DNA of 64,000 bases from Bdellovibrio sp. BCCA (GTDB lineage: Bacteria; Bdellovibrionota; Bdellovibrionia; Bdellovibrionales; Bdellovibrionaceae), in NCBI RefSeq assembly GCF_037996825.1, contig NZ_JBBNAC010000001.1, positions 1,612,001-1,676,000 on the forward strand, written 5' to 3'. Within the stretch, counting starts at the first letter, position 1; every line of letters begins with the position of its first letter. Below the pieces are notes generated by a model, which was not told the DNA's origin, searched no databases, and saw only the letters and a program-made list of their open reading frames with translations. Positions 1 through 64,000 of the stretch are shown here, one piece after another. The position numbers were made by a program, and so were the translations under genes.

Positions 1-1
1 C

Positions 2-538
2 GCGATTCACAAAGAAACGACGGCGATGGAAATTTGGAACGACACCGACGGCAAAGTAGATATGGTCATCAGTGGAGTCGGTACTTCAGGGACCATCACC
101 GGCGTCGGACAAATTCTAAAAGCGAAAAAACCCAGTGTAAAAATGATCGCGGTCGAGCCTACAGAAAGCCCTGTGCTCTCTGGAGGAAAACCGGGTCCTC
201 ACAAAATTCAAGGACTCGGTGCGGGATTTATTCCAAGCGTGATGGATCGCTCTGTCGTTGATGGCGTAGAGCAAGTTTCTTCGGAAGAGTCTATGAAAAT
301 GGCTCGGGAAGTGATTAAGACCGAAGGCATTCCTGTGGGGATTTCTTCGGGAGCCGCGATTGCCGCAGGTTTAAGACAAGCCTCGCGCGAAGAAAATCGC
401 GGCAAGTGGATCGTTGTGATTATTCCAAGTACAACAGAACGTTATCTTTCTACGTTGCTTGCAGAACAAGAGCGCCAAGAAGCACAAGGTTTGCAAGTAG
501 CGACAGTGGACGAAACTTATTTAAGCAAGGTGAAGTAA
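2..538 (+). CDS. cysK: Cysteine synthase, 3' part (5' end outside window)
   Basis: This is the C-terminal part of a fold-type II PLP enzyme that makes cysteine from O-acetylserine and sulfide. The reading frame is open from base 2, so the gene starts before the window. The first residues resemble the conserved IHxxTT segment. GTSGTITG follows (the PLP phosphate-binding loop, usually GTGGTxTG), then GISSGAA near the pyridine-nitrogen serine. [10 protein letters not shown] matches the usual PSxGERYLST with Thr in place of Gly. The Schiff-base lysine would lie upstream and cannot be seen. The gene ends 5 bases before the next start, so the two are probably co-transcribed. A cystathionine beta-synthase is less likely because no CBS domains follow. 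Confidence 0.88.
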
Positions 539-543
539 GAAAA

Positions 544-1308
544 ATGGTTCCTTATATCGTACCAGCGAAAGAAAAAGTCTTACTCAAGATCGGCGACGGA
601 GAGCTTGTCACGCCTCCCGTGGCTCCGTCAGAGTTTGATATCTTCGTATGGAATGTCTATAAGGGACAAAAAGCGCATATTTTTGAAAATGATTTTCGAC
701 GTCTTGGAGAAGGAAAGGATTTTATTCTTCTGCAAGAGGCGATTTTAGATCAGCGCATGCCCAAACTTTGGAAAGAGAATTTCTCCTCTTACGAGTGGCA
801 TCTTGCGCAGAGCTTTCACTATAAAAAAGATCTTTCAAGCACTGGCGTAGCCATCGGTTCAAGACTTCGCCCGCAAGCGGTGGATTTTATTCGCGCAAAA
901 ACGAGAGAATTCTTTTGGCTCACCCCAAAGCTCACACTTTTTAATGAATATGATTTCGCAGGTACGAAAGTTTTATTCGTGTGCACACACGTTTTAAATT
1001 TCGTAACATTGGGAGCCTTCACAAATTCCCTTTATGAAATCGCAGAAAAAATTTCTGAATTCAAAGGACCTATAGTTTTGGCCGGAGATTTCAACACTTG
1101 GAATTTCAAACGCTACATGATCATGAAAAGTATTTTCAGAGATTTAAATCTAGAACACCTAGATCTCGACGACGACGGCCGAGTGCTTAAGCTGGATCAT
1201 GTCTTCGTCAGAGGTTTCGACGTGGTTAAGGCCCGAGTGCATCACACAGTTGTAAGCTCCGACCATTTTCCTTTAGAAATAAAACTTAAATTGCAAACAA
1301 GTCCGTAG
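544..1308 (+). CDS. Endonuclease/exonuclease/phosphatase family protein
   Basis: This 254-residue protein has the metal-dependent DNase I-like fold. The motifs appear in order: WNVYKGQ with Asn37, LLQEA with Glu65, AGDFNTW with Asp182 and Asn184, LDHVFV near 218, and SSDHFP with Asp240-His241. These are the expected metal and phosphate ligands, so it should be an active phosphodiesterase or nuclease. The substrate cannot be told from sequence. I see no signal peptide. The frame is open further upstream, but ATG 544 starts right after the cysK stop and avoids a long overlap. Confidence 0.85.
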   Translation: MVPYIVPAKEKVLLKIGDGELVTPPVAPSEFDIFVWNVYKGQKAHIFENDFRRLGEGKDFILLQEAILDQRMPKLWKENFSSYEWHLAQSFHYKKDLSSTGVAIGSRLRPQAVDFIRAKTREFFWLTPKLTLFNEYDFAGTKVLFVCTHVLNFVTLGAFTNSLYEIAEKISEFKGPIVLAGDFNTWNFKRYMIMKSIFRDLNLEHLDLDDDGRVLKLDHVFVRGFDVVKARVHHTVVSSDHFPLEIKLKLQTSP

Positions 1309-1354
1309 GCTTAGCTGCTTTCTGTAGACTGGATTTTTCAGTGGCAAAATAAAT

Positions 1355-1376
1355 ATGACCATGATATTATGACCAT
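1355..1376. promoter_or_regulatory. Direct-repeat operator candidate of the toxin-antitoxin operon
   Basis: Two exact copies of ATGACCAT lie at 1355-1362 and 1369-1376, 14 bp start to start, just ahead of the antitoxin gene. Phd/VapB-type antitoxins usually repress their own promoter through short repeats, so this is the likely binding site (inference). An AAGGAG ribosome site follows before ATG 1397. Confidence 0.5.
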
Positions 1377-1396
1377 AGTCTTTTAAGGAGATCGCT

Positions 1397-1642
1397 ATGG
1401 CAAAAAAAATACCTGCCGGAGAGTTTAAGGCTCAATGTCTTATGCTTATGGATCGTGTAAAAAAATACGGACAAGCGGTCACGATTACGAAGCACGGAAA
1501 GCCCGTAGCTAAGTTGGTTCCTGCGCAAGACGAAGTTGATGAGACGATCCAAAGCCCCTTTGGAGTTATGGATGGAACAGCGGAAATAAAAGGCGACATA
1601 GTTAAGTCTACAGGCGAAAAGTGGAATGCCGATGAAAAGTAG
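1397..1642 (+). CDS. Phd/YefM-type antitoxin
   Basis: This 81-residue protein has the Phd/YefM pattern: an N-terminal strand (residues 1-10), then helices, then the signature ITKHGKPVAKLVP at about 30-42, which forms the DNA-binding dimer. The acidic, less ordered C-terminal half would wrap the toxin. It overlaps the PIN toxin gene by 17 bp, the classic antitoxin-first arrangement. A good ribosome site (AAGGAG) precedes it. Control is probably autorepression through the repeats at 1355-1376. Confidence 0.85.
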   Translation: MAKKIPAGEFKAQCLMLMDRVKKYGQAVTITKHGKPVAKLVPAQDEVDETIQSPFGVMDGTAEIKGDIVKSTGEKWNADEK

Positions 1643-2057
1643 TGTTCTTCTTCTTGATACTCATGCTTGGATTTGGATCGCTACAGGTTTTGAAAAAATG
1701 GCCAAGGGATCTTCTCGTAAAATCATCGATAAGGCTTTCCAGGATGGAACTTTGGCGATCTCGGCCATTTCTACATGGGAAATAGCTATGCTTGAAGCTA
1801 AAGGGAAGATTGCTTTGACTGAGCCTTGTCTTGATTGGATTCAGCACTCTGTTGAAAAATTAAAACTCGAAATAGTTCCAATTTCGCCTGAGGTCGCGGT
1901 TGAATCAACTCGCTTGCCGGGAGGCTTTCATGGGGACCCAGCGGATAGACTCATAGTTGCTACCGCGAGGAAGAATAGATTTACCTTGGTTACTCAGGAC
2001 GAACTAATATTAAGTTATTCGCAACAAGGGTTGGTTAATTCTTTGAAGTGTTATTGA
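1626..2057 (+). CDS. PIN-domain toxin (VapC-like ribonuclease)
   Basis: The protein (143 residues from ATG 1626, or 141 from ATG 1632) is a PIN-domain ribonuclease, the toxin partner of the upstream antitoxin. The first acidic residue is in LLLDTHAWIW. A conserved STWEIAML (Glu) follows, and HGDPADRLIVATA supplies the late acidic pair. The order matches the VapC group that starts with DTHxWxW. VapC toxins cut specific RNAs. The 3' end overlaps by 23 bp the end of the convergent gene on the other strand. Either start is possible; the weak GTGGA site slightly favours 1632. Confidence 0.85.
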   Translation: MPMKSSVLLLDTHAWIWIATGFEKMAKGSSRKIIDKAFQDGTLAISAISTWEIAMLEAKGKIALTEPCLDWIQHSVEKLKLEIVPISPEVAVESTRLPGGFHGDPADRLIVATARKNRFTLVTQDELILSYSQQGLVNSLKCY

Positions 2058-2550
2058 GTTCCCGCGCCCACTTCCAAAGCTCATCAGGCGACAAACCTGG
2101 AGTGCCTTCCAGCTGCCAATAATGCTTCGGCCAAACTTTTTTGTTAAACTTCATTGGATGCGTTGGAACTCCCAAAAGTTTTCCAATCAGCTCCGTGCAG
2201 TAAAAAGCATCATCACTCCATGAATACCAGAAATCAAAAGGACGGCCCATGTAGGGTTTTACTTGCGATACATGCACATCCACCGGGATCTCAACAATGT
2301 CAGCGACGACGCCACGATGTTGAAGCTCTTCCCAAGAAATAATCGCGACACCTTCACCCGGATAAGCGTTGAGCCACTTGTCACCAATCTCATCAAACTG
2401 AATGGCCGTGTGAGAAAATCTTCCGCCGGGTTCGTATTGAACAAGCTCGCCGTTGCGATCATAAAGCTCTAAAAAAGCGATGCGCGATTTTGCAAAAGCC
2501 GGGGAGCTTAAAGAGATAAAAAGAAGTGCAAAAGAAAGCCATGTTTTCAT
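2035..2550 (-). CDS. Exported YiiX/NlpC-P60-like cysteine hydrolase
   Basis: From ATG 2550 the protein is 171 residues with a clear Sec signal (MKTWLSFALL, then SSPAFA). The mature part resembles permuted papain-like NlpC/P60 proteins of the YiiX type. FSHTAIQF supplies a histidine and DDAFYCTELIG a cysteine, in the His-before-Cys order of the permuted fold. Such enzymes act on peptidoglycan peptides or lipids; the substrate here is unknown. I chose the second Met because the first (2562) would put four extra residues before the signal peptide. Confidence 0.65.
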   Translation of the reverse strand: MKTWLSFALLFISLSSPAFAKSRIAFLELYDRNGELVQYEPGGRFSHTAIQFDEIGDKWLNAYPGEGVAIISWEELQHRGVVADIVEIPVDVHVSQVKPYMGRPFDFWYSWSDDAFYCTELIGKLLGVPTHPMKFNKKVWPKHYWQLEGTPGLSPDELWKWARELNNTSKN

Positions 2551-2600
2551 ACCCCATGGCATACTTTTAAAGGTCTATGAAGGCAAGAAATAGCACAGGG

Positions 2601-3134
2601 TTATTTTTTAGAAGTCTTCTGCGCAAGCCAAAGGGTAGGAGATTTTACAAGAGTCACGAGTTCTCCTCCTAAAGCCGCTCCAAAGAGCCACAAAAGGCCC
2701 GCCTCAAAAGTTACTTCGTGGCTCACAAGAGCTAAGCCGCCCAAAGAGACCAAAGCCAAAGTTGAAATACTTAAAACGCGGGAGCGCAAAATCATCAACC
2801 ATTCGTCACGTTTTAAAATCACACGCGCCATTAAGAATGAAATCGAAAGATAAAGAGCGCCACAGAAGACGTTACAGAATTGCGGACTGATCTTCATAAA
2901 GTAGTGCATGAGTCCGCCGCCATCGAAAAAGAGCTGCACGCCAAACTGCGAACAACTCATCAAAGTGACAAACGAACCTAATAGATGTGCAAAGCCCAAC
3001 TTCGTTGCGACAGCCCAAGCGGAAGGAAGCTCTTTTTGTAATTGTTCATGAATCTTAGAAAGAACAAAAGAGGAACCAGCAGTCTCTGCCGGATCATTCA
3101 CAAAAGACTCAAAATCTTTTTTAACGTCTTTCAT
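2601..3134 (-). CDS. Membrane protein, probable regulator of the adjacent ECF sigma factor
   Basis: This 177-residue protein has a soluble N-terminal stretch (about 1-40) and then four or five hydrophobic segments. It starts 1 base after the sigma factor gene ends, so the two are translated as a unit. That position and layout match membrane anti-sigma factors, whose cytoplasmic N terminus holds the sigma factor. I see no zinc-binding HxxxCxxC motif, so the mechanism is unproven. The family is not one I recognise. Confidence 0.6.
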   Translation of the reverse strand: MKDVKKDFESFVNDPAETAGSSFVLSKIHEQLQKELPSAWAVATKLGFAHLLGSFVTLMSCSQFGVQLFFDGGGLMHYFMKISPQFCNVFCGALYLSISFLMARVILKRDEWLMILRSRVLSISTLALVSLGGLALVSHEVTFEAGLLWLFGAALGGELVTLVKSPTLWLAQKTSKK

Positions 3135-3135
3135 A

Positions 3136-3690
3136 TTATTCCTCCTTCTGCTTCAGCTTACGAGCCTGAAGTCGGTTGCGCAACAAACGCAAACTGCGAC
3201 TCACGATTTGACGAATATTGCTTTCCGATTCTTTCAATATTTCTGCAATTTCGTTGTACTCAAGTTCATCCAAATAACGAAGCTTCATCACTTCTTGCTC
3301 GCGGGGTTTAAGCTCATTGAGCAAGGCTTGAGCTTCATCCTTCGTCTCTAATATAGGAGCGGCCCCGTCGGTTTGTGACAAGGAATCATCCCACTCGGCA
3401 AAGTCCTTAATTTCGCGGTTTCTATAATCTTTAAGCTCACTTCGCGTAATGACGTAAATCCAGGCTAAGGCCGAATGGCGAGGGTCATAGAGATGTTTTT
3501 TGCGATGAAGCTGCATAAATACAATCTGCAATAAATCTTCCGCGCGTTCTGTCGGAAGACCGCGGCGGTGGGCATAGCTTAGAATACGACCAGAGTGTCT
3601 CAAATAAAGATGGTCCAAGGCCTTATATTCGCCCTCGGACAATTTAATGAGTAACTCTTCGTCTGTTAGTTCTTGCAGATTTTTTTTCAT
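3136..3690 (-). CDS. ECF RNA polymerase sigma factor
   Basis: This 184-residue sigma factor has only regions 2 and 4. Region 2 includes AEDLLQIVFMQLHR (about 50-63) and the segment ending WIYVITRSELKDYRN. After an acidic linker, region 4 runs through LKPREQEVMKLRYLDEL and an HTH ending in RSLRLLRNRL. ECF factors direct transcription in response to envelope or metal stress. It is divergent from the outer-membrane/HMA/MerT-like cluster that starts at 3761, about 70 bp away, so that cluster is a candidate target (inference). Confidence 0.9.
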   Translation of the reverse strand: MKKNLQELTDEELLIKLSEGEYKALDHLYLRHSGRILSYAHRRGLPTERAEDLLQIVFMQLHRKKHLYDPRHSALAWIYVITRSELKDYRNREIKDFAEWDDSLSQTDGAAPILETKDEAQALLNELKPREQEVMKLRYLDELEYNEIAEILKESESNIRQIVSRSLRLLRNRLQARKLKQKEE

Positions 3691-3760
3691 CCGTTTGTCA
3701 CAACCAAGTTGGCTTCATCCTAATGATAGTTGAAGGCGCGCACAACAAGGAAATGAGAAC

Positions 3761-4390
3761 ATGAATAAATTGATACTTGGAATTTTTGTACTATTAAGTG
3801 GCGCCGTCACAGCTCACGCACATCCGGTTTCTTTTCAAGGAGCTGTGTCCCTCATGTCTTATAATAAAGAAAAAGAGAACGAAGTTTTACTGACGTACTC
3901 TTTTGACCGTCAATGGGCGCTCGGTCTTAATTATTTTAAAATGGAAAATTTTGAATTTACGATTCCGCGAATAAACTTTCTCGCAAAGCGCTGGAACAAC
4001 GACGATTCGCAGGGAAATATTTATTTAAGTGCAGGCTACGGAAGCGATAGATCTTATGATGAAACTAAGGGAGTCGCGCTGGGTTCCATCGAAGCTGACT
4101 GGGAGTCACGCAAGTACTACACCTCTGTTCAGTATAATAAATTTTTCCGTCAGGATTCTGACAAAGCAGATCGCACAGACTATGAACACATTAAAGGACG
4201 ACTCGGCGTCGCTCCTTACTTAGCAGAATTCAGTGAACTCAATACGTGGCTGATTGTTCAGTTCGATAAAGAAAACGACAAGGCCATAGAAACGACACAA
4301 TTCATTCGTCTGTTTTACAAGAACGCGATGATTGAACTGGGTGCCACCATCGGCGGCGGTTGGGCTTTTAATTATATGGTTCATTTTTAA
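3761..4390 (+). CDS. Exported beta-barrel-like protein of unknown function
   Basis: This 209-residue protein has a signal peptide ending near AHAHP. The rest is a run of short alternating strands rich in aromatics (YNKEKENEVLLTYSF, WALGLNYFKM, IRLFYKNAMIELGATIG) that ends in Phe (YMVHF), as outer-membrane barrels often do. It leads a three-gene cluster with an HMA protein and a MerT-like protein, so a role in metal handling at the outer membrane is plausible. I do not recognise the family. Confidence 0.6.
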   Translation: MNKLILGIFVLLSGAVTAHAHPVSFQGAVSLMSYNKEKENEVLLTYSFDRQWALGLNYFKMENFEFTIPRINFLAKRWNNDDSQGNIYLSAGYGSDRSYDETKGVALGSIEADWESRKYYTSVQYNKFFRQDSDKADRTDYEHIKGRLGVAPYLAEFSELNTWLIVQFDKENDKAIETTQFIRLFYKNAMIELGATIGGGWAFNYMVHF

Positions 4391-4399
4391 GGAGTAACT

Positions 4400-4675
4400 A
4401 TGAAAAAACTCATTCTCTCTCTAACGATCCTTTTCGCAACAGCAACCTCTTTCGCAGGAGAAGTTGAAACCGTTGGCGTTAAAGGTATGGTGTGCTCTTT
4501 CTGCGCTCAAGGCATCACGAAAAAGTTTAAAGAACAACCTGAAGTTGCCAACGTCGATGTCAGTCTTGAAAACAAATTCGTAAAGCTCACCTACAAAGAC
4601 GGGCAGAAGATGACTCACGAAAAAATCCAAACTCTTTTGAAAGAAGCAGGATATGAAGCTAGCTTCAACAAATAA
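4400..4675 (+). CDS. Periplasmic heavy-metal-binding (HMA) protein, MerP-like
   Basis: This 91-residue protein has a signal peptide (about 1-19, cut near SFAG) and one HMA domain. The metal site is GMVCSFC, with Cys32 and Cys35, matching the MxCxxC pattern of MerP, CopZ and related proteins. It would bind a soft metal such as Hg2+ or Cu+ in the periplasm and pass it to a membrane transporter. The next gene overlaps it by 23 bp and encodes a small membrane protein with a Cys-Cys pair, the expected partner. The metal cannot be told from sequence. Confidence 0.85.
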   Translation: MKKLILSLTILFATATSFAGEVETVGVKGMVCSFCAQGITKKFKEQPEVANVDVSLENKFVKLTYKDGQKMTHEKIQTLLKEAGYEASFNK

Positions 4676-5030
4676 GTTTTTTACGTTTCTTACGCTGTTT
4701 AGTTCAACGGGCACACTGATCTGCTGCGCTTTGCCTGCGTTACTAGTAAGCCTTGGCATGGGAGCTGTCCTTGCGGGCCTTGCTGGAAATGTCCCGGGAC
4801 TTATTTGGATTTCCGAAAATAAGCTCACAGTTTTCGTGTTCGCCGGAGTAATGTTGGCATTTAACGGATTTCTTCTTTGGAAAAACCGCAACGCTCCGTG
4901 TCCCATTGATCCGGAACTCCGAGATGCCTGTATTTCGGGCAGAAAGTTCTCTTCTCGCGTCTATATTCTATCAGTTCTTGTTTTCCTCATCGGATTTTTC
5001 TTCGCGTTCATCGCTCCTAAAATCTTTTAA
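4653..5030 (+). CDS. MerT-like small membrane metal transporter
   Basis: This 125-residue protein has three hydrophobic segments (about 10-30, 35-75 in two parts, and 100-122). The first carries a vicinal Cys24-Cys25 in LICCALPALLVSLGMG, closely resembling the Cys-Cys of MerT, which receives Hg2+ from MerP. A later loop with NAPCPIDPELRDAC gives two more cysteines. It overlaps the HMA gene by 23 bp. No merA or merR is visible nearby, so copper or another metal is also possible. Confidence 0.65.
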   Translation: MKLASTNKFFTFLTLFSSTGTLICCALPALLVSLGMGAVLAGLAGNVPGLIWISENKLTVFVFAGVMLAFNGFLLWKNRNAPCPIDPELRDACISGRKFSSRVYILSVLVFLIGFFFAFIAPKIF

Positions 5031-5036
5031 TGCGGC

Positions 5037-5054
5037 GCACTTCGATTGAAGTGC
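5037..5054. terminator. Hairpin after the metal cluster
   Basis: A perfect 7-bp stem (GCACTTC 5037-5043 and GAAGTGC 5048-5054) with a GATT loop lies 7 bases after the MerT-like gene. It has no T run after it, so it may be a weak or Rho-assisted terminator or an mRNA end-stabilising stem. Confidence 0.4.
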
Positions 5055-5067
5055 CTCGTACTCCAGA

Positions 5068-5097
5068 TTGACTAATTGCAATGAAGACGGGTATCTC
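5068..5097 (+). promoter_or_regulatory. Putative sigma-70 promoter of hppA
   Basis: TTGACT (5068-5073) and TATCTC (5092-5097) are 18 bp apart and lie about 45 bp before the pyrophosphatase start. The -35 is good and the -10 is moderate. This is a visual match only. Confidence 0.35.
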
Positions 5098-5142
5098 TAA
5101 GCCTTCGTAATTTAAACGAGAAATCAAACATGGAGTGCAACA

Positions 5143-7203
5143 ATGTTTAGTGAATCTTTGCTAATTTCTCCGGCGATTGCTGGGGTGGTTGGTTTGATCG
5201 TTGCTTTGGCTTTGTACCTTCGCGTGAAGGCGCAACCATCTGGTAACGAGACAATGAATCGCATCGCGGGCTACGTTCGTGAAGGCGCAATGGCTTTCCT
5301 TGTGCGTGAGTACAAGGTTTTGACTGTCTACGCAATCGTCGTAGGCTTGGCTCTTTGGTACGCTCTAGGCGGAATCGCAGCGGGATCTTTCATCCTCGGC
5401 GCATTCTTGTCTTTGCTAGCGGGCTTCTTCGGTATGAAAGCCGCTACATATGCAAACGTTCGTACATCTCAAGCAGCAACGACTGGTTCTAAAGCAGCGG
5501 CTTTGCTTGTCGCTCTTGATGGTGGAGCTGTGATGGGTTTGTCCGTTGCAGGTCTTGGCTTGATCGGTCTTGGCGCGCTTTACATGTGCTTCAAAGGCAC
5601 TGAGCACGTTGGAACTATTCTTCACTCCTTCGCAGTGGGTGCTTCTTCTATCGCTCTTTTCGCTCGTATCGGTGGTGGTATCTATACTAAAGCCGCTGAC
5701 GTTGGTGCGGATATCGCGGGTAAAGTTGTAGAGAACATTCCTGAAGACGATCCACGCAATCCAGGCGTTATCGCAGATAACGTAGGTGATAACGTGGGTG
5801 ACGTTGCAGGTATGGGCGCAGACATTTATGAATCCATGGTTGCAGCGATCGTTTCTGCAATGGCGATTGCTTTGACAATCCCAGCAGAGAAATTGACTTC
5901 ACTAGTAACTGGTGGAGACGCAGAAGCAGCTCGCACAGCGGGTGTCACTTTGCCATTGTTGCTTTCAACTTTGGGTCTTGTGATCTCTATCATCGTGATC
6001 TTCGCAGCTCGTGTTTTCAAAAACGGAAAACCTGCGACAGTTCTTCGTAACGCTTTGATCGTTCCACCGATTCTTTTGACAATCGCGTCTTTCATCGTGA
6101 TGCCAATGTTCGGTATCAGCCAATCTGTGACTGTTGCTTTGGCAGCGGGTGCATTTGGTGGAGCATTGATCGGTCTTATCACTGAGTACTACACAGCGGC
6201 TCGTCCAATCCGTCTTGTTGCTGAAGCAGCATTGACTGGTGCGGGTACTGGTGTGATCCGTGGTTTGGCAGTAGGTATGGAATCAACGGCAATCCCAATG
6301 ATCATCGTTGTTGCTGCAGCTTATATTGCAGACCAAGCTTTGGGTCTTTACGGTATTGCTATTGCTGCCGTTGGTATGTTGGCAGGTACTGCAGTTGTTA
6401 TGACTGTAGATGCTTACGGTCCAATCGCTGACAACGCGGGTGGTATCTCTGAAATGTCAGGTCTTGGTAAAAACGTTCGTGACATCACTGACGAACTAGA
6501 TGCCGTTGGTAACACAACAGCAGCTATCGGTAAGGGTTTTGCGATCGGTTCTGCGATCTTGACTGTTCTTGCTCTCTTCTCTGCATTCAACATGGAAGTA
6601 AACCATGTTCGTACGCAAGCAGGTTTGGCAGCAATGTCTTTGGATCTAACTTCTTCTGGCGTTTTGATCGGTATCTTGATCGGTTCGATCCTTCCGTTCC
6701 TAGTTGGTTCAACAACTATGACTGCAGTTGGTAAAGCGGCTCAAAAAATCGTTGTTGAAATCGCTCGTCAATTCAAAGAAATCCCAGGTCTTCGTGAGGG
6801 TAAAGCGGAACCACAACCAGCTAAGATCGTAGACATCGCAACTCAAGCGGCTTTGTTTGAAATGATCTTGCCAGGTATGATCGCTATCCTTGCTCCAGTA
6901 GCAGTTGGCTTCATCTTGGGCCCTCAAGCTCTTGCAGGTCTTCTTGCTGGTGGTTTGGCTGTTGGTGCGACATTGTCTCTTTACATGGCGAATGCCGGTG
7001 GAGCATGGGACAACGCTAAGAAATTCATCGAAAAAGGTGGATTGCCAGGTCATCCAAAAGGTTCTGACGCTCACAAAGCAGCTGTCGTTGGTGACACTGT
7101 CGGTGACCCGTTCAAAGATACTTCAGGTCCTGGTATCGCGATCTTGATCAAAGTTATGTCTGTCGTATCTTTGTTGATCGCTCAGTTGATCGCGACTATT
7201 TAG
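5143..7203 (+). CDS. hppA: K+-dependent membrane ion-pumping pyrophosphatase
   Basis: This 686-residue integral membrane protein splits pyrophosphate and uses the energy to pump H+ or Na+. The active-site loop [18 protein letters not shown] is at about 178-195, followed by [20 protein letters not shown]. The C-terminal substrate motifs are [11 protein letters not shown] and [14 protein letters not shown]. Residue 460 is Ala in [10 protein letters not shown] and residue 463 is Gly; in this family Ala460/Gly463 marks K+-dependent enzymes, while Lys460/Thr463 marks K+-independent ones. The pumped ion cannot be called by eye. The gene is transcribed alone, with its own terminator. Confidence 0.96.
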
Positions 7204-7230
7204 TCCGTCAGCGAACCAAACATAATAAAA

Positions 7231-7260
7231 CCCATAGCCTCGGCTATGGGTTTTTTATTT
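7231..7260 (+). terminator. Rho-independent terminator of hppA
   Basis: CCCATAGCC (7231-7239) pairs with GGCTATGGG (7242-7250) and is followed by a T-rich tail. An A run before the stem can extend the pairing. This is a strong intrinsic terminator about 30 bases after the hppA stop. Confidence 0.92.
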
Positions 7261-7375
7261 TTTACTCTCTTAACTTGGTATTCCTTCAACATCTGTAATA
7301 AACAAGACCAAGACGAGAGACCAAAGTGTTTAATTCTCTATGACAAGTCACACTCATGTATCTTTAAATGACTTC

Positions 7376-7909
7376 ATGAGAAGAACACATCAGGCACTTT
7401 CAGGAATATTTTTTTCTCTTATTCTAACTTCATGCGGAGACCTTTCTTACAGTCTCTCTCCTTCTGAACAAATCTGGATTCCTGAAGAGATGTACTACCA
7501 AACAGACGGCACGTGCGAAAATGGGGATTTGGTTTTCAAAGTTCTTCAAGCATCGGGCATTATGCTTTGGACGGACCCGCAAAATGTTCTAGTAGGGCAG
7601 TCCGAACTTTATCTCAATAAAAACGGCACTTACGATGTTCGTTATCGCGAGTTTGCAAATACAGACGCTACGACAGTATTTGATACGGAGTTTTCAGGCA
7701 GCTACCAAGTTGATTCAGCAACGGGCGAAATTTCATTTGAAAATTTAGGATCAGGCCATGTGATTACAAGACAAGGTCGATACTATTTGGACTTCACATA
7801 TTCCGTGAATATCAACTCAACAAACTTAAGCGGAAAGAGAATCCGCTTTCGCTTAAGGGATGCTCTTCGCGGTTTCAATACCGATAGATCTCAGTACTGC
7901 AATTATTAA
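7376..7909 (+). CDS. Predicted lipoprotein, unknown function
   Basis: From ATG 7376 the protein is 177 residues. It has a lipoprotein signal: basic start MRRTH, hydrophobic core, and lipobox LTSC with Cys20. The mature part has alternating strand-like segments (LYLNKNGTYDVRYREF, SGSYQVDSATGEISFE) that resemble lipocalin-like or META-type beta proteins, but I cannot assign a family. An earlier in-frame ATG (7340) would put 12 extra residues ahead of the signal. Neither start has a clear ribosome site. Confidence 0.65.
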   Translation: MRRTHQALSGIFFSLILTSCGDLSYSLSPSEQIWIPEEMYYQTDGTCENGDLVFKVLQASGIMLWTDPQNVLVGQSELYLNKNGTYDVRYREFANTDATTVFDTEFSGSYQVDSATGEISFENLGSGHVITRQGRYYLDFTYSVNINSTNLSGKRIRFRLRDALRGFNTDRSQYCNY

Positions 7910-8182
7910 CTAACCCTTCGCTGTTAAAACCCAAATACCCACAAGAATGAACAACGTTCCAGAAACGTATTTCATGATTTGTGGATTCAGCAGAGTTCCC
8001 AAGAAGCGACCAAAGATAACACCTAACGCACCCGCTAGACCCAATGCCAAAACAACGGCAATCATCACTGTTAAAGTCGATTTAGACTGTGAAGAAGCAG
8101 CGAGAGCTGCAAACTGTGTCTTGTCTCCCATCTCTGCTAAAAAAATAGTGATAAAAGTGCTCGCAAAAATCTTCCAATCCAT
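7910..8182 (-). CDS. Half-size GDT1/UPF0016 family transporter
   Basis: This 90-residue membrane protein has three hydrophobic segments and the family signature EMGDKTQ at about 17-23, where the acidic residues coordinate the cation. The UPF0016/GDT1 family exports Mn2+ or exchanges Ca2+/Mn2+. Most members are about 200 residues with two such repeats; this one has one repeat and presumably works as a dimer or with another half. I see no second half beside it. The stop is immediately next to the convergent lipoprotein stop. Confidence 0.85.
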   Translation of the reverse strand: MDWKIFASTFITIFLAEMGDKTQFAALAASSQSKSTLTVMIAVVLALGLAGALGVIFGRFLGTLLNPQIMKYVSGTLFILVGIWVLTAKG

Positions 8183-8251
8183 ACGCGGTCCTTTAGAATA
8201 GTACTGTCAATTGAATGTCTATTGATAAAGTTTGCGACGAAGGAAGGCAAA

Positions 8252-8839
8252 TTGAAAAGTCGATTTATTGCCGCCATGGATCTTTTGCAAGAAGAGGCCT
8301 CGCGAGGGGATCTCACTTTGCACCGGATTTTTCAGCTCCTCGGAGAAGAGGGGCACGCCATGCTTATGCTTTTCCTTTGTCTGCCATTCATGCAGCCGAT
8401 TCCGATTCCAGGACTCTCCACCCCGCTAGGGCTTCTGGTGGCTATCGTGGCGTTTTTTCTGTATCTCAATCGCCCGCCATGGCTTCCCAAGAAATTTGAA
8501 AATCTCAAGATTTCATCTGAAGTTCTTTTAAAGATTTCTGAAGTGGCAGAGAAGATCTGGAAACATGCTTCCAAAATAATAAAACAGCGCATGATTTTCC
8601 TGCACGACCATTGGTTCTTTCGTATTTTGAATCTGATCGTGGTCGTGGTGAATGCATTCCTTTTAGCGTTGCCGTTACCTATACCTTTTTCCAATACTGT
8701 TCCTGTGATTGCTATAGTTTTAAGTGCTATTGGCTATATGGAAAAGGACGGAGTTTTTATCCTTTTTAGCTACCTCTGGTGTCTTATAGTTGCGTCCTTC
8801 TTTGCAACTTTAACCATGGGAGCGATTCACCTTACATAA
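8252..8839 (+). CDS. ExoD-family membrane protein
   Basis: This protein matches the ExoD family (PF06055), first linked to exopolysaccharide production in rhizobia; the biochemical role is unknown. An N-terminal helical part (FIAAMDLLQEEASRGDLTLHRIFQLLG) is followed by PFMQPIPIPGLSTPLG, the typical proline-rich hairpin, and by further membrane segments with a second such motif, LPLPIPFSNTVP. The frame is open from TTG 8222. I prefer TTG 8252 because AAGGAAGG (8240-8247) sits 4 bases before it; ATG 8276 is another option. Confidence 0.8.
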   Translation: MKSRFIAAMDLLQEEASRGDLTLHRIFQLLGEEGHAMLMLFLCLPFMQPIPIPGLSTPLGLLVAIVAFFLYLNRPPWLPKKFENLKISSEVLLKISEVAEKIWKHASKIIKQRMIFLHDHWFFRILNLIVVVVNAFLLALPLPIPFSNTVPVIAIVLSAIGYMEKDGVFILFSYLWCLIVASFFATLTMGAIHLT

Positions 8840-8843
8840 ACTT

Positions 8844-8907
8844 AGGTCCGGCGGCGGACGCCGGCAGAGCTGGAACGCCGAAGGGCGTGTAAGCTGAAGC
8901 AGGACCT
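8844..8907. other. GC-rich structured element (possible small RNA or REP-like repeat)
   Basis: This intergenic stretch is much more GC-rich than its surroundings and folds into a closed multiloop. AGGTCC (8844-8849) pairs with GGACCT (8902-8907) or, alternatively, CCGGCG (8848-8853) pairs with CGCCGG (8859-8864). A second hairpin forms from AGCT (8868-8871) with AGCT (8892-8895), and ACGCC (8875-8879) with GGCGT (8884-8888). It ends about 60 bases before the Cys-rich protein gene. It could be a small RNA, a leader element or a dispersed repeat. Confidence 0.45.
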
Positions 8908-8969
8908 CGAGGACTTTGTTTCTTAAAAAAATCTATGACTACAATAAAGTCTCCTAGGAGGAAAACAAC

Positions 8970-9356
8970 ATGGGAAGACTGATTGTAGTTTGTGCGTTGG
9001 TTTTAGGTTTTGGTTCCTTGTCGATGGCTCACGAAGAGGGGCCATGCGCGAAAGATCGTGAGACATTGTGTGCCGGTGTTGAGCATGGCGGTGGCGCCAT
9101 TGCGAAATGCATGAAAGAAAACAAAGACAAAGTGTCTGGCGAATGTAAAGCCCACATGGACAAAATGAAAGGGCACATGAAGGAAATGAAAGAAGCTTGT
9201 CATGACGACGTAGAAAAATTCTGCGGTGAAGTGCAACCAGGAAAAGGTCGCATCATGAAATGCATGAAAGAACATAAAGAAGAACTTTCTGCTTCATGCA
9301 AAGAAGAAGTGGCAAGCGCAAAAGAAATGCGCAAGAAAGCTAGAAAAGGACACTGA
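8970..9356 (+). CDS. Exported cysteine-rich GLG1-repeat protein
   Basis: This 128-residue protein has a signal peptide (about 1-20, cut near SMAH) and two similar cysteine repeats of the GLG1/Cys-rich_rpt type (PF00839). Each has C..D...LC.GV or CHDDVEKFC, then G.G.I.KCMKE..., then a final Cys (GECK, ASCK). The cysteines probably form disulfides in the periplasm. Lys, Glu and Met are very frequent. The function is unknown in bacteria. A strong ribosome site (AGGAGGAAAAC) precedes the ATG. The MFS gene starts 8 bases after its stop. Confidence 0.8.
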   Translation: MGRLIVVCALVLGFGSLSMAHEEGPCAKDRETLCAGVEHGGGAIAKCMKENKDKVSGECKAHMDKMKGHMKEMKEACHDDVEKFCGEVQPGKGRIMKCMKEHKEELSASCKEEVASAKEMRKKARKGH

Positions 9357-9364
9357 TCGTTTTC

Positions 9365-10621
9365 ATGAGAGAAAAGAGTTTACGCTTAAGTCTATTTGAC
9401 GCCTTTCTTTGCTCTCTCATGATTGGAGCCGGCGAGACCTACTTGCCGGCTTATTCTTTATCTATCGGCATGGGGGAGATCTTTGCAGGAGTTCTATCGA
9501 CCCTTCCGATTGTGAGCGGCGCCTTCTTACAACTTCTCACTCCGCGCGGCTTACAAAGAGTGCAATCTCACAAGCATTGGGTTGTCGCTTCGACAACTCT
9601 TCAAGCATTGACCTTTATTCCGCTAATTTATTTTTCAGCTACGCGTGCTCCCAATTTTTGGACTTTGTTTTTTATTTTAACTTTGTACTGGGGATCGGGG
9701 TTTGCGGCAGGTCCTGCATGGAATTACTGGATGGGCCGCTTGGTGCAAGTCGAAGAGGGGAACCGTTACTTTTCCAAGCGCTCGCGAGTTTCGCAATTTG
9801 GTATTTTAATCGGTCTTATCGGTGGAGGTGTGGCCCTTCACAATAAAGTGGAAATCGGACCTTTCTCGTCTGTTTTCACGATGCTTTTTATTTTTGCTTT
9901 CGGCTGCCGGTTGATTTCTTCATTTATTTTATCGTCGCAGTATTTTGATCCCAAGTGGACTCGTGAACCGAAGCTTGGCTTCAGAGCTTCGTGGAAAGTG
10001 TTTTGGGCGAATACTTCAAAACGCCAATTTTTCTTTTTCTTAGCGCCATTTCAGGCGGCCGTGTTTGTTTCTTCTCCCTTTGTGACGCCTTATATGCTGG
10101 CGCAAGTGAAGATGGACTATGGCACTTACATGACAGCAATTGGAATTCTTTTCGTCGGAAAAATCTTAGCGCTAAGTCTGATTGATCGCTTCCGCGGGAA
10201 TGCTTCGGGATTTAGTTTATTAGTGCTGGGTGCTGGCGCCATTGTTCCACTTCCGGCCATGTGGGCTGTTAGCAGCAATTCGGTTTTTATTTTTGCTTTG
10301 CAGTTCGTAAGTGGTTTTGCCTGGGCGTTTGTGGAAGTCGGTCTTTCTTTGATCTTCTTTAAAGATTTAAAACAAGAAGAAAAAGTTCCTGTTTTAACGG
10401 TTTACAATCTTCTGAATTCTTTGGCGATCATTCTAGGAACTTATATCGGCGGTAAATTCTTGTGGTTCTTCGGAGAAAAAATCACAAGTTACTACATGGT
10501 CTTTATCTTAGGATCAGTTGCGAGATTTGCAGGGTTCTTGCCTTTGTATCTTTACGTAAAAACACAGCTCGTGGGAACTCTTTCGGAGACTTCTACGCAA
10601 GAGACGGAAAAAGCGTCTTAA
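9365..10621 (+). CDS. MFS transporter
   Basis: This 418-residue protein has about twelve hydrophobic segments and the layout of a major facilitator superfamily member. A typical loop-2-like segment (TPRGLQRVQSHKHW) follows the second membrane span, and there is a basic central loop near 190-215. The substrate cannot be assigned. The last 29 bases overlap the end of the convergent trmO gene. It follows the Cys-rich gene closely, so the pair may form one transcript. Confidence 0.8.
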   Translation: MREKSLRLSLFDAFLCSLMIGAGETYLPAYSLSIGMGEIFAGVLSTLPIVSGAFLQLLTPRGLQRVQSHKHWVVASTTLQALTFIPLIYFSATRAPNFWTLFFILTLYWGSGFAAGPAWNYWMGRLVQVEEGNRYFSKRSRVSQFGILIGLIGGGVALHNKVEIGPFSSVFTMLFIFAFGCRLISSFILSSQYFDPKWTREPKLGFRASWKVFWANTSKRQFFFFLAPFQAAVFVSSPFVTPYMLAQVKMDYGTYMTAIGILFVGKILALSLIDRFRGNASGFSLLVLGAGAIVPLPAMWAVSSNSVFIFALQFVSGFAWAFVEVGLSLIFFKDLKQEEKVPVLTVYNLLNSLAIILGTYIGGKFLWFFGEKITSYYMVFILGSVARFAGFLPLYLYVKTQLVGTLSETSTQETEKAS

Positions 10622-11372
10622 ACTTTCGATGAATGTCTTTATCTGAATAAGGATCGTCTTGATTCTGCAGATCCTCTTCACTGTATCCAGAAAAAATCTT
10701 TTCTACAGCAACGTGCGTGTCATTTAAAGAAAACACGGCTCGCCAAGTGCGATAGGCAATGACGAAACCATCACCCTCAGCCTTAACGCGTTTCTTCTTT
10801 GAATTTTTCGGTTCATATTCTAACTGATGCTGCAAAAAACTTTTAAGTTGAGAAACGCCCAAAGATTCCAAGAAATCCAATTGCTCAAGAGCTTTTTCAG
10901 AAAAACTCACAGAGTGCTTGGTTGAGTCTTGCAACCAAAGAGGTTCCACACCTGGAAACGAATCCGCATAAGCCACATAAGGCTTAATATCTAAAATCGG
11001 ACTGCCATCTAGAAGATCGGCTCCGGCCACATGGATTTTTAATTTTTCAATACGCAGAACCTTCACACAACTCATACCAATAGAGTTGGGACGGTAGGGG
11101 GAGCGAGTCGCAAATACACCGATCTTGGTGTCACGTCCGCGCGGAGGCAGCACCATAGGATTCCAATGCGGATTATGATGGAAACTAAATATCACCCAAA
11201 TGCGTTCGCAACCATCAAGCCCCGTAAGAGCCTGTTCAAAGTTGTGACCCGCTTCAAGTTCAATAAGGCCTTCAGAATGAAACTCGTCAGGCTGTCTTCC
11301 AGCTTCATAGGGTTGCACTTGATTGCTATGAAAAAAACCAATAGGTGCGAAAGTTATTTCTTTTGGCGCCAT
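10593..11372 (-). CDS. trmO: tRNA (N6-threonylcarbamoyl-A37) methyltransferase TrmO
   Basis: The protein (259 residues from ATG 11372) belongs to the TrmO/TsaA/YaeB family, which uses S-adenosylmethionine to methylate t6A37 in some tRNAs. The family signatures are clear: PIGFFHS near the start, the middle RIWVIFSFH and PRGRDTKIGVFATRSPYRPNSIG, and LDGSPILDIKPYV. The C-terminal part with RTWRAVFSLND is also usual. It overlaps the SpoU-type gene by 19 bases and so is co-transcribed with it. Confidence 0.92.
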   Translation of the reverse strand: MAPKEITFAPIGFFHSNQVQPYEAGRQPDEFHSEGLIELEAGHNFEQALTGLDGCERIWVIFSFHHNPHWNPMVLPPRGRDTKIGVFATRSPYRPNSIGMSCVKVLRIEKLKIHVAGADLLDGSPILDIKPYVAYADSFPGVEPLWLQDSTKHSVSFSEKALEQLDFLESLGVSQLKSFLQHQLEYEPKNSKKKRVKAEGDGFVIAYRTWRAVFSLNDTHVAVEKIFSGYSEEDLQNQDDPYSDKDIHRKFKTLFPSLA

Positions 11373-12127
11373 TGTCGCATCCATTCAAATCCAGCAATCG
11401 CGGCGGTCACACCCACATTCAAAGAGTTCTTGCGCCCCCGCAAAGGCACAATACGAACTTCATCAATCACTTTTAAAATTTCAGGATCAAGGCCAAAGCG
11501 CTCATTGCCTAAAACAAAAGCCGTGGCTTCCGTTTCAAAAGGCTCATAAAGATCCACAGCACTTGCCGCAGTCTCAAGCGCAACAATGCGGTATCCTTCA
11601 TCCTTAAGCTCTTCAAGACATTCTAAAAGCTTCGGAGCTTCTTCCCAGGAAAGATACTCCTGTGTTCCCATGGCGGTCTTTTCAACTTTCCACTGAGTGG
11701 GATTAGGAGTGTAACCGCAAAGATAAATTTTCTCAGCACCCAGGCATTCTGCTGTTCTAAAAATAGAGCCAACGTTAAATGCGGAGCGGATATTATCTAA
11801 AACAAAAACCAACGGAAGACGCTCTTCCGCCGTTTCGTTTTTATCATTTTCAATAATCAGAAAATCATCATCTTGCAGATTTTTATGAAGAAGACGTTCA
11901 AAAGGAATCGCAAAGCTTACAAAATGTTTCAGCGTCATCTCGGGAGTCAGATGTTTTTCCAACTCCGCAAGACGAGACACATCAGGATTTTCAAAATTTT
12001 TAAGATCTTTGATTTTATCTTTTAGACTTTGTAGGGCAGGAGACGAAAAATCACTCGACTTTTCAAGCTCTAAAAAGAGCCTATGAATTTCTTCAAGCGA
12101 TTTTTTCTCCTGCGGTGAAAGACTCAT
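11354..12127 (-). CDS. SpoU/TrmH-family RNA 2'-O-methyltransferase
   Basis: This 257-residue SPOUT enzyme carries the three TrmH motifs: NIRSAFNVGSIFRTAE (motif 1), VLGNERFGLDPEIL (motif 2) and VPLRGRKNSLNVGVTAAIAGFEW (motif 3, the trefoil-knot SAM site). The N-terminal 90 residues are helical and acidic and may bind RNA. It would methylate a ribose in tRNA or rRNA; the target is not decided by sequence. It sits between metG and trmO, all on the same strand with 1-base or overlapping junctions, forming a translation-related operon. Confidence 0.9.
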   Translation of the reverse strand: MSLSPQEKKSLEEIHRLFLELEKSSDFSSPALQSLKDKIKDLKNFENPDVSRLAELEKHLTPEMTLKHFVSFAIPFERLLHKNLQDDDFLIIENDKNETAEERLPLVFVLDNIRSAFNVGSIFRTAECLGAEKIYLCGYTPNPTQWKVEKTAMGTQEYLSWEEAPKLLECLEELKDEGYRIVALETAASAVDLYEPFETEATAFVLGNERFGLDPEILKVIDEVRIVPLRGRKNSLNVGVTAAIAGFEWMRQWRQKK

Positions 12128-14202
12128 TACTTCACTCGTTGGCCGACTTGAGCCCCTTCGTCTGCAGAAAGAACAAACAAATCACTGCCGCCAGAGCCCG
12201 CTGCCAAGATCATACCTTCAGACATTCCGAATTTCATTTTGCGCGGTTTTAAATTCACGCAAACCAAAACTTTACGTCCTAAAAGCTGTTCAGGCGTATA
12301 AGCCGCCTTGATACCAGAAATGATCTGACGAATTTCGCCTTGGCCAATATCGACTTTCAAACGAAGAAGTTTATCTGCTTCTTTGATTTCTTCAGCTTCG
12401 ACAACTTGACCAATACGCAAATCGACTTTTTCAAAATCAGGGAATTCAATTTCAGCAGGCTTATCGGAAGTAGCTGCTGTCTTTGGAGCTGCTCCAGCCT
12501 GCGCGCTCTTCGGCGCTCCGGCACTGCCCGCAAGTGCGGCCTTAGCTGCTTGAATCTCTTCGTTGATCTTACGACTTTCTTCAACCATCGCTTTGACTTT
12601 GTCAGCCTCTACGCGAGTGGCAAGATGTTCGTAGTCGTTGATAGGACGATTCTTAAGAACCGTTTGAATATCAGACCACTGATAATCTTTTTCACCCAAA
12701 AGTTTTGACACTTTCTCTGTATAGAAAGGCAGAACTGGCTTCAAATAAATCGCAAGCAGTCTAAACATATTCAAAGTCGTTGTGATAACTTGCTTAGTGC
12801 CTGCAGGATCAGACTCCAATGTTTTCCATGGAGCCTTTTCATCAAAGTATTTATTTGCATCATCAGCCAAAGAGCGAATCTCATTGATCGCTTTCGCAAA
12901 ATCACGAGCTTCATAGTGAGCAGTAATGCTTTCCGCCGTTTTCTGACCGTGAGCAATCAGTTTTGCACCTTCTGCATCAGGCTCACTCATCATGCCGTCC
13001 ATTTTCTTCTTAAGCATTTGGCCGCCACGAGAACCCAAGTTTGTGATCTTACCCACAAGCTCGGAATTTACGCGATTCACGAAATCCTCAAGATTCAAAT
13101 CGATATCATCCACAGAGCTATTCAGTTTCGTTGAATAGTAGTAGCGCAGATATTCAGGATTGAGGTGATTTAAATAAGTACGAGCCGCGATGAATGTCCC
13201 TTTAGACTTAGACATCTTCTCGCCATTCACCATCAAGTGACCGTGAACGAACACTTGATTCGGAGATCTGAAGTCCGCCGCTTTTAAGAAAGCAGGCCAA
13301 AAGATCGTATGGAAGCGCGCAATATCTTTACCGATAAAGTGATAAACTTCACGGCTAGGGTCTTGCCATACGTCTTTCAAGGACTTGCCATTCTTTTTTG
13401 CCCACTGTTCAGTCGTGGACATATATCCCATCGGAGCATCCACCCAAACATAGAAGAATTTTTTATTGTTTGTGCCTGGAATCGCAAAGCCAAAGTAAGG
13501 CTCATCACGAGAGATATCCAAATCATGAAGATCTTCGTTAAACCACTCCAGCATCTTCTTGGAAATTTCAGAAGAACAATGCTGAGGAATCCACTCTTCA
13601 AGATATTTTTTAAAGTCATTCAGTTTAAAGAAAATACTCTCACTGTCTTTAAGAACCGGAGTTGTTCCGCACAAAGAACAGTGAACGTCTTTCATATCAC
13701 TGGGTGAATAAGTCGAACCGCACACGTCACAAGAGTCGCCATACTGTTCTTTCGCTCCACACTTAGGGCACGTGCCTTTCACAAAACGATCAGGAAGGAA
13801 CATTTTGTCGTGGTTACAGTAAAGCTGCTGAATTTTTTGTGTGCGTGTATGGCCGCCTTCTACCATTTTTTGATAGAAGAATTCACAAAGAGCTTTGTTC
13901 TCTTGCGAGTTCGTAGAGCCGTACAAAGAAAACTCAACTTGGAAATCCGCAAAATCCTTTGTGTGCTCCTCATAGCTTTTTGCGATCAAAGCTTCTGGAG
14001 TAATACCCATCTCACGAGCTTTCACCATGATCGGTGTTCCATGCGTGTCATCAGCACAGATGTATGTGCACTCATGGCCTCTCATGCGTTGAAAGCGTGC
14101 CCAAAAGTCAGCTTGAAGATATTCCACCAAGTGACCCAAATGGATGTATCCATTGGCGTAGGGGAGAGCACAAGTCATGAGGATTTTACGGTTTTGATTC
14201 AT
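12127..14202 (-). CDS. metG: Methionyl-tRNA synthetase
   Basis: From ATG 14202 the enzyme is 691 residues and charges tRNA-Met. It has the HIGH-type motif YANGYIHLGHL near the N terminus, two zinc knuckles (CPKCG with CDVCG, and CSLCG with a partner) and KMSKS in GEKMSKSKGT. An Ala-rich linker leads to a C-terminal tRNA-binding OB domain (VDLRIGQVVEAEEIKEADKL, then MSEGMILAAG). This is the long E. coli-like form. The frame is open 16 codons further upstream, but MNQNRKILMTCALPYANG is the natural start. Confidence 0.96.
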   Translation of the reverse strand: MNQNRKILMTCALPYANGYIHLGHLVEYLQADFWARFQRMRGHECTYICADDTHGTPIMVKAREMGITPEALIAKSYEEHTKDFADFQVEFSLYGSTNSQENKALCEFFYQKMVEGGHTRTQKIQQLYCNHDKMFLPDRFVKGTCPKCGAKEQYGDSCDVCGSTYSPSDMKDVHCSLCGTTPVLKDSESIFFKLNDFKKYLEEWIPQHCSSEISKKMLEWFNEDLHDLDISRDEPYFGFAIPGTNNKKFFYVWVDAPMGYMSTTEQWAKKNGKSLKDVWQDPSREVYHFIGKDIARFHTIFWPAFLKAADFRSPNQVFVHGHLMVNGEKMSKSKGTFIAARTYLNHLNPEYLRYYYSTKLNSSVDDIDLNLEDFVNRVNSELVGKITNLGSRGGQMLKKKMDGMMSEPDAEGAKLIAHGQKTAESITAHYEARDFAKAINEIRSLADDANKYFDEKAPWKTLESDPAGTKQVITTTLNMFRLLAIYLKPVLPFYTEKVSKLLGEKDYQWSDIQTVLKNRPINDYEHLATRVEADKVKAMVEESRKINEEIQAAKAALAGSAGAPKSAQAGAAPKTAATSDKPAEIEFPDFEKVDLRIGQVVEAEEIKEADKLLRLKVDIGQGEIRQIISGIKAAYTPEQLLGRKVLVCVNLKPRKMKFGMSEGMILAAGSGGSDLFVLSADEGAQVGQRVK

Positions 14203-14221
14203 CTTTGCGGGACCTTTCAGT

Positions 14222-15115
14222 TTAGCGCCATTCCACCAGACCAGAGTCAAAGTGGTACATAGCCTTCACTATCTTTACATCACCCGAACCTACAGCGTCA
14301 CGCAGGATTGCAGAGCGTTCTAGGAGATCTTTCGCCACGCCATCTACGTTACTCCAAGTTTCCTCTAAAAGCCCTTGGGACGGAGTCGAGTTCGCATATT
14401 TTTGCACGCGAGGTTTAATATCATTCACAAGACCTTCAAGCGCAGGACTTCCCAAGGAAGATCCCTTTAAGGACGCCAGGGCGGCATTTACAGCGCCACA
14501 AGACTCATGGCCCATCACAACAACCAAGTTAGAACCCAAGTGAGCCACTGCGTATTCGATGCTGCCAATCACATTGTCATCCAAAGATTCACCAGCAGTT
14601 CTAATAACAAAAACTTCGCCCAATTTTTGGTCAAAAACGATTTCCGGTGGAACGCGAGAGTCACTGCAAGACAAAATCACAGAGTGAGGTTTTTGTCCTG
14701 CTGCCAAAGGAAGACGATCTTTGGAAGAAGCCCCATCATTACGGAAGAACCCTTTCACATAACGAGTGTTGCCGTTTTTTAACCAGCCTTGAGCTTTTTC
14801 TGCAGGAACAGGGCCAGCTTCACGAACTGATTTTTCAGCACCGTGGGATGTTTGAATATGTTGAGCGGCAGCGGCCACAGCTTCTTTCATTTCAGTTGCT
14901 TGGCTTTGTGCCTCGGCCTCAGTATCCTCAGGGGTGATGCGAGTGATTTCTTTAGGACCGTTTGTCGTTGCCTGACCAGGAGCTTCTTTCGATTTTCCTT
15001 GCTGATCCTTTAAAAGAACTTTCGTGTCATCTTGAGTTGGCGTGCGGTGTCTTTGCATGGACGAGCAGCCAGCCAGTGAAACGATAACAAAACACATTGT
15101 GAAAAGTTTTAACAT
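14222..15115 (-). CDS. Lipoprotein beta-class carbonic anhydrase
   Basis: The protein (297 residues from ATG 15115) starts with a lipoprotein signal ending in SLAGC (Cys17), then about 100 low-complexity residues rich in Gln, Glu and Ala, then a beta-carbonic anhydrase domain. The zinc and active-site residues are in ILSCSDSRVPPEIVFD and VVMGHESCGAVNAAL, that is CxDxR and HxxC. It interconverts CO2 and bicarbonate, here on the outer side of a membrane, which is unusual for the beta class. It lies 19 bases upstream of metG on the same strand. Confidence 0.88.
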   Translation of the reverse strand: MLKLFTMCFVIVSLAGCSSMQRHRTPTQDDTKVLLKDQQGKSKEAPGQATTNGPKEITRITPEDTEAEAQSQATEMKEAVAAAAQHIQTSHGAEKSVREAGPVPAEKAQGWLKNGNTRYVKGFFRNDGASSKDRLPLAAGQKPHSVILSCSDSRVPPEIVFDQKLGEVFVIRTAGESLDDNVIGSIEYAVAHLGSNLVVVMGHESCGAVNAALASLKGSSLGSPALEGLVNDIKPRVQKYANSTPSQGLLEETWSNVDGVAKDLLERSAILRDAVGSGDVKIVKAMYHFDSGLVEWR

Positions 15116-15241
15116 TTGATCCTCCCTGATGCTGTTCTTTATTCTCAGGACCTCCATCGAGGGACGTCAAATTAAAAACAAAAAAACTTTTACCCCTATT
15201 GGGGTGCAACTAAGATAGAAAAATCAATTGAGGAGTTACCA

Positions 15242-16216
15242 ATGCCTGTTTCAATTTTATCCCCCTCTGAAATCCAAGCCAAACTTCAAGAGCGCTCGTA
15301 TCCGGCGCAAAAGTCTTATTTAGCGATGTACAGCACTTGGTGGGGAGGAATTGTAACGGACCCGGGGTTCATGATGGTTCCCATTGATGATCATCTTGTG
15401 CACCGCGGGGACGGCGTCTTTGAAGCAATTAAGGTCGTTGATGGCAGTGCTTTTCTTTTGCAAGAACACCTTGAGCGCTTGCAAAGTTCGGCGTCGCAAT
15501 TGGGAATCGCGCTTCCGATGTCCCTTAGTGAAATCAAAGACGTGATCGCAAAGACAACCATTGCCACAGGGGCCAGAAACGCCATCTTGCGTCTGTATAT
15601 TTCCCGTGGTCCCGGTGGTTTCACGACGAATCCCTATGATTCCATCGCGTCGCAACTTTATTTGGTTGTGACATCTTATGCGCCGATCTCAGAAGAAAAA
15701 TACCAAAACGGTGTCAAAGTCGGAAAAAGCAAGGTTGCACCGAAAGAGCCGTGGTTTGCAACGATCAAAAGCTGCAATTACCTTCCGAACGTGATGATGA
15801 AAAAAGAAAGTGTGGATCGCAAAATTGACTTCACCATCGGCATTGATCCTCAAGGATTCCTCACTGAGGGCAGCACTGAAAATATCGTGCTGGTAGATAA
15901 AAATAAAAATCTTCTTCGCCCGAAACTGCGTCAAATTCTTAAAGGCACAACGATGATGCGCAGTTTTGAACTAGCCGGTGCTCTTTTAGATGAAGGCCTT
16001 CTTTCTTCTATTCAAGAAAAAGACATTTCAGAAAAAGATCTTCTAGAAGCCCGTGAAGTGATGATGATCGGGACGACGCTGGATGTATTGCCTGTGACTG
16101 AGTACGAAGGCACAAAAATCGGTGAGGGGAAGCAAGGTGAAGTTTCGGCAAAACTTTTAAAACTTCTTCGCGAAGATATTAAAAAGGGGCCGAAATCGAC
16201 CCCTCTCTACGTTTAA
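15242..16216 (+). CDS. Class IV PLP aminotransferase
   Basis: This 324-residue protein is a fold-type IV PLP enzyme, the family of branched-chain aminotransferase (IlvE), D-amino acid transaminase and aminodeoxychorismate lyase. Signatures are HRGDGVFEAIKV near 57-68, the Lys in TIKSCNYLPNVMMKKE, and LTEGSTENIVLV, which binds the cofactor phosphate. The exact substrate is not decided; it could be branched-chain amino acids or aminodeoxychorismate. A GAGGAG ribosome site precedes the ATG. The stop overlaps the mreB stop by 4 bp in a convergent arrangement. Confidence 0.85.
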   Translation: MPVSILSPSEIQAKLQERSYPAQKSYLAMYSTWWGGIVTDPGFMMVPIDDHLVHRGDGVFEAIKVVDGSAFLLQEHLERLQSSASQLGIALPMSLSEIKDVIAKTTIATGARNAILRLYISRGPGGFTTNPYDSIASQLYLVVTSYAPISEEKYQNGVKVGKSKVAPKEPWFATIKSCNYLPNVMMKKESVDRKIDFTIGIDPQGFLTEGSTENIVLVDKNKNLLRPKLRQILKGTTMMRSFELAGALLDEGLLSSIQEKDISEKDLLEAREVMMIGTTLDVLPVTEYEGTKIGEGKQGEVSAKLLKLLREDIKKGPKSTPLYV

Positions 16217-17256
16217 ATTTCCAACTGAATTTTATCCAAAAGCTCCGGATCGCTCAACACAGCTTCGCCACCCTTGGCGATGGCTGTGAGAGGGCTTTCC
16301 GCGATTCTCACAGGCAAGCGCACTTCATTTTGAATTCGCAAATCAAAATCGCGAATCAAAGCGCCACCTCCGGCAAGAACAACTCCTCTTTCGATAATGT
16401 CAGAAACAAGTTCTGGTGGAGTGTGCTCCAAAGCTCTGTGAATCGCATTGATAACCTCTTGAATACAACCATTCATAGCAAGTCCCACATCTTCAGAACT
16501 GGCTTCAATAGTTTTATTCATTCCTGTGTCGGCATCACGTCCTGAGATCGTTGCGGTACGAATATCTTTTTTGGGAACTGCAGTTCCAATGGAAACTTTT
16601 AAATACTCCGCCGTCGTTTCAGAAATAATGAGCTTTTTATAGCGACGGAAGTAATCAATAATCGCATCGTCAATTTTGTGTCCACCGACTCGAGCTGCTT
16701 CACAATATACGATGTCAGCTAAGGCGATCACAGCGACTTCTGTTGTGCCACCACCGATGTCGATAATCATGTTACCTTCTGCTGAACGAATATTTAGACC
16801 CGAGCCAATAGCTGCTGCCATCGGTTCATCAATTAAGAAAACTTCTTTTGCGCCCGCAGCTTTACAAGATTGAATAACGGCTTTTTTCTCAACTTCAGTC
16901 ACGCCATAAGGCAAAGAGACCACAACGCGTGGGCGAGAAAACGCAGACTTCACTCCCGGCTGACTTAAGAAATGCTGAAGCATCACTTCCGATGTTTCAA
17001 AATCTGCAATCACGCCATCACGAATAGGCTTTTGTGCAAAAATACTCCCGGGATTGTTTGCCAATTTTTCTTTGGCGTCGTTTCCGACAGCAATCACTCT
17101 TTTTTTGCCAGGACTTGTCTGTTGGTAGGCGATCAAAGACGGTTCGTTGAGAACAATCCCTTTTCCGCGAGCCGCAATCAAAGTGTTCGCAGTGCCAAGA
17201 TCCACATAAAGATCCGCTGCTGTTCCGGCGTCGTCCTTAAAGAACCATGATAGCAT
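16213..17256 (-). CDS. mreB: Rod-shape protein MreB
   Basis: From ATG 17256 the protein is 347 residues, the normal MreB length. It is an actin-like ATPase that guides peptidoglycan synthesis along the cell side wall. An amphipathic start (MLSWFF) is followed by phosphate 1 DLGTANTLI, VSLPYGVT, phosphate 2 IDIGGGTTEVAVIAL and the adenosine motif VVLAGGGALIRDFD. mreC and mreD do not follow; instead the gene sits 1 base after a beta-rich exported protein. Bdellovibrio carries two mreB genes; this separated copy may be one of them. Confidence 0.94.
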   Translation of the reverse strand: MLSWFFKDDAGTAADLYVDLGTANTLIAARGKGIVLNEPSLIAYQQTSPGKKRVIAVGNDAKEKLANNPGSIFAQKPIRDGVIADFETSEVMLQHFLSQPGVKSAFSRPRVVVSLPYGVTEVEKKAVIQSCKAAGAKEVFLIDEPMAAAIGSGLNIRSAEGNMIIDIGGGTTEVAVIALADIVYCEAARVGGHKIDDAIIDYFRRYKKLIISETTAEYLKVSIGTAVPKKDIRTATISGRDADTGMNKTIEASSEDVGLAMNGCIQEVINAIHRALEHTPPELVSDIIERGVVLAGGGALIRDFDLRIQNEVRLPVRIAESPLTAIAKGGEAVLSDPELLDKIQLEI

Positions 17257-17257
17257 A

Positions 17258-17872
17258 TTATTTCCCAAATCCTTTTTGGCTTTCAAAAGGGAATGTAGCA
17301 AAGATTGAGATGTAAGAGTAAGACTTATTCAAATCAAGTCCCACTTCTCCGCCCAATGTGACTTGATTCCAGTCGGCATAGTGAAACTCACTGCCAACAG
17401 TCAAATTCGACGCCACGGTATTTTCCTCTTTTGTGTTGAGGAATGTAAACGGCACTGCCAAATAAGGAACGGCCAAGCCGTACTCTGTATCAAATTTTTT
17501 GCTTACAAGCGGCGCCACTTGCAATTGCAGTAGGTTTTCATCTTCATCGCGCGCAAGTCCCGCACCAACACGAAGACCCATCGCGGGCTGGTTCTCAACA
17601 TCTGGAAACGGCATCCACTTAGCACTTACAAAAGCGTTGAAGTCCACAGCTCCGGCACCCATCGTGATGCGGGCACTTGTTGCATCATTGATGTGTGTAT
17701 CAAAGAAAACGTCAAAGTTTGCGCCGCCACCTTTGTTCATCAAAAGTTGCGGTTCAACTCCCACTTGATACATGCCTGCAGGAACAATTTCGCCAGATTC
17801 AGCGATGCTCAAATAAGCATGGGCAGAGGAGCTTAAAAAAAGACCTAAAACGAAGTATTTAGCAAATTTCAT
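17258..17872 (-). CDS. Exported beta-rich protein, probably outer membrane
   Basis: This 204-residue protein has a signal peptide (1-19, SSSAHA) and a mature part made of alternating strands with glycine turns (ARITMGAGAVDFNAF, VSAKWMPF, LAVPFTFLNT, VTLGGEVGLDL, YISIFATF). This looks like a small outer-membrane barrel or a porin-like sensor. It lies 1 base upstream of mreB on the same strand, so an envelope or shape role is possible but not shown. I do not recognise a named family. Confidence 0.6.
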   Translation of the reverse strand: MKFAKYFVLGLFLSSSAHAYLSIAESGEIVPAGMYQVGVEPQLLMNKGGGANFDVFFDTHINDATSARITMGAGAVDFNAFVSAKWMPFPDVENQPAMGLRVGAGLARDEDENLLQLQVAPLVSKKFDTEYGLAVPYLAVPFTFLNTKEENTVASNLTVGSEFHYADWNQVTLGGEVGLDLNKSYSYISIFATFPFESQKGFGK

Positions 17873-17954
17873 GAATAAAAACCTTTCGACTCAAAAATGG
17901 TATCGAGTCGCGAATCATTTGACAAGACCTTGATCCAAAGAGAATCTTGAAAGT

Positions 17955-18719
17955 GTGACGAAACTGCCAATATCCGTTGTGATCATCACCCTTAATGAAG
18001 AAGCTCATATCGAGCGTTGCATCCGTTCGGCCGCCTTCGCTGACGATGTTGTTGTTGTTGATAGCTTTTCGACGGATCGCACCGTTGAAATCGCTGAAAG
18101 CTGCGGCGCTCGGGTTTTTAAGGAAAAATGGAGAGGTTTCGGTCCGCAAAAAGCCTTCGCGACCGAACAAGCAAAACATCCTTGGGTTTTGGCTTTGGAT
18201 GCCGACGAGGCTTTAAGTCCCGAGCTTTGCGCAGAAATAGTTGAGAGCTTTTCCGATTTAGATCCCGAAGCGGGCTATCTTTTTCCGCGAAAGTCCTATC
18301 ACTTAGGTCGTTGGATTGAGCACGGTGGATGGTATCCTGACTATCAACTCAGACTTTATAATAAAACTAAATCGCAGTGGAATTCCGCAGCTTTACATGA
18401 AAAAGTGGAAGTAAAGAAAACACTTAAAATGAAGCGCGATCTCCTACATTGGGTGTTTGATAATCTGAGCGATCAGGTAGTGACAAACGACCGTTACTCC
18501 ACCTTGGGAGCTAAGCAGTTGGCCGAAGAGGGAAAGACGTTTTCCTATTTCAAGATGATCTTTAAGCCGTTTGGAAAATTCGTTGAAACGTATTTTGTAA
18601 AATGCGGATTTTTAGATGGCCTTCCCGGTTTTATTATTTCTATGGGAGCGGCGTATTCGTTGTTCCTTAAATTTGCCAAGCTTTGGGAGATCGAACGTGC
18701 GAAAAAGTCCTCTGGTTAA
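17955..18719 (+). CDS. Family 2 glycosyltransferase (LPS core type)
   Basis: This 254-residue GT2 enzyme resembles the WaaE/KdtX group that adds a sugar to the lipopolysaccharide inner core. It has SVVIITLNEEAHIERCI at the N terminus, VVVDSFSTDRT, and the metal site LALDADEAL (about 78-86). A later AALHEKVEV is typical of the acceptor side of this subgroup. The C-terminal membrane-associated segment (FLDGLPGFIISMGAAYSLFLKFAK) is also usual. Translation probably starts at GTG 17955, with only a weak ribosome site. Confidence 0.85.
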   Translation: MTKLPISVVIITLNEEAHIERCIRSAAFADDVVVVDSFSTDRTVEIAESCGARVFKEKWRGFGPQKAFATEQAKHPWVLALDADEALSPELCAEIVESFSDLDPEAGYLFPRKSYHLGRWIEHGGWYPDYQLRLYNKTKSQWNSAALHEKVEVKKTLKMKRDLLHWVFDNLSDQVVTNDRYSTLGAKQLAEEGKTFSYFKMIFKPFGKFVETYFVKCGFLDGLPGFIISMGAAYSLFLKFAKLWEIERAKKSSG

Positions 18720-19668
18720 AGCATTTCTTTTATTTGTTCCGTTCATTCTCTCAGTGAAAGTTTCAGCTGAAGCTCCCAAGTATCCTGCTTTGCGTGAATG
18801 GCAAGGGCAGGTGTGGTTGACGGGGAAAGATGGCAAAAGACTTCAAGTAAAGTCTAAACAAGTCTTGCGCGAAAAAGCTCTTCTAGAAACATCAGCTTCG
18901 GGCTCTGTAAAAATACAATTGGATGAAAAGCGCAGTTTTACTTTGTTGGGGTCGGGTGAAGTTTCAATGCCCGTGATTTCTTGGGAAAGTGGAGAAGCTC
19001 CGGTTGTCATTTTAAAATCTGGCGATATTTATTGGGAGCAAAATCCGAAAGAAAAAGGTCCTTTCAACGTGGCCTTACGCTCGGATCTTTTTGAGTTTCT
19101 CGCTCCTCCCGGAAAATACATTCTTTCCATCAATCCCGGAAAAGCTTTTTCAAGCGTGAAAATGCTCGATGGCTCTATGGAATTTTCTGCTCTTAACGGC
19201 GAAGAATCCGTGGTCGTAAAGTCCGGTCAGCAAGTCGCTTTTCAAGGAGTTCTTGAGGGTGGTGAGATTGCTTACGACGTTCTTTTAAAAGGTAAGAAAA
19301 TCCCCAAAGGACATCTGACGGCGGTCACTGCGGTTGATGCCAAGGACATGAGTCGTGCTGCGGATGCAGAAAAAAGACGTCTGAAAGATTTGGCTCGTCA
19401 GCAGGAAAAAAGCAAAGCTGCTTTGGCTCAGCTAAAGCGCGACGGTGTGATTTGCACAAATCCTCCGGGTAAATTTAACGAGTGCTCATGGGTCTGCACG
19501 AATAATCCTAAAAAAGAGAAAAAGGCGTGTTTGGTATCGGCGGGGGCGACTTGTGAGCGTCAACGCTGTAACGCGAATGGCGATTGGGCGGAAAAGACGC
19601 TGTTGGATGCTGAAAAAGCCAGCAGTATTTGTAAGGCGCAACCCGTCGTAGCTCCCTGTGATTACTAA
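18697..19668 (+). CDS. Exported FecR-domain protein with Cys-rich tail
   Basis: This 323-residue protein starts at GTG 18697, 6 bases after GGGAG and inside the end of the glycosyltransferase gene (23 bp overlap). A signal peptide (VRKSPLVKAFLLF to SVKVSA) is followed by a FecR-like beta domain (QVWLTGKDGKRLQVKSKQ, LLETSASGSVKIQLDEKRSFTLLGSGEV). A helical Lys/Gln-rich stretch (near 230-265) leads to a C-terminal region with eight cysteines. FecR domains are found in periplasmic or surface proteins; no sigma or TonB partner is nearby. Confidence 0.7.
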   Translation: MRKSPLVKAFLLFVPFILSVKVSAEAPKYPALREWQGQVWLTGKDGKRLQVKSKQVLREKALLETSASGSVKIQLDEKRSFTLLGSGEVSMPVISWESGEAPVVILKSGDIYWEQNPKEKGPFNVALRSDLFEFLAPPGKYILSINPGKAFSSVKMLDGSMEFSALNGEESVVVKSGQQVAFQGVLEGGEIAYDVLLKGKKIPKGHLTAVTAVDAKDMSRAADAEKRRLKDLARQQEKSKAALAQLKRDGVICTNPPGKFNECSWVCTNNPKKEKKACLVSAGATCERQRCNANGDWAEKTLLDAEKASSICKAQPVVAPCDY

Positions 19669-19751
19669 GAATTTTCAATTTTACGATAAATTGGGTTAAA
19701 TTCCCTCTTGCACTTTTATCCCCAAAGCCCTATAACTGGTCTTCCTTTGTG

Positions 19752-19827
19752 GTGGGTATAGCTCAGTTGGTAGAGCATCGGATTGTGATTCCGAGTGTCG
19801 CGGGTTCAAGCCCCGTTACTCACCCCA
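19752..19827 (+). tRNA. tRNA-His (anticodon GTG)
   Basis: The cloverleaf is complete: acceptor GTGGGTA with TACTCAC, D arm with GCTCAGTTGGTAGAGC, anticodon stem TCGGA/TCCGA with loop TTGTGAT, and T arm GCGGGTTCAAGCCCCGT. Anticodon GTG reads His codons. The discriminator is C (19824) and the base before the acceptor is G (19751), the G-1:C73 pair that marks tRNA-His. CCA (19825-19827) is encoded. Its 3' end is the apparent attachment site of the mobile island. Confidence 0.97.
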
Positions 19828-19884
19828 ATTTTCTTCTCTTTTTATCCCTGAATAATCTAAGTAACCGAAATCATTAACGAGTCT
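19820..19884. repeat. attL: imperfect 65-bp repeat, left copy
   Basis: The core TCACCCCA (19820-19827) is followed by blocks that recur in the same order at 34355-34419: ATCCCTGAA (19844), AAGTAACC (19859) and ACGAGTCT (19877). The last block sits at offset 57 from the core in both copies. The identity therefore extends past the usual short att core. Confidence 0.6.
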
Positions 19885-19950
19885 CGTTGCGCGTTTAATT
19901 TCGTTTAAAAATTCGTGCAACACAAAACAACACAATGAAACACAGCGCTT

Positions 19951-19993
19951 GGTGCAACTAAGGTACAAATTTAGGTGTAACCAGGTGTAACTA
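19951..19993. repeat. Tandem integrase arm-type sites, left end
   Basis: Four related direct repeats lie head to tail: GGTGCAACTA (19951), GGTACAAAT (19962), GGTGTAACCA (19974) and GGTGTAACTA (19984). Spacing is 10-12 bp, about one helical turn. The first recurs exactly at 34297-34306 near the right end. Such clusters at element ends are typical arm-type sites for tyrosine recombinases. Confidence 0.55.
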
Positions 19994-20041
19994 ATTTAAC
20001 CCGGAAGGCTGGGGCTTATTCATCCAACTTTTTTTGAATCG

Positions 20042-20118
20042 TCCCTAAACGCGGACGCGACAGGGCTTTAAGCCTCTGTTTTCGTCATGCTTTGGGGACT
20101 TCGATCCCTGTTTAGGGA
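20042..20118. promoter_or_regulatory. Candidate operators of the XRE regulator
   Basis: TCCCTAAAC (20042-20050) and the palindrome TCCCTGTTTAGGGA (20105-20118) lie just ahead of the XRE gene. The second contains both half-sites (TCCCT and AGGGA around GTTT). They probably bind the regulator encoded next (inference). The rest of 19885-20144 shows only the arm repeats. Confidence 0.45.
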
Positions 20119-20144
20119 TTGTTGTCAAAGAACCTCTCTTTTTC

Positions 20145-20459
20145 TTGAAGAATGGGGTTTGGATGAAATTGAACAAAACTCTCACATCACTTTGTAAATC
20201 AAAGGGGCTGACTCTTGCTGAGTTATCTCGTCGCACGGCTATTCCCAAACAGACTCTGCATAATTGGACGATCGGACGTCGTTCGATCAATCCTGATCAA
20301 CTGAAGAAAGTGTCGCAGGTGCTCGAAGTCTCCGTTCATTATTTGTTGTACGGGGAGAATGATCCGTTTGAGGCGCCGTCTGAAGTAATCTTGCGTGAGA
20401 TCTTTTCTGGTGATGTGCGTGTGACTTTGCATCGTATTGAACGAAAGGGCCGAAGATGA
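20145..20459 (+). CDS. XRE-family transcription regulator
   Basis: This 104-residue protein (98 if it starts at ATG 20163, which has GGGG upstream) has one Cro/cI-type helix-turn-helix at about 12-70: LTSLCKSKGLTLAELSRRTAIPKQTLHNW, then a typical ending VSQVLEVSVHYLLYG. A short C-terminal tail follows. It overlaps the next gene by 4 bp (ATGA), so the two are translationally coupled. It probably controls this pair, and perhaps island mobility, through the palindromes upstream. Confidence 0.82.
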   Translation: MKNGVWMKLNKTLTSLCKSKGLTLAELSRRTAIPKQTLHNWTIGRRSINPDQLKKVSQVLEVSVHYLLYGENDPFEAPSEVILREIFSGDVRVTLHRIERKGRR

Positions 20460-21361
20460 AGCATTGGATTTTTCCATTGGTTTTGGGATTTGCATTAACG
20501 TCTCATGCGGAAATCACGAATGATCAACGCGTTGAAAAGCTTCAGAAGGGCGTTGAGCAAGGCAATGTCGAATGGGTGCGTGAAGCCTTTGCTGGATTGA
20601 AAGATCCGTTTAAAAAGGCTCGTGGACTTTTTGGTGGCGAGTCGGGTGTGTTTGCTGAATATAGCAGTGAATACTTTTTGGATAAGGCGTTCATCGCGCA
20701 TCCCTGTAAGGATGAGATCGCGCTGATACTTCTTCAGAGCGGCGCCGTCATGCAAACTTACGAGTTGTTCAAGAAGGCGTCTGAAAGTGGTTGTCCTAAA
20801 TCCGTTCAATATCTCATCGATACGAAAGACTCTGCGTTGACGGCTCAAAGTGCAATGGACTTTTTCAAGTTTTATGGGAAGAAGGTTGGGCAAGTCATTC
20901 GCGATAAAGAGCAGGGCTTAGTTGGCGCCGAAGATGCATTGGATACGTGGGACCCGATTCAGATGTCGTTTGAAAAGTTTGTGATGGAAAAGTGTCCTGA
21001 TCGTACGAAGACTTCCAAAGAGTGTTTGGCTCGTGCCGCGTTCGATGAGACGGCTTCTAACGTGTCTACTCGGGCCGAGGCTGCGAAGAAAAACATCGCT
21101 AAGCAAGAAGCTGAAGATAAGTATTTGGGCTCGCCCGAGGGCATTGCTGCGCAAATCTGTGAGATTGATGAAAGTATCGCTGAGGCTAAGGCTAAGATCG
21201 ACCGGCAGCGGAAGATCGGTAAGGTTTCGGGAACGGTTGATATGAGTGTTTTAAACCTTGCCGGTGCTAGGATTGTTGATCTTGAAGAGCAGCGAAAGGA
21301 ATTGATAGCTGAACTTAGGAAGATAACCGGAAAAGCATTTAAAGAAGCTTCATGTAAATGA
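20456..21361 (+). CDS. Exported protein of unknown function
   Basis: This 301-residue protein has a signal peptide (1-18, LTSHA) and a mainly helical mature part. Residues about 20-130 contain repeat-like helical pairs (VEWVREAFAGL, ALILLQSGAVMQTYELFKKASESGCPKSVQYLID) that recall ankyrin or Sel1 repeats. The C-terminal third is a charged coiled coil (IDESIAEAKAKIDRQRK, IVDLEEQRKELIAELRK). It is coupled to the XRE gene. I do not recognise a family. An exported protein in a defence-like island is unusual. Confidence 0.6.
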   Translation: MKHWIFPLVLGFALTSHAEITNDQRVEKLQKGVEQGNVEWVREAFAGLKDPFKKARGLFGGESGVFAEYSSEYFLDKAFIAHPCKDEIALILLQSGAVMQTYELFKKASESGCPKSVQYLIDTKDSALTAQSAMDFFKFYGKKVGQVIRDKEQGLVGAEDALDTWDPIQMSFEKFVMEKCPDRTKTSKECLARAAFDETASNVSTRAEAAKKNIAKQEAEDKYLGSPEGIAAQICEIDESIAEAKAKIDRQRKIGKVSGTVDMSVLNLAGARIVDLEEQRKELIAELRKITGKAFKEASCK

Positions 21362-21368
21362 ATTCATG

Positions 21369-21395
21369 GGGCGATTTAGATAGTCTAAATCGCCC
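21369..21395. terminator. Perfect 12-bp hairpin between convergent genes
   Basis: GGGCGATTTAGA (21369-21380) pairs fully with TCTAAATCGCCC (21384-21395) around a TAG loop. It lies just after the exported-protein stop and before the convergent gene's stop, so it probably ends transcription in both directions. Confidence 0.65.
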
Positions 21396-21402
21396 GCGGT
21401 AG

Positions 21403-22389
21403 CTATTTTTTTAACTTTTTTCTTACAACTTCACGAAGGCTGTCCTTCCATCCCTCTTTGTGGACAATTCTTTCAAAGTCTTCAGTGGCACTCTTCATCA
21501 GATCGATACGACTCATTTTTGAAAGAGTCTCCCAGGATTCGCCCATCACATAGGCCGCGTTTCCATAGTCGAGATTTTCGAATACAACCACATCATCTGA
21601 AAACTTAGCTCCAAAATAGTGGCGAAACCCATTGCGACCTCTTAGGTAGGCGGTTGGTTGAAGCTTGCTTAGTGTTTCATACCGGTCAGCAATTTTCTTT
21701 TGAAGGAGATCCGGATGTTTTGAGCGGGCTCCTGACATAAGTTTCTGCAAAACTTCTTCTTTGTTTCCTGGGGGCAAAATTTCCCAATCTACATAGAGTG
21801 TATTTGCAAATTCCTCATTGGATGTAGTTGATGCCCAGAGATCCGCATGGCCGACGTTTTCTTGCAACAAGTTGAGGCAAAAAAGAAGATCTCTTTTAAA
21901 AACGGGACTGTTTTTCAAGAGAAGGAATTCAACTACACATTTAACAACTACGAAAGGTTCGGTGTCGGTGCCGTTTCGTAAAATTTCGAAAGAAATTTCA
22001 GCTTCTTTAGGGGCAATTTGATCTCTTTGATAGACCTCTCTCATTTGACCAACCCAATGTGAACCTTTGCTCCAGTCCCCCCATGACGGAGCATAAAACC
22101 CAAACTCCTTCAGTTCTTTAGGAAGATCTTTTCGGATGATCTCTTTACCGTGAAGGTTGACCTTCGAAGCTCTTCCATTTTCTTCGGGAGGGATCACACT
22201 TTGAGGAATATTGAAGTCGCCGCCACGATAGTCGATTCCTACGTGTGCGAACTTTCCAGTTGTTGCTTCCGTAGCAGTGATTTTAAGGGTACACGCAACG
22301 ATAAGTCCGTTTTCTTGGATTTCCTCAATGCGGTTTGTGATTTTGCCGGGAACCTTGCGCCATCCGGACTTCCATTTCTTTCTAGCCAT
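21403..22389 (-). CDS. Unknown protein of the island
   Basis: This 328-residue protein shows no signal peptide or membrane segment. The N-terminal part is strand-rich (GLIVACTLKITATEA). The C-terminal part has a striking conserved-looking block, NGFRHYFGAKFSDDVVVFENLDYGNAAYVM followed by WETLSKMSRIDLM. I have a sense of seeing similar C-terminal blocks in unnamed proteins of mobile elements, but I cannot name the family. It is transcribed alone, opposite to its neighbours, and diverges from the sigma-like operon with a 142-bp gap. Confidence 0.65.
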   Translation of the reverse strand: MARKKWKSGWRKVPGKITNRIEEIQENGLIVACTLKITATEATTGKFAHVGIDYRGGDFNIPQSVIPPEENGRASKVNLHGKEIIRKDLPKELKEFGFYAPSWGDWSKGSHWVGQMREVYQRDQIAPKEAEISFEILRNGTDTEPFVVVKCVVEFLLLKNSPVFKRDLLFCLNLLQENVGHADLWASTTSNEEFANTLYVDWEILPPGNKEEVLQKLMSGARSKHPDLLQKKIADRYETLSKLQPTAYLRGRNGFRHYFGAKFSDDVVVFENLDYGNAAYVMGESWETLSKMSRIDLMKSATEDFERIVHKEGWKDSLREVVRKKLKK

Positions 22390-22531
22390 ACGTACTCCAT
22401 ATTTTGCGGGCGAAATTGCCCTTCAACATATAAATGCCCCGCTTTGAGACAGTTCGGACATTGCCTCGCGTTTTTTCTAAAAAAAATGCCATCTTTGCCG
22501 AATAGAAACAGAAGTCTATTTATGGAGGGGT

Positions 22532-23116
22532 ATGGGCAAATTGGATGAATACGCTAGCCCAGAGGAGTTTTCTTTGGCTTTGAAGAGCCTTAATAAAGAG
22601 GAGTTGGCAAAACTGGCACTTTACGCGCGTTATCGAACAAGAGGACTAGAGAAAAAAGCGGGAGATGTCATGGGTCCTGAGAGTTTGATGTCAGAGGCTG
22701 TTGTTAGAACTCTAGAAGGAACCAGGAAATGGAGAAAGTCAGTTGACGTGCTTATGCACCTTACTCAGACCATGAGGAGTATATCTTCGCATTGGCGAAG
22801 AGCTTTGAAGGAAGGCACGGGACCTGCTGAAGCCATAATGGAACGAGTTGATTTTAGTGTTTTTGAAGAGTCTGAACCTACGAATGGCAGCCCTGAAGAT
22901 CGATTGTATATCCTAGAAGACCTTAGGGCCTTAAAGGAGATCTTTGTGGGCCAGGGAGACGTCTTAGGAGTGATAACAATGATGGGGGAGGGATTTTCTA
23001 AGGAAGAGATCTGCCGAACATTAAAAATTCAAGAAAATGACTTCGAGGCCGTCCGAAAGAGAATTTCTAGGGGCATTATCAAGCTGAGAGAACAAGGAAA
23101 ACTGAATTATGAATGA
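22532..23116 (+). CDS. Sigma-70-like (ECF-type) factor of the ImmA operon
   Basis: This 194-residue protein looks like a divergent sigma factor. Residues 15-90 resemble region 2 (LAKLALYARYRTRGLE, SEAVVRTLEGTRKWRKSVDVLMHLTQTMRSISSHW). Residues about 130-190 resemble region 4 with an HTH (LGVITMMGEGFSKEEICRTLKI, AVRKRISRGIIKLREQ). It begins a three-gene operon with 8-bp and 4-bp overlaps that ends in an ImmA-type protease. It may direct island promoters or act as a DNA-binding regulator; the -10 recognition segment is not well preserved. Confidence 0.7.
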   Translation: MGKLDEYASPEEFSLALKSLNKEELAKLALYARYRTRGLEKKAGDVMGPESLMSEAVVRTLEGTRKWRKSVDVLMHLTQTMRSISSHWRRALKEGTGPAEAIMERVDFSVFEESEPTNGSPEDRLYILEDLRALKEIFVGQGDVLGVITMMGEGFSKEEICRTLKIQENDFEAVRKRISRGIIKLREQGKLNYE

Positions 23117-23531
23117 TAAGAAGCCAGTTAAGGGATTAGAGCGTCATATTGAAGAGTCCTTGTTTAAAATGGATAGCGCTGAGTTTTCGGCGTTTATTGC
23201 CGAGCTGGGTTTTAATATAGATGCTTTGGCGGAAATGACCACAAGATCATTTGCAGAGGCAGATCGCCGAGTTAGAAAACAACGGTTGGTGACGGCAAGA
23301 GGAATGGTTGGGCAAAGGGTAAGGGTATCTGCAGCGGCGGAGATTAAAAAGACGTTTGAGGAGAAAAAACGCCTTCTCAGTGACCTGATGAACTCCGGTA
23401 TATCAATCGGGGGGCTTACTTTTCAGAATAGAGATTTCAAAGAGCTTACGGAAGGTGATGTCGATGTGATCCTACGCCAACTTGACCAATTGGGTGTTCT
23501 TAAGAAGTTTGAAGATGGGAATGACAAATGA
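23109..23531 (+). CDS. Unknown middle protein of the sigma/ImmA operon
   Basis: This 140-residue, charged, mostly helical protein has no signal or membrane segment. I do not recognise its family. It overlaps both neighbours (8 bp and 4 bp), so its dose is tied to theirs. Its position between a sigma-like factor and a metalloprotease would fit a protease target, such as an anti-sigma or repressor protein, but that is inference. Confidence 0.7.
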   Translation: MNDKKPVKGLERHIEESLFKMDSAEFSAFIAELGFNIDALAEMTTRSFAEADRRVRKQRLVTARGMVGQRVRVSAAAEIKKTFEEKKRLLSDLMNSGISIGGLTFQNRDFKELTEGDVDVILRQLDQLGVLKKFEDGNDK

Positions 23532-24298
23532 CGTACAAGCCTGCTGAGAAGCTTTTGTATGAGTTGGGGATAGAAGAGCCTGGAGATATAGATATTGATG
23601 CGATTGCGGCTTATCTTCATGCACCCATAGAGTATGAACCTCTTTCGGGAGCGGAAGGTCGAATAATCGGCTATGCTGATCGAGCTATTATCACTGTTAA
23701 TTCATCGTCGCCCAAAGCTCGACAGAGATTCTCAGCTGCTCATGAAATAGGTCATTGGATGCGAGACAGAGGGACAAACTTCACGTGCTCCCTTGGTGAT
23801 ATGACTTCAAAGTGGTCGTTAAATGATCCGGAATATCGAGCTAATAGATATGCTGCTGATCTTTTGATGCCGAAAGCTATGTTTCAAAAATATGCTAAGA
23901 ACCTACCAATTACTCTGTCGACAGTTAGAAAGTTGGCGACTTCATTTGAGACCAGTCTTACGGCAACGGCAATACGTCTGATTGAACAAGGAAGTTTTCC
24001 TTCGATGGTTCTCATGACGGAAGGAAATGTTGTAAAATGGGGACTGCGTAATAAGTTGGTCCCATACGAGTTGCAGTATGTGAAGTTGCTCGATAAGTCT
24101 TCTAATACTTATCGTGTTCTTTCCGGCGCGATAAAAGACGTCGATTCTCGGGACGTTTCTGCTGATATGTGGATCGATCATTCAAATGCATCCGACTATA
24201 CGATAAAAGAGAGCGCATTTGCCTGCGGTGAAGATAAGGTATTAAGTCTTCTTTGGTGGGAGGATGAGGGGCAAATTGTGGATCTAGACGAGGACTAA
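23528..24298 (+). CDS. ImmA/IrrE-family metalloprotease
   Basis: This 256-residue protein has the ImmA/IrrE domain (PF06114). The zinc motif is AAHEIGHW with His72, Glu73 and His76. The later helix with Glu102 and ANRYAADLLMP supplies the third ligand region. ImmA of ICEBs1 cuts the repressor ImmR to free the element, and IrrE/PprI cuts a repressor of stress genes. Here no ImmR lies directly beside it; possible targets are the middle protein of this operon or the XRE regulator at 20145. The C-terminal 100 residues are an unassigned extension. Confidence 0.9.
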   Translation: MTYKPAEKLLYELGIEEPGDIDIDAIAAYLHAPIEYEPLSGAEGRIIGYADRAIITVNSSSPKARQRFSAAHEIGHWMRDRGTNFTCSLGDMTSKWSLNDPEYRANRYAADLLMPKAMFQKYAKNLPITLSTVRKLATSFETSLTATAIRLIEQGSFPSMVLMTEGNVVKWGLRNKLVPYELQYVKLLDKSSNTYRVLSGAIKDVDSRDVSADMWIDHSNASDYTIKESAFACGEDKVLSLLWWEDEGQIVDLDED

Positions 24299-24310
24299 TG
24301 CTCGATGCTC

Positions 24311-24402
24311 TGCATTCTTGACCTCGATCCGCGATTGGCTACTCCTTTGGGATGGTGCATTCTTGATGTCGATCCATGCTTTTTTTGCACTTATTCTTGA
24401 TG
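24311..24402. repeat. Direct repeats after the immA-type gene
   Basis: Two 20-bp copies with 18 matches start at 24311 and 24356 (TGCATTCTTGA, then CGATCC at the end), 45 bp apart. A partial third copy, ATTCTTGATG, is at 24393-24402. They fill the gap before the next gene and could bind a regulator. Confidence 0.5.
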
Positions 24403-24460
24403 AACAATGGCTCTGAGCGACCCTAACTGATAAAGACTTCTCCAATTGGGAGTCTGATCA

Positions 24461-25153
24461 ATGAAGAGACCTTATTCCGAAAAAATGAATAACATAGCCG
24501 ACTATTTTGATCGGTATATTCAAATGTACGCAAATAAGTACGGTTTCGACTATTCGGAAATTCAAAAGAAAATGGGTATAACTGAGAGTCTTCCTTTGGG
24601 AGTGGCTGTTGATCAATACGCCGAAGAGAATATTTTCGGCTTAATACCTAAAGATATTCCGAAAGCAGAGAGGGATAAGCTCGATTTTCTTCTTAGTATT
24701 CGAGGTGGAGTAGATTCTTTGCACTTCAAGACATTCGATGTTCCTCAGATATTGGAAGTCACGGAACTCCTTATTGAAGCACTCGTAAATCTTCATCATA
24801 CCCCACCATCGACGAAGGCCCATCATGCTTCACCGAGGTTAGGCAAAAAGAATACGGCTACGCAGTTTATGCGAAACTTATCTATTCTATATTTTAAAAC
24901 TCGTCCCGACGCAGAGAATAGGGACTTATATAGAATCATGACAACTGAAAGTCTGTTTGAAGATCTTCAGCGTGAGTTTAATGAAGGTACTATCGAGCTT
25001 GAGATTGATTGGGGTAAGAGTTCTTCTGAGATACTTTTCTATAGAGATTCAAAGGGATCAACAGGCGTCTTTGAAGAGCGCAACTTAAAGAACATCATCT
25101 CCAGGGCCAGAACAGCTTCTGCGTGGTATAAATTCGAAGATGAAATGCCTTAG
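24461..25153 (+). CDS. Unknown soluble protein of the island
   Basis: This 230-residue protein has no signal peptide or membrane segment. It is helical in the first half (MNNIADYFDRYIQMYANKYGFDYSEIQKKMG, VTELLIEALVNLHHTPP) with a strand-rich end (ELEIDWGKSSSEILFYRD). I cannot assign a family. It follows the repeat cluster and is probably a separate transcript. Confidence 0.65.
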   Translation: MKRPYSEKMNNIADYFDRYIQMYANKYGFDYSEIQKKMGITESLPLGVAVDQYAEENIFGLIPKDIPKAERDKLDFLLSIRGGVDSLHFKTFDVPQILEVTELLIEALVNLHHTPPSTKAHHASPRLGKKNTATQFMRNLSILYFKTRPDAENRDLYRIMTTESLFEDLQREFNEGTIELEIDWGKSSSEILFYRDSKGSTGVFEERNLKNIISRARTASAWYKFEDEMP

Positions 25154-25269
25154 AGGTTAAACTCTGAACGCAAGGCATCTCACATAATCAAAATCGTGAG
25201 ACAATAGATATTTTCTTTACTCCTCCTTTTGGCTAATAAAATGGCCACGACGTACAGAAAGGAGGATAA

Positions 25270-25455
25270 ATGATCAAAACAGATGAAAAGCTACTAACGG
25301 AAGCTGAAGTGTCGATAATCTTGGGTATTAAGCAACGCACTCTCCAACAATGGAGACTGACCGAACGCGGACCCAAATTTTTGAAGTTATCGGCCCGTGT
25401 AGTTCGATATCGTTTAAGTGATGTTCAAAATTGGATTTCCGAAGCTCAGCTATAA
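25270..25455 (+). CDS. AlpA/MerR-type HTH DNA-binding protein
   Basis: This 61-residue protein is almost all winged helix-turn-helix: LLTEAEVSIILGIKQRTLQQWRLTERGPKFLKL, then VVRYRLSDVQNWISE. This is the helix_turn_helix_17 pattern of AlpA, Xis-like and phage regulators. A very good ribosome site (AAAGGAGG) precedes the ATG. In islands such proteins act as excisionases or switch on the integrase. It lies 0.8 kb ahead of the second HTH protein and the first integrase. Confidence 0.85.
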   Translation: MIKTDEKLLTEAEVSIILGIKQRTLQQWRLTERGPKFLKLSARVVRYRLSDVQNWISEAQL

Positions 25456-25584
25456 TTGAAGCTGGAAAAAGCATCGTGAGATAATTCTTTAAAATCAAAA
25501 AATAAAACCAAACAAATACCAAGGCTTAGGCGTCGCAAACCTTTTAAGCCAATGGTTTCGTATGGTCCAAACGCTGGAGTTAGT

Positions 25585-26259
25585 ATGAGTAACTTAATGA
25601 TTGAAGTTAAACAAGAGGAAAGCGCGAGAGCTAGATATATGCGCCGTATGAAGCAACTAAAGTATGAGTATGGATTGGTGAAGCTAAACGACTGGGAGGC
25701 TTTAGGCAGGCTTTATCGTCGTATTAAAGATCGGAATGGACTGTCGTGGCAGTATGAAGATCTTTGTACGCGACTCAATCGAAGTCGGTCAGCAGAATTC
25801 TGTCGAACTCCGGCAGAAGATAAGTTTATCGCTCGCTTTAAGGGTAATTGGAAAATTCAGCTTTACCCTCAAGCGTGGATTGGAAATTTATGCGTAGATC
25901 TTTTTACTCCTGCTTTGGGGCGCAGACCTCCGGATTACCGAAGAGGGTTTCTTGAAAAGGGTGTGGCCATTGAGATTGATGGAGCAATTCATAACTCTGA
26001 ATTAAAAATGAAGAAAGATGCGCATAAAGAAAAAAGTCTTTCTGACCTGAATATTCAATTATGGCGATTTACAAATGAGCAGGTTTTTAGAAATGTCGGC
26101 TTGCCGAGAAAGCATGACCTTTCTGAAGACTTTGGGCGTCTATCCACTCAGGAAAGAAAAAGGCTATGGGGGAAGATCCAATTGATGACATTGCTTTATC
26201 ACGAATCTCTGAATGTTATCGAACGATACTTTCCAGGTGTTGTATTGGGGGCAGTATGA
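25585..26259 (+). CDS. DUF559/Vsr-like nuclease-fold protein
   Basis: From ATG 25585 (GGAG 9 bases upstream) the protein is 224 residues. The C-terminal half looks like the DUF559/very-short-patch repair endonuclease fold: CVDLF (Asp105), VAIEIDGAIHN (Glu130, Asp132, His136), then a basic stretch with KDAHKEKSL and LQLWRF-type ending, LNIQLWRFTNEQV. It may cut or nick DNA during integration, or serve in defence. It is followed by the excisionase-like gene with a 4-bp ATGA overlap and then the integrase, so it belongs to the mobility operon. Confidence 0.65.
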   Translation: MSNLMIEVKQEESARARYMRRMKQLKYEYGLVKLNDWEALGRLYRRIKDRNGLSWQYEDLCTRLNRSRSAEFCRTPAEDKFIARFKGNWKIQLYPQAWIGNLCVDLFTPALGRRPPDYRRGFLEKGVAIEIDGAIHNSELKMKKDAHKEKSLSDLNIQLWRFTNEQVFRNVGLPRKHDLSEDFGRLSTQERKRLWGKIQLMTLLYHESLNVIERYFPGVVLGAV

Positions 26260-26459
26260 AATTTAATAGCAGAGGCTTCGATGGACGCCTGACTGGGCAG
26301 GGTTGGATGAAGACAGATCAAGTGGCCATCTACTTGGGCACATCGCCTAACAACATTCGAAATATGGTGTATCGCCTCAAGTTATTTCCAAAGAAGTTTA
26401 TGGGGCGCTGGTACTTCAATCGTGAAGAGATCGATCAGCTTATTATGGCGGGGGGGTAG
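26256..26459 (+). CDS. Excisionase-like HTH protein
   Basis: This 67-residue protein starts at ATG 26256, overlapping the previous stop (ATGA), with GGGGG just before. It has a MerR/AlpA-like HTH: GWMKTDQVAIYLGTSPNNIRNMVYRLKL, then RWYFNREEIDQLI. Its position 2 bases upstream of the integrase gene is the usual place for a recombination directionality factor. Confidence 0.8.
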   Translation: MKFNSRGFDGRLTGQGWMKTDQVAIYLGTSPNNIRNMVYRLKLFPKKFMGRWYFNREEIDQLIMAGG

Positions 26460-26461
26460 CA

Positions 26462-27559
26462 ATGGGAGTTCGTTATTCTGAAGAAGGCCAAAAGCCTGGA
26501 TATTTTATAACCTGTGTTGCAAAAAGCATGATTCGTCCGGAAGTTGTCATCCGAAAGCAACGATATTTGGGGCGCGTTTCTGAGAGGGACGCGCAGCTCG
26601 AGTATAGACAGCTGTATGGCGAGGTTAGGAGGGCCCTGCTTATGCGTGAGCGCGGGGAGGTGTCTTGGGGGCATATTCTTGAATCGTGGTGCCATGACGT
26701 TGTTATGGCGTCCCCGAGGGGTACTTTCTCAAAGCAAGATACTTATCAAGCTTTGAGGCTGCATACGAAAAATTGGTTCAATGTGCCGGTCGATAAGATC
26801 ACAACGCTGTCTTTTCAAATGGTGATTAACGAAATGGAAAATGTCGGTTTATCCAGAGGTCGGATTCGCGCAGTGAAGTGCGCGGTCAGCGTGGTCTTCG
26901 AGTGGGCTATTTTGAATAAACTGATTCCGCCAACAACACTTTGTCCGACAAAGGGGGCTCGTTTGCCGAAAGCAGTAAAAAAAGAGAAACCTGTGCTGAA
27001 CAGTAAAGAGATCGAATATCTTCTTGCGAAAGCTTTGGAAGATAAACATCAGTATTTTCCTGTTTGGGCAGTTGCTTTTGAGACGGGGTGTAGAGCTGGT
27101 GAACTCTGGGCTCTTAAGTGGAACGACGTGGATTTTGATCAAAATATAATTACGATTTCAAAGTCGCACAACTTTCGATCGGGCATCGTTAAGCCTCCCA
27201 AAAATAATAAAACAAGGGTTGTGCCGATGAGTAGGGAGTTTAAGGTTTTCTTGTCATATCTTAAAGAAACTACAGGATCATCAGGATATATTCTGCCCAG
27301 AATCTCCTCATTGAAGAATGGAAAAGCCGCGATGATTTTGAGGCATTTCTGTCGAGAGATTGGAGTGCCAGAAATTCCGTTTCACGGGACACGCGCGTGC
27401 TTTGCTACTTTATGTTTGAATAGAGGGGTGCCGTTAACGAAGTTGATGGCTGTAGGGGGCTGGAGCCGTCTTAGTAGTGTTCAGCATTATACTCGATTGG
27501 TTGGCACTGAGATCAGGGGTATTACTGACGACTTTAATATTCTTCCGATTATAAGTTGA
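26462..27559 (+). CDS. Tyrosine recombinase (phage-type integrase), copy 1
   Basis: This 365-residue integrase has an N-terminal DNA-binding part, a core-binding domain (about 70-160) and the catalytic domain. The active residues are Arg211 (TGCRAGELWAL), His308 and Arg311 (FHGTRACFA), Trp334 in the second-His position (GGWS), and the nucleophile Tyr343 (QHYTRL). It aligns without gaps from residue 68 to about 360 with the second integrase 5 kb downstream. It should act on the tRNA-His site or an internal site. Confidence 0.95.
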   Translation: MGVRYSEEGQKPGYFITCVAKSMIRPEVVIRKQRYLGRVSERDAQLEYRQLYGEVRRALLMRERGEVSWGHILESWCHDVVMASPRGTFSKQDTYQALRLHTKNWFNVPVDKITTLSFQMVINEMENVGLSRGRIRAVKCAVSVVFEWAILNKLIPPTTLCPTKGARLPKAVKKEKPVLNSKEIEYLLAKALEDKHQYFPVWAVAFETGCRAGELWALKWNDVDFDQNIITISKSHNFRSGIVKPPKNNKTRVVPMSREFKVFLSYLKETTGSSGYILPRISSLKNGKAAMILRHFCREIGVPEIPFHGTRACFATLCLNRGVPLTKLMAVGGWSRLSSVQHYTRLVGTEIRGITDDFNILPIIS

Positions 27560-27593
27560 TGGAGTTTTGTCAGGTCGTATTTAATGAGAACCA

Positions 27594-28604
27594 TCATATT
27601 CCATTCTTGTAATTGCGGGGGACTGTATATTCATCGCCGCCAATGTTGATTTGAGCTCTGGATCGAAGTGGGTCGCGAAATGCACTCTCGTTGTCATGCA
27701 ATAGATCGGAACAGAAGGAAAAGTCATCTCTAGCGGAATAAATGTATCGAGTCGATTGCAAGGTTTGTAACGAGTTATAGTAATCGATGTGGTCTGAATG
27801 TAGTTCAAAGGGGCGTCTATCATAGTTATCGGCAACTTCTTGGGTTAAAGCCAATGGACAGGTCCAGATCAATAAATGATTTGGACTGACCGGCAAAGCG
27901 ACTTCGGTTCCCTTCGCGCCCCAAGCTAAAGGTTTTCCTAGATGTGAAGTCATTACTACTGGGTTGTCTGAAATGAGAAGAGGTTTATTTGTATTATTAA
28001 TTCCGATGGTCCATATTTTGTTTAAACAATGATCATGGAGCTTGTTTAGTAATTGTTCGTCAAAGGCGGCGCGACTATGCTCAAGAGCTTCTCCTCCTTC
28101 TTCAATGGTAATTTTTAATTCGGGTTTGGATTTTCCTGATATTTTCTTTATCTGATCTGAGTCAAGAAACCAGTCGAAGATTGCTTTCTGAAAAAGCATT
28201 TTTGTTTGAGTACTGAACTCCCTAAACTCTTTGGTTCTAACAGTTTGAATTACAGCTAACCACCCGAGTTCATGCATTAAGTGATCTGGTATGAAATATT
28301 TGGGAAATCCAGAAGGAGAGAGTAATGCTGCGGATTTGATATTTTGGAGAAACTCAAAAAGGCTTTTACTGGATCGAGTGTCTATATCTTCATAGATATC
28401 TTCTACAAACTCATTATTTCCTGGTTTAGTGAGAAACTTATCTGGAATGGAATAAAATCGATTTTCTGAGCCAAGATCCATTATCGGCGAACCATGAGAT
28501 TTACCCGTTGTTTTGTCGTAGGCCCATAGATGAGTTTTATTCTCTGAAAATTGACGAAGTAGGAATCTGGGAACGTAATGATGTTTTTTCTTGGTATTAG
28601 ACAT
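27594..28604 (-). CDS. DUF4238 protein
   Basis: This 336-residue protein starts with the DUF4238 signature KKKHHYVPRFLLRQFSE. Later features of the family are LLISDNPVV near 218 and ALPVSPNHLLIW near 240. The N-terminal HHYVP block recalls histidine-containing nuclease motifs, and DUF4238 genes are frequent in defence and mobile regions; its function is not known. It is downstream of the small gene at 28597 with an 8-bp overlap, and the pair is divergent from the reverse transcriptase gene. Confidence 0.88.
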   Translation of the reverse strand: MSNTKKKHHYVPRFLLRQFSENKTHLWAYDKTTGKSHGSPIMDLGSENRFYSIPDKFLTKPGNNEFVEDIYEDIDTRSSKSLFEFLQNIKSAALLSPSGFPKYFIPDHLMHELGWLAVIQTVRTKEFREFSTQTKMLFQKAIFDWFLDSDQIKKISGKSKPELKITIEEGGEALEHSRAAFDEQLLNKLHDHCLNKIWTIGINNTNKPLLISDNPVVMTSHLGKPLAWGAKGTEVALPVSPNHLLIWTCPLALTQEVADNYDRRPFELHSDHIDYYNSLQTLQSTRYIYSARDDFSFCSDLLHDNESAFRDPLRSRAQINIGGDEYTVPRNYKNGI

Positions 28605-29100
28605 TTTGTCTATCCTTGTTCTCTACTTCGCGGACAACTGTCTTCAAGTTCGATAGTTGGCTTCCCAGCTTGACACTCTTTCGTTGAACGCCTGTTAATT
28701 CGATCTCAAGTAGGGTCGGAGTAGTCGCAATGGGGAGAGAGTCAGAAAAGTGCATTGAGATAAGTTTGGCTTGGCCGGGAGCAAGATCAATGGGAATCGG
28801 CAGCGACATTTTTACTCCAAGAAAGTCATGAGATTCTAATATAGAGTGCATCATAGTCACTTCTATTTCTTCGTTAGGAAATTTGAGCCAGGCTGACGTG
28901 ACGGATTGAAGTCGTTTGGTGTTATTAGAAGCTAGGACTGTCACTTCGGTAATATTATAATTTGTGTACTGATGTGGAGCTCTCTGAGTGAATTGAATCC
29001 GGAGGCTGACTTTTCCGAAGAAGTAATCAAAAAAGTGGGTCACGCGTATCAAGATGTATGAAAAAATCTTTGTTAATGCTGTTTCTATAGCTGGGGGCAT
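28597..29100 (-). CDS. Unknown partner of the DUF4238 protein
   Basis: This 167-residue protein has a hydrophobic aromatic N-terminal stretch (KIFSYILIRVTHFFDYFFGKVSL) that may attach to a membrane. A beta-rich part follows (YNITEVTVLASNN, IEVTMMHSIL, LLEIELTGVQRK) resembling an immunoglobulin-like fold. I do not recognise the family. It overlaps the DUF4238 gene by 8 bp, so the two probably act together. Confidence 0.6.
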   Translation of the reverse strand: MPPAIETALTKIFSYILIRVTHFFDYFFGKVSLRIQFTQRAPHQYTNYNITEVTVLASNNTKRLQSVTSAWLKFPNEEIEVTMMHSILESHDFLGVKMSLPIPIDLAPGQAKLISMHFSDSLPIATTPTLLEIELTGVQRKSVKLGSQLSNLKTVVREVENKDRQNV

Positions 29101-29298
29101 GGAAAAACCTCTTTAGGAACAAAACGATGTACTCGGCCATTTTGTCAACTCATGAGATTTGATTTGGTCTTATAAGCGTGCTGAGTCCCGAGGGGGCGGT
29201 GGGTCATATAAGAGTCTGGACTCGACTAAGTGTGGGTCCTTTGGATCTGGAACTCTACTTTCTTGATTGATTGCAAGAAAACACATCATAGTTTATTA
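29101..29298 (+). other. Structured leader before the DRT1 gene
   Basis: This 198-bp divergent intergenic region has a local GC-rich part at about 29178-29240. In it AGTC and GACT around TG (near 29211-29220) and GGACTC with GGGTCC (about 29217-29238) can form hairpins. Some defence reverse transcriptases need a neighbouring noncoding RNA; this would be the place for one. No RNA family is recognised. Confidence 0.3.
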
Positions 29299-32200
29299 AT
29301 GAGTAAACCATCATTGTTTGATCGCAAAGAACTTCTAGTTGCCTATAAAAGATTGAAATCATTTTGCTATCGAGACGGAGCAGACCTTTTTCTTCGAAAA
29401 AAAATAGCGGAATTTGAATACGAATTTAAGGATGAAGACGCGCTTAATATTAAGTTGGCGTCAATTGTGAGGGATTTAGAGCTTTTTTGGAGTGAGGGCT
29501 TAGTTCCATCATGGATGGAGCAAATCTCGTTTCAGATATTTCCCAAGAAGCTTGAGCCGATCAGTCAACCTGAAGTTCAGACTTTTATAAAGAGTCTGGA
29601 AAAAAGTAGCGATTTTAAATTATGTCGTACTCTTTTGCAGATTCAAGCTGGCGTTGAAGTACATTTTGTATCGATTCTATGGACGATGTTCGTAGGAGTG
29701 GTCTTCGATGAGTTATTGAGCGACAGTGTGTACAGCAATCGTCTTAATTCTGATGAAGACAAGGATATGTTAAAATATTCTACCAGGCTCTTTCGTCCAT
29801 ACTACAAGGACTATGCGAGTTGGAGAAACGGTTCAATAGAGCAAGTTAAGTCCGCACATGAGTTGAAAAATAACGCGACAATAATCTCGCTCGATATTAA
29901 AGACTACTACTACAATGTAGATCTTGATTTAGAGGCGATCGTTCATGATCCAATAAAAATAGATATCGAACTCAAGACTGACCAGCAGAAGATCTTGAAT
30001 CGCGCATTACATCAGGTGCACGAGATCTTTCATAAGAAAATTGGGGCCTCAAAAAAATTACTTCCTATTGGGTTGCCCTCTTCAGGTGTATTGGGTAACT
30101 ACGCGTTACATGAAGTTGATTCTGACATCAAAGAGAGTATTAACCCAATTTACTATGGAAGATATGTTGATGACATAATAATGGTGGTTCAAAATCTTGC
30201 GATTGACGACCATAAGTTTTTTCAAGTTCTTGATGCTCTATTTAAGAAGACGAAGCGTATAAAACTGGAGAAGTATACTGACGAATCGAATCCGAAATGT
30301 ATAAAGGAACGAACGAATATTAACTTTAAAACTTCTTATGGCGCTCATTGTGCTCAGATGGATAAGTTAAAGATTTTTGATTTTCACAAGGATGCCCCGA
30401 TTTCTCTTTTGGAAGAATTTGAAAGGGAGATTGAAAGATTCTCAAGTGAGGGACGGTTGCTTGCTGAAGATATGGATGTACTTGAAAGATTTAATTCTGA
30501 ATCTCGAAAAATTTCATACTCTGACAGTATTTTTAAATTGAGATCTATAGAGAAATTTGATCTCAATAGACTTGGGTTTTCAAGGTTTCTAAGTAGTTTG
30601 ATTCAAACTTCGAGAGTGACTACCAAAATTCAAGAGGATGATTTTCAGTATATTCATGCTCAGATAATATCGATAGTTACGGGTCAAGATGCAATTTTGA
30701 CCTATCGACTATGGGAAAAGTTAGTAAGCATTTATGTTTCCCACAATCGAATTAAAGAACTCGAAGAGTTTGTAATCGAAATTATGGGAGGAATTCATAA
30801 GCTTGATATTTCCTCGGATGTGAATAGTTTTACGCCAAAGTCAGTACATATTCCATCATTGAGCGATTCGCAGATTCGATCATCTTGGTTTTCATACCTC
30901 GCGCGGGTTATCATACTCTCCTTTTCAGCAGCTGGTGGATATAAGGATTTAAAGAGATTTCACAGCGTATTGGAGTCTACGCGTGCGACAGTTTTTGAGT
31001 CGGAAAGAAAAGCATATCGAACTAGGCTATCCAGTGATTTTGCAGAAGCGGAGCTTGAGATTAAGCAGTTAAGAAAGTCCGCGATGTTTAGGCATAATTT
31101 TTGTCCGGTGCCAATGGTTGCTTTTTGTAAAGACAATGATGATCTTGATTTTAATACCTTGAGAGATAACTTGGGTAAAGGTTTCGAAGGAAGCTTTCAA
31201 TGGGAAACAGCAAATTTGAAAATTAAGTTATCTCCTAGATTTATAAATTATAGTGAGATTTCTGAGCTTCATATAATACAAAGTTTAAAATCGGGAAATT
31301 CAATTGCACTTCCGGACTTAGTTAATCAGGTAAATGTGTCATATCGAGAATTCAATTTGATTCCCGAAGCTGATTTGTTGGAAGGGCTTCCTAAGGTTTA
31401 TGGAGAATCCAAAGAAGACGGAGCATCTGTTGATGACCTTTCTCAGATAACAATTCGTATTGATAAGAAGCACTCCGATGTACTTCGAGTGGGAGTTGCT
31501 AATGTAGATATACCTCTGACCTATATTGAACAGCGATTTGCCATGAAACCAGACTTATCGCATTCGAGGTTGATTGAGTTGAACAGGGTTTTGAATATTG
31601 CGGTGAGGGAACGCGAAAAGGTTGATTTGTTAGTTTTTCCTGAAGTTTTTATTCCGTTTGAGTGGATTGACTATGTCGCATCCTTTTGCAAAGTGAATAA
31701 CATTTCGGTAGTAGCTGGGCTCGAGCATGTTCTAGCTGGTGGGGAAGTTTATAACTACATGGTTGTGATAATGCCATTTAGTATGAATGGTATCCGAAAT
31801 GTCATGACGGGTTTGATTCCAAAGGCTGATTTGAATAAGGACGAGTCAAAGTTAATTAAAAATATTGGCATGGTTCAAGGTAAAGTGAACTATCAGAAAA
31901 TTGTTTTTGAATGGAATGGGGCACAGCTTAGCCTGTTAAATTGCCTTGAATTGTCTGATATTCGAAAACGATCTTGGATGAGAGGTGTGATTGATTGCTT
32001 AGTAGCTATTGAGAACAACTCAGATACAAGCTATTTTTCTAGTATAGTGGAATCAACTGCTCGCGATCTCCACTGTTATGTTGTTCAGGTTAATAATTCG
32101 AAGTTTGGGGATAGTCGCATAACTGGCCCGTTACCATCAGTTCAAAGAGACATGTTAAGAGTGAAGGGTGGGGAAAATAAGACGGTGCTTGTGCAGTCTT

Positions 32201-32346
32201 TGCCCATAAATGAATTGAGAAGATTCCAGCATTTCGGTGATTCTTATGAAGATCTTGGCGGTAAAGTCGATTTTAAGCCATTGTCACCAAATTTTCCGCG
32301 ACCAAGTAGCAAAAGAATGCCTAGTTATAGAAAAAGAAAAAAGTAA
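29299..32346 (+). CDS. drt1: DRT1-type defence reverse transcriptase with nitrilase domain
   Basis: This protein (1015 residues from ATG 29299) has two enzymes in one chain. Residues about 150-360 form a reverse transcriptase: motif A SLDIKDYYYNV (Asp199), motif B PIGLPSSGVLGNY, and YVDD (289-292). After a helical middle, residues about 730-960 form a nitrilase-like domain with the triad Glu782 (VFPEVF), Lys842 (LIPKAD) and Cys882 (LLNCLE). This is the architecture of DRT type 1 (UG1), a known anti-phage reverse transcriptase. The frame is open to GTG 29230, which would add 23 residues. No strong ribosome site is seen. Confidence 0.92.
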   Translation: MSKPSLFDRKELLVAYKRLKSFCYRDGADLFLRKKIAEFEYEFKDEDALNIKLASIVRDLELFWSEGLVPSWMEQISFQIFPKKLEPISQPEVQTFIKSLEKSSDFKLCRTLLQIQAGVEVHFVSILWTMFVGVVFDELLSDSVYSNRLNSDEDKDMLKYSTRLFRPYYKDYASWRNGSIEQVKSAHELKNNATIISLDIKDYYYNVDLDLEAIVHDPIKIDIELKTDQQKILNRALHQVHEIFHKKIGASKKLLPIGLPSSGVLGNYALHEVDSDIKESINPIYYGRYVDDIIMVVQNLAIDDHKFFQVLDALFKKTKRIKLEKYTDESNPKCIKERTNINFKTSYGAHCAQMDKLKIFDFHKDAPISLLEEFEREIERFSSEGRLLAEDMDVLERFNSESRKISYSDSIFKLRSIEKFDLNRLGFSRFLSSLIQTSRVTTKIQEDDFQYIHAQIISIVTGQDAILTYRLWEKLVSIYVSHNRIKELEEFVIEIMGGIHKLDISSDVNSFTPKSVHIPSLSDSQIRSSWFSYLARVIILSFSAAGGYKDLKRFHSVLESTRATVFESERKAYRTRLSSDFAEAELEIKQLRKSAMFRHNFCPVPMVAFCKDNDDLDFNTLRDNLGKGFEGSFQWETANLKIKLSPRFINYSEISELHIIQSLKSGNSIALPDLVNQVNVSYREFNLIPEADLLEGLPKVYGESKEDGASVDDLSQITIRIDKKHSDVLRVGVANVDIPLTYIEQRFAMKPDLSHSRLIELNRVLNIAVREREKVDLLVFPEVFIPFEWIDYVASFCKVNNISVVAGLEHVLAGGEVYNYMVVIMPFSMNGIRNVMTGLIPKADLNKDESKLIKNIGMVQGKVNYQKIVFEWNGAQLSLLNCLELSDIRKRSWMRGVIDCLVAIENNSDTSYFSSIVESTARDLHCYVVQVNNSKFGDSRITGPLPSVQRDMLRVKGGENKTVLVQSLPINELRRFQHFGDSYEDLGGKVDFKPLSPNFPRPSSKRMPSYRKRKK

Positions 32347-32383
32347 CTTCCAAAAAAAATAGTTACCAATTGCGGCAATCTAT

Positions 32384-32436
32384 GGGAAGTCCGGTCCAGC
32401 TCTTTGACATTCAAAAAGCTGGATGAACCCCAGTCT
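32384..32436. other. Stem-loop between DRT1 and integrase 2
   Basis: TCCAGCT (32395-32401) pairs perfectly with AGCTGGA (32417-32423) across a 15-base loop. GGAAG and CTTCC outside can add an outer stem. It lies in the 110-bp gap before the second integrase and could be a terminator-like stem, an mRNA element or a recombination site. Confidence 0.4.
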
Positions 32437-32456
32437 TCCTCAAATGGGAGGAAGAT

Positions 32457-33593
32457 ATGGCAATTAAAACATATCAAAAAGACGGGCATACTTGCTTTAA
32501 GATCCAATTTACATCTCGAAGTCGTATCGCGGGGATTATTGTGCGTATTCAACGAGATCTTGGCGTAGTTACTCATGCTGAAGCGAAGCGCGAACATGAA
32601 AAGATAAAAAAGGAAGCTGAGATCAAGCGAATCGAAAAAGAACGAAATGGGTTTGTCTGGCGCGATCTTTTGTCGCGTTGGTACAAAGATGTCGTCTTGA
32701 ATGGGCCCTATGAAGACAGTACGAGCAAGCGAGACAATTACAGCGCTCTTCAAATGCATACAAAGGCTTGGATGTTAACGCCCGTTGAGCAACTGCGCCC
32801 AATTTCGATGAGATTGATCTTTAATGAAATGGAGAGAAAGGAATTATCGAAAGGTCGCATGAAGTCAGTGCGAAGTGCTGTAAATACCATTTTTGACTGG
32901 GCCCGTTTAGAACGTATTATTCCCGCCCATATCGAGAGTCCCGGCCGAGGGGCCGCAATACCCAAGGTTGAAACAAAAATACAACCTATTCTCAATCGGG
33001 ACGAAATTAAACTCTTTTTAAGAAAGGCACGAGAAATCGGTCACGAGTATTATTATTTGTGGGCTGTGGCCGTAAGTACAGGATGCCGATCCGGGGAGTT
33101 GTGGGCGTTGAGATGGACGGATGTTTCATTCGAGACGAGAATGATTTCCATCACGAAGTCATTCTCAAGTAGGCTGGGATGCGACAAATCTACCAAAACC
33201 AAAGAGTCTCGGCAGATCCCTATCAATATAGCCCTCGAAACGCTCTTAAAGGAGTTAAAATTGAGGACTGCATCGACGGGTTACGTTCTTCCCAGAATCA
33301 CATCATGGAGGCGTGGAGAGGCGTCTAAGGTGTCTAGGAACTTTTGTCAGGCTCTGGGGCTTCCAGAGATTACATTTCATGCGACCCGAGCTTGTTTTGC
33401 AGTTCAGTGTCTAGTCGGTGGGTTAGACATTGTGACTACAATGAAACTCGGGGGCTGGAAGAATGTTAAAAGCTTTCAACACTATGTTCGCCTGGCGGGG
33501 GTTGATATTCGTGGAGCGACGGACGTACTAGATTTAATCCCAATTGAAGTTGATTCCAAGGTTTTGCCAATAAAAAAGCTCGAATCTATTTAG
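32457..33593 (+). CDS. Tyrosine recombinase (phage-type integrase), copy 2
   Basis: This 378-residue integrase has catalytic Arg211 (TGCRSGELWAL), His308 and Arg311 (FHATRACFA), Trp334 (GGWK) and Tyr343 (QHYVRL). These are exactly the positions found in copy 1, with no gaps between residue 68 and about 362. The first 65 residues differ more. GGAGG precedes the ATG. It is the integrase closer to the right end, which suggests it may be the one that placed the island, but either could act. Confidence 0.95.
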   Translation: MAIKTYQKDGHTCFKIQFTSRSRIAGIIVRIQRDLGVVTHAEAKREHEKIKKEAEIKRIEKERNGFVWRDLLSRWYKDVVLNGPYEDSTSKRDNYSALQMHTKAWMLTPVEQLRPISMRLIFNEMERKELSKGRMKSVRSAVNTIFDWARLERIIPAHIESPGRGAAIPKVETKIQPILNRDEIKLFLRKAREIGHEYYYLWAVAVSTGCRSGELWALRWTDVSFETRMISITKSFSSRLGCDKSTKTKESRQIPINIALETLLKELKLRTASTGYVLPRITSWRRGEASKVSRNFCQALGLPEITFHATRACFAVQCLVGGLDIVTTMKLGGWKNVKSFQHYVRLAGVDIRGATDVLDLIPIEVDSKVLPIKKLESI

Positions 33594-33636
33594 GGGTAAA
33601 TATATAACGAACTGATTTCGATTAGCGGAGGGGTAA

Positions 33637-34290
33637 ATGGACAATCAGAATGAGATGTCGCAGAAGATCTGGGATCAGCTTAAGGACGTGGTTGAAAGGC
33701 CGGGGCCCTCTGATGATCTAAGTAGAGCGATGGGTCAATTTCTTTTCTATCAAAATAGAATTGAAATTCTCATGGAGCGATTAATTCTAAGCTTATGCCC
33801 TCAAGTAAAGCATTATATGGAATCAAAGAACAAAATGAACTTCAGTGAAAAGCTGTTACTTCTAGAGAGTGTCACTGCAGATTTCGATAAAATTCCATTA
33901 TTCAAACTATTGAAAGAGTTAAATACTGTTCGTAATAAGCTTGCACATAAGGAGTTTTCTGACGACATGTTTGATTCAGAAAAGCTTTTAAAGTTAGTGC
34001 AGGCGTCTTTTCCAATGGGGCCACCTGAGCTTGCAAGAGTTGGAAACGCCGGGAAAATTACTATCGCTGTCAAGGCCTCTGCAGTTACCAATATATACCT
34101 AGAATGCATTGTTAATACGGAGCGTTTTGGACGCGAGGAAGATGCAGAATTTAAATTTAAGGATGAGTTGGCAGAGACTTATCGGAACGCTCTCGAAAAG
34201 CGGCTTCGGAACCTGATAATGAAGTTTCAAACCCGTTTAAAAGAGCCAGAGCTTGGTGAGTATCAAAAAAAGCTGGGTATGACTCCGTAA
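33637..34290 (+). CDS. HEPN-like helical protein
   Basis: This 217-residue, mostly helical protein contains ELNTVRNKLAHKEF with Arg99 and His104, the Rx4-6H motif of HEPN ribonucleases and nucleotide-transfer targets. The helices before it (FLFYQNRIEILMERLILSL, FSEKLLLLESV) fit the HEPN four-helix fold. Many toxins and abortive-infection proteins have this fold, but proteins with the fold are not always nucleases. I see no nucleotidyltransferase partner. It is the last gene before the right end. Confidence 0.6.
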   Translation: MDNQNEMSQKIWDQLKDVVERPGPSDDLSRAMGQFLFYQNRIEILMERLILSLCPQVKHYMESKNKMNFSEKLLLLESVTADFDKIPLFKLLKELNTVRNKLAHKEFSDDMFDSEKLLKLVQASFPMGPPELARVGNAGKITIAVKASAVTNIYLECIVNTERFGREEDAEFKFKDELAETYRNALEKRLRNLIMKFQTRLKEPELGEYQKKLGMTP

Positions 34291-34296
34291 ATCATA

Positions 34297-34306
34297 GGTG
34301 CAACTA
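34297..34306. repeat. Arm-type site, right end
   Basis: GGTGCAACTA here is identical to the first left-end repeat at 19951-19960, and the bases after it (AGAGAGGCAAAT) are similar to those following the left copy (AGGTACAAAT). Position 49 bp inside the right core fits an integrase arm site. Confidence 0.5.
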
Positions 34307-34339
34307 GAGAGGCAAATCAGATCTAAATAGCTGAAATCA

Positions 34340-34370
34340 GGGTGATGCCGAAGTTCACCCCATTTTTTTT
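34340..34370 (+). terminator. Intrinsic terminator at the right junction
   Basis: GGGTGA (34340-34345) pairs with TCACCC (34355-34360) around a 9-base loop, followed by a T run (34363-34370). The 3' arm is the att core itself, so the attachment site doubles as the terminator for the HEPN-like gene. Confidence 0.7.
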
Positions 34371-34419
34371 CTTTTATAAATCCCCTGAAAATTTAAACAA
34401 GTGACCTCATGACGAGTCT
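34355..34419. repeat. attR: imperfect 65-bp repeat, right copy
   Basis: The core TCACCCCA (34355-34362) is followed by ATCCCCTGAA (34380), AAGTGACC (34399) and ACGAGTCT (34412), the same blocks as at 19820-19884. The rest of the tRNA is not duplicated: only CCG and the core match the tRNA 3' part here. Confidence 0.6.
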
Positions 34420-34457
34420 TCGTGCATTTGCACAGCTTGCTCTTTTGCGTCCGGCGT

Positions 34458-34480
34458 ATTAATATACAGTGTATATTAAT
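34458..34480. promoter_or_regulatory. Perfect palindromic operator, probably for the TetR protein
   Basis: ATTAATATACA (34458-34468) and TGTATATTAAT (34470-34480) form a perfect 11-bp inverted repeat around one G. It lies just before the two-gene operon that encodes a TetR-type regulator, so it is its likely autoregulatory site. It is also AT-rich enough to contain the promoter. Confidence 0.75.
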
Positions 34481-34498
34481 TTAAAAAAAGGACCGGCC

Positions 34499-35035
34499 AT
34501 GATCACAGCTCACGTATTTATCGCCACCAGTCTCGACGGATTCATTGCTCGACAAGACGGCGATATCGATTGGCTTTTAAGTCGCGACAATCCAAATGAA
34601 GACCACGGCTACAACGATTTTATCAAAGACATCGACGTCATTCTTATGGGCAGAAACTCCTATGAGAAAGTTTTAACGCTAGGACCTTGGGGCTACACAA
34701 AGCCTGTCATCGTTCTCTCAAAAACGCTTGCCGGTAAACCCGTGCCAAAAGAATTAGAAGGCCGAGTGCGTTTCATGATTCAATCTCCTAAAGAGATCAT
34801 GGCCTCGCTATCTAAAGAAGGTATTAAGCGAGTCTATGTCGATGGCGGACAAATGATTCAGTCATTTCTTCGCGATCAACTGATTGATGACATGGTGATC
34901 ACGCAAGTGCCAGTGTTAATTGGAACGGGTCGTTCTCTCTTTGGCGAAGTAAACGGCGATATTTCTTTGAGTCATGTAAGCACAAAAGCGTTTCCATCCG
35001 GTTTGGTTCAATCTCACTATCGAGTCAATAAATGA
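34499..35035 (+). CDS. Dihydrofolate reductase-like (RibD C-terminal domain) protein
   Basis: This 178-residue protein (ATG 34499, AAGGACC 8 bases before) belongs to the RibD_C/dihydrofolate reductase-like family. Signatures are VFIATSLDGFIARQDGDIDWL at the start, DVILMGRNSYEKVL, and KRVYVDGGQMIQSFL, the NADPH-binding end. It probably reduces an unknown substrate with NADPH. It overlaps the TetR gene by 4 bp. The pair forms an operon behind a palindrome, so the substrate may be what the TetR protein senses. Confidence 0.85.
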   Translation: MITAHVFIATSLDGFIARQDGDIDWLLSRDNPNEDHGYNDFIKDIDVILMGRNSYEKVLTLGPWGYTKPVIVLSKTLAGKPVPKELEGRVRFMIQSPKEIMASLSKEGIKRVYVDGGQMIQSFLRDQLIDDMVITQVPVLIGTGRSLFGEVNGDISLSHVSTKAFPSGLVQSHYRVNK

Positions 35036-35610
35036 AAAAACGAGGACGTCCTAAAGGAAAAGTTCTTCTAACGATAGAAGACATTTGTATCGCAGCTCTT
35101 CAAATTCTGGATGAATCGGGTCCTAAAGGACTTTCGATGAGAACTCTTGCGGATGTTTTAAGTGTTACGCCAATGGCGCTCTATAATCACGTCGAAGATC
35201 GCGTCTCATTATTGCGCGCTCTTTCTGATTACGTGTACCGAGATGTCTCGCAAAAGTTTGAACAAAGCACAGGAAGCCCGCGAAAACGTACCGAGTTTCT
35301 GCTGATAAGCTACTACGCAGCAGTGTTAAAGCATCCAAACCTATCTCTGAGCATTTTCGAGACACCGGATGCATTTTCAGTTGAGGCTGAACGAATCACG
35401 AATTACCTAGAAGCCTTGTTGAAGGACGCAGGTTTATCCCTGGCAAAAAGAAAACTCTGGCTTGAAATCTTAGTCGATTTCACTCACGGAAGTTCGATTG
35501 CAACCGCAACACATCATATAAAGAAAAAATCCAACCGCGCTTTTATTCAAAGTCAGTCGCAAAGATACGAAAAAGCGCTAACGGAACTTCTTAATCACGT
35601 CTTTCCCTGA
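35032..35610 (+). CDS. TetR-family repressor
   Basis: This 192-residue regulator has a basic N-terminal tail (MKKRGRPKGK) and a TetR helix-turn-helix at about 14-58: ICIAALQILDESGPKGLSMRTLADVLSVTPMALYNHV. The remainder is the helical ligand-binding domain with no recognisable ligand motif. It follows its likely target gene with an ATGA overlap and probably represses the operon at 34458-34480. Confidence 0.9.
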   Translation: MKKRGRPKGKVLLTIEDICIAALQILDESGPKGLSMRTLADVLSVTPMALYNHVEDRVSLLRALSDYVYRDVSQKFEQSTGSPRKRTEFLLISYYAAVLKHPNLSLSIFETPDAFSVEAERITNYLEALLKDAGLSLAKRKLWLEILVDFTHGSSIATATHHIKKKSNRAFIQSQSQRYEKALTELLNHVFP

Positions 35611-35642
35611 TTTTCGTGGTATGAAGGTTATAAGGAGGCACT

Positions 35643-36077
35643 ATGTCCGTCACGGATGACATTAAAGAGATCGTCAATAGAGAAACTGAAGCTTGGAATT
35701 CCAAGAACGTCAATCAACTGATTTCTATCTTTCATAACGATATGGTTTGGCCTTGGCCTCCGACTGAAAAACACCATAATCCGATCGATTGGGGTCTGGT
35801 TCAGGGAAAATTCAACGCTGAAAGATGGAAGCAAGGTTGGCAGCAACTTTTCGACACTCACGATTTAATTCACAATCATCGAACCATCAAACGAATCCAG
35901 GTGTCTGACCAGCAAGACGGTGCTTTTGCAGTTGTAGATATTGATACGCTCTGGAAAAACAAAAAAACGGGTGAAGAGATGAATTGGAAAGGCCGAACGT
36001 GCAAAACATATTCGCTGACCAATGAAGGCTGGAAGATGATCCATCAAGTAGGCGTTCTTGATTATTCGAATATGTAG
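35643..36077 (+). CDS. SnoaL/NTF2-like protein
   Basis: This 144-residue protein has the small cone-shaped NTF2/SnoaL pattern: a start VNRETEAWNSKNVNQLISIFHNDMVW, strands with FAVVDIDTLWKNKKTGEEMNWKGRTCKTY, and the ending GWKMIHQVGV. Members include ketosteroid isomerase-like enzymes and many with no known function. A strong AAGGAGG site precedes it. It is 32 bases after the TetR gene and could be in the same transcript. Confidence 0.75.
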   Translation: MSVTDDIKEIVNRETEAWNSKNVNQLISIFHNDMVWPWPPTEKHHNPIDWGLVQGKFNAERWKQGWQQLFDTHDLIHNHRTIKRIQVSDQQDGAFAVVDIDTLWKNKKTGEEMNWKGRTCKTYSLTNEGWKMIHQVGVLDYSNM

Positions 36078-36081
36078 CCTT

Positions 36082-36432
36082 TTATAGATGCTCTAAGATA
36101 TTCACAATTCTACCAAAAGGATCGCGGACGAAAAAGCGGCGCACTCCCCAAGGCTCTTGGGTGAGTGCGTACTCAATTTTAAAGCGACCTTTTTTCATGC
36201 GGCGATAGGCCTCATCAACATCGTCTACTTCAATGGAAAGATCGGGGACTGGAGTATTAGATCCACCCTGAGACGCAAAACTAATTTGCACCATCATCTT
36301 CGCTGAATTTCCATAGGTGGCAAGCCAGCCATGGTCCATCAAAAGTTCCAGGCCCAAAATGCGTTCATAGAATCTTTTTGCTGCTGAAATTTTCTTCGTT
36401 TGAATATTGGCGACGATGCGTTTTACTTTCAT
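36082..36432 (-). CDS. VOC-family (glyoxalase-like) protein
   Basis: This 116-residue protein has the vicinal oxygen chelate fold: KRIVANIQTKKISAAKRFYERILGLELLMD at the start and RFFVRDPFGRIVNILEH at the end, with a metal-ligand Glu in NILEH. The family includes glyoxalase I, bleomycin resistance proteins and dioxygenases. The exact reaction cannot be told. Its stop is 4 bases from the convergent SnoaL-like stop. Confidence 0.82.
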   Translation of the reverse strand: MKVKRIVANIQTKKISAAKRFYERILGLELLMDHGWLATYGNSAKMMVQISFASQGGSNTPVPDLSIEVDDVDEAYRRMKKGRFKIEYALTQEPWGVRRFFVRDPFGRIVNILEHL

Positions 36433-36560
36433 AATTCAATAGAAGCATAGCCCCGATTTGAAGCTCAATTAATAAGAAAGCACCTAGAACAAAGCCTTGT
36501 TTGTGGAAGGCCTTAAAGTAGTGATTCGACAACAAGCCTTTAGCATTTTATTCTTTAAGC

Positions 36561-36791
36561 ATGAGCAAATCATCTGCGACTTCCAAAGCATCTAAGAAGA
36601 ATCAGACCACAATTCCAGCTCGCGTCCGAAGAGCCCTAGGTATCTCCAAAGGGGATACGCTTCTCTGGGCCATCAGCGGCAATGAAGTCACCATTCGCAT
36701 TATCAGCAAAGTGAAAGTCGATTGGACGAAGACCTCTGAAATGTCCCTTTTAGAGTGGACTCCCGAAAAAGACGAAGAAGTCGGCCTCTAG
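36561..36791 (+). CDS. AbrB/SpoVT-type DNA-binding protein (antitoxin-like)
   Basis: This 76-residue protein has a swapped-hairpin AbrB domain: KKNQTTIPARVRRALGISKGDTLLWAISGNEVTIR. This is the MazE/AbrB DNA-binding fold. The acidic C-terminal tail (LEWTPEKDEEVGL) resembles the toxin-wrapping part of VapB/MazE antitoxins. No PIN or MazF toxin follows, so it is an orphan antitoxin or a stand-alone regulator. Confidence 0.85.
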   Translation: MSKSSATSKASKKNQTTIPARVRRALGISKGDTLLWAISGNEVTIRIISKVKVDWTKTSEMSLLEWTPEKDEEVGL

Positions 36792-36913
36792 CATAAGCGG
36801 GAGTGTTCCAAAAATCTCCCGAAACGCCACCGACAGATTCTGTCATCACTGCCGAATTTCTGGTCAATAAATCACCCCAAAACTCATTGGCATTCCTTGC
36901 ATAAAAAAGGCTG

Positions 36914-37711
36914 ATGGGCCGAATTCTATTATTATTCTTATTTTTCATAAGTTTGAGCGCTGCCGGAAAAACCGGGCAGATAGAGCAGGGGCGTGTGGAA
37001 GATCTTCTAAATCTTTCAGGCTCTTTTAAGCAAGACGGTCCTAATTGCTTTGCCTCGGTGGCCTATGCAAGTGGCTTTATCGACGACGCTGCCTATGTTG
37101 ACTCAGGCCTTTTTCAAGCCGCTCTAGAGACACCCTATTGTCAGACTCTCAAGACTTCTACTGAACTTATTGCTGGCGATTTCGTTCTTTTAGGAGGCAG
37201 TCCTGCAAAAGGAGGCGACCGTTGGGAGCACGCCATTTTGTACATGGGAGAAGGGCAAGTCTTCGCAAAAATGGGATTTAAAAAAGAAGAAGCCGCATCC
37301 ATTGTTGCAATGACAGAAAACATTCAGTGGTATCTTCAACAAATTAGAACTCCTCAAGGAAAGATCTGTGCAGCCTCTTTTTTAGACGAAAGAAAACGCG
37401 CGATGTGTGAACGGCACTCGCTCTTTCCATCGTATTTTCGATGCGACTGGAAAGCTTTAAGAAATAAATTAGAAAATTCAACTCTTGCTCCCCTGTGGGC
37501 TGAAGTTCTAAAAATCCGCCAGCAAGTTTTCAAGGACACCCTTCAAGAGTCACCAGAACGGCACGACGTCATCAAAGAACATCTTGATAACATCGAGCAA
37601 GCAGTCCTAAACGCTTCAGAAGCAAAGGCATTAAAGAATATCATCCTCGCGGCCATTCACGATACGCGAGAACAGATTCACCTCATGGATGATTTTATCA
37701 TTGGCCTGTGA
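36914..37711 (+). CDS. Exported protein with a NlpC/P60-like Cys-His arrangement
   Basis: This 265-residue protein has a signal peptide (1-17, LSAAG). The mature part has DGPNCFASVAYASGFI with a candidate nucleophile Cys, and DRWEHAILYMGEGQVFAKMG with a candidate His, in the order of papain-like NlpC/P60 hydrolases. The C-terminal 100 residues are helical (LRNKLENSTLAPLWAEVLKIRQQVF). It may cut cell-wall peptides, but the match is by pattern only. Confidence 0.55.
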   Translation: MGRILLLFLFFISLSAAGKTGQIEQGRVEDLLNLSGSFKQDGPNCFASVAYASGFIDDAAYVDSGLFQAALETPYCQTLKTSTELIAGDFVLLGGSPAKGGDRWEHAILYMGEGQVFAKMGFKKEEAASIVAMTENIQWYLQQIRTPQGKICAASFLDERKRAMCERHSLFPSYFRCDWKALRNKLENSTLAPLWAEVLKIRQQVFKDTLQESPERHDVIKEHLDNIEQAVLNASEAKALKNIILAAIHDTREQIHLMDDFIIGL

Positions 37712-37805
37712 CCGCGATTTATTCGCAAAAACAAATTCTTGTTAAGGCGCCGCAAACGACGTTCTGATATTTTATTTTTCAGGGTTTTAATGCCATAGTT
37801 ATTGA

Positions 37806-38489
37806 ATGCTAAAGAGATTAAAAAGACTGAGTCTTGTTGTTTGTCTTTCCCTTCAAATATCTTGCGCGACTGTTTCCACTCAACACAAGTATGCAAAAGT
37901 GGATTTAGCGCCAGCTCAAAAAATATATGACCGCTGTAAGGTGGAAGTCGGAGCTGTCATAGTTCGAGGTAGAGAGGTCTCCTTTAGTGGATATGATCCT
38001 GTTGAGAACTATAAGGATGAACTCATTGAACAAATCTCCCGCAGTCTCTCAAAGAGACAAAATTGCAAAAGTATTGAGTTTCAACAGGTCATCGGACATA
38101 CATATAGGGGCGATTTTGATGACGATGAAATCAAATCAAGATTTGAACCAGAAGATTATAACTCTTCGCTGTTATACATTTCTTTTTTTAAGATTCGTCG
38201 CAATGTTTCCGCCGATATTCCAATGTGGTACCTGCCATGGGGGCTTTTATCGCTAGCGACCTTGGGGATGTTGCCGGTGGGCGCGGCAAGCGGTGAGCAT
38301 TATTTAGTAAGAATTAAAAGGCCCAACAATCCAACCCTTGAAATCTACGAAATTGATAACGGGAATTGGACGTGGGCAAGCAGCTTATTTAACTTTATAA
38401 AGAACAGCGATAAGACCAATGCTGAAAGAGAAGAGTCCGCAAAGAAAGTACTCAAAGACACTGTTTCTGCTGGTGTGAACTTCATTTGA
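37806..38489 (+). CDS. Predicted lipoprotein, unknown function
   Basis: This 227-residue protein starts with a lipoprotein signal: basic MLKRLKRL, hydrophobic core, lipobox LQISC (Cys20). A conserved-looking part follows (VEVGAVIVRGREVSFSGYDPVENYKDELIEQISRSL). A central hydrophobic segment (MWYLPWGLLSLATLGMLPVGAASG) could enter a membrane. I do not recognise the family. Confidence 0.65.
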   Translation: MLKRLKRLSLVVCLSLQISCATVSTQHKYAKVDLAPAQKIYDRCKVEVGAVIVRGREVSFSGYDPVENYKDELIEQISRSLSKRQNCKSIEFQQVIGHTYRGDFDDDEIKSRFEPEDYNSSLLYISFFKIRRNVSADIPMWYLPWGLLSLATLGMLPVGAASGEHYLVRIKRPNNPTLEIYEIDNGNWTWASSLFNFIKNSDKTNAEREESAKKVLKDTVSAGVNFI

Positions 38490-38621
38490 GTCATTTTGCC
38501 AACCCGTGTAAATTCAAAACTTAACCTTCCAGATACTTTTTTGGGGTTGGAAACAAAAAAAACTTTATAAACGAATAATTTTCGCGTTATGTTGTTTGAA
38601 ACCTGTAAATTTGGAGGCAGC

Positions 38622-38897
38622 GTGAGGCTTAAAAAGAATATTCTTGGAGAATTTCTTAAAGAAAAACGCATGAAGGCCGGTCTCTCTCAAGGAGACGTCG
38701 CAGACAAGCTGGGCTATTCAACACCGCAATTTATTTCAAACTGGGAGCGTGGCGTATCAATGCCTCCGATTAATACGCTCAAAAAACTCGGTCAGCTCTA
38801 CAAAATCTCTGCTGATGATCTTTTTGAAGTCACTTTGGCTGCAAGGGTAGACGAGGTGAAGGCGGAACTGCGTCGCAAGTTTGACGAAGCTCGCTAA
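38622..38897 (+). CDS. XRE-family regulator
   Basis: This 91-residue protein starts at GTG 38622, 4 bases after GGAGG. An XRE helix-turn-helix fills residues 5-65: LGEFLKEKRMKAGLSQGDVADKLGYSTPQFISNWERG, then KKLGQLYKISADDLF. A charged helical tail follows. The frame is open to ATG 38589, but the ribosome site supports GTG. It may bind the palindromes that follow its stop codon at 38908-38960. Confidence 0.82.
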   Translation: MRLKKNILGEFLKEKRMKAGLSQGDVADKLGYSTPQFISNWERGVSMPPINTLKKLGQLYKISADDLFEVTLAARVDEVKAELRRKFDEAR

Positions 38898-38907
38898 TAT
38901 AAATCCA

Positions 38908-38960
38908 ATGTAAATTTACATCTTCATTCCGACAGATTTGTTGAAAGAATCTGTCGGAAT
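38908..38960. repeat. Two strong inverted repeats between the XRE and DUF421 genes
   Basis: A 14-bp perfect palindrome, ATGTAAATTTACAT (38908-38921), is followed by a perfect 13-bp inverted repeat: ATTCCGACAGATT (38926-38938) and AATCTGTCGGAAT (38948-38960) with a 9-base loop. The second has no T run after it. It could be a Rho-type terminator stem, a regulator site or a mobile remnant. Confidence 0.6.
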
Positions 38961-39016
38961 ACTTCTATCGAATTCAACTAAAGTTCGGCATTTTTAAATC
39001 TCACGGAGGGACGGAT

Positions 39017-39481
39017 ATGTGGAATCTTCTGCATCCCTGGTGGGAATACATTCTTCGCTCGGCCGTTGTTTACGCTGTCGTCTATCTACTTTTGCGCATC
39101 GTCGGTAAAAAGCAGATTGGCGAAATGAGCCCTTTTGATTTTGTCCTTTTGCTGATCATAAGTGAATCCGTCAGTGCCGGTATCACGGGAGGTGACACTT
39201 CATTGGCGGCCGGACTTATTGCAGTTTCAACCTTTGTTCTCATGAATTATTTTTTTGATGTGGCTCTCTATAAATCAAAAAAATTAGAGGACATTTTAGA
39301 GGGACAGCCGCGGATTATTATCAAACAAGGCGAAATCGATAAAAAACTCTGTGAAAAAGAAAACATCACCCTCGGAGAAATTCAAAGTTCCCTCAGGGAA
39401 AAAGGCATCGAAGACATCAGTAAAGTGCGTCTTGGAGTTCTAGAGACGAACGGCAAAATCAGCATCATTAAGAATGAGTGA
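39017..39481 (+). CDS. DUF421 membrane protein (YetF-like)
   Basis: This 154-residue protein has three N-terminal membrane segments (about 10-30, 38-56, 62-80) and a cytoplasmic domain with GQPRIIIKQGEIDKKLCEKENITLGEIQSSLREKGIEDISKVRLGVLETNGKI in its sequence order. These are the DUF421 features of the YetF/YcaP group. The function is not known. GGAGG lies before the start. Confidence 0.85.
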   Translation: MWNLLHPWWEYILRSAVVYAVVYLLLRIVGKKQIGEMSPFDFVLLLIISESVSAGITGGDTSLAAGLIAVSTFVLMNYFFDVALYKSKKLEDILEGQPRIIIKQGEIDKKLCEKENITLGEIQSSLREKGIEDISKVRLGVLETNGKISIIKNE

Positions 39482-39529
39482 GGTGACTAGGAGCGACGGC
39501 AGCCATCGCCCCCTTCCAGAGATTTCACA

Positions 39530-40057
39530 CTAAGGATTTGGACTATTTCTAAAAAGTTCCGAAAAACGCGGAGGCATCAAATTGGCGACCATATCCAAAG
39601 TTGTGCCGACGATAGTTTGTTCTTTGATTTGAGGCTTCAGTTTTTCAAAAGCTTCGCCAAACATCTGAGCTTCTTCTTCCGTAAAGTTATTCATGGCTGC
39701 CTCGAACATACGGCCCTCTTCTTCGGCGATATGGTGCTCTAAAGCTTGTCGCAATTTTTGCGCAGTGTTCTTCCAGTCCATATTAGTCTTGTCTTGAAGC
39801 TGCAGCATGCGCAAAAGAGTTTCTGCCTCCATGTGCTCTTTGTAACCTTCCATTGCAATGTCTTTTGTCAGATTTAAGGAGCGCAAAGAATTGTAAAAAA
39901 CAGATTCTTCAGCTCGTGCATGAGGAATCAGTTCATCTCTGATTTCGTTAATAAGCTGCGATTTTCCTTCTTTATCTCCTTCAGGTAAATTGACTAAGTC
40001 ATTTAAAAGCTCTCGTACAACGACGTGATCCTTCTTCAGTGCTTGATAAATATCCAT
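39530..40057 (-). CDS. Hemerythrin-domain protein
   Basis: This 175-residue protein starts at ATG 40057, right after AAAGGAGG. It has the hemerythrin HHE pattern: LKKDHVVVRELLNDL (His), IPHARAEESVFYNSL (His and Glu), YKEHMEAETLL and LEHHIAEEEGRMF. These supply a di-iron site. Bacterial members bind oxygen or nitric oxide, or take part in iron-sulfur repair. The C-terminal 40 residues are an unassigned tail. The frame upstream of ATG 40057 is a shadow. Confidence 0.88.
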   Translation of the reverse strand: MDIYQALKKDHVVVRELLNDLVNLPEGDKEGKSQLINEIRDELIPHARAEESVFYNSLRSLNLTKDIAMEGYKEHMEAETLLRMLQLQDKTNMDWKNTAQKLRQALEHHIAEEEGRMFEAAMNNFTEEEAQMFGEAFEKLKPQIKEQTIVGTTLDMVANLMPPRFSELFRNSPNP

Positions 40058-40246
40058 AAGGTCCTCCTTTAAGAAAAATGAAATTTTAAGAGTGCGGATG
40101 TATGAAAGTACACTGTGGCAGAGGAAATACAAAATGACAGAGTTTTAAAAGTACATCCCGAGCGTAATAAATTAAAATCCCAAAACAATGTCTTTTGTGC
40201 GTGATTCTATCTGACAATATGATTTTTATGTCCCCAAGGTGGTTTT

Positions 40247-42922
40247 ATGAAAATTATCAGCTTTCGGAAAGTTTTAGGTCCAAATGTTTATCATTATAAA
40301 CCTGTCTTCATCATGAGAGTTGATCTTGAAGATCTCGTCGACATCGAAACAAAATCCATTGTCGGATTTAACGAGAAGATTTTAAGTTTATTGCCCAATT
40401 TACATGAACACACTTGTTCGGCTGAAAAAAGAGGCGGTTTTGTCGAACGTCTTCATGAAGGAACTTACTTTGCGCATCTCCTTGAACACGTAGCTCTCGA
40501 GCTCAGTCAGCTTGCCGGAGTCGAAGTCAATTACGGCAAAGCTCGTTTTGCTGGAATTCCTGGTCAATACGATATTATCACGCGCTTTAAAAACGCGCCG
40601 ACAATGCAGGCCTGTTGCGAACAAAGTCTCGAAATCGTCAACAACCTTTTGAGTGACAAAGAAGTCGATCTCCCAGCCATCATAGAAAAAATAAAAAAGG
40701 TAGAAAATGAAGCTCTCGGCCCTAGCGGACAGTGTATTTATGATGCAGCAAAAAGAAGAGACATTCCCGTAAAGAGAATAGGTGACGGAAGTCTTTTGCA
40801 ATTGGGTTGGGGAAAGAAAATCCGCCGCGTTCAAGCCGCAGTCACGGACAAAACTAATCTAATCGCCTCCGATCTCGTTCAAGACAAAGAAGTGACAAAA
40901 AAATTTCTAAGCCAGTCTTTGATTCCCGTGCCTGACGGAGTTCTTATTCACTCCGAGGAGGAAATCGAATTCGCCACAACTCAAATTCATCCACCATACG
41001 TTTTAAAACCTGTGGACGGCCATCATGGAGAAGGAGTCGTTCTTAATTTACAAAGTCTTGATGAAATTAAAGAGGCTTTCAAGAATATCCGCCATTTATC
41101 GAATGCTTTTCTACTTGAAGAAATGTGCTCAGGTAATGACTACCGTACTCTTGTCATTGGCGGAAAATTCATCGCCGCGGCCGAAAGACGAGCACCTGAG
41201 GTGAAAGGCGACGGCGTCTCAACAATCACACAGCTTATTGCAGAGCTAAATAAGGATCCTTTAAGAAAACCGGGTCATGCCGGATTTCTTACGACCATTG
41301 TGATCGATGAAATCATGATTCAGCATTTAAACAAAAATTCTCTTCGCCTCGAAACCGTTTTGGAAAAAGACCGGGTCGTGACTTTGCGTGGAAATGCCAA
41401 TCTTTCTTCTGGAGGAACGGCGACGGATGTCACCAAGCAGGTCCCTGACGAAACCAAAGCTCTTTGCGAAAGAATTGCGCGTTTAGTGGGGCTTGATATT
41501 TGTGGCATCGATATCATTTCCGCAGATCTTACAAAACCTTTAGACGAATCGTTCAAGGTGATCGAGGTTAATGCCGGTCCGGGGCTTCGTATGCATTTGG
41601 GCCATGTGGAAAAAGGCGAGCGCACGGTTGGCGATGAGATCGTTGAAATGCTAATGCCTAAAGGTGAACATGGACGTATTCCTGTCATCGGTGTCACCGG
41701 AACTAACGGAAAAACCACGGTGGTTCGTCTTTTAAATAAGATCATGTCCCGAGATAGTGAGATCACTGTCGGAATGACAAGCACGGACGGTATTTTTATT
41801 GGCAATAAGCAAATTGCCGATGGCGACTCTTCCGGACCCCAGTCTGCAGAAATGATTTTAATGGACCCGGCCGTAGAGTGCGCCGTTTTGGAGATTGCAC
41901 GCGGCGGTTTATTGCGCGGGGGACTCCCTTATGATTGGTCTGATGCGGCCGTCATCACAAACATTCGCGCAGACCATTTAGGTCAAGATGGCATCCGTAC
42001 CATTGATGATCTTATCTGGATTAAGTCTTTAGTGGCAGAAAGAGTAAAAGAAGGCGGTGTTCTCGTCTTAAATGCTGACGACATGAATTCAGTGTCTTTA
42101 ATTAATAATGAGAGAGTTCAAAAAGTGGATCGCAAAATCGTTTTATATTCAACACGCGAATACAACTCCATTCTTTCAGCCCATCTCTCCATGGGGCACG
42201 ACGCTTTTTGGTGCGAGAACGAAGAGTTCCTGGGAGTTGTGAACGGTCACCGCATCAGTTTAGGTCATTGTGTTGATTATCCCCTGACCTGTGTCTCGGG
42301 CGCGTCGTTTCAGGTTTCAAATATTTTAGCTGCGATGGCTACGGCAGTTTCCCTCGGGGAATCACCTGTGCACGTCATGGAGGCTTTGCGTAACTTTAAT
42401 CCGACGGCAGAAAACCAGGGTCGCTTTAATATCTATCGAATTCACGATGCTCATATCATTATTGATTACGGCCACAATGCGGATGCAATTTCAAATATTG
42501 GTGAAATTCTTTACAAGCACCCCGAAGCTCATAAGATTGCGATGTTTGGTCTTCCAGGAGATCGTTCGGATGACTTGCTCTCTTTGACAGCTCATCAGAT
42601 GGGAAAGGTCTTTGATGAAGTCTACGTGCGTGACGACGAAGACCTTCGGGGAAGGCAGCCTTTAGAGGTGCCTCATTATCTGCAAAATATTTTTAACGTT
42701 AGTTTTCCAAATTTAAAACATCACGTTGTGCAAGATTACAAAACGGAGCTTCACAACATTTTAAGCAATCTCAAAAAAGGAGACATCTTCGTTATCTTTT
42801 TTGAAAATCTCAAACCTCTTTTACAAATTTTAAGAGAATTCGACCCTAAACCCGTTGATAAAATCGAAGGGCAAACGATCCGATACAAGCCACAAGCTTC
42901 CGACGAGTTGAGTTTAAGATGA
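40247..42922 (+). CDS. cphA: Cyanophycin synthetase
   Basis: This 891-residue ligase makes cyanophycin, a polymer of aspartate with arginine side groups, at the cost of ATP. It has the usual three parts: an N-terminal domain (RKVLGPNVYHYKPVF), an ATP-grasp domain (PPYVLKPVDGHHGEGVV, FLLEEMCSGNDYR, VIEVNAGPGLRMH) and a Mur ligase-like domain with P-loop GVTGTNGKTT at about 482-491 and IIDYGHNADAI near 745. Length matches CphA1. It heads a three-gene operon with the two breakdown enzymes, overlapping the next gene by 4 bp. Confidence 0.95.
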   Translation: MKIISFRKVLGPNVYHYKPVFIMRVDLEDLVDIETKSIVGFNEKILSLLPNLHEHTCSAEKRGGFVERLHEGTYFAHLLEHVALELSQLAGVEVNYGKARFAGIPGQYDIITRFKNAPTMQACCEQSLEIVNNLLSDKEVDLPAIIEKIKKVENEALGPSGQCIYDAAKRRDIPVKRIGDGSLLQLGWGKKIRRVQAAVTDKTNLIASDLVQDKEVTKKFLSQSLIPVPDGVLIHSEEEIEFATTQIHPPYVLKPVDGHHGEGVVLNLQSLDEIKEAFKNIRHLSNAFLLEEMCSGNDYRTLVIGGKFIAAAERRAPEVKGDGVSTITQLIAELNKDPLRKPGHAGFLTTIVIDEIMIQHLNKNSLRLETVLEKDRVVTLRGNANLSSGGTATDVTKQVPDETKALCERIARLVGLDICGIDIISADLTKPLDESFKVIEVNAGPGLRMHLGHVEKGERTVGDEIVEMLMPKGEHGRIPVIGVTGTNGKTTVVRLLNKIMSRDSEITVGMTSTDGIFIGNKQIADGDSSGPQSAEMILMDPAVECAVLEIARGGLLRGGLPYDWSDAAVITNIRADHLGQDGIRTIDDLIWIKSLVAERVKEGGVLVLNADDMNSVSLINNERVQKVDRKIVLYSTREYNSILSAHLSMGHDAFWCENEEFLGVVNGHRISLGHCVDYPLTCVSGASFQVSNILAAMATAVSLGESPVHVMEALRNFNPTAENQGRFNIYRIHDAHIIIDYGHNADAISNIGEILYKHPEAHKIAMFGLPGDRSDDLLSLTAHQMGKVFDEVYVRDDEDLRGRQPLEVPHYLQNIFNVSFPNLKHHVVQDYKTELHNILSNLKKGDIFVIFFENLKPLLQILREFDPKPVDKIEGQTIRYKPQASDELSLR

Positions 42923-44076
42923 TATACTTGGAGAACGCTGAAATATTCCAGGAAGGCCGTTTTATAAAGGCTCATATTTTTACGGCCGGGGAAAGAATTA
43001 AAAAAATTCAAGCGGTCGATTACCATACTTTGCGGGATCTGGATGTTAAAGTTTATGACTGTACGGGATGTTTTGTTATTCCAGGAATTCTGGATCCGCA
43101 TTTGCATCTTGCCGGAGGAAGCGGAGAAAAAGGCGGCTTCTCCTCGCAAAGTGCCGCCATCACAATTGCCGAATGTGTTCGAGGCGGAGTCACAACGCTT
43201 GTTGGAACTTTGGGTGTAGATACCACAACAAAAACAATGCCCGAGCTTGTTGCCAGAGCGAGGGCCTTCAACGATGTAGGACTGACTGCTTACTGCTACA
43301 CCGGAGGCTACGACTGCCCCCCGCGAACGATCACAGATTCCGTTCGTCACGACGTGATTTATATTCCGGAGATCATTGGCGTTGGAGAAATCGCCATCGC
43401 AGATCGCCGTGCTCCAGAGCCCACACTTCATGATCTTGCGCGCTCCATGGTTGATGCTTATGTCGGCGGAATGCTAAGCAACAAACCTGGTATTTCACAT
43501 ATCCACGCCGGCGGGGGCGACCGTCGTTTGCAAACCTTGCGTGATCTCATGGAAGTTCATGTTATTGTTCCGCATAAAATTCACATCACACATATTGGCA
43601 GAAGCAAGGCTCTGGTGGAGGAAGCCATCGAGATGGCGAAGCGTGGTTGTTTTGTCGACCTTGATCTTTGGGACAGGGACTTTGTGTATTGGTACAAAGT
43701 GTACCGCGACCTCGGCGGTCCTTTGGATCAATTAACTGTGTCATCAGACGCCGGTATTGGATCTCCGTCAGAGTTGTGGTGGGAACTTCGAGACGCCGTT
43801 TTAAATCATGGCTATACCTTGGAAGAACTTCTTCCTCACTTTACCGTGAATACGGCGCGAGCTTTGGGACTCAGTCGAAAGGGGCGAATTCTGGTCGAGC
43901 ACGACGCTGATTTGACAGTGATTGATGCAAAAAATTTTGAAATTAAACATGTAATTTCTCGAGGACAAGTGTTCCTCGAAGACGGAAAATTTGTATTCAG
44001 TAACAGGATGGATTTCTCACGAAGAGGTCTAGACATTTATGGAATCGGTGAAGAAAACGACAAAAAAAGCAGCTAG
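42919..44076 (+). CDS. iadA: Isoaspartyl dipeptidase-type amidohydrolase
   Basis: This 385-residue protein is a metal-dependent amidohydrolase like IadA, which splits beta-Asp-X dipeptides. The metal ligands are in DPHLHLAGG (HxH), ISHIHAGGG, KIHITHIGR and VSSDAGIG, the aspartate. This is the right enzyme to finish cyanophycin breakdown, because cyanophycinase releases beta-Asp-Arg. It overlaps cphA by 4 bp and the cyanophycinase gene by 38 bp, so the three are made together. Confidence 0.92.
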   Translation: MIYLENAEIFQEGRFIKAHIFTAGERIKKIQAVDYHTLRDLDVKVYDCTGCFVIPGILDPHLHLAGGSGEKGGFSSQSAAITIAECVRGGVTTLVGTLGVDTTTKTMPELVARARAFNDVGLTAYCYTGGYDCPPRTITDSVRHDVIYIPEIIGVGEIAIADRRAPEPTLHDLARSMVDAYVGGMLSNKPGISHIHAGGGDRRLQTLRDLMEVHVIVPHKIHITHIGRSKALVEEAIEMAKRGCFVDLDLWDRDFVYWYKVYRDLGGPLDQLTVSSDAGIGSPSELWWELRDAVLNHGYTLEELLPHFTVNTARALGLSRKGRILVEHDADLTVIDAKNFEIKHVISRGQVFLEDGKFVFSNRMDFSRRGLDIYGIGEENDKKSS

Positions 44077-44881
44077 AACTCACGCCAAGGTTGCTCATCC
44101 TCATGGAACTTTGATCATTATCGGCGGTAAAGAAGATAAATCCGGCGAGATGAAAATTCTCAAAGAAATTGCTCGCCGTTTGGAAAACGGAAAGCTTGTG
44201 ATTATCACTGCCGCCAGTGAAATTCCGTCGGAAGTCTGGAATGACTACGAAAAAGTTTTTAAAAAGTTAAAAGTCCATAACCTTGAACATCTTCACGTCA
44301 ATCAGCCTGACGACGTCGAAAAGGTGAATTTGGAAAAAGTTTTTCATAATGCCAAGGGAATTTTCTTTACCGGCGGAGATCAGCTGAAACTCACAAGCAA
44401 ACTTGGCGGCACCGTGGTCATGGATTATATCATTGAAGTTTTTCGTGCCGGAGGAGTGTTGGCAGGAACTTCTGCCGGGGCCGCAGTCATGGGGGAAACC
44501 ATGCTTGTCGGAGGTGAAAATGGCGAGTCTCATAAAGTAGGAAACTGGATGATGGCTCCCGGTCTTCGTTTTGTGGAGAACATGATCATCGATCAGCATT
44601 TCGCGCAAAGAGGACGGATTGGAAGATTATTAGGAGCGGTTGCCTTGAATCCGGGCATCCTGGGAATCGGCATCGATGAAGGCACGGCGATCGTGATCGA
44701 AGAAAACAAATTTAAAATCTTAGGAGACAACGCCGTCTACGTTCTAGATGGACGGGAAGTCACTTATACAAATATTTCTGAAGCCTCCGCAGATCAAACC
44801 ATGTCTATTCACGACGTAAAACTGCACGTTTTATCTGAACCTGAAGTGTTTGATTTAAAAGCTCGCACGGCTTTAACCTAA
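44039..44881 (+). CDS. cphB: Cyanophycinase
   Basis: This 280-residue serine exopeptidase of family S51 cuts cyanophycin to beta-Asp-Arg dipeptides. The fold signatures are GTLIIIGGKEDKSGE, GIFFTGGDQLKLTS and the nucleophile in GTSAGAAVMGE. LRFVENMIIDQHFAQRGRIGRL is typical of the substrate-binding part. There is no signal peptide, so it works in the cytoplasm on stored polymer. It starts inside the 3' end of iadA. Confidence 0.94.
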   Translation: MESVKKTTKKAARTHAKVAHPHGTLIIIGGKEDKSGEMKILKEIARRLENGKLVIITAASEIPSEVWNDYEKVFKKLKVHNLEHLHVNQPDDVEKVNLEKVFHNAKGIFFTGGDQLKLTSKLGGTVVMDYIIEVFRAGGVLAGTSAGAAVMGETMLVGGENGESHKVGNWMMAPGLRFVENMIIDQHFAQRGRIGRLLGAVALNPGILGIGIDEGTAIVIEENKFKILGDNAVYVLDGREVTYTNISEASADQTMSIHDVKLHVLSEPEVFDLKARTALT

Positions 44882-44981
44882 ATATGATTCAAACTAAAAT
44901 TTTCGTTTGGCGACAATAATATATTTTCGTGGATAAATGTATCCAAAATTGTTACAATAAGATCGTTTTAAAGGTGATCTT

Positions 44982-45983
44982 ATGAAAAAACTCTCTGACG
45001 TTCAGCTTTCGGTTCTAGATTTAGCTCCTGTGGCTCAAGACAAAACCATTTCTGATTCCTTCAAAAACACTCTGAATTTAGCCCAATATGTGGAGCGCTT
45101 GGGGTATCATCGCTTTTGGTTGGCTGAACATCACAACTTAGAAGGAATCGCTAGTGCCGCAACATCGGTTCTTATCGGTTACGTCGCAGGTGGAACTTCA
45201 AAAATTCGCGTGGGCTCAGGTGGCATTATGCTTCCTAATCATGCGCCTTTAGTTATCGCAGAACAATTTGGAACGTTAGCAACTCTTTATCCTGATCGCA
45301 TTGATTTAGGTTTAGGAAGAGCGCCAGGAACAGACGGTCTCACAATGCGCGCCTTGCGAAGAGAAATGACGGGCAGGGAAGCAGAGTTTTCAGATCTCGT
45401 TAAAGAACTTCAATATTATTTTGCGCCCGTTCACGAAGGTCAAAAAGTTCGCGCCATTCCAGGCGCCGGGATTGCTGTGCCCTTGTGGCTTTTAGGTTCC
45501 AGTCTTTATAGTGCACAATTGGCGGCGGAACTCGGCTTACCTTATGCTTTCGCAGGCCATTTCGCGCCGGAACTGATGATGCAAGCAATAGACATTTATC
45601 GTGTAGGCTTTAGACCTTCCAGTGTTTTAGAAAAACCCAAAGTCATGGTTGGCGTTCAGGTTTTGGCAGCTGACACGGATGAGAAAGCCAATTTGTTAGC
45701 AACCACAGTCTATCAAAGATTCTTAGGCATCATCCGCAATCAAAGAGTCTCCTTGCAACCTCCCGTGAAAAGTATGGATGGCTTATGGGGGCCTGCCGAA
45801 AAAGATCTCGTGCTTTCGCGTCTTCGCACCTCCGTGATCGGAAACCCACAAAAAGTTCGTGAAGGCTTGCAAAAACTTATCAATAAAACCGAGGCTGATG
45901 AACTCATCATTGTTTCCGATGCCTACGATCATCAAGATCGTCTGCGTTCATTTGAAATTATCAAGGAAGTCACACGCGAATAA
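44982..45983 (+). CDS. Luciferase-like (LLM class) flavin oxidoreductase
   Basis: This 333-residue protein belongs to the LLM family that uses reduced FMN, the MsnO8-like group. Typical features are [58 protein letters not shown], and the ending VGNP-like [12 protein letters not shown]. The substrate is unknown. The start lies beside a hairpin (AAGATC 44959-44964 with GATCTT 44976-44981) that holds the AAGGT ribosome site in its loop. Confidence 0.88.
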
Positions 45984-46070
45984 AGTTCTCTTGTTTGTTT
46001 GCAGTCTTCAGGATCAAAGTTAGACAATCGTATGTGAATGAACGGTACTGATCCTCATTGGAGGATGACC

Positions 46071-46835
46071 GTGAGCAATGTTGAAGACAAAGACGCCGAA
46101 TTTTCCAGAAGGGACGCAATAAAAATCGCCGCGACAGGATTTTTAGCAGCTCTCCCTCTAACAACAGCCGTAGCAAAAGCTGAAGCCGTTGTTGAAAAAA
46201 CAAAAGCACCTCCCAAAATTAAAAAACCAAAAATCACCTATACATTTTTAAATCGCAACGAAGCGGCCTTTATCGAAGCGGCTATCTCTCGTCTTATCCC
46301 TGCAGATGAAAGCTGGGGTGGAGCCTTGGAAGCTGGCGTCTCAAACTACATTGATAAGCAACTCGGCGGCAGTTGGGGTGCCGGAGAACGCCTCTATCGC
46401 AGTGGCCCCTGGTTACCAGGAACGAAAAGCCAGGGTTATCAACTTCCTTACACTCCCGCAGAGCTTTTCAGAACAGCTCTGAAAGCCCTTGAAAAAGATT
46501 TTTCTAAAAAAACACCGTTCGCCAAAATGACAGCGCAACAACAAGACGAATTTTTAAAAAAACTAGAGAGTGAAGACCGCGATCTTGATGGAGTTCCTTC
46601 CAAAGTTTTTTTCTCCTCCCTCTTGCAGATCACGATGGAAGGCTTTTTCAGCGACCCAGTTTATGGAGGGAATCAAAACATGATTTCCTGGCGCATGATT
46701 GGTTTCCCTGGCGCTTACGGAAGCTACTACGATATCGTCGATAAACACGGCATTAAGATCTCTCGTGCTCCAATCAGTCTTGCAGAAGACTCCATGGGGC
46801 ATGTGCACGCCAATCCAAATATTCCGGCAAGATAA
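46071..46835 (+). CDS. Gluconate 2-dehydrogenase subunit 3-like, Tat-exported
   Basis: This 254-residue protein starts at GTG 46071, 6 bases after GGAGG. It has a Tat signal with SRRDAIKIAATGFLAALP. The rest matches the small (gamma) subunit of membrane sugar/alcohol dehydrogenases (PF13618): FIEAAISRLIPADESWGGALEAGV, then YIDKQL. It lies 9 bases ahead of the flavoprotein subunit and would carry it across the membrane. The three genes 46071-49318 make one complex. Confidence 0.85.
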   Translation: MSNVEDKDAEFSRRDAIKIAATGFLAALPLTTAVAKAEAVVEKTKAPPKIKKPKITYTFLNRNEAAFIEAAISRLIPADESWGGALEAGVSNYIDKQLGGSWGAGERLYRSGPWLPGTKSQGYQLPYTPAELFRTALKALEKDFSKKTPFAKMTAQQQDEFLKKLESEDRDLDGVPSKVFFSSLLQITMEGFFSDPVYGGNQNMISWRMIGFPGAYGSYYDIVDKHGIKISRAPISLAEDSMGHVHANPNIPAR

Positions 46836-46844
46836 GGAGTTCCT

Positions 46845-48608
46845 ATGGCCACGAAATTAAAATCAGTCAATGTCGTTACAATCGGAGTCGGTCTTGCGGG
46901 CTCCATCTTAGGAAAAGAACTTGCAGCTTCAGGATTAAAAGTCGTAGGCCTCGAACGTGGTTCTATGCGCGACACAGTTCCCGACTTTCAATCACCGAAT
47001 ATGCACGATGAACTTCGTTTTGCTGTTCGTAAAGGCCTTATGCAAGACAATGTAAAAGAAGCCATCACAGCCCGTAACAACGTGAACGAGACGGCTCTTC
47101 CTATGCGCCGCTGGGATAGTTTTCTCCCGGGAACGGGTGTCGGTGGAGCTTCCGTTCACTGGAATGGACAAACATTTCGTTTTCAGGTCGCCGATTTTAT
47201 TTCTAGATCCTATCATGAACAAAAATACGGGAAAAAATTTATCGATCCGGAATTGCGCATTCAAGATTGGGGAGTCACGTACGACGATTTAGAAAAACAC
47301 TTCGATCGTTTTGAATATCTCTGCGGGACCAGCGGAAAAGCCGGAAACATCAAAGGAAAAATTCAGCCGGGGGGAAATCCCTATGAAGGGTGGCGCTCGC
47401 GCGAGTACCCAACTCCTCCGATGAAAGAACCTTACTTCGCAGCTCTCTTCGGAAAAGCAGCGAGAGAACTCGGCTACAAAACATTTCCTCAACCATCATC
47501 GAATTTAAGTCAGCCCTACGTCAATCCGGAAGGGCTCGCAATGAATGCTTGTGTCTTCTGCGGTTTCTGTGAACGCTTTGCCTGTGAGCATTACGCAAAA
47601 TCAAGCCCTCAAACGATGATTTTGCCGTTAGCTCTTAAAAATCCAAACTACGAATTGCGCACGGGCTGCCAAGTTTTAAAAATCAATTTGGACAGCACCA
47701 AGAAAAAAGCGACAGGAGTCACTTACGTCGACAGTGCCGGAAGAGAATTTGAACAACCCGCCGATCTCGTTCTTGTAACAGCATTCGCCGTGAATAACGT
47801 CCGTCTTCTTTTGTTGTCAGGCATTGGACAGCCTTATGATCCGCAAACCGAAAAGGGCGTGGTCGGTCGAAACTACGCTTATCAAACAATGAGCAGCGCC
47901 CAGGTCTTTTACGACGAAAATGTGAACATCAATCCTTTCATGGCGTCTGGAGCCAATGGCACTATGATTGATGATTTCGGCGGAGAAAGTTTTGATCACG
48001 GTCCGCATAAATTTATCGGCGGAGCTTATGTCGGCTCAATCATGACAAACGGTCGACCGATTGAATTTCATCCAACACCACCTGGAACGCCGGCTTGGGG
48101 ACTAGAATGGAAAAAGGCCGTTGCGAAACACTATAATCACACCGTGGCTTTAAATATTCACGGCAGCTCCAGTTCCAGTCGCTGGAATTATTTGGATCTT
48201 GACCCAACGTACAAAGATGCGTGGGGACTGCCACTTCTGCGAATGACTTTTGATTTTCCAGATAACGACATCCGCATGGCCAAATTTGTGACTGAAAAAA
48301 CAAAAAAAATCGGCGAAGCCATGGGAGGAAAAACCGTCGTAGCCACCGCAAGGCAAAAACCATGGAACACCACAGTTTACCAAACAACTCATACAACGGG
48401 TGGCACCGTCATGGGAAATGATCCCAGCACGAGCGTTGTAAACCGCTACCTGCAAAGCTGGGATGTGCCCAATGTGTTTGTTATTGGCGCTTCCAATTTC
48501 CCTCAGAACGCCGCGTACAATCCAACAGGAACCGTCGGAGCTCTGATCTACTGGTGTCTTGATGCGCTTAAAGAGAAATACTTAAAAAAACCGGGACCAT
48601 TGGTGTAG
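46845..48608 (+). CDS. GMC-family dehydrogenase flavoprotein subunit
   Basis: This 587-residue FAD enzyme is the large subunit of a gluconate dehydrogenase-type complex. The FAD site is VTIGVGLAGSILGKELA and the paired VGLERG. LPGTGVGGASVHWNGQTFR is the GMC loop near FAD. The ending VFVIGASNFPQNAAYNPTGTVGAL supplies the active-site His-region equivalent of GMC_oxred_C. It oxidises a sugar acid or alcohol in the periplasm and passes electrons to the cytochrome c encoded next. The substrate is undetermined. Confidence 0.9.
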   Translation: MATKLKSVNVVTIGVGLAGSILGKELAASGLKVVGLERGSMRDTVPDFQSPNMHDELRFAVRKGLMQDNVKEAITARNNVNETALPMRRWDSFLPGTGVGGASVHWNGQTFRFQVADFISRSYHEQKYGKKFIDPELRIQDWGVTYDDLEKHFDRFEYLCGTSGKAGNIKGKIQPGGNPYEGWRSREYPTPPMKEPYFAALFGKAARELGYKTFPQPSSNLSQPYVNPEGLAMNACVFCGFCERFACEHYAKSSPQTMILPLALKNPNYELRTGCQVLKINLDSTKKKATGVTYVDSAGREFEQPADLVLVTAFAVNNVRLLLLSGIGQPYDPQTEKGVVGRNYAYQTMSSAQVFYDENVNINPFMASGANGTMIDDFGGESFDHGPHKFIGGAYVGSIMTNGRPIEFHPTPPGTPAWGLEWKKAVAKHYNHTVALNIHGSSSSSRWNYLDLDPTYKDAWGLPLLRMTFDFPDNDIRMAKFVTEKTKKIGEAMGGKTVVATARQKPWNTTVYQTTHTTGGTVMGNDPSTSVVNRYLQSWDVPNVFVIGASNFPQNAAYNPTGTVGALIYWCLDALKEKYLKKPGPLV

Positions 48609-48610
48609 TT

Positions 48611-49318
48611 ATGAATAAAGAAACTCTTTTTACAATTCTACTTCTTCTCGGCGTTTCAGTGGGAATTGCTATCGCCCAGCAGTCTCCCTCCGAAGGACCT
48701 CAAACTCAATGGACCACGAGCGAGGAAGATATTCAAGCTGGAGAGAAAATCGCGAAGGAAGGAACGAAATCCGGAGCAACCGCCTGCTTTGTCTGCCACG
48801 GTTTAAAAGGTAGCGAAAACCTCACCGGCCAGTTTCCGCGCATTGCTCAGCAGCCAGCGTTGTATCTTGCGACTCAATTAAAAGACTACGCGACCGGAGT
48901 TCGTATCAACTCTGTGATGGAGCCAATCGCAAAAAACCTAAGTGAAGCGGAAAGAAAACAAGTCGCAGCTTATTATTCATCCCTAGAGATGGCTTCCAAA
49001 AAACTCTCGTCTAAAATCAAAGGCGACATCAAAAGAGGACAAATTCTTGCAACGGTAGGCGATGCAAAGATCCGTCTGCAAGCCTGCAATAACTGCCACG
49101 GTCCCGGAGGTATTGGTTTGGCTCCCGCGATTCCTTATCTCGCAGGACAGTTCGGTGCTTACATTGAAACCCAGTTAAAAGCCTGGAAGTCAGGACAAAG
49201 AAAAAACAGTCCCGGTCAAATGAACGACATCGTGCAAAGGCTCGATGAAAAAGACATGGCGGCGTTAGCTGCATACTTTGAACAAGTGCAACGAACGCCA
49301 CCAAAGAAGGTCCGCTAA
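48611..49318 (+). CDS. Dihaem cytochrome c
   Basis: This 235-residue protein has a signal-like N terminus (NKETLFTILLLLGVSVGIAIAQQ) and two class I cytochrome c domains. The haem sites are CFVCH (about 57-61) and CNNCH (about 158-162). Methionine ligands are offered by INSVMEPIA and NSPGQMNDI. It starts 2 bases after the GMC gene and is the probable electron acceptor of that dehydrogenase, feeding the respiratory chain. Confidence 0.9.
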   Translation: MNKETLFTILLLLGVSVGIAIAQQSPSEGPQTQWTTSEEDIQAGEKIAKEGTKSGATACFVCHGLKGSENLTGQFPRIAQQPALYLATQLKDYATGVRINSVMEPIAKNLSEAERKQVAAYYSSLEMASKKLSSKIKGDIKRGQILATVGDAKIRLQACNNCHGPGGIGLAPAIPYLAGQFGAYIETQLKAWKSGQRKNSPGQMNDIVQRLDEKDMAALAAYFEQVQRTPPKKVR

Positions 49319-49329
49319 AAAGTGGACCT
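49308..49329. terminator. Stem-loop at the end of the dehydrogenase operon
   Basis: AGGTCCGC (49308-49315) and GTGGACCT (49322-49329) form an 8-bp stem (one G-T pair) with a TAAAAA loop over the cytochrome stop codon. A short A/T stretch follows. It lies between convergent genes and may end both. Confidence 0.45.
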
Positions 49330-49334
49330 AAAAA

Positions 49335-49562
49335 TTATTTCTGCGGCGTTGTCGCAGGGCTGTCTGACTTTTTCTCGTCGCGAATATACTCGCGACATTC
49401 ATCAGCAAACGGGCTGTAACGCAAATCAATCACTTTTGCGAGTTCTTCACAGAACTTATTGCCAACAGTGCCGTGAGCCTCTTGGCCATCTTTTCTAGTG
49501 GCATGACTCAATTGTGCCGTCAGCAGTACCGAAAGAGTTAAAAGAGAAAAAAGCTTTTTCAT
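49335..49562 (-). CDS. Small exported protein, unknown function
   Basis: This 75-residue protein has a signal peptide (1-21, AQLSHA) and a short mature part with two cysteines (KFCEEL and ADECREY) that may form a disulfide. I do not recognise a family. It lies 20 bases after the stop of the TIGR02147 gene, on the same strand. Confidence 0.6.
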   Translation of the reverse strand: MKKLFSLLTLSVLLTAQLSHATRKDGQEAHGTVGNKFCEELAKVIDLRYSPFADECREYIRDEKKSDSPATTPQK

Positions 49563-49582
49563 AAATCCCCCTCAGGATTAAA

Positions 49583-50332
49583 TTAATTTTCTTCAACAAT
49601 AGGAAAAAGACTGATGCTCATCTGGAAAACACGGTCTTTCTTTTCTCCGGATTCCAAGAACACCATCAGCTCACGACGGAAAGCCGCGATCTTTTTCTTA
49701 GCCTCTTCAAGACGGTCACTATCTCCACAAAGTGTGATCGTCGAGTGACTGCGCTTTTCAAAAGGAATATCATCCAGAGCTTCGATAGCTTGTTGATTGA
49801 TCTGCTTTTGAATTTTCTTAAAGGCCGCTGACGTAAATGGATTCGTCGTCGTTGTGCAGTTTTCATTCACACGCAGGCGAGCGTTCTCATCTAAGGACAG
49901 TAAGCCCATTCTTAAAAGCTTTTGAATCGCTTCAGCAACGTCTTGAACAGGAACTTTCAGGCGTTGCGCGATCCACGCAGGATCAGAAACAAAATAATCT
50001 AAGTGAGTCATCTCAAGAATGGCATAGTGAAACCAATCTGAAATCACATCAAACTCTGTCTCACTCAAAGCTTTAAAAGCGCCATCACCAACACCGTAGC
50101 CTGCAAGACCCTTATAGTACTCAATTTGCGTGCGAGTGAGATTCAAGGGGCCGCTTAACTTATCAATCGTCTTAGAAGTGATAGGTCTTTTCGATGCAAA
50201 GATTTTGGAAAGAAAAGAAGAGTCGATTCCCAAGAAACGTGCGTAGGCTCTTAGAGAATACAGACGATTCTTCTGCATTCTTTTTTGATATTCTTTTTGC
50301 AATAAAGTTTTAAAGTCTTTTTGAATTTCCAT
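49583..50332 (-). CDS. TIGR02147/DUF4423 family regulator-like protein
   Basis: This 249-residue protein starts at ATG 50332. The TIGR02147 family pattern is clear: FKTLLQKEYQKRMQKNRLYSLRAYARFLGIDSSFLSKIFASKRPITSKT with an HTH, then GDGAFKALSETEFDVISDWFHYAILEMTHL and a winged-helix-like part ending LRMGLLSLDENARLRV. The family is common in Bdellovibrio and Fibrobacter; it is thought to regulate transcription but is not worked out. An inverted repeat lies 42 bp upstream of its start (50374-50405). Confidence 0.88.
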   Translation of the reverse strand: MEIQKDFKTLLQKEYQKRMQKNRLYSLRAYARFLGIDSSFLSKIFASKRPITSKTIDKLSGPLNLTRTQIEYYKGLAGYGVGDGAFKALSETEFDVISDWFHYAILEMTHLDYFVSDPAWIAQRLKVPVQDVAEAIQKLLRMGLLSLDENARLRVNENCTTTTNPFTSAAFKKIQKQINQQAIEALDDIPFEKRSHSTITLCGDSDRLEEAKKKIAAFRRELMVFLESGEKKDRVFQMSISLFPIVEEN

Positions 50333-50373
50333 CGAGGGCGTTTTTATCAAAAAAATTTTTGCTTGCAACTAAA

Positions 50374-50405
50374 TCAGAGTGAGGACGAGCTTGTACTCAC
50401 TCTGA
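50374..50405. promoter_or_regulatory. Inverted repeat upstream of the TIGR02147 gene
   Basis: TCAGAGTGAG (50374-50383) and CTCACTCTGA (50396-50405) form a perfect 10-bp inverted repeat with a 12-base gap. It sits where an operator of the TIGR02147 gene would be. Confidence 0.45.
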
Positions 50406-51059
50406 GAATTGCATTTTTAATGTTCTTCAAGGAGGAATTTTCCCTCTAGGAATGGCTCTTTCATGAGTTGTGTACAGACGTGGCCGCGAAATTGAATCCC
50501 CAATGAAAAGCATTAGAAGAAATAAAAACGCATTTATTGAATCTGAGAGAAGTCATACATTGTTGGCATTAAGATTGACGAAAGTTCTCGAGAATAAAAT
50601 TTTGCGAAAAACTCCCGCGCGAATTTTTAATGAAGATAATTATAAAATTTATACGAAAAAAGGCGGCGTCTTCTTTAGGCGCGACAGTAAAAGCCTTAGT
50701 TAAAAGAAGGCGTGGAAGAGAATCTTTATATAAGAGCCGTGATTGAATCGTAGAAAAACGCCGGAGCTGCGAGTTTTTATCTATATTGATGCCGATTTTG
50801 GGCGCCTTTGCGCAAAGATCAGGCAAATAACACTCCGCTATGCCCAGTTCATGAGCATGAACAAAAAAGCTTGCAAGGTCACAGAATTCAAACTATAACC
50901 GCATCTCTCTTCGACGATTCAGTTTGTATCCAAACAGATGTAGAAGCTAACTATTTGATTTGTATTCAAAAAGTTTGCTCGCGTCTTCGTTGAAGAACAC
51001 GAATCTTTCTTCGAATAATTTATGTTATAAATTAATTTCGAAAAAATGATTTTGGGGTG

Positions 51060-51088
51060 TTGACAAGGGCTTCGGTCTTCGATACAAC
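51060..51088 (+). promoter_or_regulatory. rRNA operon promoter
   Basis: TTGACA (51060-51065) and TACAAC (51083-51088) are 17 bp apart, about 180 bp before the mature 16S. The -35 is perfect. An AT-rich tract precedes it and could act as an UP element. Confidence 0.6.
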
Positions 51089-51131
51089 CTCTACCTCGTC
51101 GCTATGAAACATTAACGACGAGCAAGAATTC

Positions 51132-51143
51132 GCTCTTTGAAAA
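51132..51143 (+). promoter_or_regulatory. boxA antitermination site
   Basis: GCTCTTTGAAAA matches the rRNA boxA consensus bound by NusB/NusE. A related TTCTTTGACAAT lies before the 23S gene at about 53084. Confidence 0.6.
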
Positions 51144-51149
51144 CTGAAT

Positions 51150-51173
51150 AGCTAGATAGAAAAGATTTTTGGG
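51150..51173. repeat. 16S processing stem, left arm (pairs with 52877-52896)
   Basis: AGCTAGAT and GATTTTTGGG in this stretch are complementary to CCCAAAAATC and ATCTAGCT at 52877-52896, after the 16S gene. The pair encloses the 16S and is the likely RNase III substrate. Confidence 0.75.
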
Positions 51174-51267
51174 CTCTTTGAATGATGAGTAATTATCATT
51201 CGCAATTTCAAAAAATAAATTCGAACAAACACAGCGTAAGCTAGTTGTTTGGTTGAGAACAGAATTA

Positions 51268-52789
<1,522 letters not shown>

Positions 52790-52944
52790 TATCCGGTCAA
52801 TCTTCACTAAGACATGTTCTTAGTAAGTTAAAATGACCCAATCTTAGGTCAACTTACTCTTCCCGAGTAAGTGAGTCCCAAAAATCTCATCTAGCTGTTT
52901 AGTTTTGAAAGAGTGAATTTCTCTTTATTTCTCGCATCTAACAA

Positions 52945-53021
<77 letters not shown>

Positions 53022-53102
53022 ACTAATGAGTTGGACTGTTAAGTGTGAGTGATAGAAGAGAGATGACACGCGAACGATTTTCGTTCTTTGACAATTGAAT
53101 AG

Positions 53103-53127
53103 ATTGATTTAGTTGATTTTTAGCGAG
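53103..53127. repeat. 23S processing stem, left arm (pairs with 56220-56244)
   Basis: This 25-base stretch (starting GATTGATTTAG) is complementary to 56220-56244 with one G-T pair, and GGTTAGTTCC after it pairs with GGGACTAACC at 56182-56191. The stems enclose the 23S gene as RNase III substrates. A separate perfect hairpin, CTTACTCTGA with TCAGAGTAAG, lies at 56195-56219. Confidence 0.8.
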
Positions 53128-53142
53128 GTTAGTTCCATTTTT

Positions 53143-56083
<2,941 letters not shown>

Positions 56084-56353
56084 TTTTTCTTCTTAACATA
56101 GTTAACGAAGATTTCGTTTCTAAGACCTCTTTTTAAGAGCGAGAAACTAGCTCTCTGAATAAGTAAGAGAGTGATTAATTTGGGACTAACCAACCTTACT
56201 CTGACACGATCAGAGTAAGTCGCTAAAAATCAGCTAAATCAATCATTCAGTTGTAATGATAAAAGAAGTAACTTCTCCATTTGGATTGGAAGTAAGTTGC
56301 AAAGAACGAAAAGGTTAGTGTAAGAAGCTAACCACTTTGATTAATAAACGCTT

Positions 56354-56471
56354 TGCTGGTGTTTATAGCAGAGGGGCCACACCTGATCCCATTCCGAACT
56401 CAGAAGTTAAGTCCTCTTGCGGCGATGGTATTGCACGGGCGACCGTGTGGGAGAGTAGCACGACGCCAGCT
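56354..56471 (+). rRNA. rrf: 5S ribosomal RNA
   Basis: The closing stem GCTGG/CCAGC and the conserved CCGAACTCAGAAGTTAAG plus GGGAGAGTAGCACG identify 5S rRNA, about 118 bases. Ends are approximate. Confidence 0.95.
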
Positions 56472-56483
56472 CTATTTTACTTG

Positions 56484-56518
56484 AACCCGGGTTACTAACG
56501 TAATCCGGGTTTTTTTTT
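56484..56518 (+). terminator. rRNA operon terminator
   Basis: AACCCGG plus GTTAC (56484-56495) pairs with GTAAT plus CCGGGTT (56500-56511) around TAAC, followed by nine T's. A 12-bp stem (one G-U) and long T run make this a strong intrinsic terminator. Confidence 0.95.
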
Positions 56519-56899
56519 GACTAAATCTGTTGCGGGTCACTCGTTTCCGTCAATTTTGATATCGACCTTCTCGCGAGCTTTCTTTGTTCATTCGACATTA
56601 ATAGCGTGGTTTGCTGTAATGACTTTCCGTTGACCTCTTTGGCAAAGTTCAAGGACACTCCAAGAAAATTATTGAGCCGCCGAAAGTTATGAATGGTGGA
56701 CTCGCACAGAGGTTCACTTAGAGTCATCTGCCTTTTCATTTTTGTTTGTGAAAATGCCTCAAATCGAGAAACAAAATAAACAATAGTATGTAAAAACAAA
56801 CAGAAAATAGACTAATTGAGCCCGCAGTGTCTCGCACTTAATTGTTGGAAATTATTGGTGAATATTAATGTGGTCGAGTCGTAAGAGCTTTTTTCAAAG

Positions 56900-57063
56900 G
56901 GCTATGGTATTCTAGTTATATCAAATACAGGAATCATTTCCTGTTCGCTTTTTAAGTCTTTTTTTCGACTGATTCAAAAAAAGATCTCTCGGGGATTCGC
57001 CCGAGCACGGGATGAAAAAAACTGAATACAGTAAGAAAGGGTCGAGATGCGACAGGGTGTCTT
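56900..57063 (+). other. Structured leader of the SMR transporter gene
   Basis: The region 56519-57063 has no supported gene. Its second half holds two hairpins ahead of the SMR gene: ACAGGAA/TTCCTGT (56927-56944) followed by T-rich sequence, and CTCGGG/CCCGAG (56988-57005). SMR genes are often controlled by guanidine riboswitches, but I cannot match this leader to a known class. Confidence 0.4.
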
Positions 57064-57480
57064 ATGGCATACGCATATCTGGCAGCAGCCATTATCTTTG
57101 AGGTATTGGGAACAATCACAATGAAATATTCGGAGGGATTCACAAAGGTGGTTCCAATCATACTCACGCTGGTATGTCATGGAATCTGCTTTGTGGCTCT
57201 CGCCGTTGCTTTGAAATCACTACCTATCAGCATGGTCTATGCGATTTGGGCCGGCGTAGGAACAGCAATAATGGCTCTTATCGGGCTTATGATGTTTAAC
57301 GAGCCGCTGCCTTTGCAAAAGGTTTTAGCGACAAGTCTTATTATCGCGGGTGTTGTCTTGCTGAACGTCGCTGATAAAAAACCTGCTGAAGAGCAAGTGG
57401 CTAAAGTTGAAGCTACAAAAGTTATTAAACAGAAACCTTCTTCGACGGTGGAAGCTGCTCCGCAAAGAAATTCCGGTTAG
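57064..57480 (+). CDS. SMR-family multidrug or guanidinium transporter
   Basis: This 138-residue protein is a four-helix small multidrug resistance transporter that exchanges cations for protons as a dimer. The essential Glu is in AAIIFEVLGTITMKYSEGF (Glu13), and SMVYAIWAGVGTAIMALIG is the family's third-to-fourth helix pattern. About 30 extra Lys/Glu/Ala-rich residues at the C terminus are unusual. The substrate (quaternary ammonium drugs or guanidinium) is not decided. A strong terminator follows at 57501. Confidence 0.9.
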   Translation: MAYAYLAAAIIFEVLGTITMKYSEGFTKVVPIILTLVCHGICFVALAVALKSLPISMVYAIWAGVGTAIMALIGLMMFNEPLPLQKVLATSLIIAGVVLLNVADKKPAEEQVAKVEATKVIKQKPSSTVEAAPQRNSG

Positions 57481-57500
57481 TATCTCCAATTTGAAAATTG

Positions 57501-57537
57501 AGCCAATTCCATCATCAATGGTGGGATTGGCTTTTTT
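57501..57537 (+). terminator. Intrinsic terminator of the SMR gene
   Basis: AGCCAAT (57501-57507) pairs with ATTGGCT (57526-57532), with inner CCAT/ATGG, followed by six T's. It overlaps the 3' end of the convergent FMN reductase gene. Confidence 0.8.
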
Positions 57538-58129
57538 GTTGTTCTTCGAAGAACTCTCCGAGTCTATCAAATGGCGTTTCTATTCTTGAAGCGTAGTGAA
57601 CAAAATCGGTGATGATTTTTGTAAGCAGTTGCAGCTGTTTGGGGTCTTTGAGTTTGTCGTTTTCATCGAAAGCTTCGTCAGCATGCGCGACACCGAAGTA
57701 GTCGGGGTAAACGAAAGCTCCGAGGATGTGAAAGGGTACGCGGTCGTGAATATTGCCGCGAACGGCTCCGAGGCGTCCTGGTGAGGCTCCTATCAAACAA
57801 ATCTGCTTCTTTCTGACAGGAACAGGGTCCAATCGCGAAAGCCAATCAATGGCGTTTTTAAACGTTCCAGGCATGCTGCCGTTGTATTCGGGACTAGAGA
57901 TGATCACAGCGTCGGCTTCTTCAAATTTTTTTGCGAGCTTTAAAACTCCCTCGGGAATGCCGTAAAATTCTTCGATATCACCGTTGAACATTGGCATGGG
58001 GAATTCGTTGAACTCATGAAGTTCGACATCATGAAGCTGCATGGATTCGACTATTTCAGCGGCGATGCGGATAAGCTTCTTATTGTAAGAACCTCGGCGT
58101 AAAGAGGCTGCAAAAAGAAAGATCTTCAT
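57515..58129 (-). CDS. NAD(P)H-dependent FMN reductase family protein
   Basis: This 204-residue flavodoxin-like protein starts at ATG 58129 (GAGG upstream). It has the FMN_red signatures LFAASLRRGSYNKKLIRIA at the start, AVIISSPEYNGSMPGTFKNAIDWLSR in the middle and ICLIGASPGRLGAVRG. It belongs to the ChrR/azoreductase/YieF group, which reduces quinones, chromate or azo dyes with NAD(P)H. The real substrate is unknown. Confidence 0.88.
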   Translation of the reverse strand: MKIFLFAASLRRGSYNKKLIRIAAEIVESMQLHDVELHEFNEFPMPMFNGDIEEFYGIPEGVLKLAKKFEEADAVIISSPEYNGSMPGTFKNAIDWLSRLDPVPVRKKQICLIGASPGRLGAVRGNIHDRVPFHILGAFVYPDYFGVAHADEAFDENDKLKDPKQLQLLTKIITDFVHYASRIETPFDRLGEFFEEQQKSQSHH

Positions 58130-58302
58130 GGGCGCACCTCGCTTCACTCAATTCTCATAAACAAACATGTCTTTCGGAACTAATTTACGAATTTCTTTTT
58201 AAAATACATATTTTTATATTTTCTTTATGCCCATCCCTTCTCATTTTATGCGTCCTTGAGTCTGTCTGCTCTACACTGCAGTTATACAAAGGACAGTTTT
58301 CT

Positions 58303-59994
58303 ATGAGCTTTACTTCAGCGGACCTTGTTCAGGTCATTCTTACGTTAGGCACGATTGTAATTTTCACGCCCCTTCTTGGTAGTTATATGGCGCATGTTTT
58401 TCAGGGTGAAAAGACGCGGCTTTCTTCAATCCTTCGCCCTCTCGAAATTCTTACTTATAAAATTTCTGGTGTTAAAGAAAATGATGAAATGGACTGGAAG
58501 CAATATTCCTTGTCGCTTCTTTGTTTCAATATCATCGGAGTTGTTTTCGTGATGCTGCTGCAGATGTTGCAGGCGTCACTTCCATTAAATCCACAAGCAC
58601 TGTCCAATACGTCATGGCATCTCGCCTTTAATACAGCAGTGAGCTTTGTCACGAATACGAACTGGCAGGCATACTCCGGCGAAAATACACTGAGCTATTT
58701 GACCCAGATGTTGGGCTTGGGCGTACAGAACTTTGTGAGCGCAGCGACAGGCTTTGGAGTTTTCTTGGTGTTCACTCGCGGGATTGCCCGACATCAGGTA
58801 ACGGGTTTAGGAAACTTTTGGGTGGACCTCACTCGTGCCACGGTTCATGTTCTTTTGCCTCTGAGTTTTATCTTGTCTTTGTTTCTTGTAGGTGAAGGAG
58901 TTGTGCAAAATTTTTCTGCTTACAAAACTGTTAAGACAGTGGAGGGCGCAGAACAGATTCTTCCACAAGGACCTGCGGCTTCGCAAATTGCGATTAAGCA
59001 ATTGGGTTCCAATGGCGGTGGCTTCTTTGGAGTCAACAGTGCCCACCCTTGCGAAAATCCGACTCCTTGGAGTAATTTTCTCGAGATGGTTTCGTTGATT
59101 CTATTGGCTGCTGCGAGCACATACACTTTTGGTGTCATGGTAGGATCAAAAAAGCAGGGATGGGTTCTTTTTTCGGCGATGATGGCAATTCTAATTGTGA
59201 TGTTGTCCCTCTCATTATGGTCTGAATACAGTCCAAATCCTTACGTCGGCCAAGCGGCATTGATGGAAGGAAAAGAAACTCGCTTCGGTGTTACGAACAG
59301 TGTCTTGTGGTCCGTGCTTACGACTTCGGCTTCCAATGGTTCTGTGAATTCGATGCATAGCTCTTTGTCTCCACTTTCTGGAGGTATTGCTATGGTTAAT
59401 ATGATGTTGGGCGAGGTGGTGTTTGGCGGTGTAGGTGCGGGCATGTACGGCATGCTCTTGTTCGTGATTCTCACGGTTTTTATCTCGGGTTTGATGGTCG
59501 GGCGCACGCCGGAGTATTTGGGTAAAAAAATTGAAGCCAAAGAAATTATTTGGATTGTTATTGGCGTTCTCGCACCCTGTGTGGCGATTTTAATATTGAG
59601 CGCGGTGGCGATCAGTATTCCTCAGGGACTCGCCGGGCTCGGCCATCAGGGGCCTCACGGTCTTAGCGAAGTTCTTTATGCTTACACTTCAGGAGCAGCC
59701 AATAACGGAAGTGCGTTCGGAAGTTTGACTGTGAATACTCCCTTTTACAATGTGACTATGGCTTTAGCGATGTTGATCGGCCGTTTTGCCATCATTTTTC
59801 CCGTACTGGCCGTAGCGGGAAGTCTTGCTGAGAAAAAGTTTTCTCCTCCGTCGCTGGGAACTTTTCGCACAGATTCTGTTTTGTTTGTTGTAATTCTTTG
59901 CGCCGTGATTGTGATTGTCGGAGCACTCACGTTCTTTCCCGCTCTTTCATTGGGACCCATCTTAGAGCACTTATTAATGTTGAGAGGGCAGTAG
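58303..59994 (+). CDS. kdpA: Potassium-transporting ATPase subunit KdpA
   Basis: This 563-residue membrane protein is the K+ channel-like subunit of the Kdp pump. The four selectivity-filter segments are visible: [46 protein letters not shown] and [12 protein letters not shown]. It is followed by kdpB after 8 bases. I do not see a kdpF gene in front of it. Confidence 0.97.
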
Positions 59995-60002
59995 GAGTTT
60001 TT

Positions 60003-62087
60003 ATGAGTTCATCATCCACTTTTTCAGATAAATCCATTGTTAAACAAGCTTGCAAAGATAGTTTCGTCAAACTTGATCCGCGAGTGCAGTATAAAAATCC
60101 AGTGATGATGATCACGTGGTTAGGGGCTTTGGTTGTAACCTTGGTTGTCATTCAGAGAATGACTTCAGGAAGCAGTTTTAGTTTTGAATTGCAGCTGGCT
60201 TTATGGCTTTGGTTCACTGTTTTGTTTGCGAATTTTTCGGAGGCCTTGGCGGAAGGGCGGGGAAAGGCCCAGGCTGAGTCGATGAAGAAAACACGGTCTC
60301 ATACAATGGCCCGTAAGCTTTTGAATGGGAAAGAAGAAAGTATTGTATCGTTGTTATTGCGAAAAGGTGACAGTGTTGTTTGTGAGGCCGGTGACGTGAT
60401 TCCAGGTGACGGAGAAATCATTGAAGGAATTGCGACCGTGGATGAATCTGCGATTACTGGTGAATCAGTGCCGGTCGTGCGTGAAGCCGGAGGCGATCGT
60501 AGTGCAGTGACCGGAGGAACGCGTGTGATCAGCGATAAAATTATTATTCGTATCACAGCAGATCCAGGTCATAGCTTTTTAGATCGTATGATCAGTCTGG
60601 TTGAGGGAGCCAAACGACAAAAGACTCCGAATGAAATTGCCTTAGGGATTTTGCTGGTGTCTTTAACGTTGGTGTTTATGCTGGCCGTGGTTACTTTGAA
60701 GTTCTTTGCTGACTACTCAGCAAAAGCTGCGGGCCAAGATTTATCGCACGTTGTGACGGTTCCTGTTTTAATTGCGTTATTAGTCTGTCTAATTCCCACG
60801 ACCATCGGTGGACTTTTAAGCGCGATTGGCATTAGCGGTATGGATCGTCTTATTCGGAAAAACGTGATAGCAAAAAGTGGACGTGCCGTGGAAGCGGCAG
60901 GAGATATTGACGTTTTGATGTTAGATAAAACCGGAACGATTACTTTAGGGAATCGCATGGCCAGCGATTTTATTGCAGCTCCCGGTGTGAGTTTGGAAGC
61001 CTTGGCTGAAGCTTCACAGTTAGCTTCTCTAAGTGATGAAACTCCTGAAGGGCGCTCGATTGTTGTTTTGGCGAAACAAAAATTTTCTTTGCGCGCCCAG
61101 AATTTAGATCCTCATCATGCTCAGTTTGTTCCCTTTACAGCGCAAACTCGAATGAGCGGCATTGATATTCAAGGCTCTACGGGAATGAGATCTTTACGTA
61201 AGGGAGCCGGGGATGCCATTCAAAAACACGTAGAGTCTTTGGGGGGATATTTTCCATCTGAGATCAAACACTCTGTTGAGACGATTGCACGCCAAGGCGG
61301 GACACCGCTGGTTGTGTGTGAGGATAGTCATGTTTTAGGAGTGATTCATCTTAAAGACATCGTAAAAGGTGGGATTCGCGAACGTTTTGCTGAGCTTCGT
61401 CGTATGGGAATTCGCACGGTGATGGTTACAGGAGATAATCCGTTAACGGCGGCGGCGATTGCAGCGGAAGCAGGTGTTGATGATTATATCGCACAGGCCA
61501 CTCCAGAAACAAAACTGCAAAGAATTCGTGAAGAGCAATCCAAAGGTCATCTGGTGGCCATGACGGGTGATGGAACAAATGATGCTCCGGCGCTGGCTCA
61601 AGCGGATGTTGGCGTTGCGATGAATACGGGAACGCAAGCGGCTCGTGAAGCGGGAAATATGGTGGATCTGGATTCCAATCCTACAAAGCTTATTGAAATT
61701 GTTGAGACCGGAAAGCAGTTGCTGATGACACGCGGATCTCTCACGACATTTAGTATTGCCAATGACGTTGCAAAATATTTTGCGATTATTCCAGCGATGT
61801 TTGCGGGACTCTATGCCGTCAACGGCGGACTCACGGGTCCTTTGGGGGCGTTGAATGTGATGGGATTAAAATCTCCGCAAAGTGCAGTATTGAGTGCTGT
61901 CATTTTTAACGCCTTAATTATTATTGCATTGGTGCCGTTGGCTTTACGTGGAGTGAAGTATCGTGCAATGGGGGCGAATCTTATCTTGCAACGCAATTTA
62001 GTGATCTATGGTTTAGGGGGAATGATCGTTCCCTTTATCGGAATTAAAATTATTGATGTGCTCATTGTGAGTATGGGGTTGGTCTAA
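60003..62087 (+). CDS. kdpB: Potassium-transporting ATPase subunit KdpB
   Basis: This 694-residue P-type ATPase drives the Kdp K+ pump. It has TGESVPV in the actuator domain, the phosphorylated Asp308 in [12 protein letters not shown], and the hinge [24 protein letters not shown]. It starts at ATG 60003, with AGGAG before it; the frame is open about 35 codons upstream but that part overlaps kdpA. It overlaps kdpC by 1 base. Confidence 0.97.
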
Positions 62088-62626
62088 TGAAAAACTTCAT
62101 TATTTCTATCAAGATATTTATCGTTCTCAGTTTGATGACCGGTGTACTTTATCCCGTAGCGGTGACGGGTGTGGGGCAGCTGTTTTTTTCTTATAAAGCC
62201 AATGGGTCCCTTCTTGAAAGGGAGGGAAGTCCGGTGGGATCAGAGTTGATTGCGCAAAAGTTTGTAAATCCAAAATATTTTTGGCCGCGTCCGTCGGCAG
62301 GTGATTATGCCACGGTGGCATCAGGAGCTTCCAATGCCTCTCCTACGAGTGAAAACTTAAAAAAATCTGTGCTACAAAGAAAAGCACAAGGGTTGAGCCA
62401 TGAGATGTTATTTACTTCAGGGAGTGGGTTGGACCCGCATATTTCACCCGAAGCTGCGAAGGATCAAGTGCAACGCATTGTTCAAGAACGCAAGTTGTCG
62501 CAAGAACAAACAGTGCTAGTTGAAAAGCTGATAGAGGATTACACTGAAGGTCGTCAAGGAGGCCTTCTCGGCGAAAAAAGGGTGAATGTGCTAAAACTCA
62601 ATCTCGCCTTGGATAAGCAATTATGA
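62087..62626 (+). CDS. kdpC: Potassium-transporting ATPase subunit KdpC
   Basis: This 179-residue subunit has one N-terminal membrane helix (FIISIKIFIVLSLMTGVLYPVAVTG) and an exported domain with the conserved FVNPKYFWPRPSAGDY and SGSGLDPHISPEAA. It stabilises the Kdp complex and aids ATP binding. It overlaps kdpD by 4 bp. Confidence 0.96.
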   Translation: MKNFIISIKIFIVLSLMTGVLYPVAVTGVGQLFFSYKANGSLLEREGSPVGSELIAQKFVNPKYFWPRPSAGDYATVASGASNASPTSENLKKSVLQRKAQGLSHEMLFTSGSGLDPHISPEAAKDQVQRIVQERKLSQEQTVLVEKLIEDYTEGRQGGLLGEKRVNVLKLNLALDKQL

Positions 62627-64000
62627 GTGATGACTGCCGTCCCAACCCGGATCGGATTCTTGAGGGGATCAAGAAAGAAGAAGAGAAAAAAGACCGAGGT
62701 CATTTTCGCGTCTTTTTTGGGATGTGTCCTGGGGTCGGAAAAACTTATGCCATGTTGAAAGCCGCTATTGAACAAGTTCGTCAGGGTGCAGATCTTGTTG
62801 TTGGGGTCGTCGAAACCCATGGGCGTAAGGAAACAGAAGAGCTTCTTGCGGGATTAGAAGTGATTCCTCGTCGAAAAATTATCTATAAAGACACGGTTCT
62901 TGAAGAAATGGATATCGATGCGATCTTACGAAGAAAGCCTAAGATTGTTTTAGTTGATGAGTTGGCTCACACCAATGTTCCGGGTTCGCGACATCCTAAA
63001 CGTTATCAAGATGTCATTGAACTTCTCGATGCGGGAATTGACGTTTATTCGACCGTGAATGTTCAGCATATTGAAAGTCGCGCGGATTTGGTTCAGCAAA
63101 TAACCAGCGTTCGCATCAATGAGCGGATTCCTGATTCTATTTTAGATATGGCCAATCAAATTGAACTCATTGATATTACGGCGCAAGGCCTTTTAAAGCG
63201 GATGAAAGAAGGAAAGGTTTATCAAGGTGACCGGGCTGTTCGGGCGGAAGAAAATTTTTTCCGCGAAACTCATTTGACAGCGTTGCGTGAGTTGGCTCTT
63301 CGCTATACGGCAGAGAGAGTTGATCAGGATCTGCAAGATCAAATGGTCGTACAGCAAATCGTGGGACCTTGGAATACACAAGAACGTTTGCTTGTGGCTG
63401 TCAGTCACAGTCCCTATTCGGGGAGACTGATTCGGGCGACTCGTCGCATGGCTTACAGTTTGGAAGCTCCTTGGATCGCTTTGCATATTGATACCGGAGA
63501 CCGGTTGAATGACGAAGATCAGGCAATGCTCATCAAAAATCTTGCTTTAGCCCGTGAACTGGGGGCCGAGGTGATTTCTCTGCGAAATTCAAATATCGCT
63601 GAAGCTATTCGGCTGATTTCGCATGAGCGCAACGTCACGCAAATTATCATGGGGCGTCCACAACGTCATTGGTGGGAAGTTCTCAAAGGCCAAGGATCTT
63701 TGTTAGATCAACTTGTTGGAAAAAGCAGTACTGTGGACGTTCACATCATTCGTCAAGAAGAAGGGCCTCGGCGAAAGATATGGAAATGGACACCGCCTGG
63801 CTTTGATGCCGCAGGGATTGCGTACTGGTATTCGTTCTGTTTTATCGTTGGCATTAGTTTTTTAAATGGTCTTCTTGTGCCTTACGTGGGTTATCGCTCT
63901 GTGGGATTCATATATCTTATGGCGATGATGATGATCGGTCTGGTGGCAAGCCAGGGTCCGATTCTTTTCGCCGCAGTTTTGAGTGCTCTCGTCTGGAACT
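62623..64000 (+). CDS. kdpD: Sensor kinase KdpD, 5' part (runs past window end)
   Basis: This frame is open from ATG 62623 (ATGA overlap with kdpC) to the end of the window, so 459 codons are visible. The KdpD domain has a Walker A motif GMCPGVGKTYAML and LVDELAHTNVPGSRH. A USP-like domain (VAVSHSPYSGRLIRATRRMA, then IIMGRPQRHWWEVLKGQGSLLDQL) follows, then the first membrane helices (YWYSFCFIVGISFLNGLLV). The histidine kinase part lies beyond the window. With the response regulator KdpE it turns on kdpABC when K+ is low. Confidence 0.95.
   Translation, partial: MSDDCRPNPDRILEGIKKEEEKKDRGHFRVFFGMCPGVGKTYAMLKAAIEQVRQGADLVVGVVETHGRKETEELLAGLEVIPRRKIIYKDTVLEEMDIDAILRRKPKIVLVDELAHTNVPGSRHPKRYQDVIELLDAGIDVYSTVNVQHIESRADLVQQITSVRINERIPDSILDMANQIELIDITAQGLLKRMKEGKVYQGDRAVRAEENFFRETHLTALRELALRYTAERVDQDLQDQMVVQQIVGPWNTQERLLVAVSHSPYSGRLIRATRRMAYSLEAPWIALHIDTGDRLNDEDQAMLIKNLALARELGAEVISLRNSNIAEAIRLISHERNVTQIIMGRPQRHWWEVLKGQGSLLDQLVGKSSTVDVHIIRQEEGPRRKIWKWTPPGFDAAGIAYWYSFCFIVGISFLNGLLVPYVGYRSVGFIYLMAMMMIGLVASQGPILFAAVLSALVWN

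Follow-up and report, generated by a model that had tools for sequence, protein, structure and literature searches.

The window, i.e. the whole stretch of 64,000 nucleotides of Bdellovibrio sp. BCCA DNA analysed here, contains a mobile island of about 14.5 kb (about 19828-34372), on which an intact gene (29299..32346, + strand) encodes a reverse transcriptase (RT) fused to a nitrilase. The island lies at a tRNA-His gene (19752..19827, +), just 3' of which the homology and synteny of the core chromosome stop in most relatives. An att-like repeat at this edge (19820..19896, +), with the 18-bp core TCACCCCAATTTTCTTCT, recurs at 34355..34430 (+) as TCACCCCATTTTTTTTCT, which carries two mismatches; within the window the core has no further copies, and the two repeats resemble each other over about 75 bp. 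The tRNA-His edge and the repeat at 34355 thus delimit the island and, together with two integrases, confirm the mobile setting that the earlier note had proposed. These integrases are tyrosine recombinases, which are 40% identical to each other: recombinase 1 (26462..27559, +, assigned by Pfam) and recombinase 2 (32457..33593, +, PF00589). The island may be composed of two adjacent elements, each with its own recombinase; an att-like repeat between the two recombinases was not found.

The RT-nitrilase gene is located just upstream of recombinase 2 and of a gene for a HEPN-like protein (33637..34290, +; weak HEPN matches), which carries an RNKLAH (Rx4H) motif and travels with this recombinase. 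Further to the left, a CapP gene (8e-57) and a weak CapH-like partner (0.0015) form a regulatory pair (23109..24298, +). The genes that follow it (24461-26259), one of which has a weak DUF559/REase match, could be a system regulated by CapH/CapP. A DUF4238 gene (27594..28604, -; Pfam) and a gene for 167 amino acids, which overlap each other (27594-29100, -), are divergent from the RT gene. The neighbourhood had been called defence-like, which holds for CapP and, at the level of weak matches, for the CapH-like and HEPN-like proteins, but not for other genes of the island, which have no known defence role. Rfam reported only rRNA and tRNA, with no non-coding RNA found near the RT-nitrilase gene. 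Promoter and terminator scans scored below shuffled expectation, and their predictions were therefore left unused.

Architecture and family of the RT-nitrilase

The RT-nitrilase reading frame encodes 1015 amino acids and a stop codon, with no internal stops in translation. Although the frame is already open at a GTG further upstream (29230), the conservation of N-termini favours the ATG at 29299 as the probable start codon. The single-chain AlphaFold2 model (mean pLDDT 84.8, pTM 0.88), computed from 45 window and locus proteins, resolves three parts. The RT domain (about residues 136-362; 29704..30384, +), delineated by the Pfam RVT_1 match (175-322, 5.6e-11, above the cut-off), invariant residues and secondary structure, carries D199 in motif A and YVDD in motif C (289-292). 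It is followed by an alpha-helical repeat domain (about residues 394-722; 30478..31464, +) and by the nitrilase domain (about residues 725-1001; 31471..32301, +). The latter scores below the cut-off with Pfam CN_hydrolase (766-945, 16.7 vs 23.2 bits), but in the model it matches amidases and nitrilases with Z about 21-23 (VIA-align), so that the weak Pfam score reflects divergence of the domain rather than its absence. Foldseek matches to the RT include AbiA, AbiK and DRT9 (low TM-scores); with a library up to April 2026, the DRT1 structure was absent among the matches listed.

The full-length match to the PADLOC UG5-nitrilase model (PDLC03780; residues 7-1011, 700 bits, 1.5e-210), the best among RT classes, identifies the protein by profile as UG5-large (UG5-nitrilase), a divergent member of a known anti-phage type. 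The earlier note had assigned it to DRT1/UG1. This label was ruled out by the same comparison, as the Drt1a profile reached only 82.5 bits over short stretches (best stretch 145-318); membership of an anti-phage family, which the note had also claimed, holds for UG5 as well, and an anti-phage role of this particular protein is probable. The UG5-nitrilase model scores the E. coli and Sinorhizobium plasmid relatives at 1017-1034 bits. The protein had seemed short, but the fused UG5 proteins in our sampled set have a median length of 1010 amino acids, so that 1015 residues are normal.

As a single-sequence query, the window protein (P0001) found no matches in genome and viral contigs, nor did a Tblastn search against phage records. 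With an alignment-based query, 376 relatives from many phyla were found among the matched contigs, 80 of which were kept for analysis; a few relatives were also found in viral contigs. The catalytic residues named in the earlier note, i.e. YVDD, Glu782, Lys842 and Cys882, are all present in the protein; together with D199 and with E849, which completes the nitrilase tetrad, they are invariant across 64 aligned UG5 relatives. YVDD and the tetrad remain invariant when four longer RT-nitrilases are added to these 64 sequences. The union of RT and nitrilase in one chain is likewise upheld by the intact frame, RVT_1, the nitrilase fold and the full-length UG5 match.

In size, domain fusion and invariant residues the protein resembles UG5-large, but its overall identity to any sampled relative does not exceed about 32%, and it stands outside any supported subclade. 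In a quick RT tree, which has long branches and lacks the full UG/Abi reference set, it falls into the unresolved base with no supported partners, and its family assignment therefore rests on the profile scores. UG5-small shares the RT-helical chain, including Ser383, but differs in consisting of two genes instead of one, with the nitrilase encoded directly downstream. These split forms are scattered among the fused ones on the RT tree, and its starred branches force at least three changes, a rough count because some rows labelled small are broken or partial reading frames and not true split genes.

Four long RT-nitrilases of Bdellovibrionota (1119-1175 amino acids; L095:4591-8115, L097:4301-7768, L098:4601-8071 and L099:4784-8140), a type also found in the window's genus (G012), have YVDD, the tetrad and a KxxPPxW-like C-terminal tail in common with the window protein. 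They differ from it by their length, by forming a separate starred clade, and by the lack of an end-to-end match with either the Drt1a or the UG5 model; they may represent an unnamed RT-nitrilase class. A Drt1a search across the phylum returned no matches, not even for the controls, and is hence uninformative.

Type I restriction genes lie within a few kilobases of UG5 at about 10-12 of the approximately 84 loci inspected, which supports a defence role of the family. At five loci examined with Pfam (L018, L020, L043, L058 and L081), hsdR was found next to UG5 or in its vicinity; one of them has the order hsdM-hsdS-UG5-hsdR (L018). Beyond these genes, the nitrilase of the split forms and scattered integrases, no recurrent accessory gene was found among the approximately 84 loci. 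Instead of protecting the host from phages, the gene might serve the maintenance of its element or competition between elements, for instance with other mobile elements. Its position directly upstream of the element's integrase would fit such a function, as would the different RT at the same place in a second genome of the genus (G006), but elsewhere UG5 relatives are part of type I restriction operons that lack such integrases, and we consider this explanation unlikely.

Relation to DRT1 and a proposed mode of action

A profile of 45 UG5 proteins matches 9YFD, the structure of DRT1 (2e-28); the match consists of two segments, 148-690 and 1004-1226, which cover RT, helical repeats and nitrilase. 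UG5 and DRT1 are, judged by this profile match, homologous RT-nitrilases ('class 3'), and the published mechanism of DRT1 is thus the best available model for the window protein. The earlier note had described the DRT1 mechanism as not settled, which is partly out of date, since a cryo-EM structure of DRT1 and a mechanism have been published (PMC13275509). According to this study, template-free, protein-primed DNA adducts drive DRT1 into tetramers and filaments, defence needs both RT and nitrilase activity, and until infection the pocket of the nitrilase is kept shut by a swapped C-terminal tail (PMC13275509). The study also reports template-free synthesis of protein-linked DNA by DRT1, DRT5S and DRT5L in purified form (PMC13275509). 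We infer that DRT5S and DRT5L correspond to the small and large forms of UG5, because class 3 is defined there by an RT combined with a nitrilase or phosphohydrolase.

The two families share the order of RT, helical repeats and nitrilase, the catalytic tetrad and a KxxP[PA]GF tail. DRT1 proteins (1176-1229 amino acids) differ in being about 215 residues longer than the window protein, whose helical domain lacks about 100 residues relative to DRT1, so that filament contacts may differ between the two. A further difference concerns the priming residue. In DRT1, Ser402 was identified as the primer by mass spectrometry, its exchange (S402A) abolishes defence, and its conservation does not extend to other class 3 enzymes (PMC13275509). 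The profile alignment to 9YFD sets the DRT1 segment GTS402SIPE against SSEFRFLPE of UG5, which places Arg386 of the window protein, and no serine, opposite Ser402. Three aligned residues away, near a one-residue gap, lies Ser383 of UG5 (codon at 30445..30447, +), which is a serine in 63 of 64 UG5 proteins (threonine in one) and in all 21 small or broken relatives that align at this position, while the neighbouring positions vary. At 389, the window protein has an alanine in place of the usual proline. This near-invariance and the proximity to the DRT1 primer lead us to propose Ser383 as the candidate priming residue of UG5, for which we found no report in the literature. Alternatively, Ser383 could have a structural role.

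Like the near-invariant Ser383, the C-terminal tail supports a transfer of the DRT1 mechanism to UG5. In DRT1 it reads K1219-T-Q-P-A1223-G-F1225 (numbered from the UG5-DRT1 alignment), and both K1219A and A1223F abolish defence (PMC13275509). The UG5 counterpart KxxPPxF has its lysine in 61 of 63 relatives and corresponds in the window protein to K993-P-L-S-P-N-F999 (32275..32295, +), with a serine at position 996 where UG5 has a proline; its equivalence to the DRT1 tail was judged by eye, as the profile alignment stops before it. Being common to UG5 and DRT1, this lid-like motif is not diagnostic of DRT1 membership.

In our interpretation, the window gene probably constitutes by itself an abortive-infection system of the UG5-large type (class 3 RT) and follows a DRT1-like scheme. 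The RT domain, working without a template and primed by its own residue, for which we propose Ser383, would add short single-stranded DNA to itself. Driven by these DNA adducts, the nitrilase domains would assemble into the oligomeric form required for nitrilase activity, with the KxxPPxF tail covering the active site like a lid. Upon infection by a phage, this block would be lifted, and the nitrilase, with C882 as nucleophile, would attack an essential metabolite and thereby halt the cell before the phage can spread. In this scheme, all steps from priming and adduct formation through assembly and gating to cell death are projected onto the window protein from DRT1 and from published class 3 biochemistry. 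Points that speak against it are the serine at 996, the alanine at 389, the shorter helical domain, the island genes of no known defence role and the lack of conservation of Ser402 beyond DRT1.

A different division of labour, in which DNA synthesis by UG5 directly provides the sensing or effector function, comparable to AbiK or DRT9, and the nitrilase is mainly an oligomerisation scaffold, appears improbable to us. Nitrilases are oligomeric, class 1 RTs work without a hydrolase, and AbiK, AbiA and DRT9 are among the structural matches; a mere scaffold would nevertheless be hard to reconcile with four invariant catalytic residues in 64 relatives, with the loss of defence in the DRT1 mutant C1116A (PMC13275509), and with the separate nitrilase that is kept in the UG5-small operon. 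Least probable is the original view of the protein as a DRT1/UG1 enzyme, for which the RT-nitrilase fusion, the identical tetrad, the common tail and the homology to 9YFD could be cited, but which conflicts with the local Drt1a match of 82 bits against 700 bits for UG5, with the UG5-like length, and with the missing counterpart of Ser402 at the aligned position.

A sibling element and reverse transcriptases in the genus

The right part of the island has a sibling in G006, a genome of the same genus, which keeps the block corresponding to 32351-34369, i.e. recombinase 2 (81-84% identical), the HEPN-like gene (73% identical) and the right end. This copy adjoins tRNA-Met and a tRNA-His-like fragment: at L179 16019-16188, a 47-bp piece resembling the 3' end of tRNA-His lies between tRNA-Met and the element, which is about 0.9 Mb away from the tRNA-His locus of that genome. 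The slot upstream of the G006 recombinase is occupied by a 1572-aa primase-RT fusion (L179:9161-13879, -; PF01896 and RVT_1), whose best PADLOC models, UG36 and UG10, reach only 56-65 bits. A SIR2_2 gene adjoins it.

Among 24 genomes of the genus, the pair of recombinase and HEPN-like gene was found only in the window's genome and in G006. An RVT_1 search of the same 24 genomes returned only four RTs, two of them in this slot, but RVT_1 misses divergent RTs such as that of G012. With this limitation and only two cases, an 'RT cassette slot' beside the recombinase-HEPN module stays a lead. A broken copy of the recombinase accompanies other cargo in G013. Outside the genus, the HEPN-like gene was seen in G210, where it lies at the end of a contig and follows a series of putative type I restriction genes that were recognised by size and order only; no RT was seen there. 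The window's own genome also encodes a type II-A retron (L185:2782-4658, -; C1 about 2527.3-2529.2 kb), with an RT (354 bits), a nucleoside deoxyribosyltransferase-like partner (178 bits) and a SIR2-looking gene nearby. Only tentatively do we put forward the combined picture that UG5 primes from Ser383, that it shares the lid-gated nitrilase of DRT1, and that the UG5-nitrilase here and the primase-RT in G006 belong to several interchangeable defence-RT cassettes that the genus carries in the slot beside the recombinase-HEPN module.

Our analysis corrects the family of this RT-nitrilase from DRT1 to UG5. The near-invariant serine beside the DRT1 primer turns the question of UG5 priming into a testable point, and the shared tail suggests that the lid mechanism of DRT1 is general to RT-nitrilases. 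Judged by its relatives, the host belongs to the phylum Bdellovibrionota, and the predatory lifestyle named in the earlier note is plausible for it. The mobile-element slot with its different reverse transcriptases is thus documented for a genus of the Bdellovibrio type, in which phage defence seems to have received little study.
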